64,000 bases of DNA from Pseudomonas sp. StFLB209. GTDB lineage: Bacteria; Pseudomonadota; Gammaproteobacteria; Pseudomonadales; Pseudomonadaceae. The notes beneath the pieces are model-generated. The model had not been told where the DNA came from, searched no databases, and saw only the letters and a program-made list of their open reading frames with translations. Location of the stretch: positions 4,791,001 to 4,855,000 of the forward strand of contig NZ_AP014637.1 in the NCBI RefSeq assembly GCF_000829415.1, given 5' to 3'. The stretch's first letter is position 1. Each line of letters starts with the position of its first letter. A program made the translations under genes and the position numbers. Of this stretch, positions 1 through 64,000 are shown piece by piece.

Positions 1-1
1 G

Positions 2-3000
2 CCGCAAGGCGAGCAAAGCTGGACGCTGGCGCTGGATATTCAGGGCGATCTGCGCAAGACCCTGCAATTGCAAGGGCAAAGCAGCGGCTATCTGGACGCG
101 CTGCTCAGCGCTGAGCTGCAGCCGTTGGCCGAGCAGTTGCCGGCACGCTTGAACATCACCAGCGAGGCATTCAAGGCCAGTGCCGATCTGCCCGACACCT
201 TGACCCTGGAAAAGCTGCAACTGACTGCCGCGGGCAATCTGCAGCAGGGCTATCAGCTGCACGGCAACGCCAGCCTGCCGGCAGAAAAAGGCCCGGTGGC
301 ATTGCGGCTGGAGGGCAAGGTGGATGCGGCCGGTGCGCAGATCGCCGGGCTGGAGTTGACCGCCAGCGAGCAGCAACGCGTCACCCTCAAGGGCACGCTG
401 GGCTGGGCTGAAGGCCTTAAAGCCGATGCCAGCCTGGACTGGCTGGACTTCCCCTGGCAGCGCCTGTACCCGGCAGTGGCCGAGCCGCCGGTGGCGGTGC
501 GTCAGTTCAAGGCCGTGGTGTCTTACACCGATGGCAAATACCTGGGCAACTTCAGCGCCAAGGCTGATGGCCCGGCCGGTGCGTTCAGCCTGCAAAGCCC
601 GTTCAGTGGCGATCTGCAAGCGGTCTATCTGCCACAGCTTGAACTGGAGGCAGGGCAGGGCAAGGCCAGCGGCTATCTGAATCTGGCGTTTGCCGAGGGG
701 GTGGGGTGGGACACCGATCTGAAACTCAGCGCTCTGAACCCGGCCTTCTGGGTCGCGCAACTGCCCGGCACCCTGGGCGGTCAGTTACGCAGCAAGGGCA
801 GCATGCAAGGCGACACGCTCGAGCTGCTGGCTGATCTGGACCTTGCCGGTCGTCTGCGTGGCCAGCCGGCGGCGTTGCAGGCCAAGGCGGCGGGCGATGG
901 TCAGCAATGGCAACTCGACAACCTGCTGGTGCGGCTGGGCGACAACCGGATCCAGGGTAAAGGCGGGCTCGATCAGCGCCTGCGCGGGCAGTTGAGTCTT
1001 GACCTGCCGCGTCTGGCGCAGCTGTGGCCGGGGCTGCAAGGTCAGGCCAGGGGGCAACTGGAGGTTTCCGGTACGCTGCAAGCTCCGCAAGGTCTGGTCA
1101 AGCTCGCGGGGAGCGGCCTGGGCTTTGAGGATAATCGGCTGCAACGCCTGAATCTGGATGGCAAGCTCGATCAGGCGCAGCGCGCGACCCTGAGCCTCAA
1201 GGGCGATGGCATCCAGAGTGGCGACACGCGACTGGGCACGCTGCAGGCTGACGCTCAAGGCACGTTAAAGAGCCAGCAACTGAACGTCGACCTGCAAGGG
1301 CCGTTGTTGAAACTGGCGCTGGCGCTGGACGGCAATCTGGATCAAGGCAACTGGCGCGGGCGGCTGGCCAGCGGTGAAGTACAAAGCGGTGGTCAGCAGT
1401 GGCGCCTGCAAGCGCCGGCGCGCCTGGAATACCTTGCCAGCGGCACGCTCAATTTTGGCGCGCATTGCTGGTTATCGGGCAACGCCAGCCTGTGTGGCGA
1501 AAATCAGCGGCTGATGCCCGATCCGCGCTTGCGCTACCAACTGAAGAATTTCCCTATCGACAGCCTGGCGCAATGGATGCCAAAGGACTTCGCCTGGCGC
1601 GGCATCCTCAATGCCGATGTGGCCCTGGACCTGCCGGCCGCAGGTCCAACGGGGCAGATCAGTGTGGATGCCGGCGGTGGGACCTTGCGTATTCGTGACC
1701 AGCAGCAATGGCTGGATTTCCCGTACCGCACCCTGCAACTGACCAGTAAGCTGACCCCCAAACGCATCGACTCACGGCTGGAGTTCGACGGTGACCGGCT
1801 CGGACGTTTGCTGCTCAATACGCGGATCGATCCGCTGGCGCGCAACAAGCCGATCAGCGGCGACTTTTCGCTGAGCGGCCTGGATGTCGCCGTGGCGCGG
1901 CCGTTTGCGCCTATGGTGCAGACCTTGGCGGGTCGCCTCAGTGGCAGCGGGCGGATTTCTGGCGGGCTGCTGGCGCCGCTGGTCAACGGCAACCTGAGCC
2001 TGGAAGGCGGTGAAGTCAGCGGGCCTGAGTTGCCCTTGCAGGTCAAGGATCTGCGTCTGAATGCGCAGATCGCCGGCGAGAACGTGCAGCTCAGCGGCGG
2101 CTGGAAAAGCGGCGATGTTGGCCAGGGTAACGTGAGTGGTCAGTTGGCCTGGGGCGACGCCCTGGCAGTGGATGTGCGGGTGCGCGGCACTCGCCTGCCG
2201 ATCGTGGTCCAGCCTTATGCGGAACTTGAGGCCGCACCAGACCTGAATATCACCCTGCAAGGCGGTCAACTGAAAATCGCCGGGACCGTACAGGTGCCCA
2301 AAGGGCGGATCACGGTACGCGAGTTGCCGCCCTCAACCGTCAAGGTCTCCGGCGACACGGTTATCGTCGGCCAGCAGACCGAGCAGGGTGCACCGCCTTT
2401 GGCCATGGCCATGGATATCAATGTGTTGGTCGGGCAAGAGCAATTGGCCTTTTCCGGTTTTGGCCTGACCGCCAACCTGGCCGGTCGTGTGCACATCGGT
2501 GACAATCTCGACACCCGTGGCGAACTGAACCTCAACGAGGGCCGCTACCGCGCCTACGGCCAGCGCCTGACCATTCGTAAGGCACGGCTGTTCTTCGTCG
2601 GGCCGATCGACCAGCCGTATCTGGATATCGAAGCGATTCGTCAGGTCGATGAAGTGGTGGCCGGGATCCGCCTGAGCGGCAGTGCCGAACAACCGACCAC
2701 CACGGTGTTCTCTGAGCCGGCCATGAGCCAGGAGCAGGCGCTGTCCTATCTGGTCATGGGCCGCCCGCTGAGCACCAACAGCGAAGACAACAATATGGTT
2801 GCCCAGGCGGCATTGGCTCTGGGGGTGGCGGGCAGCGCCGGAACCACCGGCAAGCTGGCCAGTAACCTTGGGATCAAGGACTTTGAGCTCGATACGGCTG
2901 GCACCGGCAATCAGACCAGTGTGGTGGCCAGCGGCAAGATCACCGACAAGCTCAGCTTGCGTTATGGCGTTGGAGTTTTTGAGCCGGCCAATACCATCGC

Positions 3001-3091
3001 GCTGCGTTATCTGCTGAGTAAACGGGTGTATCTGGAGGCAGCCAGTGGCCTGGCCAGCTCACTGGATATCTTCTATAAGCGGGATTTCTGA
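2..3091 (+). CDS. tamB: TamB, translocation and assembly module subunit (5'-truncated by window edge)
   Basis: The frame is open from the first bases of the window to the TGA at 3089-3091, so the N-terminal membrane anchor lies outside; about 1,030 residues are visible. The protein is a long run of alternating polar/hydrophobic beta-strand segments rich in G, D, L and Q, as in TamB. Its last 350 or so residues match the DUF490/TamB C-terminal domain and end in an aromatic F after YKRD. TamB is an inner-membrane-anchored periplasmic protein that works with the Omp85 protein TamA in outer-membrane biogenesis and lipid transport. tamA would be expected just upstream, beyond the window. The internal TTG at 68 is not a real start. 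Confidence 0.93.
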   Translation, partial: PQGEQSWTLALDIQGDLRKTLQLQGQSSGYLDALLSAELQPLAEQLPARLNITSEAFKASADLPDTLTLEKLQLTAAGNLQQGYQLHGNASLPAEKGPVALRLEGKVDAAGAQIAGLELTASEQQRVTLKGTLGWAEGLKADASLDWLDFPWQRLYPAVAEPPVAVRQFKAVVSYTDGKYLGNFSAKADGPAGAFSLQSPFSGDLQAVYLPQLELEAGQGKASGYLNLAFAEGVGWDTDLKLSALNPAFWVAQLPGTLGGQLRSKGSMQGDTLELLADLDLAGRLRGQPAALQAKAAGDGQQWQLDNLLVRLGDNRIQGKGGLDQRLRGQLSLDLPRLAQLWPGLQGQARGQLEVSGTLQAPQGLVKLAGSGLGFEDNRLQRLNLDGKLDQAQRATLSLKGDGIQSGDTRLGTLQADAQGTLKSQQLNVDLQGPLLKLALALDGNLDQGNWRGRLASGEVQSGGQQWRLQAPARLEYLASGTLNFGAHCWLSGNASLCGENQRLMPDPRLRYQLKNFPIDSLAQWMPKDFAWRGILNADVALDLPAAGPTGQISVDAGGGTLRIRDQQQWLDFPYRTLQLTSKLTPKRIDSRLEFDGDRLGRLLLNTRIDPLARNKPISGDFSLSGLDVAVARPFAPMVQTLAGRLSGSGRISGGLLAPLVNGNLSLEGGEVSGPELPLQVKDLRLNAQIAGENVQLSGGWKSGDVGQGNVSGQLAWGDALAVDVRVRGTRLPIVVQPYAELEAAPDLNITLQGGQLKIAGTVQVPKGRITVRELPPSTVKVSGDTVIVGQQTEQGAPPLAMAMDINVLVGQEQLAFSGFGLTANLAGRVHIGDNLDTRGELNLNEGRYRAYGQRLTIRKARLFFVGPIDQPYLDIEAIRQVDEVVAGIRLSGSAEQPTTTVFSEPAMSQEQALSYLVMGRPLSTNSEDNNMVAQAALALGVAGSAGTTGKLASNLGIKDFELDTAGTGNQTSVVASGKITDKLSLRYGVGVFEPANTIALRYLLSKRVYLEAASGLASSLDIFYKRDF

Positions 3092-3260
3092 GGCGGCCAG
3101 TAGACAAGTGGCATGGATCAGTTGAGAATCATTCGCCTTTATGGGTCGGCTGGACCGATCAGAGCGTGCTTTAAGGTGTCTTGTAGCCTCTAGGTCATAT
3201 GACTGATTCATGCTTAACTGCCGATCCCATCCAGATCATCTTGAACAAGGATCCTGTTTC

Positions 3261-3761
3261 ATGGCTCAAGTAACTCTCAAAGGCAACCCGGTCAGCATCA
3301 ACGGCGAACTGCCTGCCACCGGCAGCACTGCCCCGGCGTTTACCCTGGTCGGCGCTGGCCTGGCCGAGGTTTCGCTGGCTGACCTGGCCGGCAAGCGCAA
3401 AGTGCTGAACATCTTCCCAAGCGTTGACACGCCGACCTGCGCCACCTCGGTGCGCAAGTTCAACGCCCAGGCCAACGAACTGGCCAACACCGTGATGCTG
3501 TGCATCTCGGCTGACCTGCCATTCGCCCAGGCACGCTTCTGCGGCGCCGAAGGTCTGGAAAACGTCAAGAGCCTGTCAACGTTCCGCGCTGCCGGCTTCG
3601 CCAGCCAGTACGGTGTTGCGATTGCCGATGGCCCGCTGGCCGGCCTGACCGCTCGCGCTGTGGTCGTGCTCGACGAGAACGACAAGGTCCTGCACACCGA
3701 GCTGGTGGGCGAGATCGCTGAAGAGCCTAATTATGAAGCGGCGCTTTCCGTTCTGAAATAA
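3261..3761 (+). CDS. tpx: Thiol peroxidase (atypical 2-Cys peroxiredoxin)
   Basis: The protein has 166 residues, the usual Tpx length. It reduces hydroperoxides in the periplasm or cytoplasm using thioredoxin. The peroxidatic cysteine is C60 in the motif [14 protein letters not shown] and the resolving cysteine is C94 in ARFCGAEGL, matching the C61/C95 pair of the E. coli enzyme. The ATG at 3261 is chosen because AAGGA lies about 10 bases upstream and the resulting N-terminus ([11 protein letters not shown]) is typical; the frame continues upstream to 3210 without support. The gene is monocistronic, lying between tamB and the efflux operon with about 170-190 bp of non-coding sequence on each side. 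Confidence 0.95.
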
Positions 3762-3955
3762 CACCTCGCGCTGCCTGACGGCCTGAGAATGGGCCGGCGC
3801 TGTTTCGTTTCATCAACGAAATTTCGCCGGTCTGTGATCCAGGCCGTTTTCATTTGCGTATCAGATGGTTAGCGAAGGTAAGCGCTTGGTAAAGGCGCTT
3901 TGCTTGAAGCTCATCTGTGCTTATTGTTCAGCCTTCGAAAAAGCCCCCACCTGCA

Positions 3956-5260
3956 ATGGTTGATTTATTCATGCAATCGTCTGGTCCCCGTAACTCTCGT
4001 CGCTGGTTGGTTAGTCTGTTGGTCCTGCTGGCGATCATCGGCCTGTGCTGGTGGTTCTGGCCGGCCTCCACGCCGCACAAGACCGCCGAGGCGGGCCATT
4101 CAGGCGGGCGTGGCGGCATGGCCCGCCCCGGTTTCGGTGGCTCGACCCAGGCAGTGCCGGTGCGGGTTGCTCCCGCCACTCAGGCGGACTTCCCGATCTA
4201 TTACAAGGCGCTGGGTACGGTCACAGCGACCAACACCATCAACGTGCGCAGCCGGGTGGCCGGTGAGCTGATCAAGATCCACTTCCAGGAAGGCCAGATG
4301 GTCAAGGCCGGTGACCTGCTGGCGGAAATCGACCCGCGTACTTACCAGATTGCCCTGCAACAGGCTGAAGGCACGCTGGCGACCAATCAGGCATTGCTGC
4401 GTAACGCCGAGCTCGATGTGCAGCGCTACCGCGATCTGTACCGCGAAGACAGCATTGCCAAGCAGACCCTCGATACCGCCGAGTCGCTGGTCAACCAGTA
4501 CAAGGGCACGATCAAGACCAATCAGGCCGCGGTCAACGAAGCGCGGCTGAATCTGGATTTCACTAAAATCCGTGCCCCGATTGGCGGTCGGGTAGGCCTC
4601 AAACAACTCGATCTGGGCAACCTGGTCGCGGCCAACGACACCACCGCACTGGTGGTGATCACTCAGACCCAGCCAATCTCGGTGGCCTTCACCTTGCCGG
4701 AAACCGACGTGCCGGCGGTCATAGAGCGCTATCGCAGTGGCGACAAGCTGCCGGTCGAGGCCTGGGACCGGGGTGATCAGAAGCAGCAGGGCAGTGGCGT
4801 GCTGGCCAGTCTCGACAACCAGATTGACGCCACCACTGGCACCCTGAAATTCAAGGCACGCTTTGATAATCGCGATGAATCGCTGTTGCCTAACCAGTTC
4901 GTCAACGTGCGGCTGCTGGCCAATACCCTCAGGCAGGCCGTGCTGGTGCCCACCGCTGCGGTGCAGTACGGCACCAAAGGGACCTTTGTTTACTCGCTGG
5001 GCGATGACAAGAAGGTCAAGATCAGCCTGCTCAAGACCGGCCCGAGCAACGAGACCTACACCGTCGTGACTGAAGGCCTGGCGGCCGGCACCCAAGTGGT
5101 GCTCGAAGGCACCGACCGGCTGCGCGAGGGTACTGAGGTCGAGATCGTCTCCGACAGCAAGGACGTGCCGGCCACGCCGAGCCAGAAACTGCAGGGCAAG
5201 CCCGGCAAAGCCGGTGAAGGCTCGGCTTCTGCAGGCGCGGTGGAAAACAGCCAAGCATGA
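3956..5260 (+). CDS. muxA: RND efflux periplasmic adaptor MuxA (MdtA family)
   Basis: This is a membrane-fusion protein of about 434 residues that links two inner-membrane RND pumps to the outer-membrane channel. It has an N-terminal membrane segment ([19 protein letters not shown]), a barrel-sandwich lipoyl half motif ([20 protein letters not shown]), a helical hairpin and a C-terminal beta domain ([13 protein letters not shown] onward). It is the first gene of a four-gene operon and overlaps muxB by 4 bp (ATGA). The start is uncertain: ATG 3956 is used, ATG 3971 and GTG 3917 are in frame, and none has a strong ribosome-binding site. The adaptor-RND-RND-channel order identifies the MuxABC-OpmB type rather than MexAB-OprM. 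Confidence 0.93.
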
Positions 5261-8200
5261 ATATCTCCCGCCTGTTCATCCTGCGCCCGGTCGCCACCAC
5301 GCTGAGCATGCTGGCGATTTTGCTGGCCGGCCTGATCGCCTACACCCTGCTGCCGGTTTCGGCCTTGCCGCAGGTGGATTATCCGACCATCCGGGTGATC
5401 ACGCTGTACCCCGGTGCCAGCCCGCAGGTGATGACCAGTGCGGTGACCGCGCCGCTGGAGCGCCAGTTCGGGCAGATGCCCGGCTTGACCCAGATGGCCT
5501 CCAACAGCTCCGGTGGCGCCTCGGTGATTACCTTGCGTTTCAGCCTTGAGCTGTCGATGGACGTCGCCGAGCAGGAAGTCCAGGCCGCGATCAATGCTGC
5601 CAGCAACCTGTTGCCCAGCGATCTGCCGGCACCACCGGTGTACAACAAGGTCAATCCGGCCGACACCCCGGTACTGACCATCGCAGTCAGCTCCAAGACC
5701 ATGCCGTTGCCGCAGCTCAACGAGCTGATCGACACCCGCATGGCGCAGAAAATTTCCCAGGTGACCGGCGTGGGGATGGTCAGCATTGCCGGCGGCCAGC
5801 GCCAGGCGGTGCGCATCAAGGTCAACCCGCAGGCCTTGGCGGCCAATGGCCTGAACCTGGCCGATATCCGCACCTTGATCAGCGCGTCCAACGTCAACCA
5901 GCCCAAGGGCAACTTCGACGGTCCGATTCTGACCTCGATGCTCGACGCCAATGACCAGCTAAAATCGGCCGCCGAATACGCCAACCTGATCGTCGCCTAT
6001 AAAAACGGTGCGCCGCTGCGTCTTAAGGACGTTGCACAGATCGTCGACGGTGCCGAGAACGACCGCCTGGCGGCCTGGGCCAACCAGAACCAGGCAGTGC
6101 TGGTGAACATCCAGCGTCAGCCAGGGGCCAACGTCATTGAGGTGGTCGACCGGATCAAGGCGATGCTGCCGCAGATCACCGACAACCTGCCGGCCGGCCT
6201 GGAAGTGGTGGTGCTCACTGACCGGACCCAGACCATTCGTGCCGCCGTCACCGACGTGCAGCATGAGTTGATGTTCGCGGTGATTCTGGTGGTCATGGTG
6301 ACCTTCCTGTTCCTGCGCCGGATCAGCGCCACGATCATTCCGTCAATCGTGGTGCCGCTGTCGCTGATCGGCACCTTTGGCGTGATGTACCTGGCCGGTT
6401 TCTCGATCAATAACCTGACGCTGATGGCGCTGACCATCGCCACCGGTTTTGTGGTGGACGATGCGATTGTGATGCTGGAGAACATCTCGCGTCACATCGA
6501 GGAGGGCGAGACGCCGTTTCAGGCTGCGCTCAAGGGCGCCCGGCAAATCGGCTTCACCCTGGTGTCGCTGACCCTGTCGCTGATCGCCGTGTTGATTCCG
6601 CTGCTGTTCATGGCCGATGTGGTGGGCCGGTTGTTCCGCGAGTTTGCCATCACCCTGGCGGTGGCGATCCTGATTTCGCTGGTGGTGTCGCTGACCCTGA
6701 CACCAATGATGTGTGCCCGCCTGCTCAAGCGCGAGCCCAAGCAAGAAGAGCAGAGCAAGTTCTATCGGGCCAGCGGCGCCTGGCTGGACTGGCTGATCGA
6801 AGCCTACGAGCGCAAGCTGCGCTGGGTGCTCAATCATCAGGCACTGACCATGCTGGTCGCGATCGGCACCATGGCGCTGACCGTGGTGCTGTATATGGCG
6901 GTGCCCAAGGGCTTCTTCCCGGTGCAGGACACCGGGGTGATCCAGGGCATCAGCGAGGGGCCGCAATCGGTGTCGTTCACCTCCATGAGTGAGCGCCAGC
7001 AGGCCCTGGCGGCGATTATTCTCAAGGACCCGGCGGTGCAAAGCCTTTCGTCCTATATCGGTGTCGATGGTGATAACGCCACGCTCAACAGCGGGCGCAT
7101 GCTGATCAACCTCAAGCCGCACAGTGAGCGTGACCTGACCGCCGCCCAGGTGATTCAGCGTCTGCAACCGCAATTGGACCAATTGGCCGACATCCGGTTG
7201 TTCCTGCAACCGGTGCAGGATCTGACCATCGAAGACCGGGTCAGCCGCACTCAGTATCAGTTCAGCATGTCGTCACCGGACGCCGAACTGCTGGGCGAGT
7301 GGAGCGAGCGCCTGCTGCAGGCGCTCAAGCAGCGCCCCGAACTGATCGACGTGGCCAGCGACCTGCAGGACAAAGGCTTGCAGGTGTACCTGGCCATCGA
7401 CCGCGATGCCGCCAGTCGGCTGGGGGTGACCACCGCCAACATTACCGATGCGTTGTACGACGCCTTCGGTCAGCGGCAGATTTCGACCATTTATACCCAG
7501 GCCAGTCAGTACCGGGTGGTGCTGCAGTCGGCGTACTCCAACGAGCTGGGGCCCCAGGCGCTGGAGCAGATCTACGTCAAGACCACCGATGATCGCCAGG
7601 TCAAACTGTCCAGCCTGGCGCGGGTAGAACAGCGTCAGGCGCAATTGTCGATCGGTCACCTTGGCCAGTTCCCGGCGGTGATGATGTCGTTCAACCTGGC
7701 ACCGGGCGTCTCGCTGGGCCAAGCGGTGCAAGTCATCGAACAGGTCCAGAAAGACATCGGCGTGCCGCTGGGCGTGCAGACCCGCTTCCAGGGCGCTGCC
7801 GAAGCCTTCCAGGCCTCGCTGTCGAGTACCCTGTTGCTGATCCTGGCGGCAGTGGTGACCATGTACATCGTGCTCGGGGTGCTTTACGAGAGCTACATCC
7901 ACCCGATCACCATCCTGTCGACCTTGCCGTCGGCGGCGGTAGGCGCGTTGCTGGCGTTGATCCTCAGTGGCAACGACCTGGGCATGATCGCGATCATCGG
8001 CATCATTTTGCTGATCGGCATTGTGAAAAAGAACGCGATCATGATGATCGACTTCGCCCTGGATGCCGAACGCAACCGCGGGCTGGACAGCCGCACGGCA
8101 ATCTATGAAGCGGCGCTGCTGCGGTTTCGACCGATCCTGATGACCACCCTGGCGGCATTGTTCGGTGCCTTGCCGCTGATGCTGGCCACCGGTTCAGGTG

Positions 8201-8367
8201 CCGAACTGCGCCAGCCACTGGGGCTGGTGATGGTCGGCGGGTTGCTGGTCAGCCAGATCCTGACCCTGTTCACCACCCCGGTGATCTACCTGTACTTCGA
8301 CCGTCTGGGGCGTCGCTGGGGCCGTAAGCCTGACACCGCGCACGCTGCGCCACAGGCTGACGCATGA
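5257..8367 (+). CDS. muxB: RND efflux pump subunit MuxB
   Basis: This is a proton-driven multidrug transporter of the AcrB/MdtB superfamily with 1036 residues, typical of the family. It has twelve predicted membrane helices and two large periplasmic loops. TM4 carries the paired proton-relay aspartates in [21 protein letters not shown]. The N-terminus ([20 protein letters not shown]) is the usual first helix of MdtB-like pumps. It overlaps muxA and muxC by 4 bp on each side, which indicates coupled translation. In the related E. coli MdtBC pump the two RND proteins form a heterotrimer, and the same is expected for MuxB with MuxC. Confidence 0.95.
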
Positions 8368-11300
8368 ACCTGTCGGCGCCTTTTATAAAACGACCGGTCG
8401 CGACCATGCTGCTGAGCCTGGCGATCATGCTGATCGGCGGGTTTGCCTTTCGCCTGATGCCGGTCGCGCCGCTGCCAAACATGGACTTTCCGGTGATCGT
8501 GGTATCGGCCAGCCTGGCCGGCGCCAGCCCGGAAATCATGGCGTCGAGCGTCGCCACGCCGCTGGAGCGCACCCTGGGTACGATTGCCGGGGTCAGCTCG
8601 ATGAGCAGCAACTCCAGCCAGGGTTCGACCCGAGTGGTGCTGGCTTTCGACCAGGGCACTGACATCAATGCCGCGGCCCGCGAGGTTCAGGCGGGTATCA
8701 ATGCCTCGCGCAATCTGCTGCCCAGCGGGATGCGCAGCATGCCGACCTACAAGAAGGTCAACCCGTCACAGATGCCGATCATGGTGCTGTCGCTGACCAG
8801 CGAGGTGCTGAGCAAGGGCCAGCTCTACGACCTGGCCTCGACCATCCTGTCCCAGAGCCTGTCCCAGGTGCAGGGCGTCGGTGAGGTGCGCATCGGTGGC
8901 AGTTCGCTGCCGGCGGTGCGGGTCGAAGTCGAACCGCATCTGCTTGAGCAGTACGGGGTGTCGCTGGACGATGTGCGCAACACCATTACTGCGGCCAACG
9001 TACGCCGTCCCAAAGGCTTTGTCGAAAACGACCAGCACAACTGGCAGGTACAGGCCAACGATCAACTGAGCAAGGCCAAGGATTACGCACCGCTGATCAT
9101 CCGTTACCAGGATGGTTCGGTATTGCGCCTGGCGGATGTCGCCAAAGTTCGCGACGACGTCGAGAGCCGTTACAACAGCGGTTTCTTCAACGATGAGAAG
9201 GCGGTACTGCTGGTGATCAATCGCCAGGCAGGGGCCAATATCATCGAAACCGTGCAGCAGATCCAGGACCGCCTGCCGTCACTGCGGGCGGTCATGCCGG
9301 CCAGTGTCAAACTGGGGGTGGCCCAGGACCGCTCGCTGGTGATCAAGGCCACCCTGCATGAAGCGGAGCTGACCTTGCTGATCGCGGTGGTGCTGGTGAT
9401 CATGGTGGTGTTCCTGTTTCTCGGTAACCTGCGGGCCTCGCTGATCCCGACCCTGGCGGTGCCGATCTCGCTGGTCGGTTCGTTCTCGATCATGTATCTG
9501 TGCGGGTTTTCCCTGAACAACCTGTCGCTGATGGCGCTGATTCTCGCCACCGGTCTGGTGGTGGACGACGCTATTGTGGTGCTGGAGAACATTTCCCGAC
9601 ATATCCACGAAGGCAAGTCGCCGCTACAAGCCGCGTTTGTCGGCGCCAAAGAGGTGGGCTTCACCCTGCTGGCGATGAACGTGTCGCTGGTGGCGGTGTT
9701 CATCTCGATTCTGTTCATGGGCGGGATGATCGAGAACCTGTTCCGTGAGTTTTCCATCACCCTCTCGGTGGCGATCCTGGTGTCGTTGGTGGTGTCGCTG
9801 ACGTTGACTCCGATGCTCTGTGCGCGCTGGCTCAAGCCTGAAGTCGAACATGAGCGCACCGGGTTCCAGCGCTGGAGCGACCGGGTCAACGCCCGCATGG
9901 TGGTGGCCTATGATCGCAGCCTGAGCTGGGTGCTGCGCCATCCGCGCCTGACCCTGGCCAGCCTGTTGCTGACCATCGCCGGTAATGTCGCGTTATTCGT
10001 GATCGTGCCCAAGACTTTCCTGCCGCAGCAGGATACCGGCCAGATCATGGCGTTCATCCGGGGTGATGACGGCCTGTCGTTCCGGGTCATGCAGCCGAAG
10101 ATGGAAATCTTTCGGCGCGCTGTGCTGGCTGACCCTGCGGTGCAGAGCGTGGCCGGTTTTATTGGCGGTGAAGGCGGGATCAACAACGCGTTCATGATCG
10201 TGCGCCTCAAGCCCATCAGCGAGCGCAAGCTCTCGGCAGACAAAGTGGTCGAGCGGATTCGCAAGAACCTGCCGCCAGTACCGGGCGGGCGGCTGTTTTT
10301 GCAGGCCGAGCAGGACATCCAGGTCGGTGGTGTGCGCGAACAGGCCAGCTCCCAGTACCAGTACGTGTTGCAGAGCGGCAATCTGGCCCTGCTGCGTGAG
10401 TGGTATCCGAAAGTGGTCGCGGCGTTTCGCGGCCTGCCGGAGTTGACGGCCATCGATGCCCGGGAAGGCCGGGGTGCACAACAGACCACGCTGATCGTCG
10501 ACCGTGATCGGGCCAAAAGTCTGGGCATCGATATGGAAATGGTCACTGCGGTGTTGAACAACGCCTACAGCCAGCGCCAGGTTTCGACCATCTATGACAC
10601 CCTCAACCAGTACAAGGTGGTCATGGAGGTCAATCCCAAGTACGCCCAGGACCCCAGTACGCTTGAGCAGATCCGGGTGATCACCGCCGACGGTCAGCGC
10701 GTGCCGCTGTCGACCATTGCCCATTACGAGCGCAGCCTGGAAAATGACCGGGTCTCTCACGAAGGGCTGTTTGCTTCGGAAGATATCTCGTTCGATCTGG
10801 CCGAAGGCGTTAGCCTGGACACTGCCACCATGGCCATCGAGCGTGCTGTTGCCGGTCTGGGTCTGCCCACCGATGTGATCTCGAAAATGGGCGGCACCGG
10901 CGATGCCTTCGCCAAGGCCCAGAAGAACCAGCCGTTCATGATTCTCGGTGCGCTGGTGCTGGTCTATCTGGTGCTGGGCATCCTCTACGAGAGTTACATA
11001 CACCCATTGACCATCCTCTCGACCTTGCCGTCGGCGGGAGTAGGTGCCTTGTTGAGTATCTATGTGGTCGGTTCGCAGTTCAGCCTGATTTCCTTGCTCG
11101 GTCTGTTCCTGCTGATCGGCATCGTCAAGAAGAACGCGATCATGATGATCGACCTGGCGCTGCAACTTGAGCGTGACAACGGCATGAGTCCGCAGGAGTC
11201 GATCCATCAGGCGTGCCTGCAGCGTTTGCGGCCGATCCTGATGACCACCATCGCGGCCATCCTTGGCGCACTGCCGCTGCTGCTGAGCACCGCCGAAGGT

Positions 11301-11471
11301 TCGGAAATGCGCCAGCCACTGGCGCTGACCATCATCGGCGGCCTGGTGTTCAGTCAGGTCCTGACCCTTTACACCACTCCGGTGGTTTACCTCTATCTCG
11401 ATCGTCTGCGCCATCGTTTCAACGACTGGCGCGGTGTGCGTACCGACGCTGCCCTGGAAACTCCGCTATGA
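8364..11471 (+). CDS. muxC: RND efflux pump subunit MuxC
   Basis: This is the second RND subunit of the pump, with 1035 residues, starting at an ATG that overlaps the muxB stop. The N-terminus ([20 protein letters not shown]) and the TM4 aspartate pair in [18 protein letters not shown] are canonical. It resembles MuxB over its full length, so the pair is an ancient duplication retained as a heteromeric pump. The C-terminal part includes the second conserved helix bundle ([22 protein letters not shown]). The stop overlaps the start of the outer-membrane channel gene. Confidence 0.95.
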
Positions 11472-12925
11472 CTCATTGCCCGGCCACTCCATCCTTGCGC
11501 CTGCGTCCGCTGGCGGCCTGCCTGTGCGCGCTGTTGCTCAGTGGCTGTGCCGTCGGCCCCGATTACCAGGTGCCGCAGCTCATTGCCACGGCGCAGTTCA
11601 AGGCTGCCGACGGCTGGCGTCAGGCGGCGCCGAGCGACGCGCTGGCGCGTGGCGCCTGGTGGGAAATCTACCAGGACCCGCAGCTCAACCAACTGGTCGA
11701 GCGCCTTAATGCCTCCAACCAGACCGTCGCCCAGTACGAGGCTCAGTACCGCCAGGCTCAGGCGCTGGTGCGCAGTTCCCGGGCTTCGCTGTTTCCGACC
11801 CTGAACCTGACCACCGGCAAGAACCGCTCGGCGCAGGGCACCGGTAGCAGCAGCTCAAGCCTGTCGAACAACAGCAGCGGCATCCGCGACACTTACAACG
11901 CGCAACTGGGGGTGAGCTGGGAGGCCGATGTATGGGGCAAGTTGCGTCGCGGCCTGGAGGCGGGTGAGGCCAACGCCGAAGCCAGCGAGGCGGATCTGGC
12001 CGCGATGCGCCTGAGCCAACAGTCGGAGCTGGTACAGAATTACCTGCAACTGCGGGTGATCGATGAGCAAAAGCGTCTGCTCGAAGCGACGGTCCAGGCC
12101 TACCAGCGCTCGCTGAAACTCACCGAAAACCAGTACCGCGCCGGGGTTTCCGGACCCGACGCGGTGGCGCAGGCACGCACCCAGCTCAAGAGCACTGAGG
12201 CAGACCTGATCGATCTGGTCTGGCAGCGTGCTCAGTTTGAAAATGCCATTGCCGTGCTGATGGGCATGGCCCCGGCCGAGTTCAATCTGGCGGCGACCGA
12301 TGACATCCCGCCATTGCCGGCCATTCCGGTGGGGGTGCCCTCGACGCTGCTGGAGCGACGTCCCGACATCGCTGCCGCCGAGCGTTCGGTGATGGCGGCC
12401 AACGCCAATATCGGCGTTGCCAAGGCCGCTTATTTTCCCGACCTGACCCTGAGCCTCAGTGGCGGTTACAGCAGCAGCTCGTTCTCCAACTGGATCAGCC
12501 TGCCCAACCGCTTCTGGTCGGTGGGGCCGCAACTGGCCCTGACCCTGTTCGATGCCGGCAAGCGTTCGGCGGAAGTCGACCGGGTCGAAGCGGTCTATGA
12601 TCAGACCGTCGCCCAGTATCGCCAGACCGTGCTGACCGGCGTTCAGGAGGTCGAGAACTACATGGTCCAGCTCAAGGTTTATGAGCAGGAGGCGGGCGTG
12701 CGTGACGAAGCACTGGCGGCTGCGCGTGAGTCGCTGCGCCTGACCGACAACCAGTACAAGGCCGGCCTGATCGGCTATTTGGACGTGGTCAATGTCCAGG
12801 CTACGGCGCTGAGCAACGAGCGCAGTGTGCTGAATGTGCTGCAAAGCCGGCTGGTTGCCAGCGTGCAACTGATCGCGGCGCTGGGCGGCGGCTGGCAGGG
12901 CCTGGAGTCTTCCCAGGCGCAATGA
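11468..12925 (+). CDS. opmB: Outer-membrane efflux lipoprotein OpmB (TolC/NodT family)
   Basis: This outer-membrane channel closes the MuxABC system. It has 485 residues with a lipoprotein signal: a basic-hydrophobic leader ending in LLLSGC, giving lipidation at C27, followed by AVGPDYQVPQ, which is typical of NodT-family channels. Two OEP repeats follow; the second contains LLERRPDIAAAERSVMAANA. The start is ATG 11468, overlapping the muxC TGA by 4 bp. The frame also runs upstream inside muxC to 11213, but that extension lacks a signal sequence and is rejected. Confidence 0.95.
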   Translation: MTHCPATPSLRLRPLAACLCALLLSGCAVGPDYQVPQLIATAQFKAADGWRQAAPSDALARGAWWEIYQDPQLNQLVERLNASNQTVAQYEAQYRQAQALVRSSRASLFPTLNLTTGKNRSAQGTGSSSSSLSNNSSGIRDTYNAQLGVSWEADVWGKLRRGLEAGEANAEASEADLAAMRLSQQSELVQNYLQLRVIDEQKRLLEATVQAYQRSLKLTENQYRAGVSGPDAVAQARTQLKSTEADLIDLVWQRAQFENAIAVLMGMAPAEFNLAATDDIPPLPAIPVGVPSTLLERRPDIAAAERSVMAANANIGVAKAAYFPDLTLSLSGGYSSSSFSNWISLPNRFWSVGPQLALTLFDAGKRSAEVDRVEAVYDQTVAQYRQTVLTGVQEVENYMVQLKVYEQEAGVRDEALAAARESLRLTDNQYKAGLIGYLDVVNVQATALSNERSVLNVLQSRLVASVQLIAALGGGWQGLESSQAQ

Positions 12926-13075
12926 TCACGGCTTGACCGAGAAACCGCATTTTTTCTGGCTATTTGCCACTTTTTGTCGGGGCGAGCCTATCGGTTGGCG
13001 TGGAAGCGGGTAGAATCATCCCCATTGTGATTGGCATGGATGCGCTTACCCGGTCTACGTCATGAGGCATTCCCC

Positions 13076-15172
13076 GTGATTGGCAGCTACGTTCCCTCGC
13101 TGGTCATTATCTCCATCCTGGTCGCAGTCCTGGCGTCCTATACGGCGCTGGATCTGGCCGGTCGTGTGGCCACTGCCAAAGGCCGTAGTGCCTACCTGTG
13201 GATGATTGGCGGCGCGTTCGCGATGGGCATCGGTATCTGGTCGATGCACTTCATCGGCATGCTGGCCTTCGTGCTGCCCATCGAGCTGGGTTATGACCTG
13301 CTGCTGACACTGGGTTCGCTGCTGATCGCCATGCTTTCATCGGGCTTTGCGCTGTGGCTGGTCAGCCAGCCAACGTTGCCATTCTCGCACCTGGCCCTCG
13401 GTGCTTTGCTGATGGGGGCAGGCATCAGTTGCATGCATTACTTGGGCATGGCCGCGCTGCACATGCAGCCGATGATCAACTACGATCCGCTGCTGTTCGG
13501 CCTGTCGCTGGTGATTGCCGTGGCCGCTTCAGCCGCGGCGTTGTGGATCGCGTTCAGTCTGCGGCAAAACACCCCGTATGTTTACCTGGCACGTTGCGCG
13601 GCCGCGCTGGTCATGGGCCTGGCGATCGTCGGCATGCACTACACCGGCATGGCGGCAGCCAGCTTTGCCGACGGCAGTTTCTGCGCTGCGCTGACTGACG
13701 GCCTGAAGACCGATGGCCTGGACAAGCTGGTGCTGGTCACCACTCTGGCGGTGCTGAGCATTGCTTTGCTGACCTCGGTACTGGATGCCCGGCTTGAAGC
13801 ACGCACGGCCATCCTTGCCAATTCACTGTCCAGGGCCAATCAGGAACTGACCCACCTGGCGTTGCACGACAATCTGACCGGGCTGCCGAACCGGGTGCTG
13901 CTCACCGACCGTATCGATCAGGCCATGCGCGCCGCGCAGAAAAATCACAGCAGTTTTGCCCTGATGTTCATGGACCTGGATGGTTTCAAGCCGGTAAACG
14001 ATGCCTTTGGCCATTATATTGGTGATCAACTGCTGCGCGATGTTGCCCAGCGCCTGCGCGCCAATCTGCATCGCCAGGACACCCTGGCGCGCATCGGCGG
14101 TGACGAGTTTGTGTTGCTCATGGAACTGGATGATGTTGGCGAAGCGGTGGCCGTGGCCTCGCGTCTGGTCGAGGTCATTTCCCAGCCGTTCGATGTCAAT
14201 GCGCACACCTTGCACGTCTCGGTGAGCATCGGTATCTGCCTTTATCCTGGTAATGGCGCCGATCAGCACGAGCTGTTGATGAACGCCGATGCCGCCATGT
14301 ATCACGCCAAGGCCAATGGCAAGAACGGTTACAGCTTTTTCGAGGCGTCGATGAACACCGACGCCCGCAACCAGTTGCAGTTGCTTCAGGAGCTGCGGGT
14401 GGCGATCAGAGAGCGGCAATTCTGTCTGTATTACCAGCCCAAATTCGACGCGCTGAGCGGCCTGCCGGTGGGCGCCGAGGCGTTGCTGCGCTGGAACCAT
14501 CCGCAGCACGGCTTGCTGGCCCCGGATCGTTTTATCGGCCTGGCGGAAAAGACCGGGTTGATCATTCCTCTTGGTGAATGGGTGCTGGATGAGGCCTGCC
14601 AGCAAATGAGCCTGTGGCTGGCACGCGGTTACCAGCATTGGCGGATCGCGGTGAACCTGTCGGCCTTGCAGTTCTGTCATGCCGGGCTGGTGGATGTGGT
14701 CAGCGATACGCTGGCGCGGCATCGGTTGCCGGCCAACTGCCTGACCCTGGAAATCACCGAGAGCACGGCCATGAATGACGCCGATGCGAGCATGACCGTG
14801 CTCAACAAGCTGTCTGAAATGGGCGTGGACCTGTCGATCGACGATTTTGGCACCGGTTATTCCAGCCTGATGTACCTCAAGCGTCTGCCGGCCAACGAGA
14901 TCAAGATCGACCGGGGCTTTGTTCATGACCTTGAGCACGACAGTGACGACGCGGCCATTGTGTCGGCGATTGTGGCGTTGGGCCAGGCGCTGGACCTGCG
15001 GATCGTCGCCGAGGGTGTCGAGACCGATGTCCAGCAGAGTTTCCTGACCCGCCTGGGGTGTGATTCGCTGCAAGGCTACCTGCTGGGCCAACCGTTGCCG
15101 GCCCAGCGCTTTCTCGAAGAAGTCCAGGCGTCTGAGCAACGCGTGCGGGCTGCAGAGCTACCGGCAATTTGA
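13076..15172 (+). CDS. MHYT-GGDEF-EAL membrane protein (cyclic-di-GMP turnover)
   Basis: This is a 698-residue integral membrane signalling protein. Residues 1 to about 225 form an MHYT sensor with seven helices and the repeated motifs MHFIGM, MHYLGM and MHYTGM, which are proposed to bind copper or sense gas. Residues of about 265-425 form a diguanylate cyclase domain with an intact RIGGDEFVLL signature. Residues of about 440-685 form a phosphodiesterase domain with AEALLRW, DDFGTGYSSL and VEGVET. Both active-site signatures look intact, so net activity cannot be predicted. The GTG start at 13076 is preferred because GAGG lies 8-9 bases upstream and the N-terminus (VIGSYVPSLVIISI) fits the family; ATG 13040 is the alternative. 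Confidence 0.9.
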   Translation: MIGSYVPSLVIISILVAVLASYTALDLAGRVATAKGRSAYLWMIGGAFAMGIGIWSMHFIGMLAFVLPIELGYDLLLTLGSLLIAMLSSGFALWLVSQPTLPFSHLALGALLMGAGISCMHYLGMAALHMQPMINYDPLLFGLSLVIAVAASAAALWIAFSLRQNTPYVYLARCAAALVMGLAIVGMHYTGMAAASFADGSFCAALTDGLKTDGLDKLVLVTTLAVLSIALLTSVLDARLEARTAILANSLSRANQELTHLALHDNLTGLPNRVLLTDRIDQAMRAAQKNHSSFALMFMDLDGFKPVNDAFGHYIGDQLLRDVAQRLRANLHRQDTLARIGGDEFVLLMELDDVGEAVAVASRLVEVISQPFDVNAHTLHVSVSIGICLYPGNGADQHELLMNADAAMYHAKANGKNGYSFFEASMNTDARNQLQLLQELRVAIRERQFCLYYQPKFDALSGLPVGAEALLRWNHPQHGLLAPDRFIGLAEKTGLIIPLGEWVLDEACQQMSLWLARGYQHWRIAVNLSALQFCHAGLVDVVSDTLARHRLPANCLTLEITESTAMNDADASMTVLNKLSEMGVDLSIDDFGTGYSSLMYLKRLPANEIKIDRGFVHDLEHDSDDAAIVSAIVALGQALDLRIVAEGVETDVQQSFLTRLGCDSLQGYLLGQPLPAQRFLEEVQASEQRVRAAELPAI

Positions 15173-15243
15173 TACCCGCCGATTGCCAATACCGCTCAGG
15201 CAGTCGGATACTCCCGTTTCCTATCGGATCACAAGAAAAAAAT

Positions 15244-15990
15244 ATGGAAAAAGTGCTTCTCGTTACTGGCGGTTCTCGTGGCATCGGCGCCGCCACCGCA
15301 TTGCTGGCTGCCACTGAAGGCTATCGAATCTGTATCAACTATCTCTCTGATCACAGTGCTGCCGAGCAGGTCTGTAGCCAGGTCCGCGCACTGGGCGCGC
15401 AGGCGATTGCCGTGCAGGCCGATGTCAGTAACGAGGACGAGATCATTCGCCTCTATTCCCGGATCGATGCCGAACTGGGGCCGGTCACCCACCTGGTCAA
15501 CAATGCGGCGAGCATCTCCCACGCGTCACGGGTCGAAGATATGTCGGAGTTTCGTCTGCTCAAGATCATGATGAGCAACGTGGTCGGCCCGATCCTGTGC
15601 AGCAAACATGCACTGCTGCGCATGTCACCGCAGCACGGCGGGCAGGGTGGCAGTATCGTCAACGTCAGTTCCGTGGCCTCACGGCTGGGTGCGGCGAACG
15701 AGTACGTCGACTATGCGGCGTCCAAGGGCGCGCTGGATACCTTTACCATTGGCCTGGCCAAAGAGGTTGCCGGGCAGGGCATCCGCGTCAACGCGGTGCG
15801 TCCGGGCTATATCTTTACCGATTTTCACGTTCACTCGGGCGACCCGTTCCGGGTCAGCAAGCTCGAAGGCGACCTGCCGATGCGCCGGGGCGGAACCGCA
15901 CAGGAAGTGGCTGAGGCGATCATATGGCTGCTCTCGGACAAGGCGTCCTATGCGACCGGCACGTTTATTGATGTCGGCGGCGGGCGCTGA
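15244..15990 (+). CDS. SDR-family NAD(P)-dependent oxidoreductase
   Basis: This is a classical short-chain dehydrogenase/reductase of 248 residues. The cofactor-binding glycine motif is VTGGSRGIGAA near the N-terminus, then NNAAS, then the catalytic serine in NVSSVASRLG and the YAASK Tyr/Lys pair. The C-terminus (TGTFIDVGGGR) is typical. The substrate cannot be deduced. The ATG at 15244 has only a weak A-rich leader; the frame extends upstream to 15169, overlapping the end of the c-di-GMP gene, but lacks a better start. It may be cotranscribed with the preceding gene (about 70 bp gap). Confidence 0.88.
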   Translation: MEKVLLVTGGSRGIGAATALLAATEGYRICINYLSDHSAAEQVCSQVRALGAQAIAVQADVSNEDEIIRLYSRIDAELGPVTHLVNNAASISHASRVEDMSEFRLLKIMMSNVVGPILCSKHALLRMSPQHGGQGGSIVNVSSVASRLGAANEYVDYAASKGALDTFTIGLAKEVAGQGIRVNAVRPGYIFTDFHVHSGDPFRVSKLEGDLPMRRGGTAQEVAEAIIWLLSDKASYATGTFIDVGGGR

Positions 15991-16077
15991 ATTGAAAGCC
16001 ACTGATTTTTAATGGGTATCGCGTAGGAGATTGCCCGCCGTCTCGGTGCCGCGCTGTCGCGCAGCACACATGGAGCC

Positions 16078-16305
16078 ACGTAGGACCGGCTTTGGCCGCA
16101 ATACTGTTCAAATAAGCACTGCGGACCCGGTGGGAAGAGCCGGCCGGCGCCCCGGTCTGCTCGCGAAGAGGCCAGTAAAGTCACAGCATCTGCTGCGAAT
16201 GCGCCTCCGTCTTCGCCAGCAGAGCTGCCTCCCACCGAGATTTGTGGACTTAACTGAACAGTATTGGCTTTAGCTGCGAAGGCTTCGCAGCTGAAGCTGC
16301 TCCTA
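16078..16305. repeat. Composite intergenic REP-like element with inner AATACTGTT/AACAGTATT ends
   Basis: The 413-base gap between the SDR gene and the MgtC-family gene has no gene. It holds a nested palindromic element. The outer arms are a GTAGGACCGGCTTTGGCCGC half near 16079 and an inverted GCTGAAGCTGCTCCTACG half ending near 16307. Inside these, AATACTGTTC at 16100 faces GAACAGTATT at 16257-16266. The interior includes a second palindromic unit (CTTCGCCAGCAGAGCTGCCT, 16211-16235 with its CCCAC end) that recurs exactly near 35150. Such REP/MITE-like units are dispersed by RAYT-type transposases; no such gene is in the window. Confidence 0.75.
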
Positions 16306-16403
16306 CGAGAGGATCAATAACCGGCCACGCAGGTTTGGCAGATTTGCATGGCTGGCCGACAACCCCTAATGTGACCGCGATAAACCCACGCCAAGGAGCG
16401 GTC

Positions 16404-16958
16404 ATGAATTCGTGGTGGCAACAGGTACTGGCAACCGTACAATCGGAGTTCGCCGATATTGGCGATATCGAGCAACTGACCCGCGTGACGCTGCGCCTGG
16501 CCACTGCCGCGATCCTTGGCGGCATCCTCGGTTTCGAACGTGAGCATCGCGGCAAGGCCGCCGGTGTTCGTACCCACATGCTGGTCAGCATGGGCGCCGC
16601 CTTGTTCGTCCTCGCCCCGGACATGGCCGGCGCCGACGACACTGCCTTGAGCCGGGTCATCCAGGGCATCGTCGCCGGCATCGGCTTTCTTGGTGCCGGC
16701 ACCATCCTCAAAGAGCACGCCAAGAACATCTCCCAGGTCAAGGGCCTGACCACCGCCGCAGGACTCTGGATGACCGCCGCCATCGGCGTGGCCGCAGGCA
16801 TGGGCCGCGAGGTCATGGCGATCCTCAGCACCTTGCTGGCCTTGGGCATCCTCAGCCTGGTGCCGCATGTCGTGGACCGTCAAGAGCCTAAACCGAAGAA
16901 TCATGGCGACGGGGCTGAGGCAGATAACGAGCATACCGACCGCCAGGAAGTGTCCTGA
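16404..16958 (+). CDS. MgtC/SapB-family membrane protein
   Basis: The protein has 184 residues and several hydrophobic helices. The family signature is visible in LRLATAAILGGILGFEREH and THMLVSMGAALFVL, followed by GIVAGIGFLGAGTIL, the conserved core of MgtC/SapB proteins. Members are inner-membrane proteins; MgtC itself is linked to magnesium limitation, acid growth and regulation of F1Fo ATP synthase. This copy is the short form without the C-terminal ACT-like domain and ends in a charged tail. AAGGAG six bases before ATG 16404 fixes the start. It stands alone, flanked by repeats upstream and convergent with the 53-residue gene. Confidence 0.88.
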   Translation: MNSWWQQVLATVQSEFADIGDIEQLTRVTLRLATAAILGGILGFEREHRGKAAGVRTHMLVSMGAALFVLAPDMAGADDTALSRVIQGIVAGIGFLGAGTILKEHAKNISQVKGLTTAAGLWMTAAIGVAAGMGREVMAILSTLLALGILSLVPHVVDRQEPKPKNHGDGAEADNEHTDRQEVS

Positions 16959-17002
16959 GCGTGTGAGCGCGATCGCAACCGGCCGCACCGGTGGTTCGAG
17001 AC

Positions 17003-17023
17003 GGAGGCTGACCGTCAGCCTCC
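17003..17023. terminator. Hairpin between convergent genes (possible bidirectional terminator)
   Basis: A perfect inverted repeat, GGAGGCTGA / TCAGCCTCC with a 3-base loop, lies between the ends of the convergent mgtC-family and 53-residue genes. The position suits transcription termination, but no T-tract follows on either strand, so this is tentative. Confidence 0.4.
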
Positions 17024-17030
17024 GGCCGGT

Positions 17031-17192
17031 TCATAGTTTCGCCGGTGCTTCTTCGCTGGGTGGGTCGCCCATCGGTGTGCCCTTGTCGGCAGGCGGGGCA
17101 ATGGGCGGTGGTTCCTCTTCGGTTGGCGGAACAGGAATAACCGGATCGTCGATATTCGGATCCGGTGCTTCAGGCGGGATTGGAATGTTCAT
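17031..17192 (-). CDS. Small proline/acid-rich protein (53 aa), unknown function
   Basis: A 53-residue frame with a strong ribosome-binding site (AGGAG six bases before the ATG at 17192). It begins MNIPIPPEAPDPN and continues with repeated proline and acidic residues (VPPTEEEPPP), ending in EEAPAKL. About one third of residues are proline, so the product is probably unstructured. It has no signal peptide and no membrane segment. Codon use matches the neighbouring genes, which supports real coding. It lies about 65 bp upstream of the end of the glycosyltransferase gene on the same strand. I do not recognise a function. Confidence 0.7.
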   Translation of the reverse strand: MNIPIPPEAPDPNIDDPVIPVPPTEEEPPPIAPPADKGTPMGDPPSEEAPAKL

Positions 17193-17257
17193 CGGGCTCT
17201 CCTGGCGGGGGAATGTCTATCGTTCGATTTGCCGCTGCGGGCAAAATTCCCGCTGAT

Positions 17258-18571
17258 TCACGCCAGCCGATTCTTGGCCTCGATCCATTGCGCCATGTAC
17301 TGGGTACTTTTGTGCTGATGGTGGCGCAACATGGCCCCGGTGAAGTTGTTCAGGCGATGGCGTGGCAAGTCATTGCGCAACTGCTCGATGCGTCCGATCA
17401 GGCTCGCGCAGTGGGTCGGGTAGCCATAGCGTGTTTGCAGCAACTGCCAGCCGTCGCGCTGCGCCTGCTCCCAGCTCGGCTGGTTTTGGTACAACTGCAC
17501 GGCTGCGTCAGCAATGGCCTGCGCCGTTTCAGCGATCATGCCGGGCCAGGGCAGGGTGCCCTGCATGGCTTCGCTGCCGATCGGTGTGGTTACTGAGGGG
17601 GTGCCACACAGCATGGCGTCGATCAGCTTGCCCTTGATGCCAGCACCGAAGCGCAGTGGCGCCAGGCACACACGGGCCGCCGCCATGACCTGCAGGGCAT
17701 CTTCGGCCCAGTCTTTGACAAGAAAGCCCTGCGCCGCATTGTGCAGCGCGGTGGCTTTGGGCGGCGTGTAGGCGCCATACACATGCAACTGCGCGTGAGG
17801 CAATTGTTTGCGGATCAGCGGCCATACGGCATTTTTCATCCATAGCACCGCGTCCCAGTTCGGCGCGTGGCGAAAGTTGCCGATGCTCAGAAAGTGCGCT
17901 CGCTCGGCAAAGCCGGTTGTGCTGGCCGGGCTGCCTTCGAGCATCAATGGGCACCAGTGCAGAAGCTGCGCCGCAACGCCGAAGCGCTCGTTGAGCAACT
18001 GCATTTCAACGTCAGAGGTCATCAGGTTCAGGTCGCAACGGTAGAGCGCGGCGATTTCGCGCTGAGCCAGGTCGCTGGCGGCCATGCGGGTAAATAAACC
18101 GTGGTGATCCGGCTTGAAAAGCTCGGTTAAATCAGCGCCTTGCGCATCAGCCTTGAGGATATCGCGCAAGATTGCCTGGCGCGCATGGCGCAGGCTCTGC
18201 AAATCCGAGGTCTCAAGGATGCGCAGTGCACCAGGGCACTGTTTTTCGACTCGCCAGCCAAACTGCTCCTCGATCATGAATTGATCGAACACCACAATAT
18301 GTGGGTCAAGTTCGCTGACAAAGGTGTCGAAACTGCTGTTATTGAGCTCGATGCTGCATTCATCAATACCCAGGCTGCGCAAGTCGGCCTTGTGCGGTCC
18401 TTCAGTGGCCGGGCTGGCGAACGTGATCTGCCAGCCTTGTTCGATGAAGCACTGCAGCAGTTGCATCACGTGACCGCTGGCGGCAGAAGAGCGTGGTTCC
18501 GGCCAGACGTAACCGATAAACAACAGGCGGGTCAGTTGCCCGGCGTGGGGGTGTGGATCATGGGTTGCCAA
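17258..18571 (-). CDS. Glycosyltransferase (GT4-like, group 1)
   Basis: A 437-residue protein with two Rossmann-like halves. The N-terminal half starts LLFIGYVWPEPRSSAAS; the C-terminal donor-binding half contains APLRFGAGIKGKLIDAMLCG and TPIGSEAMQG, the usual GT-B/GT4 pattern for nucleotide-sugar-dependent transferases. It probably acts on a cell-surface polysaccharide or a glycosylated protein, but the acceptor is unknown. The start is TTG 18571, which overlaps the 3' end of the upstream response-regulator gene by 14 bp, suggesting cotranscription; no ATG exists near the N-terminus. The position next to a signalling island may be incidental. Confidence 0.82.
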   Translation of the reverse strand: MATHDPHPHAGQLTRLLFIGYVWPEPRSSAASGHVMQLLQCFIEQGWQITFASPATEGPHKADLRSLGIDECSIELNNSSFDTFVSELDPHIVVFDQFMIEEQFGWRVEKQCPGALRILETSDLQSLRHARQAILRDILKADAQGADLTELFKPDHHGLFTRMAASDLAQREIAALYRCDLNLMTSDVEMQLLNERFGVAAQLLHWCPLMLEGSPASTTGFAERAHFLSIGNFRHAPNWDAVLWMKNAVWPLIRKQLPHAQLHVYGAYTPPKATALHNAAQGFLVKDWAEDALQVMAAARVCLAPLRFGAGIKGKLIDAMLCGTPSVTTPIGSEAMQGTLPWPGMIAETAQAIADAAVQLYQNQPSWEQAQRDGWQLLQTRYGYPTHCASLIGRIEQLRNDLPRHRLNNFTGAMLRHHQHKSTQYMAQWIEAKNRLA

Positions 18572-18923
18572 GAATGTGTTTTACCTTGTCGCGTAATTGG
18601 TCGATGGAGAAGGGCTTGCCAATTGAATGCATGCCTTCGGGAATATCGATGATTTCTGCATAGCCGCTGGCGAACAATACCGGCACCTGCGGGCGGATCT
18701 GGCGCGCCTGGCCGGCAAGGTCGGTGCCTTTCATATCAGGCAGGCCTTGGTCGGTCATCAGCAGATCAATATGCACTGCGCTGTCAGTGAGCATTTTCAG
18801 GGCGGCAGCGCCGTCTTCGGCCTCCAGCACGGCGTACTCGAGTTCTTCCAGAACATCGACAATCAGCATGCGCACGATGTCGTCATCTTCGACCACGAGA
18901 ATGGTGCTGGTTTGGGCTGGCAT
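18558..18923 (-). CDS. Single-domain response regulator (CheY-like receiver)
   Basis: 121 residues forming one receiver domain and no output domain. The acidic pocket is VVEDDD, the phosphoacceptor aspartate is in LLMTDQGLPD, and the conserved lysine is in SIGKPFSIDQL. GGAG lies seven bases before ATG 18923, which excludes the longer frame to 18959. It is divergent from the large hybrid kinase at 19178 and may be its phosphorelay partner; that link is inferred from position only. It overlaps the glycosyltransferase gene downstream. Confidence 0.9.
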   Translation of the reverse strand: MPAQTSTILVVEDDDIVRMLIVDVLEELEYAVLEAEDGAAALKMLTDSAVHIDLLMTDQGLPDMKGTDLAGQARQIRPQVPVLFASGYAEIIDIPEGMHSIGKPFSIDQLRDKVKHILGNP

Positions 18924-19177
18924 GGGTAACTCCCTAAAAAATGGCATTGAAAGCCACATTGCTGTGACTCCCTATGTCTGTAAGTAAAACACCGTCAGAA
19001 GTTCCCTTAATGGCTCTGCGCCATAGTGCTGCTCCCGTTAATCGTCACCATTGTGTGATGCAGGCGACTTATTGCCAATTTATGTCTGAAATTTCAATCC
19101 CGTATGAGCGAAAACGGAATCTTTTTGTTAAGTTTGCGTCACACTGTGTCATTTCACCGGGCCATCAGGGATTTTTC

Positions 19178-22100
19178 ATGAATCGTCCGTCCAACGTCGA
19201 TGAACAGCGTTTTCGTAAATTACTGGGACGTAACGTCAGCCTGCCACTGGGTGTGGGCGTGCTCAGCGCGGTGTTTTTCATCATTCTGATCAACTACCTG
19301 CTGGCCGCGATCCAGTGGGTCGAGCACACCGATCGGGTGATCAACAACACCAACCGCTCGCTGAAACTGTCGATTGACATGGAAACCGGCCTGCGTGGTT
19401 ATCTGCTCACTGGCGATGCGCAGTTTCTCGACCCCTATGAGGTCGCCCGGCCGTTGCTCAAGGCCGAGCTGCAAGGTTTGCAGACGCTGGTTACCGACAA
19501 CCCGACGCAACTGGACCGTTTCCGCCGTCTGTCGACCCTGCAGGATGAGTGGGAGAGCTTTGCCCAGGAAATGATCCAGTTGCGCCGCAGCAGCGGTGAC
19601 TTCCTGACACCGACCCGCGCCGGGCGCGGCAAGCGCATCACCGATCAGATCCGTGGCGAGTACGACCAGGCCGTGGCCATGGAACAGCAGCTGCGTCTGA
19701 ATCGCAACGCCGACGTCACCCGCATTACCATTTTGTCGGTGAGCCTGTACCTGGTCTTTGTGCTCAGTGTCAGTGCCATCCTGGCCTGGATGGGGCGTCG
19801 CGATTTGCTCACCTTGTCAAACACTTACGGCGCCAATCTGAAGCTGCAGCAAGACAATGCCGAGCGTCTGGAGAAGGTCGCCTGGCTGCGTAATGGTCAA
19901 AGTGAGCTGGCCGAGCAGGTGATCGGTCAGTTGACCCTCAATCTGGTCGGTCGCAACGTGCTGCAGTTTTTTGCCCGCTACATGGGCGCTGCGGTGGCGG
20001 CAGTTTACGTACGCCAGGAGCACGGCGGCCTGGTCCGGGTGGCCGCTTACGGTTTTTCTCGCGAGCAGGAACAACACGAGCAATCGCTGTACGCCGGTGA
20101 AGGGGTTATTGGTCAGGCGGTCGATGAACAACGGATCCTGACCCTCGATTCGCTGCCCACGGACTATTTCAAGATCAGTTCCGGGCTGGGTACTGGCAAC
20201 CCGTCCAGCGTGGTGATTGTGCCGACCCGCAATGACGAGCAGGTCAACGGCGTCATTGAGCTGGGCTTTCTGCGTCCTCTGGCTGAGCGTGACATCGAGT
20301 TTCTTGAGTTGGTGGCCGGCAATGTCGGTACCTCCATCGAAGCGGCGCGTTATCGTCAGCGGCTGCAAGAGGTGCTGAGCGAAACCCAGCAGCTCAACGA
20401 AGAGCTGCAGGTGCAGCAGGAAGAATTGCGCACCGCCAATGAGGAGTTGGAAGAGCAATCACAGATCCTCAAGGAATCCCAGGCACATCTGGAAACCCAG
20501 CAGGCAGAACTGGAGCAGACCAATGTGCAGTTGGCCGAGCAGGCCCAGGCGCTGGCCGAGCAGCGCGATGCACTGGACCGCAACAATGACGAACTGAGCA
20601 ATGCGCAGATCGAATTGCAGGCCCGTGCCGACCAATTGCAGCGCTCCAGCCGTTACAAGTCAGAGTTCCTGGCCAATATGTCCCATGAGCTGCGTACGCC
20701 GCTCAACAGTTCGCTGATTCTCGCCAAGCTGCTGGCGGAGAATCCGACCCGTAACCTTAGTGACGAACAGGTCAAATTTGCCGAGTCGATCTATTCGGCG
20801 GGCAACGATTTGCTCAACCTGATCAACGATATCCTCGATATCGCCAAGGTCGAGGCCGGCAAACTTGAAGTGCGGCCGGAAAACTGCAGCCTGGAGCGAC
20901 TGCTCGAAGGGCTTGAACGAATGTTCCAGCCACTGGCCCGCCAGAAGCAGTTGCAATTGAGTGTCGAGCTGCAACCCGGTACGCCTGCGCTGCTGCACAC
21001 CGATGCGTTGCGCCTGGAGCAGATTCTCAAGAACTTGCTGTCCAACGCAGTCAAGTTCACCGAGCGAGGCAGCGTCAGCCTGATCGCTTCGGCGCGGCCT
21101 GAGGGCGGCGTGGCGTTCGCTGTCTGTGATTCCGGAATCGGGATCGCCGCTGATCAGCAACTCAGTGTCTTCGAGGCGTTCCATCAGGCTGATGGCACCA
21201 CCAATCGTAAATATGGCGGCACCGGGCTGGGGCTGTCGATTTCACGCGACCTGGCCGCCCTGTTGGGTGGTTCGATCAGCGTCTCGAGTACATTGGGCAA
21301 AGGCAGCGTGTTCACCCTGTTGATGCCCCAGGTCTGGGTCGCCTCCGGCGAGGGCAGCGAGCACGTCATTAGCCCGGTGGTCAGCACGCCAGTGGCGAGT
21401 TTAAGCGCCGCCGCCTTGCCGGCCAGCACCCCGCAACCGGCGCTGGCAACGCCAGAACCGAGCGAGCCAGCGCTGCAAACATTCGCGGATGATCGTGAGC
21501 TGGCGCCCTTTGTGGGGCGTTGCATTCTGGTGATCGAGGACGACGTGAGGTTCGCGCAGATCCTCTTTGATCTGGCGCACGAACTGGGTTACCGCTGCCT
21601 GGTCGCCCATGCGGCCGATGAGGGGTTTGATCTGGCGGTGCAATACTCGCCCGATGCGATCCTGCTCGACATGCGCCTGCCGGATCACTCCGGCCTGACC
21701 GTGTTGCAGCGCCTCAAGGAACAGCCCGGCACCCGGCATATTCCGGTTCATGTGATTTCTGTCGAGGACCGTCAGGAAGCGGCGCTGCATATGGGCGCCA
21801 TTGGCTATGCGGTCAAACCCACCACCCGTGAAGAACTCAAGGATGTGTTTGCCAAGCTTGAAGCCAAGCTGACCCAGAAGCTCAAGCGTGTGCTGCTGGT
21901 CGAGGACGATGCGTTGCAGCGCGACAGCATTGCCCGGCTGATCGGTGACGACGACGTGGAGATCACCGCGGTGGGCTTTGCCCAGGAGGCGCTGGACCTG
22001 CTGCGCGAGCACGTCTACGACTGCATGATCATCGACCTGAAGCTGCCGGACATGCTCGGCAACGAACTGCTCAAGCGCATGGCCGGCGAAGGCATTCGGT

Positions 22101-22699
22101 CGTTCCCGCCGGTGATTGTCTACACCGGGCGCAATATGACCCGTGATGAAGAAGCCGAGCTGATGAAGTATTCGCGCTCAATCATCATCAAGGGCGCACG
22201 CTCGCCGGAGCGGCTGCTCGATGAAGTGACGTTGTTTCTGCACAAGGTCGAGTCGCAGTTGTCCAACGAACGGCAGAAGATGCTGCTGACCGCCCGCAGC
22301 CGCGACAAGGTGTTCGAGGCGCGGCGCATCCTGGTGGTCGATGACGACGTGCGCAATATCTTCGCCCTGACCAGCGCCCTGGAGCACAAAGGCGCGGTGG
22401 TGGAAGTGGCGCGCAATGGCCTGGAAGCCATCGACCGCCTTAACGAGGTCCCGGATATCGACCTGGTGCTGATGGATGTGATGATGCCCGAGATGGACGG
22501 CTTCGAAGCCACTGCGCAGATTCGCAAGGATCCGCGCTGGCGCAAACTGCCGGTCATTGCAGTCACCGCCAAGGCAATGAAGGACGATCAGGAGCGTTGC
22601 TTGCAGGCCGGGGCCAATGATTATCTGGCCAAACCTATCGATCTGGACCGGCTGTTTTCGCTGATCAGGGTATGGCTGCCGAAAATGGAACGTATTTGA
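19178..22699 (+). CDS. Membrane hybrid sensor histidine kinase: CHASE3-GAF-HisKA-HATPase with three receivers
   Basis: A 1173-residue sensor kinase. Two membrane helices (about residues 22-45 and 185-207) flank a CHASE3-like extracytoplasmic domain with METGLRGYLLTGD. A GAF domain (about 245-395) is followed by a long Q/E-rich coiled coil (about 400-490). The kinase core has the phospho-acceptor H503 in SHELRTPLN, the N-box NLLSNAVKFTERG and G-box GGTGLGLSIS. After a proline/alanine linker come three receivers, with aspartates in LLDMRLPD, IIDLKLPD and LMDVMMPEMDG. ATG 19178 has AGGGA upstream; the frame upstream to 18974 is rejected. It heads a run with cheR, cheB and another kinase 50 bp or less apart. 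Confidence 0.92.
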   Translation: MNRPSNVDEQRFRKLLGRNVSLPLGVGVLSAVFFIILINYLLAAIQWVEHTDRVINNTNRSLKLSIDMETGLRGYLLTGDAQFLDPYEVARPLLKAELQGLQTLVTDNPTQLDRFRRLSTLQDEWESFAQEMIQLRRSSGDFLTPTRAGRGKRITDQIRGEYDQAVAMEQQLRLNRNADVTRITILSVSLYLVFVLSVSAILAWMGRRDLLTLSNTYGANLKLQQDNAERLEKVAWLRNGQSELAEQVIGQLTLNLVGRNVLQFFARYMGAAVAAVYVRQEHGGLVRVAAYGFSREQEQHEQSLYAGEGVIGQAVDEQRILTLDSLPTDYFKISSGLGTGNPSSVVIVPTRNDEQVNGVIELGFLRPLAERDIEFLELVAGNVGTSIEAARYRQRLQEVLSETQQLNEELQVQQEELRTANEELEEQSQILKESQAHLETQQAELEQTNVQLAEQAQALAEQRDALDRNNDELSNAQIELQARADQLQRSSRYKSEFLANMSHELRTPLNSSLILAKLLAENPTRNLSDEQVKFAESIYSAGNDLLNLINDILDIAKVEAGKLEVRPENCSLERLLEGLERMFQPLARQKQLQLSVELQPGTPALLHTDALRLEQILKNLLSNAVKFTERGSVSLIASARPEGGVAFAVCDSGIGIAADQQLSVFEAFHQADGTTNRKYGGTGLGLSISRDLAALLGGSISVSSTLGKGSVFTLLMPQVWVASGEGSEHVISPVVSTPVASLSAAALPASTPQPALATPEPSEPALQTFADDRELAPFVGRCILVIEDDVRFAQILFDLAHELGYRCLVAHAADEGFDLAVQYSPDAILLDMRLPDHSGLTVLQRLKEQPGTRHIPVHVISVEDRQEAALHMGAIGYAVKPTTREELKDVFAKLEAKLTQKLKRVLLVEDDALQRDSIARLIGDDDVEITAVGFAQEALDLLREHVYDCMIIDLKLPDMLGNELLKRMAGEGIRSFPPVIVYTGRNMTRDEEAELMKYSRSIIIKGARSPERLLDEVTLFLHKVESQLSNERQKMLLTARSRDKVFEARRILVVDDDVRNIFALTSALEHKGAVVEVARNGLEAIDRLNEVPDIDLVLMDVMMPEMDGFEATAQIRKDPRWRKLPVIAVTAKAMKDDQERCLQAGANDYLAKPIDLDRLFSLIRVWLPKMERI

Positions 22700-22747
22700 G
22701 TGCGTGCGGCCAAAGCAGCACGCTGATTTACCTGCTCAGGTTTGTAC

Positions 22748-23569
22748 ATGTCCTATGACAAAAACGTCGATATCGAGCTGCGCTTGTTGATTGAGGCGAT
22801 TTACCTCAAATACAGCTACGATTTTCGCGAGTATTCCGGTGCTTCGATCAAACGCAGGGTGCAACATGCCCTGCGTCAGTTCGAGTGCGGCACCATCTCG
22901 GCCTTGCAAGAGCGTGTGCTGCACGACCCGGCCGCGTTCATGCAACTGCTGCAATGGCTGACCATCCCGGTCAGTGAGATGTTTCGTGACCCGTCACACT
23001 TTCTGGCGATCCGTCAGGAAGTGGTGCCGCTGCTGCGCACTTACCCATCGCTGAAAATCTGGATTGCCGGTTGCAGCACGGGTGAGGAGGTGTACTCCAT
23101 GGCCATTTTGCTGCGTGAAGAAGGCCTGTTGGAGCGCACCATTATTTACGCCACCGATATCAATCCCTATTCGCTGGACAAGGCCAAGCAAGGCATCTTC
23201 TCGCTGGACAGCGTACGCGGCTGGGCGCAGAACTACCGACTGGCCGGCGGTCAGGGCGAGCTGTCGGACTACTACACCTCGGCCTACGATTACGCGATCT
23301 TCGACAAGAGCCTGCGCGAGAACGTCACCTTCGCTGACCATAGCCTGGCGACCGACAGCGTATTTTCCGAAACGCACCTGATCTCTTGTCGCAATGTGCT
23401 GATTTATTTCAACAAGAAGCTCCAGGATCGGGCTTTCGGGCTGTTCCATGAATCGCTGTGTCATCGCGGTTTCCTGTCGCTGGGCAGTAAGGAAACACTG
23501 GACTTCTCGGCCTACAGCGACGTGTTCGAGACGCTGATCAAGCCGGAACGGATCTACCGCAAGTCATGA
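22748..23569 (+). CDS. CheR-type SAM-dependent protein-glutamate methyltransferase
   Basis: 273 residues, the normal CheR length. It shows the N-terminal helical domain (GASIKRRVQHAL), the SAM-binding signature AGCSTGEEVYSMAI and the conserved SCRNVLIYF motif. Family members methylate glutamates on chemoreceptors with S-adenosylmethionine. No chemoreceptor, CheA or CheW gene is nearby, so the natural substrate may instead be a coiled-coil region of the adjacent kinases; this is inference. ATG 22748 follows AGG at about 8 bases. It overlaps the cheB start by 4 bp. Confidence 0.93.
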   Translation: MSYDKNVDIELRLLIEAIYLKYSYDFREYSGASIKRRVQHALRQFECGTISALQERVLHDPAAFMQLLQWLTIPVSEMFRDPSHFLAIRQEVVPLLRTYPSLKIWIAGCSTGEEVYSMAILLREEGLLERTIIYATDINPYSLDKAKQGIFSLDSVRGWAQNYRLAGGQGELSDYYTSAYDYAIFDKSLRENVTFADHSLATDSVFSETHLISCRNVLIYFNKKLQDRAFGLFHESLCHRGFLSLGSKETLDFSAYSDVFETLIKPERIYRKS

Positions 23570-24177
23570 AAACCCACTTCGATGAGCACGCTGCTGGCGG
23601 GCTGCCGGTTGTGCAGGCGGTGGTGATTGGTGCGTCAGCGGGTGGGGTCGAGGCCTTGCTCACACTGACCCAAGGCATCGCGGCCGGCTTTCGCCTGCCG
23701 ATTCTGGTGGTGCTGCATTTGCCGGAACAACGCAATAGTCAGCTGGCTCAGGTATTCCAGAGCCGGTTGCCGATTGCGGTCCGTGAGGCGCGGGACAAGG
23801 AAGCTATCGTTGCCGGCACTCTGTATTTCGCGCCGGCGGGCTATCACCTGTCGGTGGAGGATGATCTGAGTCTATCGTTGAGTCAGGAAGACAAAGTGTT
23901 TCACTCGCGCCCCAGTATCGACATCCTGTTCGAGTCGGCAGCCGACGCCTATGGCCCAGGGCTTGCCGGTGTGTTGCTGACCGGTGCCAATGATGATGGT
24001 GCCCGTGGCCTGGCGCGGATCAAGACGTTTGGCGGCCTGACCGTGATCCAGAACCCGCAGACCGCTGTAGCGCGGGCCATGCCTGAAGCCGGGCTGCGTT
24101 TGCAGACCCCCGATTACCTGTTGCCCTTGTCCGAGATCAGGGCCTTGCTGACCCAATTGGAACGAATTGCATGCTGA
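23566..24177 (+). CDS. CheB-type methylesterase, catalytic domain only
   Basis: 203 residues comprising only the CheB C-terminal esterase domain. Classical CheB is about 350 residues with an N-terminal receiver, which is absent here. The catalytic triad can be seen: S24 in VVIGASAGGVEA, H51 in VVLHLPEQ and an aspartate in LTGANDDGARG. It would remove methyl groups added by the preceding CheR. Lacking the receiver, it cannot be switched by phosphorylation in the usual way. The ATG overlaps the cheR stop and its own stop overlaps the next kinase gene, so the three are translationally coupled. Confidence 0.92.
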   Translation: MKTHFDEHAAGGLPVVQAVVIGASAGGVEALLTLTQGIAAGFRLPILVVLHLPEQRNSQLAQVFQSRLPIAVREARDKEAIVAGTLYFAPAGYHLSVEDDLSLSLSQEDKVFHSRPSIDILFESAADAYGPGLAGVLLTGANDDGARGLARIKTFGGLTVIQNPQTAVARAMPEAGLRLQTPDYLLPLSEIRALLTQLERIAC

Positions 24178-25370
24178 GTCAGATCCAGGCAAAACTGCTG
24201 ATCGTCGACGACCTGCCGGAGAACTTGCTGGCCCTCGAAGCGTTGATCCGCCGTGAAGACCGCATCGTTTATAAGGCGCTGTCGGCCGATGCCGCGTTGT
24301 CGCTGCTGTTGCAGCATGAGTTTGCGCTGGCGATTCTGGATGTACAGATGCCCGGCATGAACGGTTTCGAGCTGGCCGAGATGATGCGCGGCACAGAAAA
24401 GACCAAGAGTATTCCCATCGTGTTCGTCACCGCTGCCGGTCGCGAGATGAACTATGCGTTCAAGGGCTATGAAAGTGGTGCGGTGGACTTCCTGCACAAA
24501 CCGCTGGACATCCATGCGGTCAAGAGCAAGGTTAATGTGTTCGTCGAGCTGTACCGCCAGCGCAAGGCCATGAAGCAACAAGTCGAGGCGCTCGAACAGG
24601 CCCGCCAGGAACAGCAGGTGCTGCTGGAGCAACTGCAGAGCGCCCAGGCCGAGCTGCAGCGCGCCGTGAGCATGCGCGACGATTTCATGTCGATTGTCTC
24701 TCACGAAGTGCGTACGCCGCTCAACGGGCTGATTCTGGAAACCCAGTTGCGCAAACTGCATCTGGCCAAGAACAACGAAGCGGCGTTCAGCATGGACAAG
24801 CTGCGCGGCATGGTCGAGCGTGACGAGCGGCAGATTCAGAGCCTGATCCGGCTGATCGAAGACATGCTCGATGTCTCGCGGATCCGCACCGGCAAATTGT
24901 CGATCCGCACCAGCGCGTTTGATCTCGGTGAACTGGTCGGTAACTTGCTGGAAAGTTTTGCCGCGCAAGTGGCGGCAGCCGGCTGCAGCCTGCAGTTGAC
25001 CACCTGTGAGGCGGTCATCGGCGTGTGGGACGAGTTTCGTATTGAACAAGTGCTGGCCAACCTGCTGACCAATGCGTTGCGTTATGGCGCCGGCAAGCCG
25101 ATTGTCGTCAGGGTCTACGTCGACAGCCGCCGCAACCAGGCGCGGGTCGATGTGACGGACCAGGGCATTGGTATTTCCGCCGAGAATCAGGCGCGGATCT
25201 TCCAGCAATTCGAACGCGTCAACGCCGGCCATGCAGTCGCCGGGCTGGGGCTTGGACTATTTATCTCCGAACAGATCGTCATGGCCCATGGCGGTGAGCT
25301 ACTGGTGGAGAGCGAGGAGGGCAAGGGCTCGACGTTCAGCCTCTGCCTGCCGTTGCAGCCGGTCGTTTAA
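24171..25370 (+). CDS. Receiver-linked histidine kinase (REC-HisKA-HATPase)
   Basis: 399 residues, cytoplasmic, no membrane segment. An N-terminal receiver (acidic pocket IVDDLPEN, phospho-acceptor in AILDVQMPGMNG, lysine in FLHKPLD) is followed by a coiled coil (about 125-165) and a kinase core with H178 in SIVSHEVRTPLNG. The N-box is LLTNALRYGAGK and the glycine box AGLGLGLFIS. ATG 24171 overlaps the cheB stop by 7 bp. The layout suggests it receives a phosphoryl group at its receiver from the large hybrid kinase and passes the signal on, possibly to the receiver protein at 25538; this is inferred. Confidence 0.92.
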   Translation: MLSQIQAKLLIVDDLPENLLALEALIRREDRIVYKALSADAALSLLLQHEFALAILDVQMPGMNGFELAEMMRGTEKTKSIPIVFVTAAGREMNYAFKGYESGAVDFLHKPLDIHAVKSKVNVFVELYRQRKAMKQQVEALEQARQEQQVLLEQLQSAQAELQRAVSMRDDFMSIVSHEVRTPLNGLILETQLRKLHLAKNNEAAFSMDKLRGMVERDERQIQSLIRLIEDMLDVSRIRTGKLSIRTSAFDLGELVGNLLESFAAQVAAAGCSLQLTTCEAVIGVWDEFRIEQVLANLLTNALRYGAGKPIVVRVYVDSRRNQARVDVTDQGIGISAENQARIFQQFERVNAGHAVAGLGLGLFISEQIVMAHGGELLVESEEGKGSTFSLCLPLQPVV

Positions 25371-25537
25371 CAGGCGGTTATATGCCTTGGTGGTGCGCAG
25401 GGTCATAGCCCTGCCGCAGGCGTAACAGGCTGGGGGCCGGTTTTTGCACGGCAATCGTAAATTGTCAGGCAATCTGCGCAACCTCCGCCGTGCACCGTGG
25501 TCGTATTGGCAGCTATTTGAAGATTGAAGGCCGTTCC

Positions 25538-25915
25538 ATGAGCGTTGATGCGCAAGACGTTGTACTGATCGTCGAAGACGAACCCCTGATCATGATGCTG
25601 CTGGCCGATTATCTGTCCGGCGAGGGCTATCGTGTGTTACAGGCCGAGAATGGCGAGCAGGCGTTCGAGATTCTCGCTACCCGGCCACACCTTGACCTGA
25701 TGATCACTGACTACCGCCTGCCGGGCGGTATTTCCGGGGTGATGATTGCTGAGCCAGCGGTCAAGCTGCGCCCGGATCTGAAGGTCATTTTCATTAGTGG
25801 CTACCCGGCGGAAATCGCCGAGTCCGGCAGCCCGATTGCTACCCGGGCGCCGATTCTGGCCAAGCCGTTCACGATGGAAACCCTGCATACGCAGATCGAG
25901 AAGCTGCTGGCCTGA
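25538..25915 (+). CDS. Single-domain response regulator
   Basis: 125 residues, one receiver domain: acidic pocket LIVEDEPLI, phospho-acceptor aspartate in LMITDYRLPGG, conserved threonine/serine region FISGYPAE and lysine in ILAKPFTMETL. GAAGG precedes ATG 25538 by about 8 bases. It lies 167 bp after the receiver-kinase gene, so it may have its own promoter. It is convergent with the hybrid kinase on the opposite strand, whose stop is only 44 bp away. Confidence 0.9.
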   Translation: MSVDAQDVVLIVEDEPLIMMLLADYLSGEGYRVLQAENGEQAFEILATRPHLDLMITDYRLPGGISGVMIAEPAVKLRPDLKVIFISGYPAEIAESGSPIATRAPILAKPFTMETLHTQIEKLLA

Positions 25916-25959
25916 GCCGGCCAGCAGAGACCGGCGACGGTCTCGGGCTGGCGTGGGGG

Positions 25960-27984
25960 TCAGACCTCGATCATCTCGCGCACTTTGGCGGTCAGGTGGT
26001 CGAAGGCGAAGGGCTTACTGATCATCTGCATATCACTGCCAAGAAACTCGCCTCTGACTGCCGCATGTTCGGCATAACCGGTAATAAACAGCACCTTCAG
26101 GCCAGGGCGTAGCTGGCGGGCAACTTCCGCCAGTTGGCGGCCGTTCATGCCTGGCAAGCCGACATCACTGATCAACAGATCAATACGCGTCTCTGACTCC
26201 AGCAGCGGCAGTGCCGAAGGTGCGTCTGCGGCCTCGACGAAGGCATAGCCCAATTCGCTGAGTACCTCGCTGACCAGCCGCCGTACGGCCGGGTCGTCCT
26301 CGACAATCAGCACGGTTTCTCCGGCCCTGGCATAGCTGGCGGCGCTTTGGAATGTCAGTTGATCGTCCTCTTGCTGGCCTCTGTAGCGCGGCAGGAACAG
26401 TTTCACCGTGGTGCCACGGCCAACTTCGCTGTCGATGGCAACATGGCCGCGTGATTGCTTGCAGAAGCCATAGATCATCGACAAGCCCAGGCCGGTGCCT
26501 TGGCCGATGGGCTTGGTGGTGAAAAACGGGTCGAAGGCGCGGTTGACGATGTGCTCGGGCATGCCACTGCCGCTGTCACTGACGCTGAGTAATACATAGT
26601 CACCGGGCAACAGGTTTTCATGGGCATCGGTGAAGCGCCGCTCCAGGCGTTGGTTGCGCGTTTCAATGCGCAACCGGCCGCCGTTCGGCATGGCATCGCG
26701 GGCATTGAGCACCAGATTGAGCAGTGCACTTTCCAGCTGATTCGGGTCGGCCTCGGCGGTCCATAACCGGGGTTCAAACTGCATATCGAGCTGAATGCTT
26801 TCGCTGACGCTGCGCTGGATCAATTCATCCATGGCCTTGATCAGATGATTCATCTCAACCGGTTTGGCGTCCAGCGACTGGCGCCTTGAGAATGCCAGTA
26901 AGCGGTGGGTGAGGGCGGCGGCGCGATTGGCCGACGTCACCCCCAGATCGATCAGGCCGCCGAGATCATCGGTGCGCCCGCGAGCAATACGCCGACGCAG
27001 CAGTTCCAGGCTGCCGATGATGCCGGTGAGCATGTTATTGAAGTCATGGGCGATGCCGCCGGTAAGCTGGCCGACCGCTTCCATTTTCTGCGACTGGCGC
27101 AAGGCTTCTTCATTCTGGCGAAGCTGGACGGTGCGTTCTTCGATCTGTTGTTCAAGGGTCTCGTTAAGGCGCCGCAGTTGTACTTCGGCCTGCTTGCGTT
27201 CGCTGATATCGGAGGTGACGCCGACCAGCGCGGTGATCTGGCCGTTCTCGCCGCGGATCGCCCGGGCCCGCACATCCACCCAATTCAGCGAGCCGTCTGG
27301 CCACAGGTTGCGATACTCGATAATGAAATCGGCGCCGGTATCGAGACTGCGCTGCAAGGCTGATTGCATGCGTGGCTGGTCTTCGGCATAGACCGCATCG
27401 AGCCAGTCGTCATAGCTGAACAGGGTATGCTCGTGACGACCGTAATGCGCCAGGGTGATCGCCGAGCAACTGAGTTGCAGAAATTCGGTCTCCAGTTGCC
27501 AGGACCCCAGACGGCCTGCGGTCAAGGCGTTCTGCAAGCGCTTTTCGCTTTCCAGCAGATCATCCATACGCCCCCTGGCCTCGTATTGGCGGCGGCGCCC
27601 GCGTACGGCGGTGGTCACCAGGCTGACCAGGGTCATGGGGTGAAAGGGCCGTTCGAGGAAGCTGACGTTGCCCAGTTGCGTACCCAGCCGGGTCGAGGGG
27701 TTTTGCTCCGGGCCGCCATGGCGGGTCAGCAAGACCACCGGCAGGTCCGACCAGGGCGGTTGTCTGGCCAGCAGCTCAAGCAACGGGTTGAGGTCGGCGC
27801 CGCGCAGCGCCTCGTCGGCAATGATCGCCAGCCCCGCACCAAGGCTCAGCTCAGTGGCCAGTTCATTAAGATCTTGCACGGCTTTGGCGCGTAAACCCGC
27901 CTCGCTGAGGATGTTGATCGCTATCTGGCTGTCGCGCCCGTTAGGGGCCAGGATGATCGCACGTTCGGAAAAGGCCGGGATCAC
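25960..27984 (-). CDS. Hybrid histidine kinase with degenerate N-terminal receiver (PsR-PAS-HisKA-HATPase-REC)
   Basis: 674 residues, cytoplasmic. Residues of about 8-125 have a receiver-like fold but lack the usual acidic pair (the first strand reads AIILAPNGRDS), and the conserved lysine is replaced in LERPFHP, so this looks like a pseudo-receiver. A PAS domain follows (about 150-265, SYDDWLDAVYAEDQ to VGVTSDISERK), then a coiled coil and the kinase core with H313 in GGIAHDFNNMLTG, N-box NLVLNARDAMPNGG and GTGLGLSMIYGF. A normal C-terminal receiver carries the aspartate in LLISDVGLPGMNG. It starts at GTG 27984, overlapping the stop of the KaiC-like gene (GTGA), so the two are translationally coupled. 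Confidence 0.9.
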   Translation of the reverse strand: MIPAFSERAIILAPNGRDSQIAINILSEAGLRAKAVQDLNELATELSLGAGLAIIADEALRGADLNPLLELLARQPPWSDLPVVLLTRHGGPEQNPSTRLGTQLGNVSFLERPFHPMTLVSLVTTAVRGRRRQYEARGRMDDLLESEKRLQNALTAGRLGSWQLETEFLQLSCSAITLAHYGRHEHTLFSYDDWLDAVYAEDQPRMQSALQRSLDTGADFIIEYRNLWPDGSLNWVDVRARAIRGENGQITALVGVTSDISERKQAEVQLRRLNETLEQQIEERTVQLRQNEEALRQSQKMEAVGQLTGGIAHDFNNMLTGIIGSLELLRRRIARGRTDDLGGLIDLGVTSANRAAALTHRLLAFSRRQSLDAKPVEMNHLIKAMDELIQRSVSESIQLDMQFEPRLWTAEADPNQLESALLNLVLNARDAMPNGGRLRIETRNQRLERRFTDAHENLLPGDYVLLSVSDSGSGMPEHIVNRAFDPFFTTKPIGQGTGLGLSMIYGFCKQSRGHVAIDSEVGRGTTVKLFLPRYRGQQEDDQLTFQSAASYARAGETVLIVEDDPAVRRLVSEVLSELGYAFVEAADAPSALPLLESETRIDLLISDVGLPGMNGRQLAEVARQLRPGLKVLFITGYAEHAAVRGEFLGSDMQMISKPFAFDHLTAKVREMIEV

Positions 27985-29465
27985 GTCTGGTCATCCTGCA
28001 ACAGCGGATGGTTGTCGCCAAAGTAGCTGGGTACCCCGCGTAATACGCCTTGAAACGCATGCAGGGGAGTGCCGATGCGCAGGCCGGCCTGGCCGATCTT
28101 GTATTCACGGATCGTTGACTCATGGGTGCCGGTACGTTTTTTGATAATGGAAATCGCCCGGCGTACTTCGCCCATGGCTTCGAAGTAACGCAGCAGGATG
28201 ACCGTATCGGCCAGATAGGTGATATCAACGGGGGTGCGCATATCGCCGACCAGGCCATGCTGGGCAATGGTCATGAACGTCGAAGCGCCCTGGCGATTGA
28301 GGTAGAGCAACAGCTCGTGCATGTGCAGCACCAGCGCGTTCTCTTCCGGCATCGCGGCCTGATAGCCATTGAGGCTGTCGATGATGACCGTCTTGATCTG
28401 CTGCTGGTCAACGCAGCGGCGTACCCGATGGGAGAATTCACCGGGCGACAGCTCTGCAGCATCCACCTGTTCGACCCAAAGCCGGTTTTGATCCTGAAAC
28501 GCCTGCAGGTCGATGCCCATGGCGCGCATGCGTTCGTACAACAAACCCAGCTCTTCATCGAAAACGAACAGGCCGACGCGCTCGCCACGGGCCATGGCCT
28601 GCACGGCGAATACCAGCGCGGTCAGCGACTTGCCGGTGCCGGCCGGCCCCAGAATCAGGGTGCTGGATCCGCTGTCGATGCCGCCACCGAGCAAGTCGTC
28701 AAGTTCCTGAATGCCGCTGGTGTACTGCTGGCGCTGATAATTGCTGCGGTGTTCGGCCGCCACCAGGCGTGGAAACACCTGGATGCCGCCCTGGGCAATG
28801 GTGAAGTCATGAAAGCCGCCACGGTATTTCTGGCCGCGGTATTTGATCACTTTGAGTCGGCGCCGCTCGGCACCGTAGGCCGGGGTCAGTTCCTGCAGGC
28901 GAATCACGCCATGGGCAACACTGTGCACGGTCTTGTCCAGAGCATCAGTGGTCAGGTCGTCAAGCAGCAGCACCGTGGTATCGAAACGGGCAAAATAATG
29001 CTTCATGGCCAGTACCTGGCGCCGGTAGCGCAGCGAGCTCTGGGCCAGCAGGCGGATTTCAGAGAGGCTGTCGATCACCACCCGCGACGGCTTTATCCGC
29101 TCGACGGCTGCAAATACCTGAGCCACGGTTTCACCCAGCTCCAGGTCCGAGGAATACAACAGGCTTTGATGTTGCTCGGCACTGAGCAGGCTTTCTGGCG
29201 GGGTCAGCTCGAAGACTGCGATCGATCCGTCCAGCTCCCAGCCATGGGAGCGGGCGCTGTCGCGCAGCTCACCCTCGGTTTCAGAGAGCGTGATGTACAG
29301 TGAGGTCTCGCCAGCCTGCGCACCGGCCAGCAGAAACTGCAACGCCACGGTGGTCTTGCCGGTGCCGGGTTCGCCTTCGAGCAGAAACACATGCCCGCGG
29401 GAAAGTCCGCCGCTGAGGATGTTGTCCAGACCATCAATGCCGGTTGCTGCCTTGGATGTACTCAA
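27981..29465 (-). CDS. kaiC: KaiC-like double P-loop ATPase
   Basis: 494 residues with two RecA-like KaiC domains in tandem. Domain 1 has Walker A at residues 31-39 (GEPGTGKTT) and acidic catalytic residues in SETEGEL; domain 2 has Walker A at 273-280 (GPAGTGKS) and FVFDEELG. Cyanobacterial KaiC is a hexameric clock ATPase; proteobacterial homologues are linked mainly to stress and signalling. Aligned by eye on the DT(V/I)ILL motif, the S431/T432 autophosphorylation pair of cyanobacterial KaiC corresponds to T416/Y417. No kaiA or kaiB gene is nearby. The start is TTG 29465 with AGAGGG upstream. The partner gene downstream is the hybrid kinase. Confidence 0.88.
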   Translation of the reverse strand: MSTSKAATGIDGLDNILSGGLSRGHVFLLEGEPGTGKTTVALQFLLAGAQAGETSLYITLSETEGELRDSARSHGWELDGSIAVFELTPPESLLSAEQHQSLLYSSDLELGETVAQVFAAVERIKPSRVVIDSLSEIRLLAQSSLRYRRQVLAMKHYFARFDTTVLLLDDLTTDALDKTVHSVAHGVIRLQELTPAYGAERRRLKVIKYRGQKYRGGFHDFTIAQGGIQVFPRLVAAEHRSNYQRQQYTSGIQELDDLLGGGIDSGSSTLILGPAGTGKSLTALVFAVQAMARGERVGLFVFDEELGLLYERMRAMGIDLQAFQDQNRLWVEQVDAAELSPGEFSHRVRRCVDQQQIKTVIIDSLNGYQAAMPEENALVLHMHELLLYLNRQGASTFMTIAQHGLVGDMRTPVDITYLADTVILLRYFEAMGEVRRAISIIKKRTGTHESTIREYKIGQAGLRIGTPLHAFQGVLRGVPSYFGDNHPLLQDDQT

Positions 29466-29686
29466 TGAATGCCCTCTCGATACTCGGCGCGATCAGCCAC
29501 TACCTGGCCAGTTTAGCTGCGTAGTCTCTGGACACCGGGCGCGGGTACGGGTTCCGGGCAGTCGCCAGGTTGTTTTGGGTGAGGCGCTTGAAGCGGTCCG
29601 GCAAATGGCACAAGCGTCGCCTTACGACGGTCATGGCTGCCTTGTTATAGTCCGGCGACGTTGCCTAGCCCGCCAGAGGTTCATTC

Positions 29687-30499
29687 ATGTCTGACTATCA
29701 AGCTTTCAATGTCCAGCTCGTTGATAAGGTCGCTCATCTGCAGATCAATCGGCCAGACAAGCTCAATGCGATGAATGCGGCGTTCTGGCGCGAGATCGTC
29801 GAGATCTTCCACTGGGTCGATGAACACGATGAGATCCGCGCCGTGGTGATCAGTGGCGCCGGCAAGCACTTTTCTTCCGGGATCGATCTGGCGCTGTTGG
29901 GCGCAGTGGCGGGCGAGCTGGGCGCTGACGCCGGGCGTAACGCGCGGCTGCTGCGGCGCAAGATCGAGCAGTTGCAGGCGTCTTTCACGGCTGTGGCCGA
30001 ATGCCGCAAACCGGTACTGGCGGCTATTCAGGGCTATTGCCTGGGCGGTGCCATCGACCTGATCGCTGCCTGTGACATGCGTTACGCCGCCCAGGACGCG
30101 CAATTTGCCATCCGCGAGATCGACATGGGCATGGCCGCCGACGTCGGCACCTTGCAGCGTTTGCCGCGCATCATCGGCGATGGCCTGTTGCGCGAGCTGG
30201 CTTACACCGGGCGCACCGTCGATGCTACCGAGGCCGAGCGTATTGGCCTGGTGAACCGGGTTTTTACCGACCCAGCGCAATTGCTTGAAGAAGTCATGGC
30301 CCTGGCCCGGCAGATTGCGCAAAAATCGCCGCTGGCCATTGAGGGCACCAAGCGCATGATCGATTACATGCGCGATCACCGGATCAATGATGGCCTGGAA
30401 CACGTTGCCATCTGGAACGCGTCCATGCTGCAATCGCCCGATCTCAAGCTGGCCATGCTGGCACAGATGAACAAGCAAAAGCCGGTGTTCGACGATTGA
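29687..30499 (+). CDS. Delta(3,5)-delta(2,4)-dienoyl-CoA isomerase (crotonase family)
   Basis: 270 residues of the crotonase fold. The oxyanion-hole motif is HFSSGIDL, followed by [15 protein letters not shown] and then [18 protein letters not shown]. This last stretch is the hallmark of ECH1-type dienoyl-CoA isomerases rather than plain enoyl-CoA hydratases. The three acidic catalytic residues known from rat ECH1 (D176, E196, D204) are all present with identical spacing. The enzyme shifts double bonds during beta-oxidation of unsaturated fatty acids with odd-numbered double bonds. ATG 29687 has AGAGG upstream. It is 25 bp upstream of nudC and probably cotranscribed. Confidence 0.88.
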
Positions 30500-30524
30500 A
30501 CCCGGCCTGGAAAGGAGTGTGTTG

Positions 30525-31355
30525 ATGACCCGCCGTTGGACCACCGCCGTGCTCGACCCGCAATTGCCTGACGGACGTGCCGTGGTATGCAGCCCGCAGG
30601 GCTTTTTACTGAGTGAAGAGGGCGTGCTGTTTTCCAGGCAATGGCTGGCCGGCCTGCAATTGCCGCTGCTCAGTGAGCATGGCATCGGCCATTTCGATGG
30701 TGAGCCGGTGTATGTCTGGGTGCTGCAGCGCGCCGTAGAGCTCGAAGGGCTGGCCTGGCAAGGTCTGCGCCAGTTCATGCTGGAGGGCGATCTTGCGGTC
30801 TACCAGAAGCTGGGTTACGCCGCGCAGATCGCTACCTGGGCTCGCGAGCACCGCTTCTGCGGCGCCTGTGGCAAGCCCACCGTGCAGGTGCCAGGCGAGC
30901 GCGCGATGTACTGCGCCGATGATGAGCTGCGCTTCTATCCGCGTATTGCGCCGAGCATGATCGTGCTGATCACCCGCGGCGATGAAGTGCTGCTGGCGCG
31001 CTCGCCGCGTTTCGTCAGCGGCGTGTACAGCACCCTGGCCGGGTTTGCCGAGCCGGGCGAGTCTGCAGAAGACTGCGTGCGCCGTGAGGTGATGGAGGAG
31101 GTGCAGCTCAAGGTGCGTGACATTCAGTACGTGGGCAGCCAGTGCTGGCCGTTTCCGCACTCGATGATGCTTGGCTTTCATGCCGAGTACGAGAGCGGCG
31201 AGATTGTCCCGCAGCCCGACGAGATCGAAGATGCCCGCTGGTTCAGCATCTTTGATCTGCCGCCGCTACCGGCCAGCCGCTCGATTGCCCGCCACCTGAT
31301 CGAGCTGTACCTGGCGCGCCGCTCAGGCGCCGCCGAACCAGTGCTGCCAGGCTAG
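30525..31355 (+). CDS. nudC: NAD+ diphosphatase / RNA NAD decapping hydrolase NudC
   Basis: 276 residues. The Nudix box is intact ([20 protein letters not shown]) and is followed by the NudC-specific QCWPFPHSM motif, which distinguishes NADH pyrophosphatase from other Nudix enzymes. It cleaves NAD(H) to NMN(H) and AMP and removes NAD caps from RNA. The zinc ribbon upstream reads FCGACG then [11 protein letters not shown]: three cysteines are clear, but the fourth ligand position holds an acidic residue. The start is ATG 30525, seven bases after AAAGGAG. Its 3' end overlaps the convergent TSUP gene by 33 bp. Confidence 0.93.
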
Positions 31356-32102
31356 CCGCACGGTCAGCGCCAGGACCATGATGATGAACACCGGGCGGAT
31401 GAATTTGGCACCGCCCTTGATTGCCGTGCCGGCGCCGAAGTAAGCGCCGGCCATGACCGCCAGGCCCATCAGCACACCAAGAATCACATCCACCTGACCC
31501 GAGACGGCAAACACGGTCAGGGCCATGGCGTTGCTGACGAAGTTCATGCTGCGCGCCACGCCACTGGCCTTGACCAGGTCGATGGGGTATGCCATCAGCG
31601 TACTGACCGTCCAGAACGCACCGGTGCCGGGGCCGGCCACGCCATCGTAAAAGCCCAGGCCCAGCCCTTGCGGGATCTGGCGCAGTTGTTTGATCGGCGC
31701 GTTGCTGTCGGTCGGCGCCTTGGGCGTACCGCCGAACAGCAGGTACAGGCCACAGCCGAAGACGATCAGCGGCAGCATCTGGTTGATCCACTCGGCAGGC
31801 AGGTAATGGGCGATTACCGCACCCAGCAGTGCGCCGATGGCGGTGCTGATCAACGCCAGCTTCCATTGCGAGGGATCGAACAGCTTGCGCCGGAAATAGG
31901 TGAAGCTGGCGGTGGCCGAGCCGAAGGTGGCACACAGCTTATTGGTGCCAAGCACCATATGCGGCGGCAGGCCGGCGGTCATTAACGCAGGCGTGGTAAG
32001 CAATCCGCCGCCGCCGGCAATGGCATCGATGAAACCGGCCACAAAAGCCACGACGGCGAGCACGGCAAGCGTGAGGGGGTCAACACTGAGTTCAAAAGGC
32101 AT
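31323..32102 (-). CDS. TSUP-family sulfite/organosulfur exporter-like membrane protein (TauE/SafE)
   Basis: 259 residues with about eight hydrophobic helices. The N-terminal half carries [21 protein letters not shown] followed by [16 protein letters not shown], the signature of the TauE/SafE (TSUP) family. The second half repeats the motif with [14 protein letters not shown]. Members transport sulfite, sulfoacetate or similar anions across the inner membrane; the exact substrate is not apparent. ATG 32102 is supported by a typical N-terminus. It converges with nudC and overlaps it by 33 bp. Confidence 0.9.
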
Positions 32103-32207
32103 GGCAAGGACTTGTCGGCAGAGGGGCGCAATGGCTGCCCTGAAGGGCCGACATTCTACCTCTCATAACCGGCCGCTGTCAGATTGACGTCAGTTATTGC
32201 ACCCCGA

Positions 32208-32975
32208 TCAGGACAGAAACCCACCATCGACATTCAGTATCGCGCCAGTGGTATAGCTTGACCCGGCGCTGGCCAGATACAGCACCGCACCGGCCATTTC
32301 ATCAGGCGCGGCCACACGCTTGAGCGGGATATGACCCAGCGCCTGGTCGAGAATCGCCGGGTTGCTGACCAATGCCGAGGCGAAGCGGGTGTCAGTCAGG
32401 CCTGGTAGCAGGGCATTGCAGCGGATGCCAAACGCCGCACACTCCTTGGCGAACACCTTGGTCATATTGATCACCGCCGCCTTGGTGATCGAATAGATAC
32501 CCTGGAACTCACCGGGCGAAACACCATTGATTGAGGCCACGTTGATAATGCTGCCGCCGCCGTGCTCGCGCATCAGCTTGCCGGCCTGCACCGACATGAA
32601 GAAATAGCCGCGAATGTTGACGTCGACGGTTTTCTGAAAGGCAGCAGGGTCAGTGTCCAGTACATGGCAGAACTGCGGGTTGGTGGCGGCGTTGTTGACC
32701 AGGATGTCCAGCCGCCCGAAGCGTTCGCGAATCATGGCGAACAGTTGCTCGATCTGCTCCGGTTCGCCAATGTGGCAGGCCAGCGCAGTAGCCATGCCGC
32801 CGTCGGCGATGATGCTCGCGGCTACCTGCTGACAGCCTTCCAGGCGCCGGCTGCTGACAATGACATGAGCGCCCTGGCTGGCCAGCAGCCGGGCGATCGC
32901 CTCACCGATACCCCGGCTGGCCCCGGAGACCAGAGCAATCTTGCCGTCGAGATCGAACAGGGTGGTTCTGGCCAT
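32208..32975 (-). CDS. SDR-family oxidoreductase
   Basis: 255 residues, classical SDR. The cofactor motif is VSGASRGIGEA, then NNAAT, the catalytic serine in INVASINGVSPG and a tyrosine/lysine pair in YSITKAAV. The C-terminus SYTTGAILNVDGGFLS is typical. GGGAG precedes ATG 32975. The sequence fits the group annotated as 3-oxoacyl-ACP reductase-like or glucose-dehydrogenase-like SDRs, but the substrate cannot be read from sequence. It lies 105 bp upstream of the TSUP gene on the same strand. Confidence 0.88.
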   Translation of the reverse strand: MARTTLFDLDGKIALVSGASRGIGEAIARLLASQGAHVIVSSRRLEGCQQVAASIIADGGMATALACHIGEPEQIEQLFAMIRERFGRLDILVNNAATNPQFCHVLDTDPAAFQKTVDVNIRGYFFMSVQAGKLMREHGGGSIINVASINGVSPGEFQGIYSITKAAVINMTKVFAKECAAFGIRCNALLPGLTDTRFASALVSNPAILDQALGHIPLKRVAAPDEMAGAVLYLASAGSSYTTGAILNVDGGFLS

Positions 32976-33020
32976 GGTTACTCCCGGATTTCAGCGATTG
33001 TGTGGATGCGCGTAATAGTG

Positions 33021-33086
33021 CGTAGGAGCGACTTTAGTCGCGAACCACCATTTGCGCATCCTTCGCGGCTGAAGCCGCTCCTACGG
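33021..33086. repeat. Paired inverted REP sequences
   Basis: Two REP units face each other: CGTAGGAGCGACTTTAGTCG at 33021 and CGCGGCTGAAGCCGCTCCTA ending near 33083. Each is itself imperfectly palindromic. They lie between the SDR gene and the SCP2 gene, the usual intergenic location of Pseudomonas REP doublets. Confidence 0.8.
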
Positions 33087-33120
33087 GCGAACTGCTCTTC
33101 ATGCCCGTTAAGCAGGCATA

Positions 33121-33153
33121 AAAAAACCGAAGCACGCAGGCTTCGGTTTTTTG
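33121..33153 (-). terminator. Rho-independent terminator of the SCP2 gene
   Basis: An AAAAACCGAAGC / GCTTCGGTTTTT stem with a 6-base loop and A/T tracts on both sides, directly after the stop of the SCP2-domain gene on the minus strand. The symmetry would also permit termination from the other direction. Confidence 0.85.
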
Positions 33154-33167
33154 TTTTCCCTGCCAAA

Positions 33168-33485
33168 TTACTGCGGGAACAGCTCGCTGAGCTTCATCGA
33201 CAGCATCATGTCGCCTTCAATGCGCAGCTTGCCGCCCATGAACGCCTGCATGCCGTCGGTCTCGCCGCTGACGATGCCTTTGAGGGTTTCGCTGTCCATG
33301 ATCAGGGTGACGTTGGCGTCAGGGTTTTCGCCTTCCTGCAATTGGCAGGTGCTGTCCTTGATGATCAGGGCAAAGTGTTTGTCTTCGTCGGTGACGTTGA
33401 AACCGAAGATCAGATCCAGGCCTTTGGCGGCGTCAGGATTGAACTTGGCGTGCATTTTCTGGACTGCATCGGCTACTGAGGTCAT
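33168..33485 (-). CDS. SCP2 sterol-binding-domain protein
   Basis: 105 residues spanning a single SCP2 (sterol carrier protein 2) domain: FGFNVTDEDKHFALIIKD, then NVTLIMDSETLKGIVSGE and AFMGGKLRIEGDMMLSMKL, which is the conserved C-terminal helix region. Free-standing bacterial SCP2 proteins are thought to bind lipids or acyl-CoA; the ligand here is unknown. ATG 33485 follows AAGGA by about 9 bases. The gene is single, with its own terminator downstream. Confidence 0.9.
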   Translation of the reverse strand: MTSVADAVQKMHAKFNPDAAKGLDLIFGFNVTDEDKHFALIIKDSTCQLQEGENPDANVTLIMDSETLKGIVSGETDGMQAFMGGKLRIEGDMMLSMKLSELFPQ

Positions 33486-33733
33486 GTGTCGATCCTTATT
33501 GGAAGTGGGCTGCGCTCGTGCGAGCGGCTGCCATCGGTATCGTCCCGCAATGTGCAGGTGCAGGCGAGGTTAGGGGCATGGCACGGGCCTGTCAACCTGA
33601 AATCATACAGCTGTTTGAATTAGCTGTTTCAATGTTTGCACACGTTTGTCGGCTGGTGGTTGATCGGCCTGCTCGGTATGCTTGTTCATCGCGTGCCCGC
33701 TATAGAGAGCGCGCCAGCAATCAAGGAGTCGCC

Positions 33734-34759
33734 GTGGATTTTTTTGCCGATTACGCCAGCTTTCTGGCCAAGACCGTCACGTTGGTGGTTGCCATTGTGG
33801 TGGTACTGGTTGCCATCGCTTCGCTGCGCAGTAAAGGGCGTGGCAAGACGGCCGGGCAGTTGCAGGTCACCCGGCTCAATGATTTTTACAAGGGGCTGCG
33901 TGAGCGTCTGGAGCATTCGCTGCTCGACAAGGCCCGGCTCAAGGCATTGCGCAAAGAGCAGAGCAAAGCGCTGAAGAAGGAAAAGAAGCAGCCCGAGGCC
34001 AGGTCGCGGGTCTATGTGCTGGACTTCAATGGCGATATCAAGGCCTCGGCCACCGAGAGCCTGCGTCATGAAATCACCGCACTGCTGAGCCTGGCCACTG
34101 ACCAGGATGAAGTTGTCCTGCGTCTGGAGAGCGGCGGCGGTCTGGTGCACAGCTACGGTCTGGCATCTTCGCAACTGGCGCGGGTGCGTCAGGCCGGCAT
34201 CCCGCTGACCATCTGCATCGACAAGGTCGCGGCCAGCGGCGGCTACATGATGGCCTGCATCGGCACCCGGATCATCAGCGCGCCGTTCGCGATCCTCGGC
34301 TCCATCGGTGTGGTGGCGCAACTGCCCAACGTCAACCGCCTGCTGAAAAAACACGACATCGACTTCGAGGTGCTGACCGCCGGTGAATACAAGCGCACCC
34401 TGACCGTGTTTGGCGAAAACACCGAAAAGGGCCGGGAGAAGTTCCAGCAGGACCTGGAAATCACCCACGAACTGTTCAAGGGCTTTGTCGCCAGCTACCG
34501 CCCGCAACTGGACATCGATGAAGTGGCCACCGGCGAGGTCTGGCTGGGGATGGCGGCGCTGGATAAGCAACTGGTCGACGAACTCAAGACCAGCGACGAG
34601 TACCTGGCCGATAAGGCCAAGGATGCCGAGGTCTTCCACCTGCATTACGCCCAGCGCAAGAGCCTGCAAGAGCGGGTCGGCATGGCGGCGGCGGTTTCGC
34701 TGGATGGCATTGCGCTGCGCTGGTGGGAGCGGTTGAGCCAGCAGCGGTTTTGGTCCTGA
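33734..34759 (+). CDS. sohB: Protease SohB (S49 signal-peptide-peptidase family)
   Basis: 341 residues. An N-terminal membrane helix (about 11-31) is followed by a basic linker, the SohB N-terminal domain and an S49 peptidase domain. The Ser/Lys dyad is S168 in KVAASGGYMMA and K220 in AGEYKRTL; the 52-residue spacing equals that of E. coli SohB (S177/K229). It acts at the inner membrane on the periplasmic side. The start is GTG 33734 with AAGGAG six bases upstream. The frame runs back to 33518 without a ribosome-binding site and is rejected. Confidence 0.93.
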   Translation: MDFFADYASFLAKTVTLVVAIVVVLVAIASLRSKGRGKTAGQLQVTRLNDFYKGLRERLEHSLLDKARLKALRKEQSKALKKEKKQPEARSRVYVLDFNGDIKASATESLRHEITALLSLATDQDEVVLRLESGGGLVHSYGLASSQLARVRQAGIPLTICIDKVAASGGYMMACIGTRIISAPFAILGSIGVVAQLPNVNRLLKKHDIDFEVLTAGEYKRTLTVFGENTEKGREKFQQDLEITHELFKGFVASYRPQLDIDEVATGEVWLGMAALDKQLVDELKTSDEYLADKAKDAEVFHLHYAQRKSLQERVGMAAAVSLDGIALRWWERLSQQRFWS

Positions 34760-35190
34760 CTTATAGGTGGATTGTGTTGTTGTTGGTGTACATCCTCCAC
34801 ATTGATGTTGGTCTTTAGTCAGCTTTCCACTTTTACAGCGGGTCACTTTTGGTTTCTTTGAGCACAGATGGCACAGACGACGCCAATCGCGACTTGGGCG
34901 CTGGCCGAGTGGAGGTGTCGATTTGGTGGGAAAACCGGCAGGGAAGCCGGTTTTAGGCACGCTGGGCAGGGATGCCCATCGTGCCGACCGCCAAATCGGC
35001 ACCGGAGCGAGGGAACCCGAAGGGCCAAGCCAGGAGCAGGCGGTTTTGCCTACTTTTTCCAAGAAAAAAGTAGGTCGCCCGGCAGGGCGAAACCTGCCGC
35101 CCAGACGCTGCGAAAAGGGATTTTCCATCGCTCGAAATGGCAAGAGTGCTTCGCCAGCAGAGCTGCCTCCCACAACAGCAAAACATCCAA
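34760..35190. repeat. Non-coding repeat-rich intergenic region
   Basis: About 430 bases with no supportable gene. It carries a palindrome (CCTACTTTTT / AAAAAGTAGG around 35048-35073) followed by GGTCGCCCGGCAGGGCGAAA, resembling a common Pseudomonas intergenic repeat. Near 35150 is a unit (CTTCGCCAGCAGAGCTGCCT plus CCCAC) identical to one at 16211. Short frames of 60-190 codons on both strands overlap each other and lack ribosome-binding sites, so I treat them as spurious. Confidence 0.6.
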
Positions 35191-35191
35191 C

Positions 35192-35227
35192 AAAAAAGCC
35201 CGGCCCCTTCAACAGGGGCCGGGCTTT
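35192..35227 (-). terminator. Rho-independent terminator of the cysI-DUF934 operon
   Basis: A long GC stem (AAAGCCCGGCCCC / GGGGCCGGGCTTT) with a short TTCAACA loop, ending in a T-tract on the minus strand, 20 bases after the DUF934 stop codon. Confidence 0.85.
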
Positions 35228-35246
35228 TGCAGTACAGCAACAGCGA

Positions 35247-35741
35247 TCAGCGACGACGGAACAGCGGCAGCGGTTCGTCGGTGGCGGCCTGATAAGTCAC
35301 CGAGAAGTCCTTCAGACTCTCCAGCGCCTCATAGGGGTCTTTGTCCGGGCGAATGGCAAAGGCATCGAAGCCGCAGCGGCGCAGGTAGAACAACTGGTCA
35401 CGCAGCACATCGCCGATGGCGCGCAGTTCACCCTTGAAACCATAGCGATCGCGCAACAGTCGGGCATTGGAATAGCTGCGTCCGTCGGTAAAGGCCGGGA
35501 AATTCAGGGCGATGACCTGGAAGTGCTGCACGTCATCACCGATTTCCTCGGCTTCTTCATCGCTGTCCAGCCACACGCCCAGGCCGCCGTCGCGGGCTTT
35601 GAGGGCATGGCCGTGCTCACGCCACAGCACCAGCGGTACGATCAGATCGTCGCAGTTCGACAGGCTGTCAAAGGTCGTGTCCTTGGGCAGCAGGTGCCAG
35701 GTTTCATCGACGACTTCGTTGTTCTTAATGATTCGCTGCAT
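35247..35741 (-). CDS. DUF934 family protein (sulfite-reductase partner)
   Basis: 164 residues of the DUF934 family, which in pseudomonads is encoded immediately after cysI. Recognisable parts are GVWLDSDEEAEEIGDDV, FPAFTDGRSYSNARLLRDRY and LGELRAIGDVL-like text (GELRAIGDVLRDQLFYLRRCG). It is cytoplasmic. Its role in assimilatory sulfite reduction is inferred from constant gene linkage. The start is ATG 35741 with AAGGAG upstream, inside the last codons of cysI (17 bp overlap), so it is translationally coupled. Confidence 0.9.
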   Translation of the reverse strand: MQRIIKNNEVVDETWHLLPKDTTFDSLSNCDDLIVPLVLWREHGHALKARDGGLGVWLDSDEEAEEIGDDVQHFQVIALNFPAFTDGRSYSNARLLRDRYGFKGELRAIGDVLRDQLFYLRRCGFDAFAIRPDKDPYEALESLKDFSVTYQAATDEPLPLFRRR

Positions 35742-37383
35742 AGACGCGCTCCTTGAAAGGGTCGATGCCAATACGGTTGTAAGTGTCGATAAAGCGCTCG
35801 TCTTCGGTACGTTTTTCGATGTACACGTTGATCAGCTTCTCGATCACGTCAGGCATGACTTCCTGGGCGAAAGACGGGCCAAGGATCTTGCCCAGGCTGG
35901 CGTCACGGCTGGCGCTGCCGCCGAGCGACACCTGGTAGAACTCTTCGCCTTTTTTGTCCACGCCCAGGATGCCGATATGACCCACGTGGTGGTGACCACA
36001 GGCGTTCATGCAGCCGGAGATGTTCAGGTCCAGTTCGCCGATGTCGAACAGGTAGTCCAGATTGTCGAAACGGCTCTGGATCGATTCGGCGATCGGGATC
36101 GACTTGGCGTTGGCCAACGAGCAGAAATCACCGCCCGGGCAGCAGATCATGTCGGTGAGCAAGCCGATGTTCGGCGTTGCGAAGCCGTTTTCGCGCAGCA
36201 CGTTCCACAGCTCGAACAGTCGCGATTGTTCAACGTCAGCGAGAATGATGTTCTGCTCGTGGGAGGTGCGCAGGAAACCGAAGCTGTACTGGTCGGCCAG
36301 GTCGGCGATGGTGTCGAGCTGCTTGTCGGTGACATCACCTGGTGCTACGCCGGTAGGCTTGAGCGACAGCGTAACAGCCACATAGCCGGGTTTCTTGTGC
36401 GCGAGGGTGTTGCGAATACGCCAGCGAGCGAAGCCCGGATGCTCGGCTTCCAGTGCGGCCAGTTCCGCATCCTGGTTGCTCAGCGTTTTGTAGGCCGGGT
36501 CGACGAAATGTTTGGCAACGCGCTGCAGTTCGGCTTCGGTCAGGGTGGTCTGGCCGCCACGCAGGTGGGCCATTTCGGCCTCGACCTTCTCGGCGAACAC
36601 TTCAGGCGTCAATGCCTTGACCAGGATCTTGATCCGCGCCTTGTACTTGTTGTCACGACGGCCATAGCGGTTGTAGACCCGCAGGATGGCGTCCAGGTAA
36701 CTCAACAGGTCCTGCCACGGCAGGAACTCGTTGATGAACGCGCCGATCACCGGGGTACGGCCCAGGCCGCCACCCACCAGTACCCGGAAGCCCAGCTCAC
36801 CGGCTTCGTTGCGCACCGGCTCCAGGCCGATGTCGTGCATCTCGATCACCGCACGGTCGCTGGCCGCGCCGTTGATGGCAATTTTGAATTTGCGCGGCAG
36901 GTAGGCGAACTCAGGGTGGAAGGTGGTCCACTGGCGCACGATCTCACACCAGGGGCGCGGGTCGATGACTTCATCGGCCGCCACACCGGCGAACTGGTCG
37001 GTGGTCACGTTGCGCAGGCAGTTGCCGCTGGTCTGGATGGCGTGCATCTGCACGGTGGCCAGCTCTTCGAGAATATCCGGGATGTCTTCCAGTGCCGGCC
37101 AGTTGTACTGGACGTTCTGGCGGGTACTGATGTGGGCGTAGCCCTTGTCGTAGTCACGGGCGATCTTGGCCAGCATGCGCGCCTGGCGCGAGTTCAGCTG
37201 ACCATAAGGAACCGCCACGCGCAGCATCGGCGCGAAACGCTGGACATACAGGCCGTTCTGCAGCCGCAGTGGCCGAAACTCTTCTTCGCTCAGCTCACCG
37301 GCCAGGTAGCGGCGGGTCTGGTCACGGAACTGCTTGACGCGGTCCTCGACGATTCGCTGATCGTACTCATCGTATACGTACAT
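35725..37383 (-). CDS. cysI: Assimilatory sulfite reductase (ferredoxin/NADPH-type hemoprotein)
   Basis: 552 residues with two nitrite/sulfite reductase ferredoxin-like half domains. The siroheme/4Fe-4S cysteines are present in ICCPGGDFCSLANAKS and ISGCMNACGHHHVGH. It reduces sulfite to sulfide for cysteine synthesis in the cytoplasm. ATG 37383 (MYVYDEYDQRIVEDRV) is the family start, with AGGA about 9 bases upstream; the frame extends to 37431 without support. It is followed by DUF934 and a strong terminator, forming a two-gene operon. It would normally be under CysB control. Confidence 0.93.
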   Translation of the reverse strand: MYVYDEYDQRIVEDRVKQFRDQTRRYLAGELSEEEFRPLRLQNGLYVQRFAPMLRVAVPYGQLNSRQARMLAKIARDYDKGYAHISTRQNVQYNWPALEDIPDILEELATVQMHAIQTSGNCLRNVTTDQFAGVAADEVIDPRPWCEIVRQWTTFHPEFAYLPRKFKIAINGAASDRAVIEMHDIGLEPVRNEAGELGFRVLVGGGLGRTPVIGAFINEFLPWQDLLSYLDAILRVYNRYGRRDNKYKARIKILVKALTPEVFAEKVEAEMAHLRGGQTTLTEAELQRVAKHFVDPAYKTLSNQDAELAALEAEHPGFARWRIRNTLAHKKPGYVAVTLSLKPTGVAPGDVTDKQLDTIADLADQYSFGFLRTSHEQNIILADVEQSRLFELWNVLRENGFATPNIGLLTDMICCPGGDFCSLANAKSIPIAESIQSRFDNLDYLFDIGELDLNISGCMNACGHHHVGHIGILGVDKKGEEFYQVSLGGSASRDASLGKILGPSFAQEVMPDVIEKLINVYIEKRTEDERFIDTYNRIGIDPFKERVYAANH

Positions 37384-37570
37384 ATAGGTCCTGCTCTCAG
37401 GCTTCAATAATGCTGCGCGGTGGCCGGTCACGTCCCATTCGGGTGGGGCTGCTCCGGGTCCGGCACCATCTGGACAATTCTGCTTCTGCGCGCACGGTCG
37501 CGCACTCCATGCGGAGCGGTGGCGAAGATACCAGCTTGCTGATATCGGTAAAAGTGATGTTTATATATAT

Positions 37571-37593
37571 GCAAATCGCTAAAAGCGATATGC
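37571..37593. promoter_or_regulatory. Inverted repeat in the cysI upstream region
   Basis: The 323-base gap between cysI and the 37-residue gene contains no gene. It is AT-richer than its surroundings around 37555-37600, and holds ATCGCT-AAA-AGCGAT (37575-37589) flanked by GCA/TGC. This could be an operator for cysI or for the small gene. I cannot assign a regulator; CysB sites are too degenerate to call by eye. Confidence 0.35.
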
Positions 37594-37706
37594 ATCACGC
37601 CATCGGTCATGCCCGCACTTGAAGTATGGTTAAAGGACGTCTTAACTGCACCTATCTCTTATTTTTCCATCTGCATTCCTCCACAAGACCGATAAAAGGC
37701 GATGCG

Positions 37707-37820
37707 ATGAGCAACCCACACAAAGCTGGAAAATCCGACAGTTCAGTCGATGCCTGGGCGATCTTCTTTCTTATATTGCTGGTAGCGGGGGCGGGAGTCT
37801 TCTGGGTCAGTGGTCAGTAG
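37707..37820 (+). CDS. Small single-pass membrane protein (37 aa), unknown function
   Basis: A 37-residue frame beginning MSNPHKAGKSDSSVDAW, followed by one membrane helix (AIFFLILLVAGAGVFWVSG). AAAAGG lies 7-8 bases before ATG 37707, which is a good ribosome-binding site. The product would sit in the inner membrane with its N-terminus most likely in the cytoplasm. I do not recognise a named family. It lies upstream of the periplasmic binding protein but about 90 bp away. Confidence 0.65.
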   Translation: MSNPHKAGKSDSSVDAWAIFFLILLVAGAGVFWVSGQ

Positions 37821-37908
37821 CGCGCCGGCTCTGCTACCGCCGCTCTCAGCTTTTGCCGTGCCCCGCCGATAAACAGGGTTCAACCCCCCGTGGAGCGGAC
37901 GGCCACCC

Positions 37909-39048
37909 TTGGTAAAGGATTTATCGGCGGTCAAGGTTTCAACAGCGAGAGCGGGCTGGCTGGCCCGCTCACTGGTGATGCTGTGCGCGCTGGGCTGTGG
38001 CTCTGGCTGGGCGGCGTCAGTGGTATTTCTAAGCCCGGGCCCTGCGTCTGATGGTTACTGGAACAGCTACGCGCGAGTCATGCAGGCCGCTGCGGATGCA
38101 ACCGGTATGGCATTGCGCGTGGAGTTCTCCGACCGCGACACACGCACCCAGGTCGATCTGGCGCGGCAGACCCTCAAAGGCGATCAGCGCCCCGATTATC
38201 TGGTGTTTTCCAACGAATTGAACGTGGCCCCGGAAATCCTGCGTCTGGCCGAAGGCAGCGGGGTGAAGTTGTTGCTGGTCAACAACACCCTGAGCCTCGA
38301 TCAGCGGCGGATTCTCGGTGATTTGTCGCAACGTTACCCGGACCTGCTCGGCAGCCTGCTCGGCAACGACGAGCAAGGCGGGTATCTGACGGCCAAGCGT
38401 CTGATCAAGCAACTTGGCCCGCTGGCGCCAGGGCAGAGTGTCGACATGCTGGCCTTCTCCGGCACCAACGCCACCCCGGTGTCGCTGTTGCGGGAAAAAG
38501 GCATGCGTCGGGCAGTGGCTGAACACCCTGAAGTGAACCTGCGTCAGGTGGTGCTGGGTGTCTGGCGCCGCGACCGGGCGCTGGAGCAGGCGCGCACGCT
38601 GTTCAAACGCTATCCGGACACCCGGCTGGTGTGGGCCGCCAACGAGCAAATGGCCTATGGCGCCATGGACGCTCTGGCAGAAATCGGCGGCGTCGCCGGT
38701 CGAGACGTGTTGTTCAGTGCGATCAACGGCACTCCCGAATCATTGCAGGCGTTGCTCGATGGTCGCCTGTCGGCAGTGGCCAGTGGGCACTTCACCCTGG
38801 GAGGCTGGGCACTGGTGTTGCTCAGTGACTATGACCGCCAGCGGGTGGGCGGGCCAATGCCACTGGGTGAGCGTGAGATCGATGTACTGCAACTGGTGGA
38901 ACCAGGCGAAACCGTGCGCCTGCTGGAGGCGGCCAGAGGCGACAGTTACCGGGTCGACCCGCAGGTGTTTACCAGGCCTGCCACGCCCGGCGATTCGCCA
39001 TTCGCCTTGCGGCATATGCTGCCTGCCAGTCAGGCCCCGACGAAATAA
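37909..39048 (+). CDS. Periplasmic substrate-binding protein (sugar-type PBP1 fold), orphan
   Basis: 379 residues including an N-terminal signal peptide (LVMLCALGCGSGWA, cleavage near WAA-S). The mature part resembles type 1 periplasmic binding proteins: VVFLSPGPASDGYWNSYARV, then DYLVFSNELNVAPE, AFSGTNATPVSLLREKGMR and LVWAANEQMAYGAMDAL. No permease or ATPase gene is adjacent, so it may feed a distant transporter or act as a sensor module. The start is unclear: TTG 37909 is used because no ATG or GTG precedes the signal peptide in frame. It overlaps the convergent DUF2970 gene by 19 bp. Confidence 0.82.
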   Translation: MVKDLSAVKVSTARAGWLARSLVMLCALGCGSGWAASVVFLSPGPASDGYWNSYARVMQAAADATGMALRVEFSDRDTRTQVDLARQTLKGDQRPDYLVFSNELNVAPEILRLAEGSGVKLLLVNNTLSLDQRRILGDLSQRYPDLLGSLLGNDEQGGYLTAKRLIKQLGPLAPGQSVDMLAFSGTNATPVSLLREKGMRRAVAEHPEVNLRQVVLGVWRRDRALEQARTLFKRYPDTRLVWAANEQMAYGAMDALAEIGGVAGRDVLFSAINGTPESLQALLDGRLSAVASGHFTLGGWALVLLSDYDRQRVGGPMPLGEREIDVLQLVEPGETVRLLEAARGDSYRVDPQVFTRPATPGDSPFALRHMLPASQAPTK

Positions 39049-39272
39049 AGCACCAGCCGCGCAATCAACAACAACCCCAAGACAAACACCAGCGTGAAGC
39101 CGGCACCGAGCACGATAAAGTGCCAGGGCTTGTCGTGGGCGAAGTCGCGCTCGCGGTTGCGGTTGCTTTGCACGCCGAAGGCCGCGGCCAGAACGCTGTG
39201 CAGCATCTGCCAGAAGCCGGGCGGGTCGGGTTCTTCAGGTGGCGGAGTCTGGAGGTGCATAGAGAGGTACAT
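39030..39272 (-). CDS. DUF2970 family small membrane protein
   Basis: 80 residues. It matches the DUF2970 pattern: FWQMLHSVLAAAFGVQSNRN, then RERDFAHDKPWHFIVLG and one C-terminal hydrophobic helix (FTLVFVLGLLLIARLVLYFV). Function is unknown. ATG 39272 follows CAGGG at about 7 bases; ATG 39260 is possible. It is convergent with, and slightly overlaps, the periplasmic binding protein gene. Confidence 0.82.
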   Translation of the reverse strand: MYLSMHLQTPPPEEPDPPGFWQMLHSVLAAAFGVQSNRNRERDFAHDKPWHFIVLGAGFTLVFVLGLLLIARLVLYFVGA

Positions 39273-39569
39273 GGGATTGCCCTGCGCAGGCATGTGTCAG
39301 GCAGGGTAGTCGCGCAGAGGAGGTATTGCCGGGGCAGGCGACGTACAACCGCTGCCGGATGCCCGACGGTAACAAACCGTACCACTTCGATACCTGCGAT
39401 GCGGGCAGGAAGGGAACGAAATCAAAGTGCCACTAGTCTTAAGGGTTGCAGAAACCACAGGATCGGCCGATACGATCCCATGAGGGCAGAGTTCAGTCCT
39501 GCTCGATCCAGGCTGGAAAGGATCATCCGCTCGGTTATTTATCTGGCTGTATTTTCAGAGCGTCGCCTG

Positions 39570-41516
39570 ATGAAAAAAACACTGCTGGGCGTGCGAGCGT
39601 TGATGTCCGTACCCAAGGACAACCCTGGTCTGGTCAAGGCGCAGTACATCGCGCTGTCTCGCCAGTTGCCCATGATGTATTTCATCCTGCTGATCAACAC
39701 CCTGATGCTGGCCGGCACTCACTTTGCGGTCGCGCCGCGCTGGTTGGTGGTGTATTGCCCGTCGATCATGACCTTGTTCGGCGTGGTTCGTGCGGCGCAA
39801 TGGATATGCACGCGCAAGCGCACCTGCAGCCCGGCGCAGATGCTGACGGCGCTCAAGCGCACCAATATGCTCGCGCCGTTTGTCGCCGTGGCGTTTACCG
39901 CCTGGTCGCTGGCGCTGTTTCCCTATGGCGACAGCTATACCCAGGCGCATGTCGCCTTTTATATGGCGATCACCGTCATCGGCTGCATTTTTTGCATGAT
40001 GCACCTGCTGCCAGCCGCGCTGGCCACCACAGCAGTGGTCAACACAGCGTTCGTGGTGTTCTTCGCGTCCACCAATATCATTACCTTCGTTGCCACTGCG
40101 ATTGACGTCCTGCTGGTGTCGATCGCCATGCTGGTCATTCTCAAGGCGCAGTACGCCGACTTCACCCGGCTGGTGAACATGCAGGCGCATACGGCAAAAC
40201 TCAGCGAGGAAAACCTTCACTTGGCCAATCAGGACAGCCTGACCGGGCTGGCCAACCGGCGGCAGTTCTTTTCCCGCCTCGATACGCTGCTGTCCCGCGC
40301 TCGCGAGCAGGAGATTCGCCTGGCCGTGGGGCTGATCGACCTGGATGGCTTCAAGCCGGTCAATGATCTATATGGCCATAGCATCGGTGACAAGCTGCTC
40401 TATCAGGTTGGCCAGCGCCTGACCGGGCTGCTTGATGAAGAGGTGCACCTGGCCCGGCTGGGCGGTGACGAGTTCGGTCTGATCTTCACTCAGTCCATGA
40501 GCGACGATCAGTTACTTGGGGTTGGCGAGAACATTTGCGCCAGCATGCGCGAGCCGTTTCTGCTGGTCGACATTCCGATTCAGATCAGTGCTTCACTGGG
40601 CATTGCGACGTTCCCGGATCACGCAACCTGCGCCACGCAAGTGTATGAGTACGCCGACTACGCCCTGTATCAGAGCAAGCGCCACCGCCCCGGCACGGTC
40701 TGCCTGTTCAGCGCAGCCCATCGCCAGCAGCTCAATCGCGAAGGGCTGACCGAGCAGGCCCTGCGCAGGGCCGATCTGGAGGGTGAGTTTTACGTGGTGT
40801 TCCAGCCCATCGTGGACATTCGCCGTGAGCAAACCGTCGCGTTCGAGGCCCTGGCACGCTGGGAAAGCCCGGAGTTGGGTAACGTGCCGCCCGGCGATTT
40901 CATCCCGATTGCCGAGCGCGTCGGCATGGTCAATCGCCTCACGCTGCCGTTGCTCAGCAAGGCGCTGGAGGCGGCCGCGAGATGGCCTGCGGGCATGCGC
41001 CTGTCATTTAACCTGTCCGCCCACGACTGTGGTTCCGAGGACGCCGCCCAGCAGATCGTCGAGCTGATCAGCAACAGCGGCTTCGACCCGGCCTGTCTCG
41101 ATCTGGAAATCACCGAAACCGCGGTCATCCAGGACCTGGCGCAGACCCAGCGAGCGATCAGCCGGTTTCGTGAACTGGGTTGCGGTATTTCTCTCGACGA
41201 CTTCGGCACCGGTTATTCCAGCCTGAGCCAGATCCACGCGCTGTCGCTGACCAAACTGAAGGTGGACCGCACCTTCGTCACCAACATCCACCTCGACCCG
41301 GCCAGCTTCAAGATCGTCAAGTCGCTGATTGCCCTGTGCCAGGACATGCAGCTCGAATGCATCGTCGAAGGCGTGGAAACCGCCGCAGAACTCGATGCCC
41401 TGAAAAACCTTGGCTGCGCCTGGGCCCAAGGCTACCTGTTCTCCAGACCCATGCGCGCCAGCGACATCGGCGCCTGGCTTGACGGCGAGCAACTGGCCAC
41501 GGTCCAGGCGGTTTGA
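39570..41516 (+). CDS. Membrane GGDEF-EAL protein (cyclic-di-GMP turnover)
   Basis: 648 residues. About five membrane helices (residues of about 30-190, including LPMMYFILLINTLMLAG and LLPAALATTAVVNTAFVVFF) form an unrecognised sensor. A diguanylate cyclase domain with intact LARLGGDEFGLIF follows, then an EAL phosphodiesterase domain with AFEALARW, DDFGTGYSSL, KVDRTFV and VEGVET. ATG 39570 is preferred; ATG 39603 (MSVPKDNPG) is nearly as good, and neither has a strong ribosome-binding site. The frame upstream to 39120 runs antisense through the DUF2970 gene and is rejected. Confidence 0.9.
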   Translation: MKKTLLGVRALMSVPKDNPGLVKAQYIALSRQLPMMYFILLINTLMLAGTHFAVAPRWLVVYCPSIMTLFGVVRAAQWICTRKRTCSPAQMLTALKRTNMLAPFVAVAFTAWSLALFPYGDSYTQAHVAFYMAITVIGCIFCMMHLLPAALATTAVVNTAFVVFFASTNIITFVATAIDVLLVSIAMLVILKAQYADFTRLVNMQAHTAKLSEENLHLANQDSLTGLANRRQFFSRLDTLLSRAREQEIRLAVGLIDLDGFKPVNDLYGHSIGDKLLYQVGQRLTGLLDEEVHLARLGGDEFGLIFTQSMSDDQLLGVGENICASMREPFLLVDIPIQISASLGIATFPDHATCATQVYEYADYALYQSKRHRPGTVCLFSAAHRQQLNREGLTEQALRRADLEGEFYVVFQPIVDIRREQTVAFEALARWESPELGNVPPGDFIPIAERVGMVNRLTLPLLSKALEAAARWPAGMRLSFNLSAHDCGSEDAAQQIVELISNSGFDPACLDLEITETAVIQDLAQTQRAISRFRELGCGISLDDFGTGYSSLSQIHALSLTKLKVDRTFVTNIHLDPASFKIVKSLIALCQDMQLECIVEGVETAAELDALKNLGCAWAQGYLFSRPMRASDIGAWLDGEQLATVQAV

Positions 41517-41561
41517 TCCGCCGCCCCGGCGCCACGCTGTCGTGCAACAAACCCGCAACCC

Positions 41562-41628
41562 CCGTAGGACCGGCTTTAGCCGGGAAGCCTTCGCGGCTAA
41601 AGCGGATCGCCGCCCGGCCACTCCTACG
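41562..41628. repeat. REP pair downstream of metH
   Basis: CCGTAGGACCGGCTTTAGCC at 41562 faces GCGGCTAAAGCGG...CTCCTACGG ending near 41629, enclosed between the converging GGDEF-EAL and metH genes. Both halves belong to the same REP family as those at 33021 and 49747. Confidence 0.75.
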
Positions 41629-41630
41629 GG

Positions 41631-44600
41631 TTATTCGTCATAGCCAAGGTTCGGTGCCAGCCACCGCTCGGTGACTTCCAGCGACTGCTGCTTGCGGGCG
41701 GTGTAGCTTTCGACCTGATCCTTGTCGACCTTGCCCACGGCAAAATATTGCGCATCCGGATGGGCGAAGTACCAGCCGCTGACCGCCGCGGCCGGGAACA
41801 TGGCGTAGTGTTCGGTGAGGAACACCCCGCTTTTGCCAGCCGTGTGGATCGGCGTGCCGGCCGGCAACGGGTCGAGCAGGTTGAACAGGCTGCTCTTCTC
41901 GGTGTGGTCCGGGCAGGCCGGGTAGCCGGGGGCAGGGCGGATACCGCGGTACTGCTCGCGGATCAGCGCTTCGTTATCGAGTTGCTCGTCGGCGGCATAG
42001 CCCCAGTACTCTTTACGCACCCGCTCGTGCAGCCACTCGGCGCAGGCCTCGGCCAGTCGGTCGGCCAGGGCCTTGACCATGATCGCGTTGTAGTCGTCGC
42101 CATTGTCCTGATAGGCCTTGGCCACTTCTTCGGCACCGATGCCGGCGGTGGTGATGAACCCGCCCATGTAATCGGTCACGCCGCTGCTTTTCGGTGCCAC
42201 GTAGTCAGCCAGCGAGAGGTTCGGTTTGTCATCGGGCTTGATGGTTTGCTGGCGCAGGTGATGCAGGGTCGCCAGAGTCCGGCCATCGTCAGCGTAGACT
42301 TCCAGGTCGTCATCGTTGATCTGGTTGGCCGGCCAGAAGCCGAACACCGCGCGCGCGCTGATCAGCTGTTCGTCGATCAGTTTACGCAGCAGTTGCTGCG
42401 CATCGTCGAACAGAACGGTGGCCGCTTCGCCGACCACTTCGTCGGTGAGGATGCGCGGGTACTTGCCGGCCAGGTCCCAGGAAATGAAGAACGGCGTCCA
42501 GTCGATGTACTCGGCCAGCACATTGAGGTCGATGTTTTCCAGCACCCGGGTGCCGGTGAACGTCGGCACTGCCGGGGTGTAGCCGGCCCAGTCAAACTTC
42601 GGCTTCTTGGCCACGGCGGCGGCGTAGGGCAGGCGCTCGGTGCGGCTGCTGCGCGCTGCGGTGCGCTCACGCACCTGGACATATTCTTCGCGGGTTTTCT
42701 CGACAAAGTCCGGCTTCAGCTCTTTGGACAGCAACTGGGTGGCCACGCCGACGGCGCGCGAGGCGTCGGTGACGTAGATCACCGCGTCGTTACTGTAACG
42801 CGGCTCGATCTTCACCGCGGTGTGCGCCTTGGAGGTGGTGGCGCCGCCGATCAGCAGCGGCAGGTGGAAGTCCTGGCGCTGCATTTCACGGGCGACGTGG
42901 ACCATCTCGTCCAGCGACGGGGTGATCAGCCCGGACAGGCCGATGATGTCGCACTTCTGCTCTTTGGCGACCTGCAGGATCTTCTCGGCCGGCACCATCA
43001 CCCCAAGGTCGACGATGTCGTAGCCGTTACAGCCCAGCACCACGCCGACAATATTCTTGCCGATGTCATGCACGTCACCCTTGACCGTGGCCATCAGGAT
43101 TTTGCCCTTGGCTTCGGGCTTGTCGCCTTTCTCGGCTTCGATAAATGGAATCAGGTGGGCCACGGCCTGTTTCATTACCCGGGCGGATTTCACCACTTGG
43201 GGCAGGAACATCTTGCCTGAGCCGAACAGGTCACCGACGGTGTTCATGCCGGCCATCAACGGGCCTTCGATCACCTCGATCGGCCGATTGAACGACAGCC
43301 GCGACTCTTCGGTGTCTTCCACGATAAACGCGGTGATGCCTTTGACCAGGGCGTGCTCCAGGCGCTGGTTGACCGGCCAGCCGCGCCACTCTTCGGTTTC
43401 AGCTTCTTTGGTGCTGCCGTCGCCACGGTAGTCATCGGCGATGGCCAGTAGCGCGTCGGTGCCTTCCGGGGTGCGGTTGAGCACCACGTCTTCGACCTTC
43501 TCACGCAACGCCGCCGGGATCTCGTCATAGATCTCCAGCTGGCCGGCGTTGACGATGCCCATGGTCAGGCCGTTCTGGATGGCATGATACAAAAACACCG
43601 AGTGGATGGCTTCGCGCACCGGGTTATTGCCGCGGAACGAGAACGACACGTTGGAGACCCCGCCGCTCGACAGAGCGAATGGCAGATGGTCGCGGATGTA
43701 GGCGCAGGCTTCGATGAAGTCAACGGCGTAGTTGTTGTGTTCTTCGATGCCGGTGGCCACGGCAAAGATGTTCGGGTCGAAAATGATGTCTTCCGGCGGG
43801 AAGCCCACTTCATTGACCAGAATGTCGTAGCTGCGCTGGCAGATCTCGCGCTTGCGTGCGGCGGTATCGGCCTGGCCGACTTCGTCGAAGGCCATCACCA
43901 CCACGGCAGCGCCGTAGCGCTTGCACAGCCGGGCGTGATGCTTGAATGCCTCGACGCCTTCTTTCATCGAAATCGAGTTGACGATGCCCTTGCCCTGAAT
44001 GCATTTGAGGCCGGCCTCGATGACTTCCCATTTCGAGGAGTCGATCATGATCGGCACTCGCGAGATATCCGGCTCACCAGCGATCAGGTTGAGGAACCGG
44101 ACCATGGCCGCCTGGGAGTCGAGCATCCCTTCGTCCATGTTGATGTCGATCACCTGGGCACCGGCTTCGACCTGTTGCAGGGCCACTTCCAGTGCTTCGG
44201 TGTAGTTCTCTTCACGGATCAGCCGGGCGAACTTGGCCGAGCCGGTGATGTTGGTCCGCTCACCGACGTTGACGAACAACGACTGGCGATCGATGGTGAA
44301 CGGCTCAAGGCCCGAAAGGCGGCAGGCTTTGGGAATCTCGGGGATCACGCGCGGCGCATGCTTGGCCACGGCCTCGGCGATCGCCTTGATGTGCGCAGGC
44401 GTACTGCCACAGCAACCGCCGATGATGTTCAAAAAGCCGCTGGCGGCGAACTCTTCGACCACTTCGGCCATCTGTGCCGGGGTTTCGTCGTATTCACCGA
44501 ACGCGTTTGGCAAGCCGGCGTTAGGGTGCGCCGAGACGTGGGTGTCGGCTTTGTTCGACAGCTCTTCGAGGTACGGACGCAGGTCCTTGGCGCCCAGCGC

Positions 44601-45350
44601 GCAGTTCAGGCCGACACTGATCGGGTTGGCATGGCGCACCGAGTTCCAGAATGCTTCAGTGGTCTGGCCTGACAGGGTGCGGCCCGAGGCGTCGGTGATG
44701 GTGCCGGAAATCATGATCGGCAGTTCAACGCCGTCTTCTTCGAACACCTGCTGCACGGCGAAGATCGCCGCCTTGGCGTTGAGGGTGTCGAAGATGGTCT
44801 CGATCAGAATCAGGTCGGCGCCGCCTTCGATCAGGCCACGGGTGGCCTCGGTGTAGTTATCGACCAGTTCGTCGAAGGTGACGTTGCGATAGCCGGGGTC
44901 GTTGACGTCCGGTGAAATCGAGCAGGTGCGGCTGGTCGGGCCGAGGACGCCGGCGACGAAGCGCGGGCGGTCCGGGGTTTCGAGGGTTTTCGCATCGGCC
45001 ACCTGGCGGGCGATACGTGCGCCTTCTACGTTGATCTCGTAGACCAGCGCTTCCATGCCGTAGTCGGCCTGGGACACTTTGGTGGCGTTGAAGGTGTTGG
45101 TTTCAAGGATGTCGGCACCGGCATCCAGATAAGCCTTCTCGATGGCACCAATCACGTCCGGGCGGGTCAGAAGCAGCAGGTCGTTGTTACCCTTGACGTC
45201 GCTGGGCCAGTCGGCAAAGCGCGCGCCGCGATAATCCTGCTCTTCGAGCCGGTAGCTCTGGATCATGGTGCCCATGCCGCCATCGAGGATCAGGATCCTC
45301 TGTTGCAGAGCATTCAGGAGAGCTTGATGGCGGGCGCTGCGATCAGACAT
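41631..45350 (-). CDS. metH: Cobalamin-dependent methionine synthase
   Basis: 1239 residues, close to E. coli MetH (1227). The four modules are in order. The homocysteine-binding barrel has [10 protein letters not shown] and the zinc cysteines in [11 protein letters not shown]. The methyltetrahydrofolate-binding barrel contains [16 protein letters not shown]. The cobalamin-binding domain has the lower-ligand histidine in [14 protein letters not shown]. The AdoMet activation domain ends near [16 protein letters not shown]. It transfers a methyl group to homocysteine via methylcobalamin in the cytoplasm. It is divergent from cti. No riboswitch is visible in the 173-bp upstream gap. Its cofactor links it functionally to the cobalamin locus at 50-59 kb. 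Confidence 0.97.
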
Positions 45351-45523
45351 TGAGGGCTACCTAGCAAAGGCCACAGATGAAAAGGCCGTATAAAGAAAGG
45401 CCGAAATAATACCAAAGCACGACCGTTTTAGCGTTGCTCGGGCATTTACATGAAAATTGCTCATCTTGGCGACCTTGAACCGTTATAGACTGATGGCCAT
45501 TGGCCTTGGGGAATCAACCGGAT

Positions 45524-47833
45524 ATGCCGTACCGTCTGCTGGCAGGACTTGCCTTGTTGCTGTCATGCTGCACGCTCCAGGCGCGTGATTTGCCTGCACC
45601 TGCTGCCTCACCTGTTTCCTACACCCGTGATATCCAGCCGATCCTCACCGACAAGTGTGTGGCCTGCCACGCCTGCAACGATGCGCCGTGCCAGCTTAAT
45701 CTGGGCAGCGGCGAGGGCGTGTTGCGCGGGGCCAATAAAGTGCCGGTGTATCAGGGCGAGCGCTCTCGGGCGGTTGACCCGACCCGGCTGTTTTACGATG
45801 CCAATGGCACGGCGGCCTGGCAGCGCAAGGGCTTTTATTCGGTGCTTGAGCCACACGGCGGGCAAGCGGCGTTGATGACCCGGATGCTGGAGTTGGGTCA
45901 ACAAAAGCCGTTGCCGCTCAACAGCAAGATTCCGGATGACATCGTGTTGGGCCTGAACCGCGAAAACCTTTGCCCGTCGCCGGAGGAGTTCAACGGCTAC
46001 GCTGGCGCGCACCCGACCCAGGGCATGCCCCTGGCGGTGACCGGCCTGACCGCCACTGAGCACCAGACCCTGCAACGCTGGCTGGCGGCCGGCGCGCCGA
46101 TAGACCAGCAGCCGCTGCAGGCCAATGCCGTGGAAGCGGCGCAGATCAAAGAGTGGGAAGCGCTGCTCAACCGCCCCGGTGCCAGCCAGGCGCTGGTCGG
46201 CCGCTGGCTGTATGAGCATCTGTTTCTGGCGCACATTTACTTCGACAATGGCGACCCCGGACATTTCTTTCAGTGGGTGCGCTCGCGCACCCCAAGCGGC
46301 AAACCGGTGGACATCATCGCTACCCGGCGGCCCAACGACGATCCTGGTCGCACCGAGTTCTACTACCGTCTGGTGCCGGTGCAGGGTGTGATCGTCCACA
46401 AGACCCACATCACCTACGCGCTGAGTGCGCAGAAGCTCAAGCGTGTGCAGGAACTGTTCTATAACAACGACTGGCACGCCAGCGCTGTGCCGGGTTACGG
46501 CCCAGGGCATCGGGCCAATCCGTTCCTGACCTTCGAGGCAATTCCGGCCAGGGCGCGCTATCAGTTCATGCTCGATAACGCCCAATACTTTGTGAACAGC
46601 TTCATTCGCGGGCCAGTATGCCGGGGGCAGATCGCCACCGATGTGATCCGCGACCACTTCTGGGTGCTGTTCCAGGAGCCGGCCAGCGACCTGTACGTCG
46701 ACGATGCCCGTTATCAGGGGCAAGCTACACCGCTGCTGGCCATGCCGGGGCAGAACGATGACGTCGGCAGTGTTCTGAGCCTGTGGCTGTCCTACAAGGA
46801 TCGGCGTAACGACTATGAAAACCTGCGGCGCGATCACTACGCCGATGCGCCGCCGGCCGATTGGTCGACGCTGTGGAAGGGCAACGACAATGCCTTGTTG
46901 ACGGTGTTTCGCCACTTCGACAGTGCCACGGTAAGCAAGGGCCTGATTGGCGATGTACCGAAATCCACCTGGCTGTTCGACTATCCGCTGCTGGAGCGCA
47001 CCTATTACCAGTTGGTGGTCAACTTCGATGTGTACGGCAATATCGCCCATCAGGCCCAGACCCGGCTGTATTTCGATCTGATCCGCAACGGCGCGGAAAT
47101 CAACTTCCTGCGCCTGATGCCGGCCAACCGGCGTGAAGCGTTGCTCAGCGACCTGTATCAGGATTCGGGCAAGATCAAGATGTGGCTCGATTACCAGCGC
47201 ATCGATGACGACACGCCGAGCCGTCTGCAACTCGATGAAAAGCACACGGTGCGCGACTTTGCCCGGCAATTGATCCAGCGCATGGGGCCGCTGAATGCGG
47301 CTGCGGACCCGATCAACCGTTGCCCGGCTTCCGGTGCCTGTGTGCGTGCCGGGCTGGCACCGCAACTGGCCCATGCCGAGCAGGTGCTGAGCCGGCTGGC
47401 GGCAAAACCTGCGGGGCAACTGAAGGTCATCGAGTGGATGCCCGAGGCCACCATGCTGCGGGTGGCCGACAGCAGCGGCCAGCGCGAGGTGTACAGCGTA
47501 CTGCGTAACCGCGCCCACAGTAATGTGGCGTTCCTGCTGGGGGAATCGTATCGCTATCAACCCAGGCTCGACACCCTGACGGTCTACCCCGGGGTACTGA
47601 GCAGCTACCCGAACTTCATGTTCAACGTGCCGGCCGGCGAGGTTGAGGCCTTTGTCGAGGCGATGCGCCAGGTCAGCGATCAGCCAGGCTTCGAGAGGCT
47701 GGTCGAGCGTTGGGGTGTCAGGCGTACCCACCCGCAGTTCTGGAGCCTGTTCCATGACCTGAGCCGCTACATTCAGGAGCATGACCCGCGAGAGTTCGGG
47801 GTGCTGGATATGAATCGTTACGAGAACCTCTGA
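45524..47833 (+). CDS. cti: Fatty acid cis/trans isomerase (periplasmic heme protein)
   Basis: 769 residues. An N-terminal signal peptide (MPYRLLAGLALLLSCCTLQA) precedes the heme c motif CVACH (C45, C48, H49), a hallmark of Pseudomonas Cti. The enzyme converts cis to trans unsaturated fatty acids of membrane phospholipids, a fast response to solvents and heat. Conserved later parts include HIYFDNGDPGHFFQWVRS and FVNSFIRGPVCRGQIATDVI. ATG 45524 gives the best signal peptide; the frame reaches TTG 45500. It stands alone with a hairpin downstream. Confidence 0.93.
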   Translation: MPYRLLAGLALLLSCCTLQARDLPAPAASPVSYTRDIQPILTDKCVACHACNDAPCQLNLGSGEGVLRGANKVPVYQGERSRAVDPTRLFYDANGTAAWQRKGFYSVLEPHGGQAALMTRMLELGQQKPLPLNSKIPDDIVLGLNRENLCPSPEEFNGYAGAHPTQGMPLAVTGLTATEHQTLQRWLAAGAPIDQQPLQANAVEAAQIKEWEALLNRPGASQALVGRWLYEHLFLAHIYFDNGDPGHFFQWVRSRTPSGKPVDIIATRRPNDDPGRTEFYYRLVPVQGVIVHKTHITYALSAQKLKRVQELFYNNDWHASAVPGYGPGHRANPFLTFEAIPARARYQFMLDNAQYFVNSFIRGPVCRGQIATDVIRDHFWVLFQEPASDLYVDDARYQGQATPLLAMPGQNDDVGSVLSLWLSYKDRRNDYENLRRDHYADAPPADWSTLWKGNDNALLTVFRHFDSATVSKGLIGDVPKSTWLFDYPLLERTYYQLVVNFDVYGNIAHQAQTRLYFDLIRNGAEINFLRLMPANRREALLSDLYQDSGKIKMWLDYQRIDDDTPSRLQLDEKHTVRDFARQLIQRMGPLNAAADPINRCPASGACVRAGLAPQLAHAEQVLSRLAAKPAGQLKVIEWMPEATMLRVADSSGQREVYSVLRNRAHSNVAFLLGESYRYQPRLDTLTVYPGVLSSYPNFMFNVPAGEVEAFVEAMRQVSDQPGFERLVERWGVRRTHPQFWSLFHDLSRYIQEHDPREFGVLDMNRYENL

Positions 47834-47859
47834 GGTCCGGTTCTGATCGCTGGTTTTCA

Positions 47860-47890
47860 GCTGCAGGCCACGCCAGACATGGCCTGCAGC
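47860..47890. terminator. Hairpin after cti
   Basis: An 11-bp perfect stem (GCTGCAGGCCA / TGGCCTGCAGC) with a 9-base loop, 27 bases after the cti stop. No clear T-tract follows, so terminator function is probable by position only. Confidence 0.45.
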
Positions 47891-48021
47891 CATTATCGAT
47901 TGACCGGCGGTACGGGTTTTTCAAGACCTTTTGTGATTTGCGGCTGTCAGTAAACCTGCGTGTCCCGCCAACCCGGTGCGGACGATTCAGTGAGAGCACA
48001 GCGCACACACGAGGTTCAGGA

Positions 48022-49041
48022 ATGCTGATTTCGGTTCAGGCCCTGCGGGCAGTCGCGGCATGGGTAGTGGTATGTCATCACTTCATGCAGATCTTTTTTG
48101 ATTTCAAGGCCAGCGGGCCGATCGGCGAGTTTTTCGTCGCCAAGGGCGCGGTAGGCGTCGATATCTTTTTTGTCATCAGCGGCTTGGTCATCTACCTGTC
48201 GACCCACGAGCGGGACATGCCTGCCTCGCGCTTCATTGCCTTGCGCCTGTTACGTATCGTGCCGGCCTATTGGTTGTACACCCTGGCCATGGGCCTGTTA
48301 TTGCTGTTCGCTGCGCCGTGGCTGCCGCATCAGGTGATCGGCTGGCAGAACTTTCTGCTGTCGCTGTTTTTCATTCCTTCGGAAAACCCCGGCGGCTACG
48401 GCCTGTATCCGACCCTCAATGTCGGCTGGACGCTGAATTACGAGATGCTGTTCTACCTGTTGTTCTCGATGGTGTTCCTGTTCGAGCGTCGCCATCGGCC
48501 GCTGATCATTGCCAGTGCGTTGTTCGTGGTGACCGAGGTGCTGGCGCGCAGTGGCCTGATCAGCCGCTTCTACGGCAATGACATCGTTTATGAATTTCTG
48601 CTGGGTATCGGTATTGGCATGGCCTATCAGCGTGGCTGGATTCGCCAGGCGGTGTGGCTGCCGCTGGCCGGTGTGGCGCTGGGGCTGTTGCTGATCCAGA
48701 ACCTCGACAATAGCCAGCGCCTGCTGCATTGGGGGCTGCCGAGTGCCTTGATCGTACTGTGTTGCGTATCGCTCGAACCACTGTTTCGCGGCAGCAAGCT
48801 GCTCAAGAGCCTGGGCGACTGTTCTTATTCGGTCTACTTGCTGCACGTGTTGGTGCTGTATGGCGGGCTGCTGTTGGCCCAGCGTTACAGTCTCAACCCG
48901 TACGTGGTGTTTGCCTGCTGCGTGCCGGTGATTGCGGTGGGGGCCTGGCTGAGCTACGAGTGGGTCGAGAAGGGCCTGTATCAGCGCATGCGCGCCAGGC
49001 TGGACGCACGGCGCAGCGGGCGCGAGGCGCAGGCGGTCTGA
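48022..49041 (+). CDS. Acyltransferase 3 family membrane protein (OafA-like)
   Basis: 339 residues with about ten hydrophobic helices. The N-terminus (VQALRAVAAWVVVCHHFMQ) contains the R/K-x10-H motif of acyltransferase 3 enzymes, and KGAVGVDIFFVISGLVIY is the second family signature. Members O-acylate surface polysaccharides or lipids from the inner membrane. The acceptor is unknown and no polysaccharide cluster is adjacent. GAGG and CAGG precede ATG 48022; the frame back to 47938 is rejected. Confidence 0.9.
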   Translation: MLISVQALRAVAAWVVVCHHFMQIFFDFKASGPIGEFFVAKGAVGVDIFFVISGLVIYLSTHERDMPASRFIALRLLRIVPAYWLYTLAMGLLLLFAAPWLPHQVIGWQNFLLSLFFIPSENPGGYGLYPTLNVGWTLNYEMLFYLLFSMVFLFERRHRPLIIASALFVVTEVLARSGLISRFYGNDIVYEFLLGIGIGMAYQRGWIRQAVWLPLAGVALGLLLIQNLDNSQRLLHWGLPSALIVLCCVSLEPLFRGSKLLKSLGDCSYSVYLLHVLVLYGGLLLAQRYSLNPYVVFACCVPVIAVGAWLSYEWVEKGLYQRMRARLDARRSGREAQAV

Positions 49042-49129
49042 TGAATCGGTGCTTTCCTGACAACAGCACTAGGTTTTGTGCGCCGCCCTCGATTGGCGTA
49101 AACTCCCGGCAAGTCTGCGAGGAATGTTC

Positions 49130-49723
49130 ATGACCGCCATAACCATAACTGATGCTGCCCACGACTACCTGGCTGATCTGCTGGAAAAGCAGAATACCCC
49201 CGGTATAGGCATCCGTGTTTTCATCACCCAGCCCGGTACTCAATATGCCGAGACCTGCATCGCCTACTGCAAGCCCGGCGAAGAGAAGCCAGAAGACAAG
49301 GCTCTGGGCCTCAAGCGTTTCACCGCCTGGATTGACGGCTTCAGCGAAGCCTTTCTGGACGACGCGGTGGTCGATTACGCCACCGACCGCATGGGCGGCC
49401 AGCTGACCATCAAGGCACCCAACGCCAAGGTGCCGATGGTCAATGCCGACAGCCCGATCAACGAGCGCATCAACTACTACCTGCAAACCGAGATCAACCC
49501 GGGGCTCGCCAGCCACGGCGGCCAGGTCAGCCTGATCGACGTGGTGGAAGAGGGCGAGCAGAACATTGCCGTGCTGCAATTCGGCGGTGGCTGCCAGGGC
49601 TGTGGCCAGGCGGACGTAACCCTCAAGGAAGGTATCGAGCGCACCTTGCTCGAGCGCATTCCCGAGCTGCACGGCGTGCGCGACGTGACCGACCACACCC
49701 AGAAAGAAAACGCCTACTACTGA
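49130..49723 (+). CDS. nfuA: Fe-S biogenesis protein NfuA
   Basis: 197 residues. An N-terminal degenerate A-type domain ([20 protein letters not shown]) precedes a C-terminal Nfu domain whose cluster-binding cysteines C155 and C158 lie in [15 protein letters not shown]. NfuA carries 4Fe-4S clusters to target enzymes under oxidative stress or iron limitation. GAGGA lies six bases before ATG 49130; ATG 49124 is in frame but too close to the ribosome-binding site. Confidence 0.95.
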
Positions 49724-49746
49724 TTGTTGTCTGGTGTTTCCCATGC

Positions 49747-49809
49747 TCGTAGGAGCGGCTTCAGCCGCGAAGCATTAAGCATGTTTTCGCTGCTAAAGCA
49801 GCTCCTACG
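49747..49809. repeat. REP pair downstream of nfuA
   Basis: CGTAGGAGCGGCTTCAGCCG at 49749 faces GCTGCTAAAGCAGCTCCTAC ending at 49808, a typical inverted REP doublet between the converging nfuA and cobM genes. Confidence 0.8.
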
Positions 49810-49817
49810 TCAGCCTC

Positions 49818-49880
49818 AATACAGTTCACTTAAGCACTGAATGCCCCCGGCGGCTCCCACCGGTCCAAATAAACAGTATT
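49818..49880. repeat. Short intergenic element bounded by AATAC(A/T)GTT / AACAGTATT
   Basis: A 63-base element starting AATACAGTTCACTTAAGCAC and ending AATAAACAGTATT, with near-perfect inverted ends. The beginning matches the inner part of the element at 16100 (AATACTGTTCAAATAAGCAC). It lies directly next to a REP pair, just as at 16 kb. Confidence 0.6.
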
Positions 49881-49898
49881 GACGTTACTTCCGTGCCC

Positions 49899-50645
49899 TC
49901 AAGGCCGGTACAGATGCGCATGCCCGGCCCGATACAGCGCCGATTCGGCAAAGCTGTCCGCCGCCAGCACCCGCCCCACAACGATCAATGCGGTGCGCCG
50001 AAAGCCTTTGGCCTGCACCTGTGCCTCGATATCGGCCAGCGTGCCGCGCACCCAGTCCTGGTCCGGCCAGCTGGCGCGGTGCACCACTGCAATCGGGCAG
50101 TCGACGCCATAATGCGGTAATAGCTCTTCAACAATCCGCCCGATATTCTTGATCCCCAGGTGGATCGCCATGGTCGTGCCGTGGCGTGCCAGGTCGGCCA
50201 GTGCTTCGCCGGCCGGCATCGGTGAGGTGTCGGCGTAGCGGGTCAGGATCACGCTTTGGGCGATGTCCGGCAGCGTCAGTTCGGTTTCCAGCAACGCCGC
50301 GCAGGCGGCGGTGGCGGTGACGCCGGGGATGATTTCGAATGGAATCTGCAGTTCGCGCAGGCAACGAATCTGCTCGCCGATCGCGCCATACAGGCTCGGG
50401 TCGCCGGAGTGCACGCGGGCCACATCCTGGCTCTGTGCATGAGCAGATTTCATCAAGGCAATGATCTGTTCGAGGTGTAATTCGGCGCTGTTGACCACTT
50501 GGCTGGCGCCATGCCCCTCCAGGACCGCCACCGGCACCAGTGAGCCGGCATAAATAATGACCGGGCAGCTACGAATCAAACGCTGGCCTTTGACGGTAAT
50601 CAGCTCCGGATCGCCGGGGCCGGCGCCGATGAAATAGACAGTCAA
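49899..50645 (-). CDS. cobM: Precorrin-4 C(11)-methyltransferase
   Basis: 248 residues, the usual CobM length. The SAM-binding tetrapyrrole methylase signature is at the start (VYFIGAGPGDPELITVKGQR), followed by VHSGDPSLYGAIGEQ and EIIPGVTATAACAALLETEL, which point to CobM/CbiF. It methylates precorrin-4 at C-11 in aerobic cobalamin synthesis. The start is TTG 50645, with GGAG six bases upstream; no in-frame ATG is near. A REP unit separates it from cobE on the same strand. Confidence 0.92.
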   Translation of the reverse strand: MTVYFIGAGPGDPELITVKGQRLIRSCPVIIYAGSLVPVAVLEGHGASQVVNSAELHLEQIIALMKSAHAQSQDVARVHSGDPSLYGAIGEQIRCLRELQIPFEIIPGVTATAACAALLETELTLPDIAQSVILTRYADTSPMPAGEALADLARHGTTMAIHLGIKNIGRIVEELLPHYGVDCPIAVVHRASWPDQDWVRGTLADIEAQVQAKGFRRTALIVVGRVLAADSFAESALYRAGHAHLYRP

Positions 50646-50677
50646 TCGTTACTCCAGAACAAGACGGCGAGTACTTT

Positions 50678-50706
50678 GTGGGAGCGAGCTCTGCTCGCAA
50701 AAGGGC
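50678..50706. repeat. Single REP-like palindrome
   Basis: GTGGGAGCGAGCTCTGCTCG followed by CAAAAGGGCC, a solitary REP-like hairpin in the 80-bp gap between cobM and cobE. Confidence 0.6.
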
Positions 50707-50725
50707 CCTCACAGGCTATAGAAAT

Positions 50726-51151
50726 TCAAGGGTGCTGGTCAAAGGCGCTAATCGCCAAGGCAAATGTCGCCTGGCGAGTCTTGCGGTACTCGATCAACAG
50801 CCGCGCAGGGGCATTGCCCAGCTGGCTGGCAAGGGCCAGCGCCGCGCTTTCAGCCACCCCATAACAGCCGGTATGGGTCAAAGTCAGCGCCGAGCGATGA
50901 GTCAACTGCGGCTCGAACGCCTGCAATTGCGCAGCGCTGAAAAATACCAGTGGCAACTGCAACTGCCCGGCCAATTGCAATAAGCCTGGGGTCTGGCGGC
51001 GTTTGTCGATTGAAGCCAGGCCGCTGACGGCGTCCAGGGTCAGGCCGTGTTGCGCCAGGCTGGCTTCAATCAACGCCAGCAGCGCCTCGGCCGGGCAGTC
51101 CTGATGACAGCCCAGCCCGATCGCCATGCAACTGTCAGGACTGGCGGGCAT
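50726..51151 (-). CDS. cobE: Cobalamin biosynthesis protein CobE (CbiG C-terminal-like)
   Basis: 141 residues from ATG 51151. The core (AIGLGCHQDCPAEALLALIE, then SGLASIDKRRQTPGLLQLAG and SALTLTHTGCYGVAESAALA) matches the CobE/CbiG C-terminal family, which takes part in ring modification of aerobic cobalamin synthesis; its exact reaction is unsettled. ATG 51127, eight bases after the cbtA stop, would give 133 residues starting at the family core and is an equally good start. It overlaps the end of cbtA or nearly abuts it, suggesting cotranscription under the upstream riboswitch. Confidence 0.88.
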   Translation of the reverse strand: MPASPDSCMAIGLGCHQDCPAEALLALIEASLAQHGLTLDAVSGLASIDKRRQTPGLLQLAGQLQLPLVFFSAAQLQAFEPQLTHRSALTLTHTGCYGVAESAALALASQLGNAPARLLIEYRKTRQATFALAISAFDQHP

Positions 51152-51836
51152 GGCTGCGGCGGAACAGCCAGGCACTGACGGTGCCCAGGGCAACCCAGAA
51201 CACTACGTTGGTCACCAGCGAGGCGATGATGAACTGCGCTTCCAGCGCCTCGGGTGCCAGGCTCGAATGCTCGGCCGGCTGCGGCGCACCGAACAGATGC
51301 GGGGCGATCAGCCAGGCAGCGCCCAGCAGTTTCAGCCATAGGCTTTGGCCAAACACCATCAGTGCCAGACCTGCGGCCGTGGCGGCAGCGGTGGAGATCC
51401 ACCAGGTCTGGCGCTGGCCCAGTTCGGCCGCCGCGGTGCCCGGCAATTCAGGCGGCAGGCCGAGGGTCGGGGCCAGGACGAATACGGCAAAGCCGGCCAG
51501 TCCCCAGAACGCGCCCTGCGCCGTGCTGTTCGGCGCGCGCAGGGTATACAGGCCTGCCAGCATCAGGGCAAACCCGACCGCCACCACCAGATTACCGCCG
51601 GTGGTCGACAGCAGCCGCTGCCAGCCGTCTTCAGGCTCCCAGGCTTCGGCGTCGTGTTCGTGGCTATGGGCCGCCACTGGTTCGCCCGCATGGCTGTGCT
51701 CTTGGGCGGCTGGGGCTTGCTCGAAGGTTTCTGCCTCAAGAATCAGCGGCGTGACCCACAGGCTTTGCACCAGGGTCAGCAGCAGGGCGGCGAGCAGGCC
51801 GCTGAAACCTGCGGTGTGCAGGATGCGCTTGAACAT
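51135..51836 (-). CDS. cbtA: Cobalt transporter subunit CbtA
   Basis: 233 residues with five or so membrane helices (FSGLLAALLLTLVQSLWVTP at the start). A histidine-rich stretch (AQEHSHAGEPVAAHSHEHD) follows the first helix and probably binds cobalt. This pattern is that of CbtA, a predicted cobalt transporter identified by its cobalamin-riboswitch control. ATG 51836 is 13 bp after the cbtB stop; the frame extends upstream into cbtB but is rejected. Confidence 0.92.
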   Translation of the reverse strand: MFKRILHTAGFSGLLAALLLTLVQSLWVTPLILEAETFEQAPAAQEHSHAGEPVAAHSHEHDAEAWEPEDGWQRLLSTTGGNLVVAVGFALMLAGLYTLRAPNSTAQGAFWGLAGFAVFVLAPTLGLPPELPGTAAAELGQRQTWWISTAAATAAGLALMVFGQSLWLKLLGAAWLIAPHLFGAPQPAEHSSLAPEALEAQFIIASLVTNVVFWVALGTVSAWLFRRSHARQS

Positions 51837-51849
51837 GACGGGCTCTCGA

Positions 51850-52035
51850 TCAATGGCACGGGAAGGCGGCGCTGTGGCGCGTATCGTGGGCGGCGTTGTG
51901 CACCGCATCGATATGCGAGAAACCGGCGAAATACACCAGGCTGCAACCGATGACGACAGCGCCGATGGCGGCCGTCAGGCGCTGGCTGAGAGTGGCGGGG
52001 GTGGTGACCGACTGGCTGCTGCTGATGCTCGACAT
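51850..52035 (-). CDS. cbtB: Cobalt transporter subunit CbtB
   Basis: 61 residues: one membrane helix (LTAAIGAVVIGCSLVYFAGF) and the conserved C-terminal metal-binding tail HNAAHDTRHSAAFPCH, diagnostic of CbtB. AGAGG precedes ATG 52035 by about 8 bases. It is the first gene after the minus-strand cobalamin riboswitch. Confidence 0.92.
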   Translation of the reverse strand: MSSISSSQSVTTPATLSQRLTAAIGAVVIGCSLVYFAGFSHIDAVHNAAHDTRHSAAFPCH

Positions 52036-52139
52036 GACACTGGCCTCTTGTTGTGAAACGGGCAGGCATGCGCACCAACCCCACCATGAAAATGGCAGGC
52101 ATCGACGGCGCCCGCCCACCGCGGGGTTGTCCAATAAAG

Positions 52140-52335
52140 TGATTGCGGGCCGGTCTCCGGGCTTGCGAGGGACACACAGGGTGTCTGACAAAGATCGCCT
52201 TCCCGCGCGTACGCACAGTGGATAGACCTTTCGCTCGCTTACCGTTGCGGGGGCAGCACCGGACTTTGTCTGGTCAATGGACCTGAGCAGCACCGGTTTC
52301 CCGTTTCACCCCGTGAGGGGCACCCGTAACAAGGT
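52140..52335 (-). promoter_or_regulatory. Cobalamin riboswitch upstream of cbtBA
   Basis: Read on the minus strand, the region contains the ordered elements of a cobalamin riboswitch: AAACGGGAAACCGGTG near the 5' side, GCTGCCCCCGCAACGGTAAG in the core, and the B12 box GCAAGCCCGGAGACCGGCC at 52166-52148. The box is about 110 bases before the cbtB start. Binding of adenosylcobalamin would lower cobalt uptake. Confidence 0.93.
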
Positions 52336-52382
52336 GTGTAGCAGAGCATGGGCGGTCAGTAACGTCAATCTCGGCGTTGACC

Positions 52383-52600
52383 TGTCGGTGCCCACTGCGT
52401 AGCCTTGCGGCCTTGAGGTTCCTTACGCGAGTGAGGCTAAGACGGGAATGCGGTCCCAGATCTGGAAAGTCCGCAGCTGCCCCCGCAACTGTAAGCGGTC
52501 ATGTTCGCTGCCGTGCCACTGCTCAACGAGCGGGAAGGCGCAGTGAATGCCTTGAAGTTCAAGGCTCCCCGCAAGCCAGGAGACCTGCCTCTAAGCATTC
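52383..52600 (+). promoter_or_regulatory. Cobalamin riboswitch upstream of cobW-cobN
   Basis: On the plus strand: GGCTAAGACGGGAATGCGGT, then GCAGCTGCCCCCGCAACTGT and AAGCGGTC, and the B12 box GCAAGCCAGGAGACCTGCC at 52571-52589. The order and spacing fit the cobalamin riboswitch class. The open frame from 52501 into cobW lies in this RNA and is not coding. The two riboswitches are divergent with roughly 50 bp between their 5' ends, where both promoters must sit. Confidence 0.93.
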
Positions 52601-52695
52601 TCACTACAACCGGGCGGGGTGATCCGGTGGCGATCTCCAGCGAGCCATGCGCCGCTGTCGTCCTGCTTGCCCGCCGTATTGCCAAAGGGCATCCG

Positions 52696-53763
52696 ATGAA
52701 AACACTGGCCAAGCTTCCCGTCACCATCGTTACCGGCTTTCTCGGCTCGGGTAAAACCACCTTGCTGCGGCATATGCTCGACAACGCCGAAGGGCGCCGT
52801 ATCGCGGTTATCGTCAACGAATTTGGCGAGTTGGGCATCGACGGTGAAATCCTCAAGCAGTGCACCATCGGTTGTACCGAAGAAGAAGCCAGCGGTCGGG
52901 TTTACGAACTGGCCAATGGCTGCCTGTGCTGCACCGTGCAGGAAGAGTTCTTCCCGGTGATGCGCGAACTGGTCGAGCGGCGTGGCGACCTGGACCATAT
53001 CCTGATCGAAACCAGCGGCCTGGCGCTGCCCAAGCCGTTGGTACAAGCTTTCCAGTGGCCGGAAATCCGCAACGCCTGCACCGTTGACGCGGTGATCACC
53101 GTGGTCGACAGCCCGGCGGTCAAGGCCGGCACTTTTGCCGCCTACCCCGATCAGGTCGATGCGCAGCGCAAGCTCGACCCTAACCTGGACCATGAGTCGC
53201 CGCTGCACGAGCTGTTTGCCGACCAACTGGCCAGCGCTGATCTGGTCATCCTCAACAAGGCCGACATGATCGACGCTGACGGTCTGGCCGCCGTGCGCGC
53301 CGAAGTGGCTGAAGAACTGCCGCCGGCGGTCAAGGTCATCGAAGCCAGCAACGGCCGCCTGCCGCTCAACGTTCTGCTGGGGGTTGGCGCCGAGTCTGAA
53401 CTGCACATTGACGGGCGCAAGACTCACCATGATTCTCACCATGATGGTGAGGAGGATGACGATCACGATCACGACGCTTTCGATTCGATCTCCATCAAGC
53501 TGCCGCAAGCCGAAGAGGCTGTGTTGCTCAGTGCCCTTAATCAACTGGTGGTCGAATACGGCATCCTGCGCGTCAAGGGCTTCGCGGCCATCCCTGGCAA
53601 ACCGATGCGCTTGCTGATTCAGGGCGTGGGTACGCGCTTTGACAAACACTTCGACCGCGCCTGGCGAGCCGATGAAGAGCGCGCCACGCAACTGGTGCTG
53701 ATTGGTCAGGAACTGGACGCCGCTCAGCTTGAAGCGCGTCTGAACGCGGCACTGGCCGGCTGA
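52696..53763 (+). CDS. cobW: CobW, GTP-dependent metallochaperone (COG0523)
   Basis: 355 residues. The P-loop GFLGSGKTTLL is near the N-terminus and is followed by the COG0523 metal-binding motif GCLCCTV. A histidine/aspartate-rich stretch (HHDSHHDGEEDDDHDHD) separates the G domain from the C-terminal domain. CobW is thought to deliver cobalt to the CobN chelatase. AAGGG precedes ATG 52696. It is the first gene of the riboswitch-controlled operon, 3 bp before cobN. Confidence 0.95.
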   Translation: MKTLAKLPVTIVTGFLGSGKTTLLRHMLDNAEGRRIAVIVNEFGELGIDGEILKQCTIGCTEEEASGRVYELANGCLCCTVQEEFFPVMRELVERRGDLDHILIETSGLALPKPLVQAFQWPEIRNACTVDAVITVVDSPAVKAGTFAAYPDQVDAQRKLDPNLDHESPLHELFADQLASADLVILNKADMIDADGLAAVRAEVAEELPPAVKVIEASNGRLPLNVLLGVGAESELHIDGRKTHHDSHHDGEEDDDHDHDAFDSISIKLPQAEEAVLLSALNQLVVEYGILRVKGFAAIPGKPMRLLIQGVGTRFDKHFDRAWRADEERATQLVLIGQELDAAQLEARLNAALAG

Positions 53764-53766
53764 CCC

Positions 53767-56700
53767 ATGCACCTGCTGCGAACCCAGCCCGGCGGCTTTG
53801 TACCCGACGACAGCATTGCCGATCTCGGCCAGACCCCCGCCGAGCTGGTGATTCTCTGCAGCGGTGACTCCAGCCTCGCGCTGCTGGCCGAAGCCGCCCG
53901 GCAACTGCCGGATGACTACCCAAGCCTGCGCCTGGCCAACCCGATGCAGGTCCAGAACCATGCGTCGGTCGATCTGTATGTCGAAGACGTGCTGCAGCAT
54001 GCGCGGTTGATCCTGATCTCGCTGCACGGCGGCATTGGCTACTGGCGCTACGGCGTCGAGCGGCTGATGGAGCTGGCCGGGCGCGGCGTGCAGGTGATCC
54101 TGGTGCCCGGTGATGATCGCCCGGACCCTGAGCTTGCCGATCTTTCCACTGTGCCGGCCGCCGAGCGTGACCGACTCTGGCAGTACCTGCGTCAAGGCGG
54201 GCTGGATAACGCGCTGAACCTGTTCCATTGCGTGGCCAGCCACTGGTTGCAGCGCCGTTACCCTTGGCAGGAACCGCAGGCCTTGCCGCGCACCGCGATT
54301 TATCATCCGCAGCACGGCACCACCGAGCTTGCCGGTTGGCAAGCCGACTGGGACAGCGACGCGCCGGTGGCGGCGCTGCTGTTCTACCGCTCGCACTTGC
54401 AGGCAGCCAATACCGGTTTTATCGACCTGTTTTGCGCCCGTTTAAAGGCCCAGGGCCTGAATCCGCTGCCGATTGCCGTCGCCAGCCTGAAGGAGCCTGG
54501 CTGCCTGAGCGTGGTCGAAGACTGGCTGGACCAAGTCGATGCCGCGCTGATTCTGAATACCACCGGCTTTGCCCAGTCCAGCCCGGAAGCGCCGCATCTG
54601 CGCCCGTTTCGCCGCAATATCCCGGTGATCCAGGCCATTTGCGCACAAGACAACGAGCCGGCCTGGCAGGCCAGCGAGCTGGGCCTGGGGTCCCGCGACC
54701 TGGCCATGCACATCGCCTTGCCGGAACTGGACGGGCGCATCATCAGCCGACCTATCAGTTTCAAGGACCTGGCCTGGCGCAGTGAGCGCAGCCAGTCTGA
54801 TGTGGTCTGCTACCGCGCCCAGCCAGAGCGCATGGACTTTGTCGCTGCCCTGGCGCACAACTGGGCGCAACTGGCCCGGCTGGCCAATGCCGACAAGCGT
54901 GTTGCACTGATTCTGGCCAACTACCCGACCCGCGATGGGCGTATCGGCAACGGTGTCGGTCTGGATACCCCGGCGGCGGCGCTGAATATTTTGCGCGCCA
55001 TGCAGCAGCAGGGCTATCCGGTGCAGGACCTGCCCGCCAGCGGTACCGAACTGATCCAGCAGTTGCTCGGTGGCGTGACCAACGACCTGGAAACCCTGGA
55101 CCTGCGCCCCTGCCAGCAAAGCATGGCGCTGGACGAGTACCTGCAGGCCTTTGCGCAACTGTCGAGCGCCAATCAGGCGGCCGTGACTGAGCGCTGGGGC
55201 GCGCCGCAGGCTGACCCGATGTTTCGCAGCGGACGGATGATGATCGCCGGCATCCGCCTGGGCCTGACCTTCGTCGGTATTCAGCCGGCGCGGGGTTATC
55301 AGGTCGATCCGAGCGCCGTTTACCACGACCCCGACCTGACACCGCCGCATGGTTATCTGGCGTTCTACTTCTGGCTGCGCAAGGCCTATGGCATGCATGC
55401 GGTCATTCATGTCGGCAAACACGGCAACCTGGAATGGCTGCCGGGTAAAGGCGTAGGGCTGTCGGCCGAGTGTTGGCCTGATGCGATTCTTGGCCCTACG
55501 CCCAATATCTATCCGTTCATCGTCAATGATCCGGGCGAGGGCGCCCAGGCCAAGCGGCGTACCCAGGCGGTGATCATCGATCACCTGATGCCGCCATTGA
55601 CCCGCGCCGAGACCTACGGGCCGTTGCGCGACCTTGAGCTGCTGGCTGACGAATACTACGAAGCGCAACTGCTCGACCCGCGCCGTGCCCGCGAGCTGCA
55701 AAAGCAGATTCTGCAACGGGTGCGCGACACCCGGCTGGATCAGGAATTGGGGCTGGAGGCGTCGAGCAACGCCGAAGAGGATGCCGCGCTGTGGTTGCCG
55801 CGGCTGGACACTTATCTGTGTGACTTGAAGGAGTCGCAGATCCGCGACGGCCTGCATGTGTTTGGCGAGTCGCCCAGTGGCCGCCTGCGGACTGACACTT
55901 TACTGGCTTTGCTGCGCATCCCGCGGGGTGACGGTCGCGGCGCACGCTCGAGCCTGTTGCGCGCCTTGGCCAAGGCCTTCGGCCTGGGCTTTGACCCGCT
56001 CGACTGTGCGTTGGCCGAACCGTGCGAGCATCCGCGCCCGGCCGCCTTGCTGACGCTCAGTGATGATCCATGGCGCACCTTGGGTGACAGTCGCGAGCGG
56101 CTCGAATTGTACGCCGCCGGCCTGATCGAGCGGGTCACCGCCGGCCAGGCGCTGCTTGATGTGCCGCAGCACGAAGACCTGCAGTTGATTCTGGAGCACC
56201 TGCGCGAGCTGGTGGCGCCGCGCCTGGATGCTTGCGGGCCGGCCGAGATGCAAGGGCTGCTCGACGCCCTGGCCGGGCGTTTCGTGCCGGCCGGCCCTAG
56301 CGGTGCGCCGAGCCGCGGGCGGCTGGACGTACTGCCGACCGGGCGCAATTTCTTCAGTGTCGACGTGCGCAATCTGCCGACCCCGACCGCCTGGCGCATC
56401 GGCTTTCAGTCCGCCAGCCTGTTGCTGGAGCGGCATCTGCAAGACCATGGCGACTACCTGCGCCAACTGGGCCTGTCGGTATGGGGCACGGCGACCATGC
56501 GCACCGGTGGCGACGACATCGCCCAGGCCATGGCCCTGATGGGCGTACGTCCGGTGTGGGCGACCGGCAGCCAGCGGGTCGATGACTTCGAAATCCTGCC
56601 GCTGAGCTTGCTTGATCGGCCGCGGGTGGATGTGACCCTGCGGGTATCGGGGTTCTTTCGCGATGCGTTCGCCAGCCTGATCAAGCTGTTCGATGCTGCC

Positions 56701-57531
56701 GTGCAGGCGGTGGCGGCGCTGGATGAGCCAGACGACATGAACCCGCTCGCTGCCCGGGTGCGCCAGGAGCGTCTTGAGTTGCAAGCCAGCGGTATGGATG
56801 CCGAGCAGGCTGCACGTCAGGCCGGCTGGCGGATTTTCGGCGCCAAGCCTGGCGCTTATGGGGCAGGCGTGCAGGGTGCTATTGACGCTCGCCTGTGGCA
56901 GAGCCGTGACGACCTGGCCGAGGTATACCTGAACTGGGGCGGTTACGCCTACGGCGCCAGTGATGACGGCACGCCGGCACGCCAGGATTTTGCCCGACGC
57001 CTGTCGCAGGTCGAGGCGGTGCTGCAAAATCAGGACAATCGCGAGCATGACTTGCTCGATTCCAATGACTATTACCAGTTCCAGGGCGGCATGCTCGCCG
57101 CTGCCGACACCCTGCGCGGCGCCAAGACTGCCAGCTACCACGGCGATCATAGCCAGCCCGACTTGCCGAAGATCCGTACCCTCAAAGAGGAGCTGAACCG
57201 GGTGATCCGTTCTCGGGCGGCTAACCCGAAGTGGATCGACGGCGTGAAGCGCCATGGTTATAAAGGCGCCTTCGAGATGGCTGCGACCCTGGATTTCCTG
57301 TTCGGTTTCGATGCCACCACTGAACTGATCGACGACCACCAGTACGAGTTGCTGGCCGACGCTTATCTGCTGGACGGCGCAACCCGTGAGTTCATTCAGC
57401 AACACAACCCTGACGCGCTGCGCGACATGACCGAGCGCATGCTCGAAGCCCAGCAGCGCGGCCTGTGGCAGGCGCCGGGCGACTATCGTGAAGCGCTGGA
57501 AACCTTGCTGCTGGATATTGAAGAGAATTGA
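53767..57531 (+). CDS. cobN: Cobaltochelatase large subunit CobN
   Basis: 1254 residues, typical for CobN. It belongs to the CobN/BchH chelatase family: IHVGKHGNLEWLPGKGVGLS is the conserved chelatase motif, with GPTPNIYPFIVNDPGEGAQAK directly after it, and FQGGMLAAADTLRGAKTASY and HGYKGAFEMAATLDFLFGFD near the C-terminus. It inserts cobalt into hydrogenobyrinate a,c-diamide with ATP-hydrolysing partner subunits. The start ATG 53767 is 3 bp after the cobW stop; the next gene begins 3 bp after its stop, so the three form one operon. Confidence 0.96.
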   Translation: MHLLRTQPGGFVPDDSIADLGQTPAELVILCSGDSSLALLAEAARQLPDDYPSLRLANPMQVQNHASVDLYVEDVLQHARLILISLHGGIGYWRYGVERLMELAGRGVQVILVPGDDRPDPELADLSTVPAAERDRLWQYLRQGGLDNALNLFHCVASHWLQRRYPWQEPQALPRTAIYHPQHGTTELAGWQADWDSDAPVAALLFYRSHLQAANTGFIDLFCARLKAQGLNPLPIAVASLKEPGCLSVVEDWLDQVDAALILNTTGFAQSSPEAPHLRPFRRNIPVIQAICAQDNEPAWQASELGLGSRDLAMHIALPELDGRIISRPISFKDLAWRSERSQSDVVCYRAQPERMDFVAALAHNWAQLARLANADKRVALILANYPTRDGRIGNGVGLDTPAAALNILRAMQQQGYPVQDLPASGTELIQQLLGGVTNDLETLDLRPCQQSMALDEYLQAFAQLSSANQAAVTERWGAPQADPMFRSGRMMIAGIRLGLTFVGIQPARGYQVDPSAVYHDPDLTPPHGYLAFYFWLRKAYGMHAVIHVGKHGNLEWLPGKGVGLSAECWPDAILGPTPNIYPFIVNDPGEGAQAKRRTQAVIIDHLMPPLTRAETYGPLRDLELLADEYYEAQLLDPRRARELQKQILQRVRDTRLDQELGLEASSNAEEDAALWLPRLDTYLCDLKESQIRDGLHVFGESPSGRLRTDTLLALLRIPRGDGRGARSSLLRALAKAFGLGFDPLDCALAEPCEHPRPAALLTLSDDPWRTLGDSRERLELYAAGLIERVTAGQALLDVPQHEDLQLILEHLRELVAPRLDACGPAEMQGLLDALAGRFVPAGPSGAPSRGRLDVLPTGRNFFSVDVRNLPTPTAWRIGFQSASLLLERHLQDHGDYLRQLGLSVWGTATMRTGGDDIAQAMALMGVRPVWATGSQRVDDFEILPLSLLDRPRVDVTLRVSGFFRDAFASLIKLFDAAVQAVAALDEPDDMNPLAARVRQERLELQASGMDAEQAARQAGWRIFGAKPGAYGAGVQGAIDARLWQSRDDLAEVYLNWGGYAYGASDDGTPARQDFARRLSQVEAVLQNQDNREHDLLDSNDYYQFQGGMLAAADTLRGAKTASYHGDHSQPDLPKIRTLKEELNRVIRSRAANPKWIDGVKRHGYKGAFEMAATLDFLFGFDATTELIDDHQYELLADAYLLDGATREFIQQHNPDALRDMTERMLEAQQRGLWQAPGDYREALETLLLDIEEN

Positions 57532-57534
57532 ATC

Positions 57535-58575
57535 GTGCTTAATACCACCCCTATTGATCTGGCCGATGTCGCCCCACACTTCCCGCTGGCGGCGGTGGTT
57601 GGGGCCGATCAGCTAAAGCTGGCGTTGTGTCTGACCGCCATCGACCCGAAAATCGGTGGAGTACTCATCGAAGGCCCACGGGGCATGGCCAAATCGACCC
57701 TGGCCCGTGGCCTGGCTGACCTGCTGGCAGGCGGTGCGTTTGTCACGCTGCCGCTGGGCGCCAGTGAAGAGCGTCTGGTCGGCACCCTCGACCTGGACGC
57801 GGCGCTGGGCCAGGGCAGGGCGCAGTTCTCTGCCGGTGTATTGGCCAAGGCCGATGGCGGGGTGCTGTATGTCGATGAGGTCAACCTGCTGGCCGATCAC
57901 CTGGTGGATTTGCTGCTCGACGTCGCGGCCAGTGGCACTAACCTGGTGGAGCGTGACGGCATTTCCCATCGCCACGCAGCGCGCTTCATCCTGATCGGTA
58001 CGATGAACCCGGAGGAGGGCGAGTTGCGTCCGCAACTGCTCGACCGCTTTGGCCTTAACGTAGCCCTCAGTGGCCAGACGCCACCGACCGAGCGTGGGCA
58101 GATCATCCGCCGCCGTTTGCAGTTCGACAGCGACCCGCAGGCTTTCTGCGCTCAATGGCAAGGCGAGCAACAGGCGCTGCAACAACGCTGTGCAACGGCC
58201 CGTGAGCGGCTCAACCGCATTGAGCTGGACGAACAGAGCCTGAACCAGATTAACCAACGGTGTTTTGCCGCCGGGGTCGATGGCTTGCGGGCCGACCTGG
58301 TCTGGCTGCGCGCTGCCCGCGCTCACGCCGCCTGGCGCGGCGGCGAGGCGATTAGCGAGGAAGATATCGACGCAGTGGCCGAGTTCGCCTTGCGTCATCG
58401 TCGTCGTAATACCACCCCTATCGAAGATTCTGCTACCGAGTCCAGATTGCATTCCAACCCCGGTAATCAGCCAGAACAGCAGGATTCAGGCCAGGGCAGT
58501 TGGGGTGAATTACCGGCGCAGAATGTGCCCACCGCGCAGCGCCGGCAAGTGCCGAGCTGGCCAAAAAAGCCCTAG
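57535..58575 (+). CDS. chlI: Chelatase small subunit, ChlI-like AAA+ ATPase (zero-frame product)
   Basis: 346 residues. Walker A is in IEGPRGMAKSTLARGLADLL (the usual GK is AK, as is common in this group), Walker B in GVLYVDEVNLLADHLVD, and the arginine-finger region in LRPQLLDRFGLNVAL. These are features of the ChlI/BchI ATPase of magnesium and cobalt chelatases. The start is GTG 57535, 3 bp after cobN. A Q/S/P-rich tail ends in SWPKKP at a TAG that lies directly after an A AAA AAG heptamer. Normal decoding gives this small subunit; a -1 shift at the heptamer gives the fused product listed separately. Confidence 0.93.
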   Translation: MLNTTPIDLADVAPHFPLAAVVGADQLKLALCLTAIDPKIGGVLIEGPRGMAKSTLARGLADLLAGGAFVTLPLGASEERLVGTLDLDAALGQGRAQFSAGVLAKADGGVLYVDEVNLLADHLVDLLLDVAASGTNLVERDGISHRHAARFILIGTMNPEEGELRPQLLDRFGLNVALSGQTPPTERGQIIRRRLQFDSDPQAFCAQWQGEQQALQQRCATARERLNRIELDEQSLNQINQRCFAAGVDGLRADLVWLRAARAHAAWRGGEAISEEDIDAVAEFALRHRRRNTTPIEDSATESRLHSNPGNQPEQQDSGQGSWGELPAQNVPTAQRRQVPSWPKKP

Positions 58576-59240
58576 GCATTCGTCCCCGCCAGGCCAAGGG
58601 GGCGGATGCCAGCCCCAGGCGCGGCACACTGGCCGGTGGCCGACTTGGCGCCGCACGGGCAGGGCAGCATGGGCCAATTGCCTGGCTGCCGACGTTGCTC
58701 CGTGGCCGGCCCAAAGCCGCCCGCGACCTGATCCGCCAGCCGCGTAGCCAGCGCCCGCAAGAACTGCTGCTGGTGGTGGTCGACGCCTCCGCCTCGACCC
58801 GGCGCAATCAGGGGCTGAGCCTGGCCAAAGGCGTCTTGGCACAGACCTTCGACGATGCCTACCGCCGCCGGGCTCGCCTGGCATTGCTTACCGCCAGCGG
58901 CAGTCAGCCACGCTGGCAGCATCAAGGGCTCAAGGCTTCACGCGCTTTGCAACCCTGGCTCGACAGCCTGGGCGCGGGCGGCGGTACCCCGCTGGCTGAA
59001 GCGCTACACCAAGCGGCGCAGTGGCTGAGCCAACGGCGCAAGTGTCATCCTGCAGAGCAGCAACGGTTGTTGGTGCTGACCGATGGACGTCTCGCGCAGT
59101 TGCCAGCCTTGCCGGTGTTCGATTGCCCGGGGTTGCTGGTGGATATCGAGACCGGGCCGATCCGGCTGGGGCGGGCAAGGGCGCTGGCGGATGGGTTGAG
59201 GGTCGAGTACCGGCACGTAGAGGATCTGCGATATGCCTGA
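57535..59240 (+). CDS. chlD: Chelatase medium subunit, ChlD-like ATPase-VWA fusion made by -1 frameshift
   Basis: If ribosomes slip one base back at 58563-58569, decoding continues from GCC 58569 into a frame open to the TGA at 59238-59240, for a total of 568 residues. The added 223 residues begin ALGIRPRQAKGADASPRRG and contain a VWA domain with an intact metal-binding site: DASAS, GGGTPLAEAL and LTDGR. This is the ATPase-linker-VWA layout of ChlD/BchD medium subunits, which pair with ChlI and CobN. The VWA frame has no ATG or GTG upstream of the conserved linker; its only plausible independent start, TTG 58695, would cut off about 40 related residues. Programmed frameshifting has been reported for cobalt-chelatase chlD genes. 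Confidence 0.85.
58563..58610 (+). promoter_or_regulatory. Programmed -1 ribosomal frameshift signal in chlI/chlD
   Basis: The slippery heptamer A AAA AAG (58563-58569) is in the correct phase with the zero frame, the same heptamer as in E. coli dnaX. After a 5-base spacer comes a hairpin: 58575-58587 pairs with 58598-58610 over 13 bp (11 Watson-Crick, 2 G-U) with a 10-base loop. The zero-frame TAG (58573-58575) falls in the spacer and the first stem base. Confidence 0.88.
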
Positions 59241-59272
59241 TACCGCGTCTTCGTATATCAGATAGTGCACAT

Positions 59273-59300
59273 GTGGGAGCGACTTTGGTCGCGAAGGGGT
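59273..59300. repeat. Single REP-like palindrome
   Basis: GTGGGAGCGACTTTGGTCGC followed by GAAGGGG, in the 138-bp gap after the chelatase gene. The inverted partner is not evident. Confidence 0.6.
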
Positions 59301-59378
59301 CATGACATTCACAGCAAATGTCCTGGTTTTACTGGCCTTTGCGTCGGAGTGCCGCCACACCAAGGTCCATCCCCGCGT

Positions 59379-60557
59379 TCACGCCGGCCACTGCCACGCC
59401 GGCCCATCCAGCAAACCATGCTGCCCTTGCACTCGGGTCTGGCCCAGCTCCTTTTCCAGCACCAGACTGACACAATCCGGCGATTGCTCCAGCGCGGCGA
59501 CCAGGCGGCTGGAGTGCGACACCACCCAGACCTGACTGCGCGTCGCCGCTTGAGCGATCAGCCGGGCCAATGCTGGAAGCAAGTCCGGATGCAGGCTGCT
59601 TTCCGGTTCGTTGAGCACCATTAGCGCGGGCGGGCGCGGGGTGAGCAGGGCGGCGACCAGCAGCAGATAACGCAGGGTGCCGTCGGAAAGCTCACTGACC
59701 AGCAGCGGACGCAGCATGCCCGGTTGTTGCAACGCGAGGATGAACAGACCATCGCGCACCTGGATTTGCATGGTGGAGCCGGGAAACACATCGTCGATGG
59801 CGGCATCCAGCGCTTGCGGATCGCCAATCTCACGAATGGTCTGCAGCGCTGCGGCCAGATCGCGGCCACTGTGGTGCAACACCGGGGTGCGGGTGCCCAC
59901 CTGTGGCTGGCGTGCCGGCGCCGCGTTGTCGGTGCGGAAATGATCGTAGAAACGCCAGTCGCGCAGCTGATTGCGCAGGGCTTCGATCTCCGGGCAGTCC
60001 AGGCTGCCACCGGTATCGAACAGGCTGTAAAACTCTGGCAGGCGGTTGCTCAAGCTGCGCCATTCGCGGTTGTCACGCATCCGCACGTTCGGGCCTTTGC
60101 GCTCCACCAGTACGGCGGCCGGGCGATACACGGGACCTGCCCAGATCACCTCGCGCTTGATCTGTGGGTCGCGGCTGAACAGTGACGGGCTGAGACGGCC
60201 TTCGCCGGAATTGGACTCCGGCAGACCCAGGCTTAGCGCGTAACTGAAGTCCTCACCGGCAAACCCCAGGCGCATGCGTTGTGGCGTACGGCGGTGCAGG
60301 CCTTGCACCGGAGCCTCACCGCGTAACACGGCCTTGGAAAACGTCTCCGGTCCCGCCCAGAAACATGAATCCAGCCCACCCTCGCGAGCAATACCTTGCA
60401 CCACCCCGTCCTGGGCGGTCTCTGCCAGCAGGCGCAGGGCGCGATACAGGTTGGACTTGCCGCTGCCGTTGGCTCCGGTGACCACCGTCAATTTGCCCAG
60501 CGAGAGTTGCAGGCTGTGCAGGGAGCGATAGTTTTCGATGGCGAGGGTATGTAACAA
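59379..60557 (-). CDS. RecF/SMC-like AAA family ATPase
   Basis: 392 residues. The start LAIENYRSLHSLQLSLG and P-loop VTGANGSGKSNLYRAL are those of RecF/OLD-like single-chain ATPases (AAA_21). The signature LSDGTLRYLLLVAALL and the Walker B region LMVLNEPESSLHPDLLPALA follow, then WVVSHSSRLVAAL. Walker B has asparagine in place of the usual aspartate. No nuclease (TOPRIM) domain is present, so this is not a full OLD nuclease. Function is unknown. The start is TTG 60557, six bases after the stop of the upstream small gene, so translation is probably coupled. Confidence 0.85.
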   Translation of the reverse strand: MLHTLAIENYRSLHSLQLSLGKLTVVTGANGSGKSNLYRALRLLAETAQDGVVQGIAREGGLDSCFWAGPETFSKAVLRGEAPVQGLHRRTPQRMRLGFAGEDFSYALSLGLPESNSGEGRLSPSLFSRDPQIKREVIWAGPVYRPAAVLVERKGPNVRMRDNREWRSLSNRLPEFYSLFDTGGSLDCPEIEALRNQLRDWRFYDHFRTDNAAPARQPQVGTRTPVLHHSGRDLAAALQTIREIGDPQALDAAIDDVFPGSTMQIQVRDGLFILALQQPGMLRPLLVSELSDGTLRYLLLVAALLTPRPPALMVLNEPESSLHPDLLPALARLIAQAATRSQVWVVSHSSRLVAALEQSPDCVSLVLEKELGQTRVQGQHGLLDGPAWQWPA

Positions 60558-60562
60558 GGGCG

Positions 60563-60745
60563 TCAGACCGGCGAGTTGGTGTTGTGTGCTGCGCGGATAG
60601 CGTTAGCCTTATCGATGATTTGCTGCTGCTCAGCCGCGGCACGACGCTGCACCTCGGCATAAAACGCTTCGCGCTCGGCATGAGAGGTGTATTTGTAAAA
60701 CTGTGCCAGTCGGGCAAGTGGTTTTTCAGTCGGCTTCTGCATCAT
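60563..60745 (-). CDS. Small helical protein (60 aa), unknown function
   Basis: 60 residues (59 from the second ATG). It is predicted almost wholly helical and charged: ARLAQFYKYTSHAEREAFYA, then AEVQRRAAAEQQQIIDKANA. It has no signal peptide or membrane segment. It sits immediately upstream of the RecF-like ATPase gene with 5 bp between stop and start, so a shared role is likely but unproven. I do not recognise a named family. Confidence 0.65.
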   Translation of the reverse strand: MMQKPTEKPLARLAQFYKYTSHAEREAFYAEVQRRAAAEQQQIIDKANAIRAAHNTNSPV

Positions 60746-61019
60746 CGCCGTGCTCTGACGGTGAGGACCTTCATAAGGTGCTTCTCACTGTAGGGCTCAG
60801 GGATAAGCAGGTCAATCAAGCCGCCAATGCGCGATCCAACAGGTTTTGAGTGTTGGCAGTGGATTGTCTTGCAAAAGCTGGCTGTTGCTGGATGGGATTA
60901 GATCCGAGGATACGCAATGATTGCAGCGCACCTTTGATGGTGCGCTGGCAGATAAGGCGTCTTGGGTGATGCGATTCAAGTTCGCCCTGTTTTGCGTTGT
61001 TGCACGCAGGCAGTCCTGA
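60746..61019. other. Intergenic sequence without a recognisable gene
   Basis: About 270 bases. A short hairpin (GCGCACCTTTGATGGTGCGC, 60927-60946) is visible; otherwise I see no gene, repeat or promoter that can be supported. It lies downstream of the receptor remnant and may be part of the same decayed locus. Confidence 0.4.
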
Positions 61020-61142
61020 TCAAAAATCGTAACGCAGACTCACCGTCGCGCTGCGGGGTTCGCCCCAGGTATAAGTGCTGTCGATGATGGGGGGGTACTT
61101 TTTGTCCAGCAATGTGCTGTTTGATGGCGCGTAAACGTGGCA
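61020..61142 (-). pseudogene. 3' remnant of a TonB-dependent outer-membrane receptor
   Basis: Read on the minus strand, the 40 or so codons before the TGA at 61022-61020 give LLDKKYPPIIDS followed by TYTWGEPRSATVSLRYDF and stop. This is the characteristic C-terminal end of TonB-dependent siderophore receptors, with the final strands of the beta-barrel and terminal phenylalanine. A TAG at 61145-61143 closes the frame upstream, and no other receptor part is seen in the following 30 codons or beyond, where another gene begins. Over 90% of a usual 700-residue receptor is missing, so this is a deletion remnant. Confidence 0.8.
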
Positions 61143-61144
61143 CT

Positions 61145-61180
61145 AAAAGTGGCGTTTGATCATTGCCAAACGCCACTTTT
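61145..61180 (-). terminator. Rho-independent terminator of the 88-residue gene
   Basis: AAAAGTGGCGTTTG / CAAACGCCACTTTT, a perfect 14-bp stem with an 8-base loop and flanking A/T tracts, 30 bases downstream of the stop at 61211. It also marks the upstream edge of the receptor remnant. Confidence 0.85.
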
Positions 61181-61210
61181 AAAGTAACCGAGTCGTCAGT
61201 TACTTGAACT

Positions 61211-61477
61211 TCAGGCTGGCATGGTCCAAGGCTGAAGTGCGTGGCCATCGCGGCTTAGTTCTTCACGAGCCTGTTGCAAGGCATTGGCCAGTTGCACGGG
61301 ATCGGAGTAGGTGCCGCGTGGAAGTTGTTGGCGTCCGATACGTGCGCTGAAGCGGTCGAGCACGGTCAGGCTGATTTCGCCGCTGCCATCTTGCGGGCCC
61401 CAGGCCACGCATTTGAAGGGATGGAAGGCTTTGCCAGCAATCAACAGTGCATCATTAAAGCGCAGTGGGGCGTTCAT
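61211..61477 (-). CDS. Conserved-looking small protein (88 aa), unknown function
   Basis: 88 residues starting MNAPLRFNDALLIAGKAFHP, followed by FKCVAWGPQDGSGEISLTVL and a helical C-terminal half (PVQLANALQQAREELSRDGH). GAGGAA precedes ATG 61477 by about 7 bases and a strong terminator follows the stop, so the gene is almost certainly real and monocistronic. No signal peptide, membrane segment or known motif is visible. I do not recognise the family. Confidence 0.75.
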   Translation of the reverse strand: MNAPLRFNDALLIAGKAFHPFKCVAWGPQDGSGEISLTVLDRFSARIGRQQLPRGTYSDPVQLANALQQAREELSRDGHALQPWTMPA

Positions 61478-61868
61478 GGTCTATTCCTCAAAAGAGCCCA
61501 ATCAGTCCAATGCAGTCTCGTCGGTGGGCTCACCAATCGGCTGCTTATTGATGTTGATGTCTGTCGAACATCACAAGTCACACATCTCGCGATTTATTTT
61601 CAGATTTTTTACGTGAGTAGCGTCATGTAGTAATCCTACGCAATTTTATCGCTTGTGCTGGCGCAACTAAGACTGTGGCTATCGCGCAAGGTTCCCCGCC
61701 GCATAAGTGTATAAGCGCACAAACAGTCGCTGGTTATGAGGCTTAGATCCAAACGGTACAAGGCACTGTCAAATTTTTGCTAATGTAACAATCCAAAGCT
61801 TCAACATCCTGTTTACAAAGCGAATTTTGATAAATCTCAGCGACGCCGTGCGCCAAGGAATACACCCC
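61478..61868. other. Divergent promoter region, AT-rich, no gene seen
   Basis: 391 bases between the divergent 88-residue gene and the VpsR-like regulator. The sequence is markedly AT-richer than the window average (for example around 61585-61640 and 61765-61830), which suits promoters for both genes. No open frame with a ribosome-binding site, no REP unit and no clear operator was found. Confidence 0.5.
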
Positions 61869-63194
61869 ATGAATGAACCGGCCCCTACGCGACGTCTGTT
61901 GATCGTAGATCCCTGTGACGATTGTCATCAGCTGATTCCCGTGCTGCACGCGGCGGGCTGGGCGGTTGACAGCAGTTCACTGGAGTCTGCGCTGAACCTG
62001 GGTTGTGATGTCGGCCTGATCCGCCTGATGCCTTATCACTTTGAACATCCTGAAGCCGTGCGGGAGCTGATTACCCGCAGCAATACCGAATGGATCGCGG
62101 TGCTGACCGCCGAAGATCTGCGCCGCGAGAAGGTCGGTGATTTTGTCTGTGAATGGTTTTTCGACTTCCACACCTTGCCGTTCGACATTACCCGGATGCA
62201 GGTTACCTTGGGGCGGGCATACGGGATGGCCCGCTTGCGTGCGCAGGGCGCGGCGCAGGTTCAGGTTTCTGACCAGGAAATGCTTGGCGAAAGCCGGCCG
62301 ATTCGCGAATTGCGGCGGCTGCTCGGCAAGCTGGCACCGACCGACTCTCCGGTGCTGGTGCGCGGTGAGCGCGGGACCGGCAAGGAGCTGGTGGCGCGAA
62401 CCCTGCACAACCAGTCACAACGCCGTAACCAGCCGTTTGTGGCCGTGCATTGCGGGGCGATTGCCGAGCATCTGGTGCATGCCGAACTGTTCGGCCACGA
62501 GAAGGGCGCCTTCAACGGCGCTCAAGAGCGCAAGATCGGCAAGATCGAGTCGGCCAATGGCGGCACGCTGTTTCTGGATGAAATTGGCGACCTGCCGCTT
62601 GAGGCGCAGGGGCAGTTGCTGCGTTTTCTTCAGGACCGGCAGATCGAGCGGATAGGTGCCAGCGAACCGGTCGCGGTGGATGTCCGAGTGATTGCCGCTA
62701 CCCATGTCGACCTGGAAGCCGCGATTCGCAAGAAGCGCTTTCGCGAAGATCTCTACTACCGGCTCAATGTGCTGCAGGTCGGCACCGCGCCGTTGCGCGA
62801 GCGGCATGGCGATCTGGCGATGCTGGCCAACTACTTTGCGCACTTCTACAGCCAGGAAACCGGGCGTCGGGCGCGTAACTTCAGTCAGGACGCATTGATC
62901 GCGATGGGCAAGCATGACTGGCCGGGCAATGTTCGTGAGCTGGCCAACCGGGTGCGACGGGGTCTGGTGCTGGCCGAAGGGCGGCAGGTAGAGGCCAGTG
63001 ACCTGGGGCTGCTGGGCGAGGAAGAGATCTCCAGCACCATGGGCACCCTTGATGATTACAAGTCACGGGCCGAGCGTCAGGCGCTGTGCGATGTGCTGAC
63101 CCGCCACAGTGACAATCTCAGCGTGGCGGCCAAGGTGTTGGGCATTTCGCGACCGACCTTCTACCGGTTGCTGCACAAGCACCAGATTCGCTGA
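61869..63194 (+). CDS. VpsR-like enhancer-binding transcriptional regulator with variant GAFNGA loop
   Basis: 441 residues. The N-terminal domain (about 1-125, LLIVDPCDDCHQLIPVLHAA) resembles the VpsR/FleQ-type receiver-like domain without a canonical acidic pocket. The AAA+ domain has Walker A VRGERGTGKELVARTLHN, Walker B GGTLFLDEIGDLPLEAQG and R-rich sensor regions. The sigma-54 contact loop reads EKGAFNGAQE, so the threonine of GAFTGA is asparagine at residue 216. A Fis-type helix-turn-helix ends the protein (LSVAAKVLGISRPTFYRLLH). AAGGAA precedes ATG 61869. In other bacteria this family responds to cyclic-di-GMP; two GGDEF-EAL enzymes are in the window. Confidence 0.88.
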   Translation: MNEPAPTRRLLIVDPCDDCHQLIPVLHAAGWAVDSSSLESALNLGCDVGLIRLMPYHFEHPEAVRELITRSNTEWIAVLTAEDLRREKVGDFVCEWFFDFHTLPFDITRMQVTLGRAYGMARLRAQGAAQVQVSDQEMLGESRPIRELRRLLGKLAPTDSPVLVRGERGTGKELVARTLHNQSQRRNQPFVAVHCGAIAEHLVHAELFGHEKGAFNGAQERKIGKIESANGGTLFLDEIGDLPLEAQGQLLRFLQDRQIERIGASEPVAVDVRVIAATHVDLEAAIRKKRFREDLYYRLNVLQVGTAPLRERHGDLAMLANYFAHFYSQETGRRARNFSQDALIAMGKHDWPGNVRELANRVRRGLVLAEGRQVEASDLGLLGEEEISSTMGTLDDYKSRAERQALCDVLTRHSDNLSVAAKVLGISRPTFYRLLHKHQIR

Positions 63195-63719
63195 TCAGCG
63201 TCCCAGCAGTTCGCTGACGGCCTGCATGACCCGCTCATGGCGCAGTTGCCAGTCACCTTCAATCACTTGATAACGCTGGTCGTTGGCGTGCAGCCACTGG
63301 CGGCTGGCCTCGAAGAATGCCAGGCGCTCGTTCAGGTCGGGCTGGCAGCGCTGACCATCGTCACACCAGGGCACATCCTTGGGGCTGAGCAGCAGGTGCA
63401 GATCGTACTGGCGGGCCAGCAGTTGAGCTTCCAGCCAGGCCGGGCAGTCATTGAAGATCGTGCGGCTCCAGAGCATGTTGCTCAGCAGGTGGGTGTCGAG
63501 AATCAACAGCGCCGGGGCACTGGCGCGGGCGGCATCCTCCCAGGCCAGCTGGCCTTGCGCGATGGGCGTGATGTCGGCATAAACCGTGTCACGGCCTTCG
63601 CGGTCGATGAAGTGGCGCACGTACTCGCCCACCTGTACACCGCCGAAACGCGCGTGAATTTCACCGGCCAGCCAGCTTTTGCCGCTGGACTCGGGGCCTG
63701 CCAATACCAGAACCTTCAT
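63195..63719 (-). CDS. NadR-like ribosylnicotinamide kinase / AAA family ATPase
   Basis: 174 residues with a P-loop near the start (VLAGPESSGKSWLAGEIHAR) followed by EYVRHFIDREGRD and LLILDTHLLSNMLWSRT, matching the C-terminal kinase domain of NadR. It phosphorylates nicotinamide riboside to NMN in NAD salvage. The adenylyltransferase and repressor domains of full NadR are absent. The start is ATG 63719, overlapping the pnuC stop by 4 bp; the frame back to 63746 is rejected. Coupling to the transporter supports the call. Confidence 0.9.
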   Translation of the reverse strand: MKVLVLAGPESSGKSWLAGEIHARFGGVQVGEYVRHFIDREGRDTVYADITPIAQGQLAWEDAARASAPALLILDTHLLSNMLWSRTIFNDCPAWLEAQLLARQYDLHLLLSPKDVPWCDDGQRCQPDLNERLAFFEASRQWLHANDQRYQVIEGDWQLRHERVMQAVSELLGR

Positions 63720-64000
63720 CGCGCCGGCACCATCGCAGTGCGCCACTCACGCCAGCCCTGGATGGCCAGCAAGGTAAACAGTGCGTACAGCGCTGCGGTC
63801 AGGTACAGCGCTTTATAAAGGAACAAACCAACGAAAATGACATCAAGGACGATCCACAATGGCCAGCATTGCAGGCGCTTCTGGGCCATCCACACTTGTG
63901 CCACCAGGCTGAAGCCAGTGAGCGCAGCGTCCAGCCACGGCTGGGCAGCGTCGGTAAAGTGGGCCATGCCGGCGCCGAGTGCGGCGCTGATCAACGCCCC
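63716..64000 (-). CDS. pnuC: PnuC-type nicotinamide riboside transporter (start beyond window)
   Basis: The C-terminal 94 codons are visible, and the frame stays open to the window end. Membrane helices and the conserved PnuC motif are clear: VAQVWMAQKRLQCWPLWIV, then LDVIFVGLFLYKALYLTA and ALYALFTLLAIQGWREWR. PnuC moves nicotinamide riboside across the inner membrane, and the overlapping downstream kinase traps it as NMN. The TTG at 63994 is internal, not a start. Confidence 0.92.
   Translation of the reverse strand, partial: GALISAALGAGMAHFTDAAQPWLDAALTGFSLVAQVWMAQKRLQCWPLWIVLDVIFVGLFLYKALYLTAALYALFTLLAIQGWREWRTAMVPAR

Follow-up and report, generated by a model that had tools for sequence, protein, structure and literature searches.

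The window, a stretch of 64,000 nucleotides of DNA from Pseudomonas sp. StFLB209 that was analysed as a whole, carries cobW, cobN and a chlI/D gene on one strand, separated by 3-nt gaps and lying behind a cobalamin riboswitch, which is the operon setting that the original prediction had described. The features of the locus are as follows.

52399..52606, + strand: cobalamin riboswitch, upstream of cobW-cobN-chlI/D (Rfam RF00174, 111.2 bits)
52696..53763, + strand: cobW (TIGR02475, 529 bits, over the cut-off; start counted by hand within ORF 52501-53763)
53767..57531, + strand: cobN, large subunit of the cobalt chelatase (TIGR02257, 1724 bits, over the cut-off)
57535..58575, + strand: zero frame, ChlI-type AAA+ small subunit of 346 aa, GTG start, TAG at 58573-58575 (ORF, domain search)
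58563..58569, + strand: slippery heptamer A AAA AAG (sequence; in phase; kept in 127/131 junction-bearing loci of the family)
58570..58574, + strand: 5-nt spacer CCCTA (sequence, fold)
58575..58610, + strand: 13-bp stem-loop with arms at 58575-58587 and 58598-58610 and a loop of 10 nt (fold, pair counts)
58569..59240, + strand: -1 frame as read after the shift, comprising the linker ALGIRPRQAKG... and a VWA domain; the full -1 product has 568 aa (translation, VWA_2)

A second cobalamin riboswitch, on the minus strand at 52131-52342, stands back to back with the cobW riboswitch.

The 3' end of the zero frame reads ...AGC TGG CCA AAA AAG CCC TAG, and the phase of the A AAA AAG heptamer fits a -1 tandem slip. 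Domain searches place AAA_5 and AAA_lid_2 in the zero frame and VWA_2 in the -1 frame, and the two halves match separate parts of the NCBIfam model TIGR02442 ('putative cobaltochelatase') with 408 and 69 bits, each of them under the whole-protein cut-off of 779. Direct reading of the gene finds the MIDAS-like string DASAS, together with the Walker-like strings GPRGMAKST and VLYVDEVN. A TGA at 58506 bounds the -1 frame on its upstream side, and the first possible VWA start in this frame, the TTG at 58695, has no visible ribosome site. The stem region (58 nt) folds at -28.1 kcal/mol with a z of -2.21, a value equalled or bettered by 5 of 200 shuffles. All elements of the cassette as originally predicted, namely the in-phase heptamer, the 5-nt spacer, the 13-bp hairpin, the zero-frame TAG and a VWA frame at -1 that lacks a credible start, are present in the sequence, and translation gives the expected sizes for both products.

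We therefore read 57535-59240 as an fs-chlD gene of the aerobic cobalt chelatase, with a probability of roughly 0.94. Ribosomes would translate the AAA+ half in the zero frame; at A AAA AAG, with help from the downstream hairpin, some of them would back up by one base and continue into the VWA frame to give a 568-aa medium subunit, and the remainder would add one codon (CCC) and terminate at the TAG to give a 346-aa small subunit. Both products are expected to partner the CobN of the same cluster, and the slip may set their ratio, as the original prediction has it. We infer slipping in Pseudomonas sp. StFLB209, its efficiency and the use of both products from the sequence.

In the window's own genome, a single locus matches both TIGR02442 halves strongly (345 and 67 bits); five other matches to this model are weak (20 to 40 bits), and no other strong candidate for a small or medium subunit gene is seen. 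Searches of this genome (G000) for CobT (PF11775, CobT_C) and for CobS (TIGR01650) gave no match, which places the gene outside the CobNST class with separate cobS and cobT. Two of the weak TIGR02442 matches lie outside the window at about 6.25 Mb (~6249133-6251863 on G000:C1), one to the AAA part (27 bits) and one to the VWA part (20 bits); they are some 2 kb from each other and perhaps represent an unrelated AAA-VWA pair.

We assessed conservation of the junction in 138 Pseudomonadaceae loci, sampled by locus range with the window's own included; two of these (L090 and L098) bear other genus titles, some may come from the same species, and seven end before the junction, leaving 131 junction-bearing loci. 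AAAAAAG lies in phase, 0-3 nt before the zero-frame stop, in 127 of the 131. In the four exceptions (L136, L144, L145 and L146), the frame is broken, the match is split or the ATPase match is short; the letters of the heptamer are gone from L144, and L136 keeps them in another frame. Elsewhere on the coding strand the heptamer occurs once in 204,383 bases (126 related genes), a rarity which argues that the junction heptamer is more than a product of chance. Among 123 distinct junctions, which were pre-selected for the heptamer (the unbiased figure being the 127/131), the codon that contains its first A encodes Pro in 105, Ala in 10, Ser in 3, Leu in 2, Thr in 2 and Val in 1, always by a codon ending in A (CCA, GCA, TCA, CTA, ACA and GTA); such codons make up 8.8% of these genes overall. 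Thus, the base is held constant and the amino acid varies. For most Pseudomonas rows, the protein alignment of the -1 segment ahead of any start codon, ALGIRPR..., begins at the very first residue.

The ATPase gene is found at E <= 1e-30 in 374 of 398 genomes of the genus. In one Pseudomonas genome (G175, locus L257), CobN and the ChlI half share one open frame, which runs from position 1046 in the locus for 1581 aa to its first stop, and is followed by an A AAA AAG of the normal kind and a -1 VWA frame. The chlD copies of L107 (P. benzenivorans) and L143 (same genus) keep the heptamer, lie apart from other Pseudomonas in the tree and are placed with Zoogloeaceae (L111) and other families (98/95), a placement suggestive of horizontal replacement.

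Pairing in the stem was counted in the 109 of the 123 rows that align in register, the 14 out-of-register rows being left out. The 13 pairs form in 92% of cells, compared with 35-51% after a shift of the partner by 1-3 columns. Pair 17:42 (C-G in 52 rows, T-A in 34, T-G in 23) is broken in 0 of 109 and couples a synonymous Ile site with a D/N change. Exchanging entire 3' arms between rows leaves 90% of cells paired, much of the stem being invariant; this near equality with the unswapped value indicates that covariation comes mainly from one pair. For 35 deliberately diverse rows, RNAalifold returns four pairs only, each with some both-sided change, at -0.08 kcal/mol. Judged from these alignments, the stem is conserved and in part covarying. 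The compensatory changes proposed as a check were found in some pairs, but much of the stem is invariant and the signal in the diverse 35-row alignment is weak. The conserved heptamer and hairpin, the aligned pre-start segment, the upstream riboswitch and the failure to find another strong small or medium subunit gene support frameshifting as originally proposed.

Genes of the fs-chlD type are reportedly treated in Antonov 2020 (Mol Biol Evol 37:2268). The frameshift of the window gene is already published for Pseudomonas. Antonov et al. (2013; PMC3711429) predict it for Pseudomonas, listing magnesium-chelatase -1 fs-genes in that genus and in Burkholderia, Delftia, Herpetosiphon, Methanocaldococcus and Methanococcus. 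They also measured frameshifting in E. coli with three cassettes from fs-genes of this cluster, obtaining 63, 40 and 10% for runs of 11, 9 and 7 As; the A6G type of the window thus lies outside the set tested in that section of the paper. A_AAA_AAR is described as under purifying selection by Atkins et al. (2016; PMC5009743), who also print a Pseudomonas protegens stem-loop closely like that of the window. Kuznetsov et al. (2022; PMC9227772) assign P. aeruginosa to 'stage 8', in which a single fs-chlD gives both cobalt chelatase subunits. The earlier statement that such frameshifting is known in principle understates what these three papers report for the genus itself. The window gene shares with fs-chlD genes the ChlI-like AAA+ zero frame, the VWA domain in the -1 frame, an A AAA AAR slip site by the stop, a downstream RNA structure, CobN and the absence of a separate small subunit gene, with no difference of substance.

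Two other systems invite comparison. E. coli dnaX resembles the window gene in that one gene with an A AAA AAG site yields short and long products with a common N-terminus (PMC5009743, PMC3711429); however, the shift gives the short product in E. coli dnaX, whereas it would give the long product here. The dnaX gene is known in both polarities (PMC5009743, PMC3711429), and the Marinomonas chlD type discussed below has the polarity of E. coli dnaX. Judged from their domains, the window's products would fill the same subunit roles as CobS/CobT and ChlI/ChlD, but those systems use separate genes with no recoding, and such separate genes were not found in the window genome.

The alternative that survives best, and which we regard as rather unlikely, is that the long product alone matters and the short one is a by-product. 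It draws on relatives in which chlD occupies one frame. The gene was detected at E <= 1e-30 in 65 of 293 genomes of the same order, Pseudomonas included, and a class-wide survey found a match in 22 of 370 genomes; in many relatives within the order, chlD lies in one frame of 548-661 aa, counted from where the match begins. CobN is over the cut-off in 46 of 50 genomes tested, which cover both arrangements, and each of 40 genomes tested has a single ChlI-type match at E <= 1e-20; in G437 and G671 this one match exceeds the cut-off and represents a true ChlI. Matches of the CobS type occur in 3 of 33 genomes, none over the cut-off of 559: the gene is clear in the in-frame genome G452 (458 bits), and the matches in G403 (114 bits) and G587 (95 bits) are weak. 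Many in-frame chlD genes of the order have neither a second ChlI-type gene in the genome nor a slip signal by our criterion. Of 39 in-frame genes scanned for a strong heptamer that is followed by a -1 stop no more than four codons on, 23 have none, or 22 once L236, which has one further upstream, is taken into account, and a looser scan (-1 stop within 12 codons, wider zone) adds a few in-frame genes with a signal. The six in-frame genes of family f36 (L206, L211, L217, L218, L219 and L239) show no recognised slip signal in either scan; CobN is present in their genomes, each of the six has one ChlI-type match, and neither a second ChlI-type gene nor CobS was found in the four genomes searched. 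With 22 of the 39 in-frame genes free of a signal, all six of f36 included, the long product alone may therefore suffice in some lineages. Among in-frame lineages outside Marinomonas, the strong heptamer and a -1 stop at most four codons away are found in 7 of 29 genes against 2.18 expected from synonymous shuffles, among them the A-rich L118 (expected 0.62) and L240 (0.30); this excess is suggestive only. What argues against a mere by-product in the window's family is that the zero-frame stop falls 0-3 nt past the heptamer in 127/131 loci, and that the mirror-type relatives described below retain a route to a short product. A 0.4-Mb genome (G741) whose place in the tree is unsure also has an in-frame chlD (L311), in which a number of in-phase A runs have a -1 stop close behind them.

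Two further alternatives fare much worse. In RefSeq, genes of this kind were entered as two adjacent genes (PMC3711429), and the VWA part could be a separate protein, started by reinitiation or coupling past the TAG. We consider this very improbable for three reasons: (i) there is no ATG, GTG or TTG between the -1 stop at 58506 and the TTG at 58695, and a separate VWA gene was rejected for want of a start codon; (ii) in most Pseudomonas rows, alignment already starts at the first residue of the ALGIRPR... stretch ahead of that TTG; and (iii) a start of its own would make the in-phase heptamer needless. Transcriptional slippage on the A run, in place of a ribosomal slip, has just as little to recommend it: such slippage is known on runs of nine As (PMC5009743), and some relatives, e.g. 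L158 and L165, have longer A runs, but the run in the window is six As followed by G, its phase is fixed, and the stem stands at a fixed spacing. A sequencing error or pseudogene was rejected given the conservation of the in-phase heptamer in 127 loci.

Ribosomal frameshifting into the VWA frame is thus our reading of the window gene, and an arrangement of the opposite polarity seems to exist in Marinomonas, which genus g28 is taken to be, the M. gallaica locus (L108) and the G606 match sharing their place in the assembly. The gene is present in 45 of 48 Marinomonas genomes, each with one ChlI-type match and no second one seen at E <= 1e-20, and a CobS search in five of the genomes gave one weak match (95 bits, G587). 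In 44 of the 45 genes the reading frame stays open across the VWA part, L299 stopping early. G GGA AAG lies in phase, with a -1 stop downstream, in 38 of the 45 and is missing from L262, L283, L295, L296, L297, L298 and L299. Those 38 combine a full zero-frame chlD, an in-phase slip site, a -1 stop and the lack of a second ChlI-type gene, and would be expected to yield a short product in some ratio to the long one.

In a clade of 31 genes, CCG GGA AAG occurs in 29. Its synonymous entropy is below that of every other three-codon window in the gene, 219 in all, and it contains the most conserved of 1620 7-nt windows, the heptamer itself. The distance to the -1 stop is 1 codon in 19 genes, 3 in 6, 5 in 2, 7 in 7 and 11 in 4. 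A stop within 7 codons is found in 34 of 38 genes vs 61.8% of control positions, and within 1 codon in 19 of 38 vs 19.4%, the rows being related to one another; because the -1 frame is stop-rich, the near stop is weak evidence when taken alone. RNA structure in Marinomonas has a mean z of -0.93 and no both-sided change. GAGGTR, a candidate internal Shine-Dalgarno site, stands at -11 in 28 of the 31 genes. The Shine-Dalgarno spacing in dnaX is longer than this. G_GGA_AAG is highly shift-prone in E. coli (PMC5009743).

The heptamer might instead be kept in Marinomonas for a PGK protein motif, or for another role of the nucleic acid, which we judge to be improbable. GK is indeed conserved across much of the linker alignment, the stop-rich -1 frame would supply near stops in any case, and RNAalifold pairs an upstream GGTG..CCGG with a downstream stretch, with no both-sided change. 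However, the codons at the site are fixed although they are not the favoured synonyms (GGA accounts for 10% of Gly and AAG for 31% of Lys in these genes), and the P, G and K columns of the heptamer rank 1 of 17, 1 of 35 and 1 of 11. G GGA AAG is also found in 38 in-phase copies vs 1 out of phase, with 0 beyond the linker zone. In addition, its position in the linker differs between subclades, being at another place in L163, L236, L286, L289, L290, L291 and L293 and elsewhere again in L292 and L294.

Both polarities occur in genus g92 (family f28), for which the sample is five genomes. In G546 and G1092 the zero frame encodes the short product and the -1 frame is open over a long distance; in G665, G1093 and G1094 chlD is in frame and its linker has, at the corresponding place, CTA AAA AAA AAG TCT A(A/G)T, so that a -1 shift would terminate at once. 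The three in-frame genes group together with support (100/97) in an 80-row tree, adjoining the two forward-type rows. Transcriptional slippage on the runs of 8-9 As in this genus is possible.

We think it likely that frameshifting in chlD comes in two forms of opposite polarity. The Pseudomonas shift would give the long subunit; in Marinomonas, and in a few lineages with small samples, an in-frame chlD with a G GGA AAG or poly-A site and a near -1 stop would give the short one; and in g92 the poly-A site would serve both, small downstream indels swapping the roles of the frames while both products are kept. This pattern suggests that selection may keep the product pair and not the frame that encodes the long product, as in dnaX (PMC5009743, PMC3711429). 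Neither a truncating shift in an in-frame chlD nor a shift in Marinomonas chlD is mentioned in the passages of the literature that were searched, and the mirror polarity was, as far as searched, not found in print.

The gene in the window illustrates cleanly, and for the whole genus, a recoding event that is already in print, and it could be used as a reporter of its efficiency. If the mirror type is true, selection maintains two products from one chlD, whichever frame holds the long one. It would then account for some genomes that seemingly lack a small chelatase subunit, and the need for both subunits would become directly testable.
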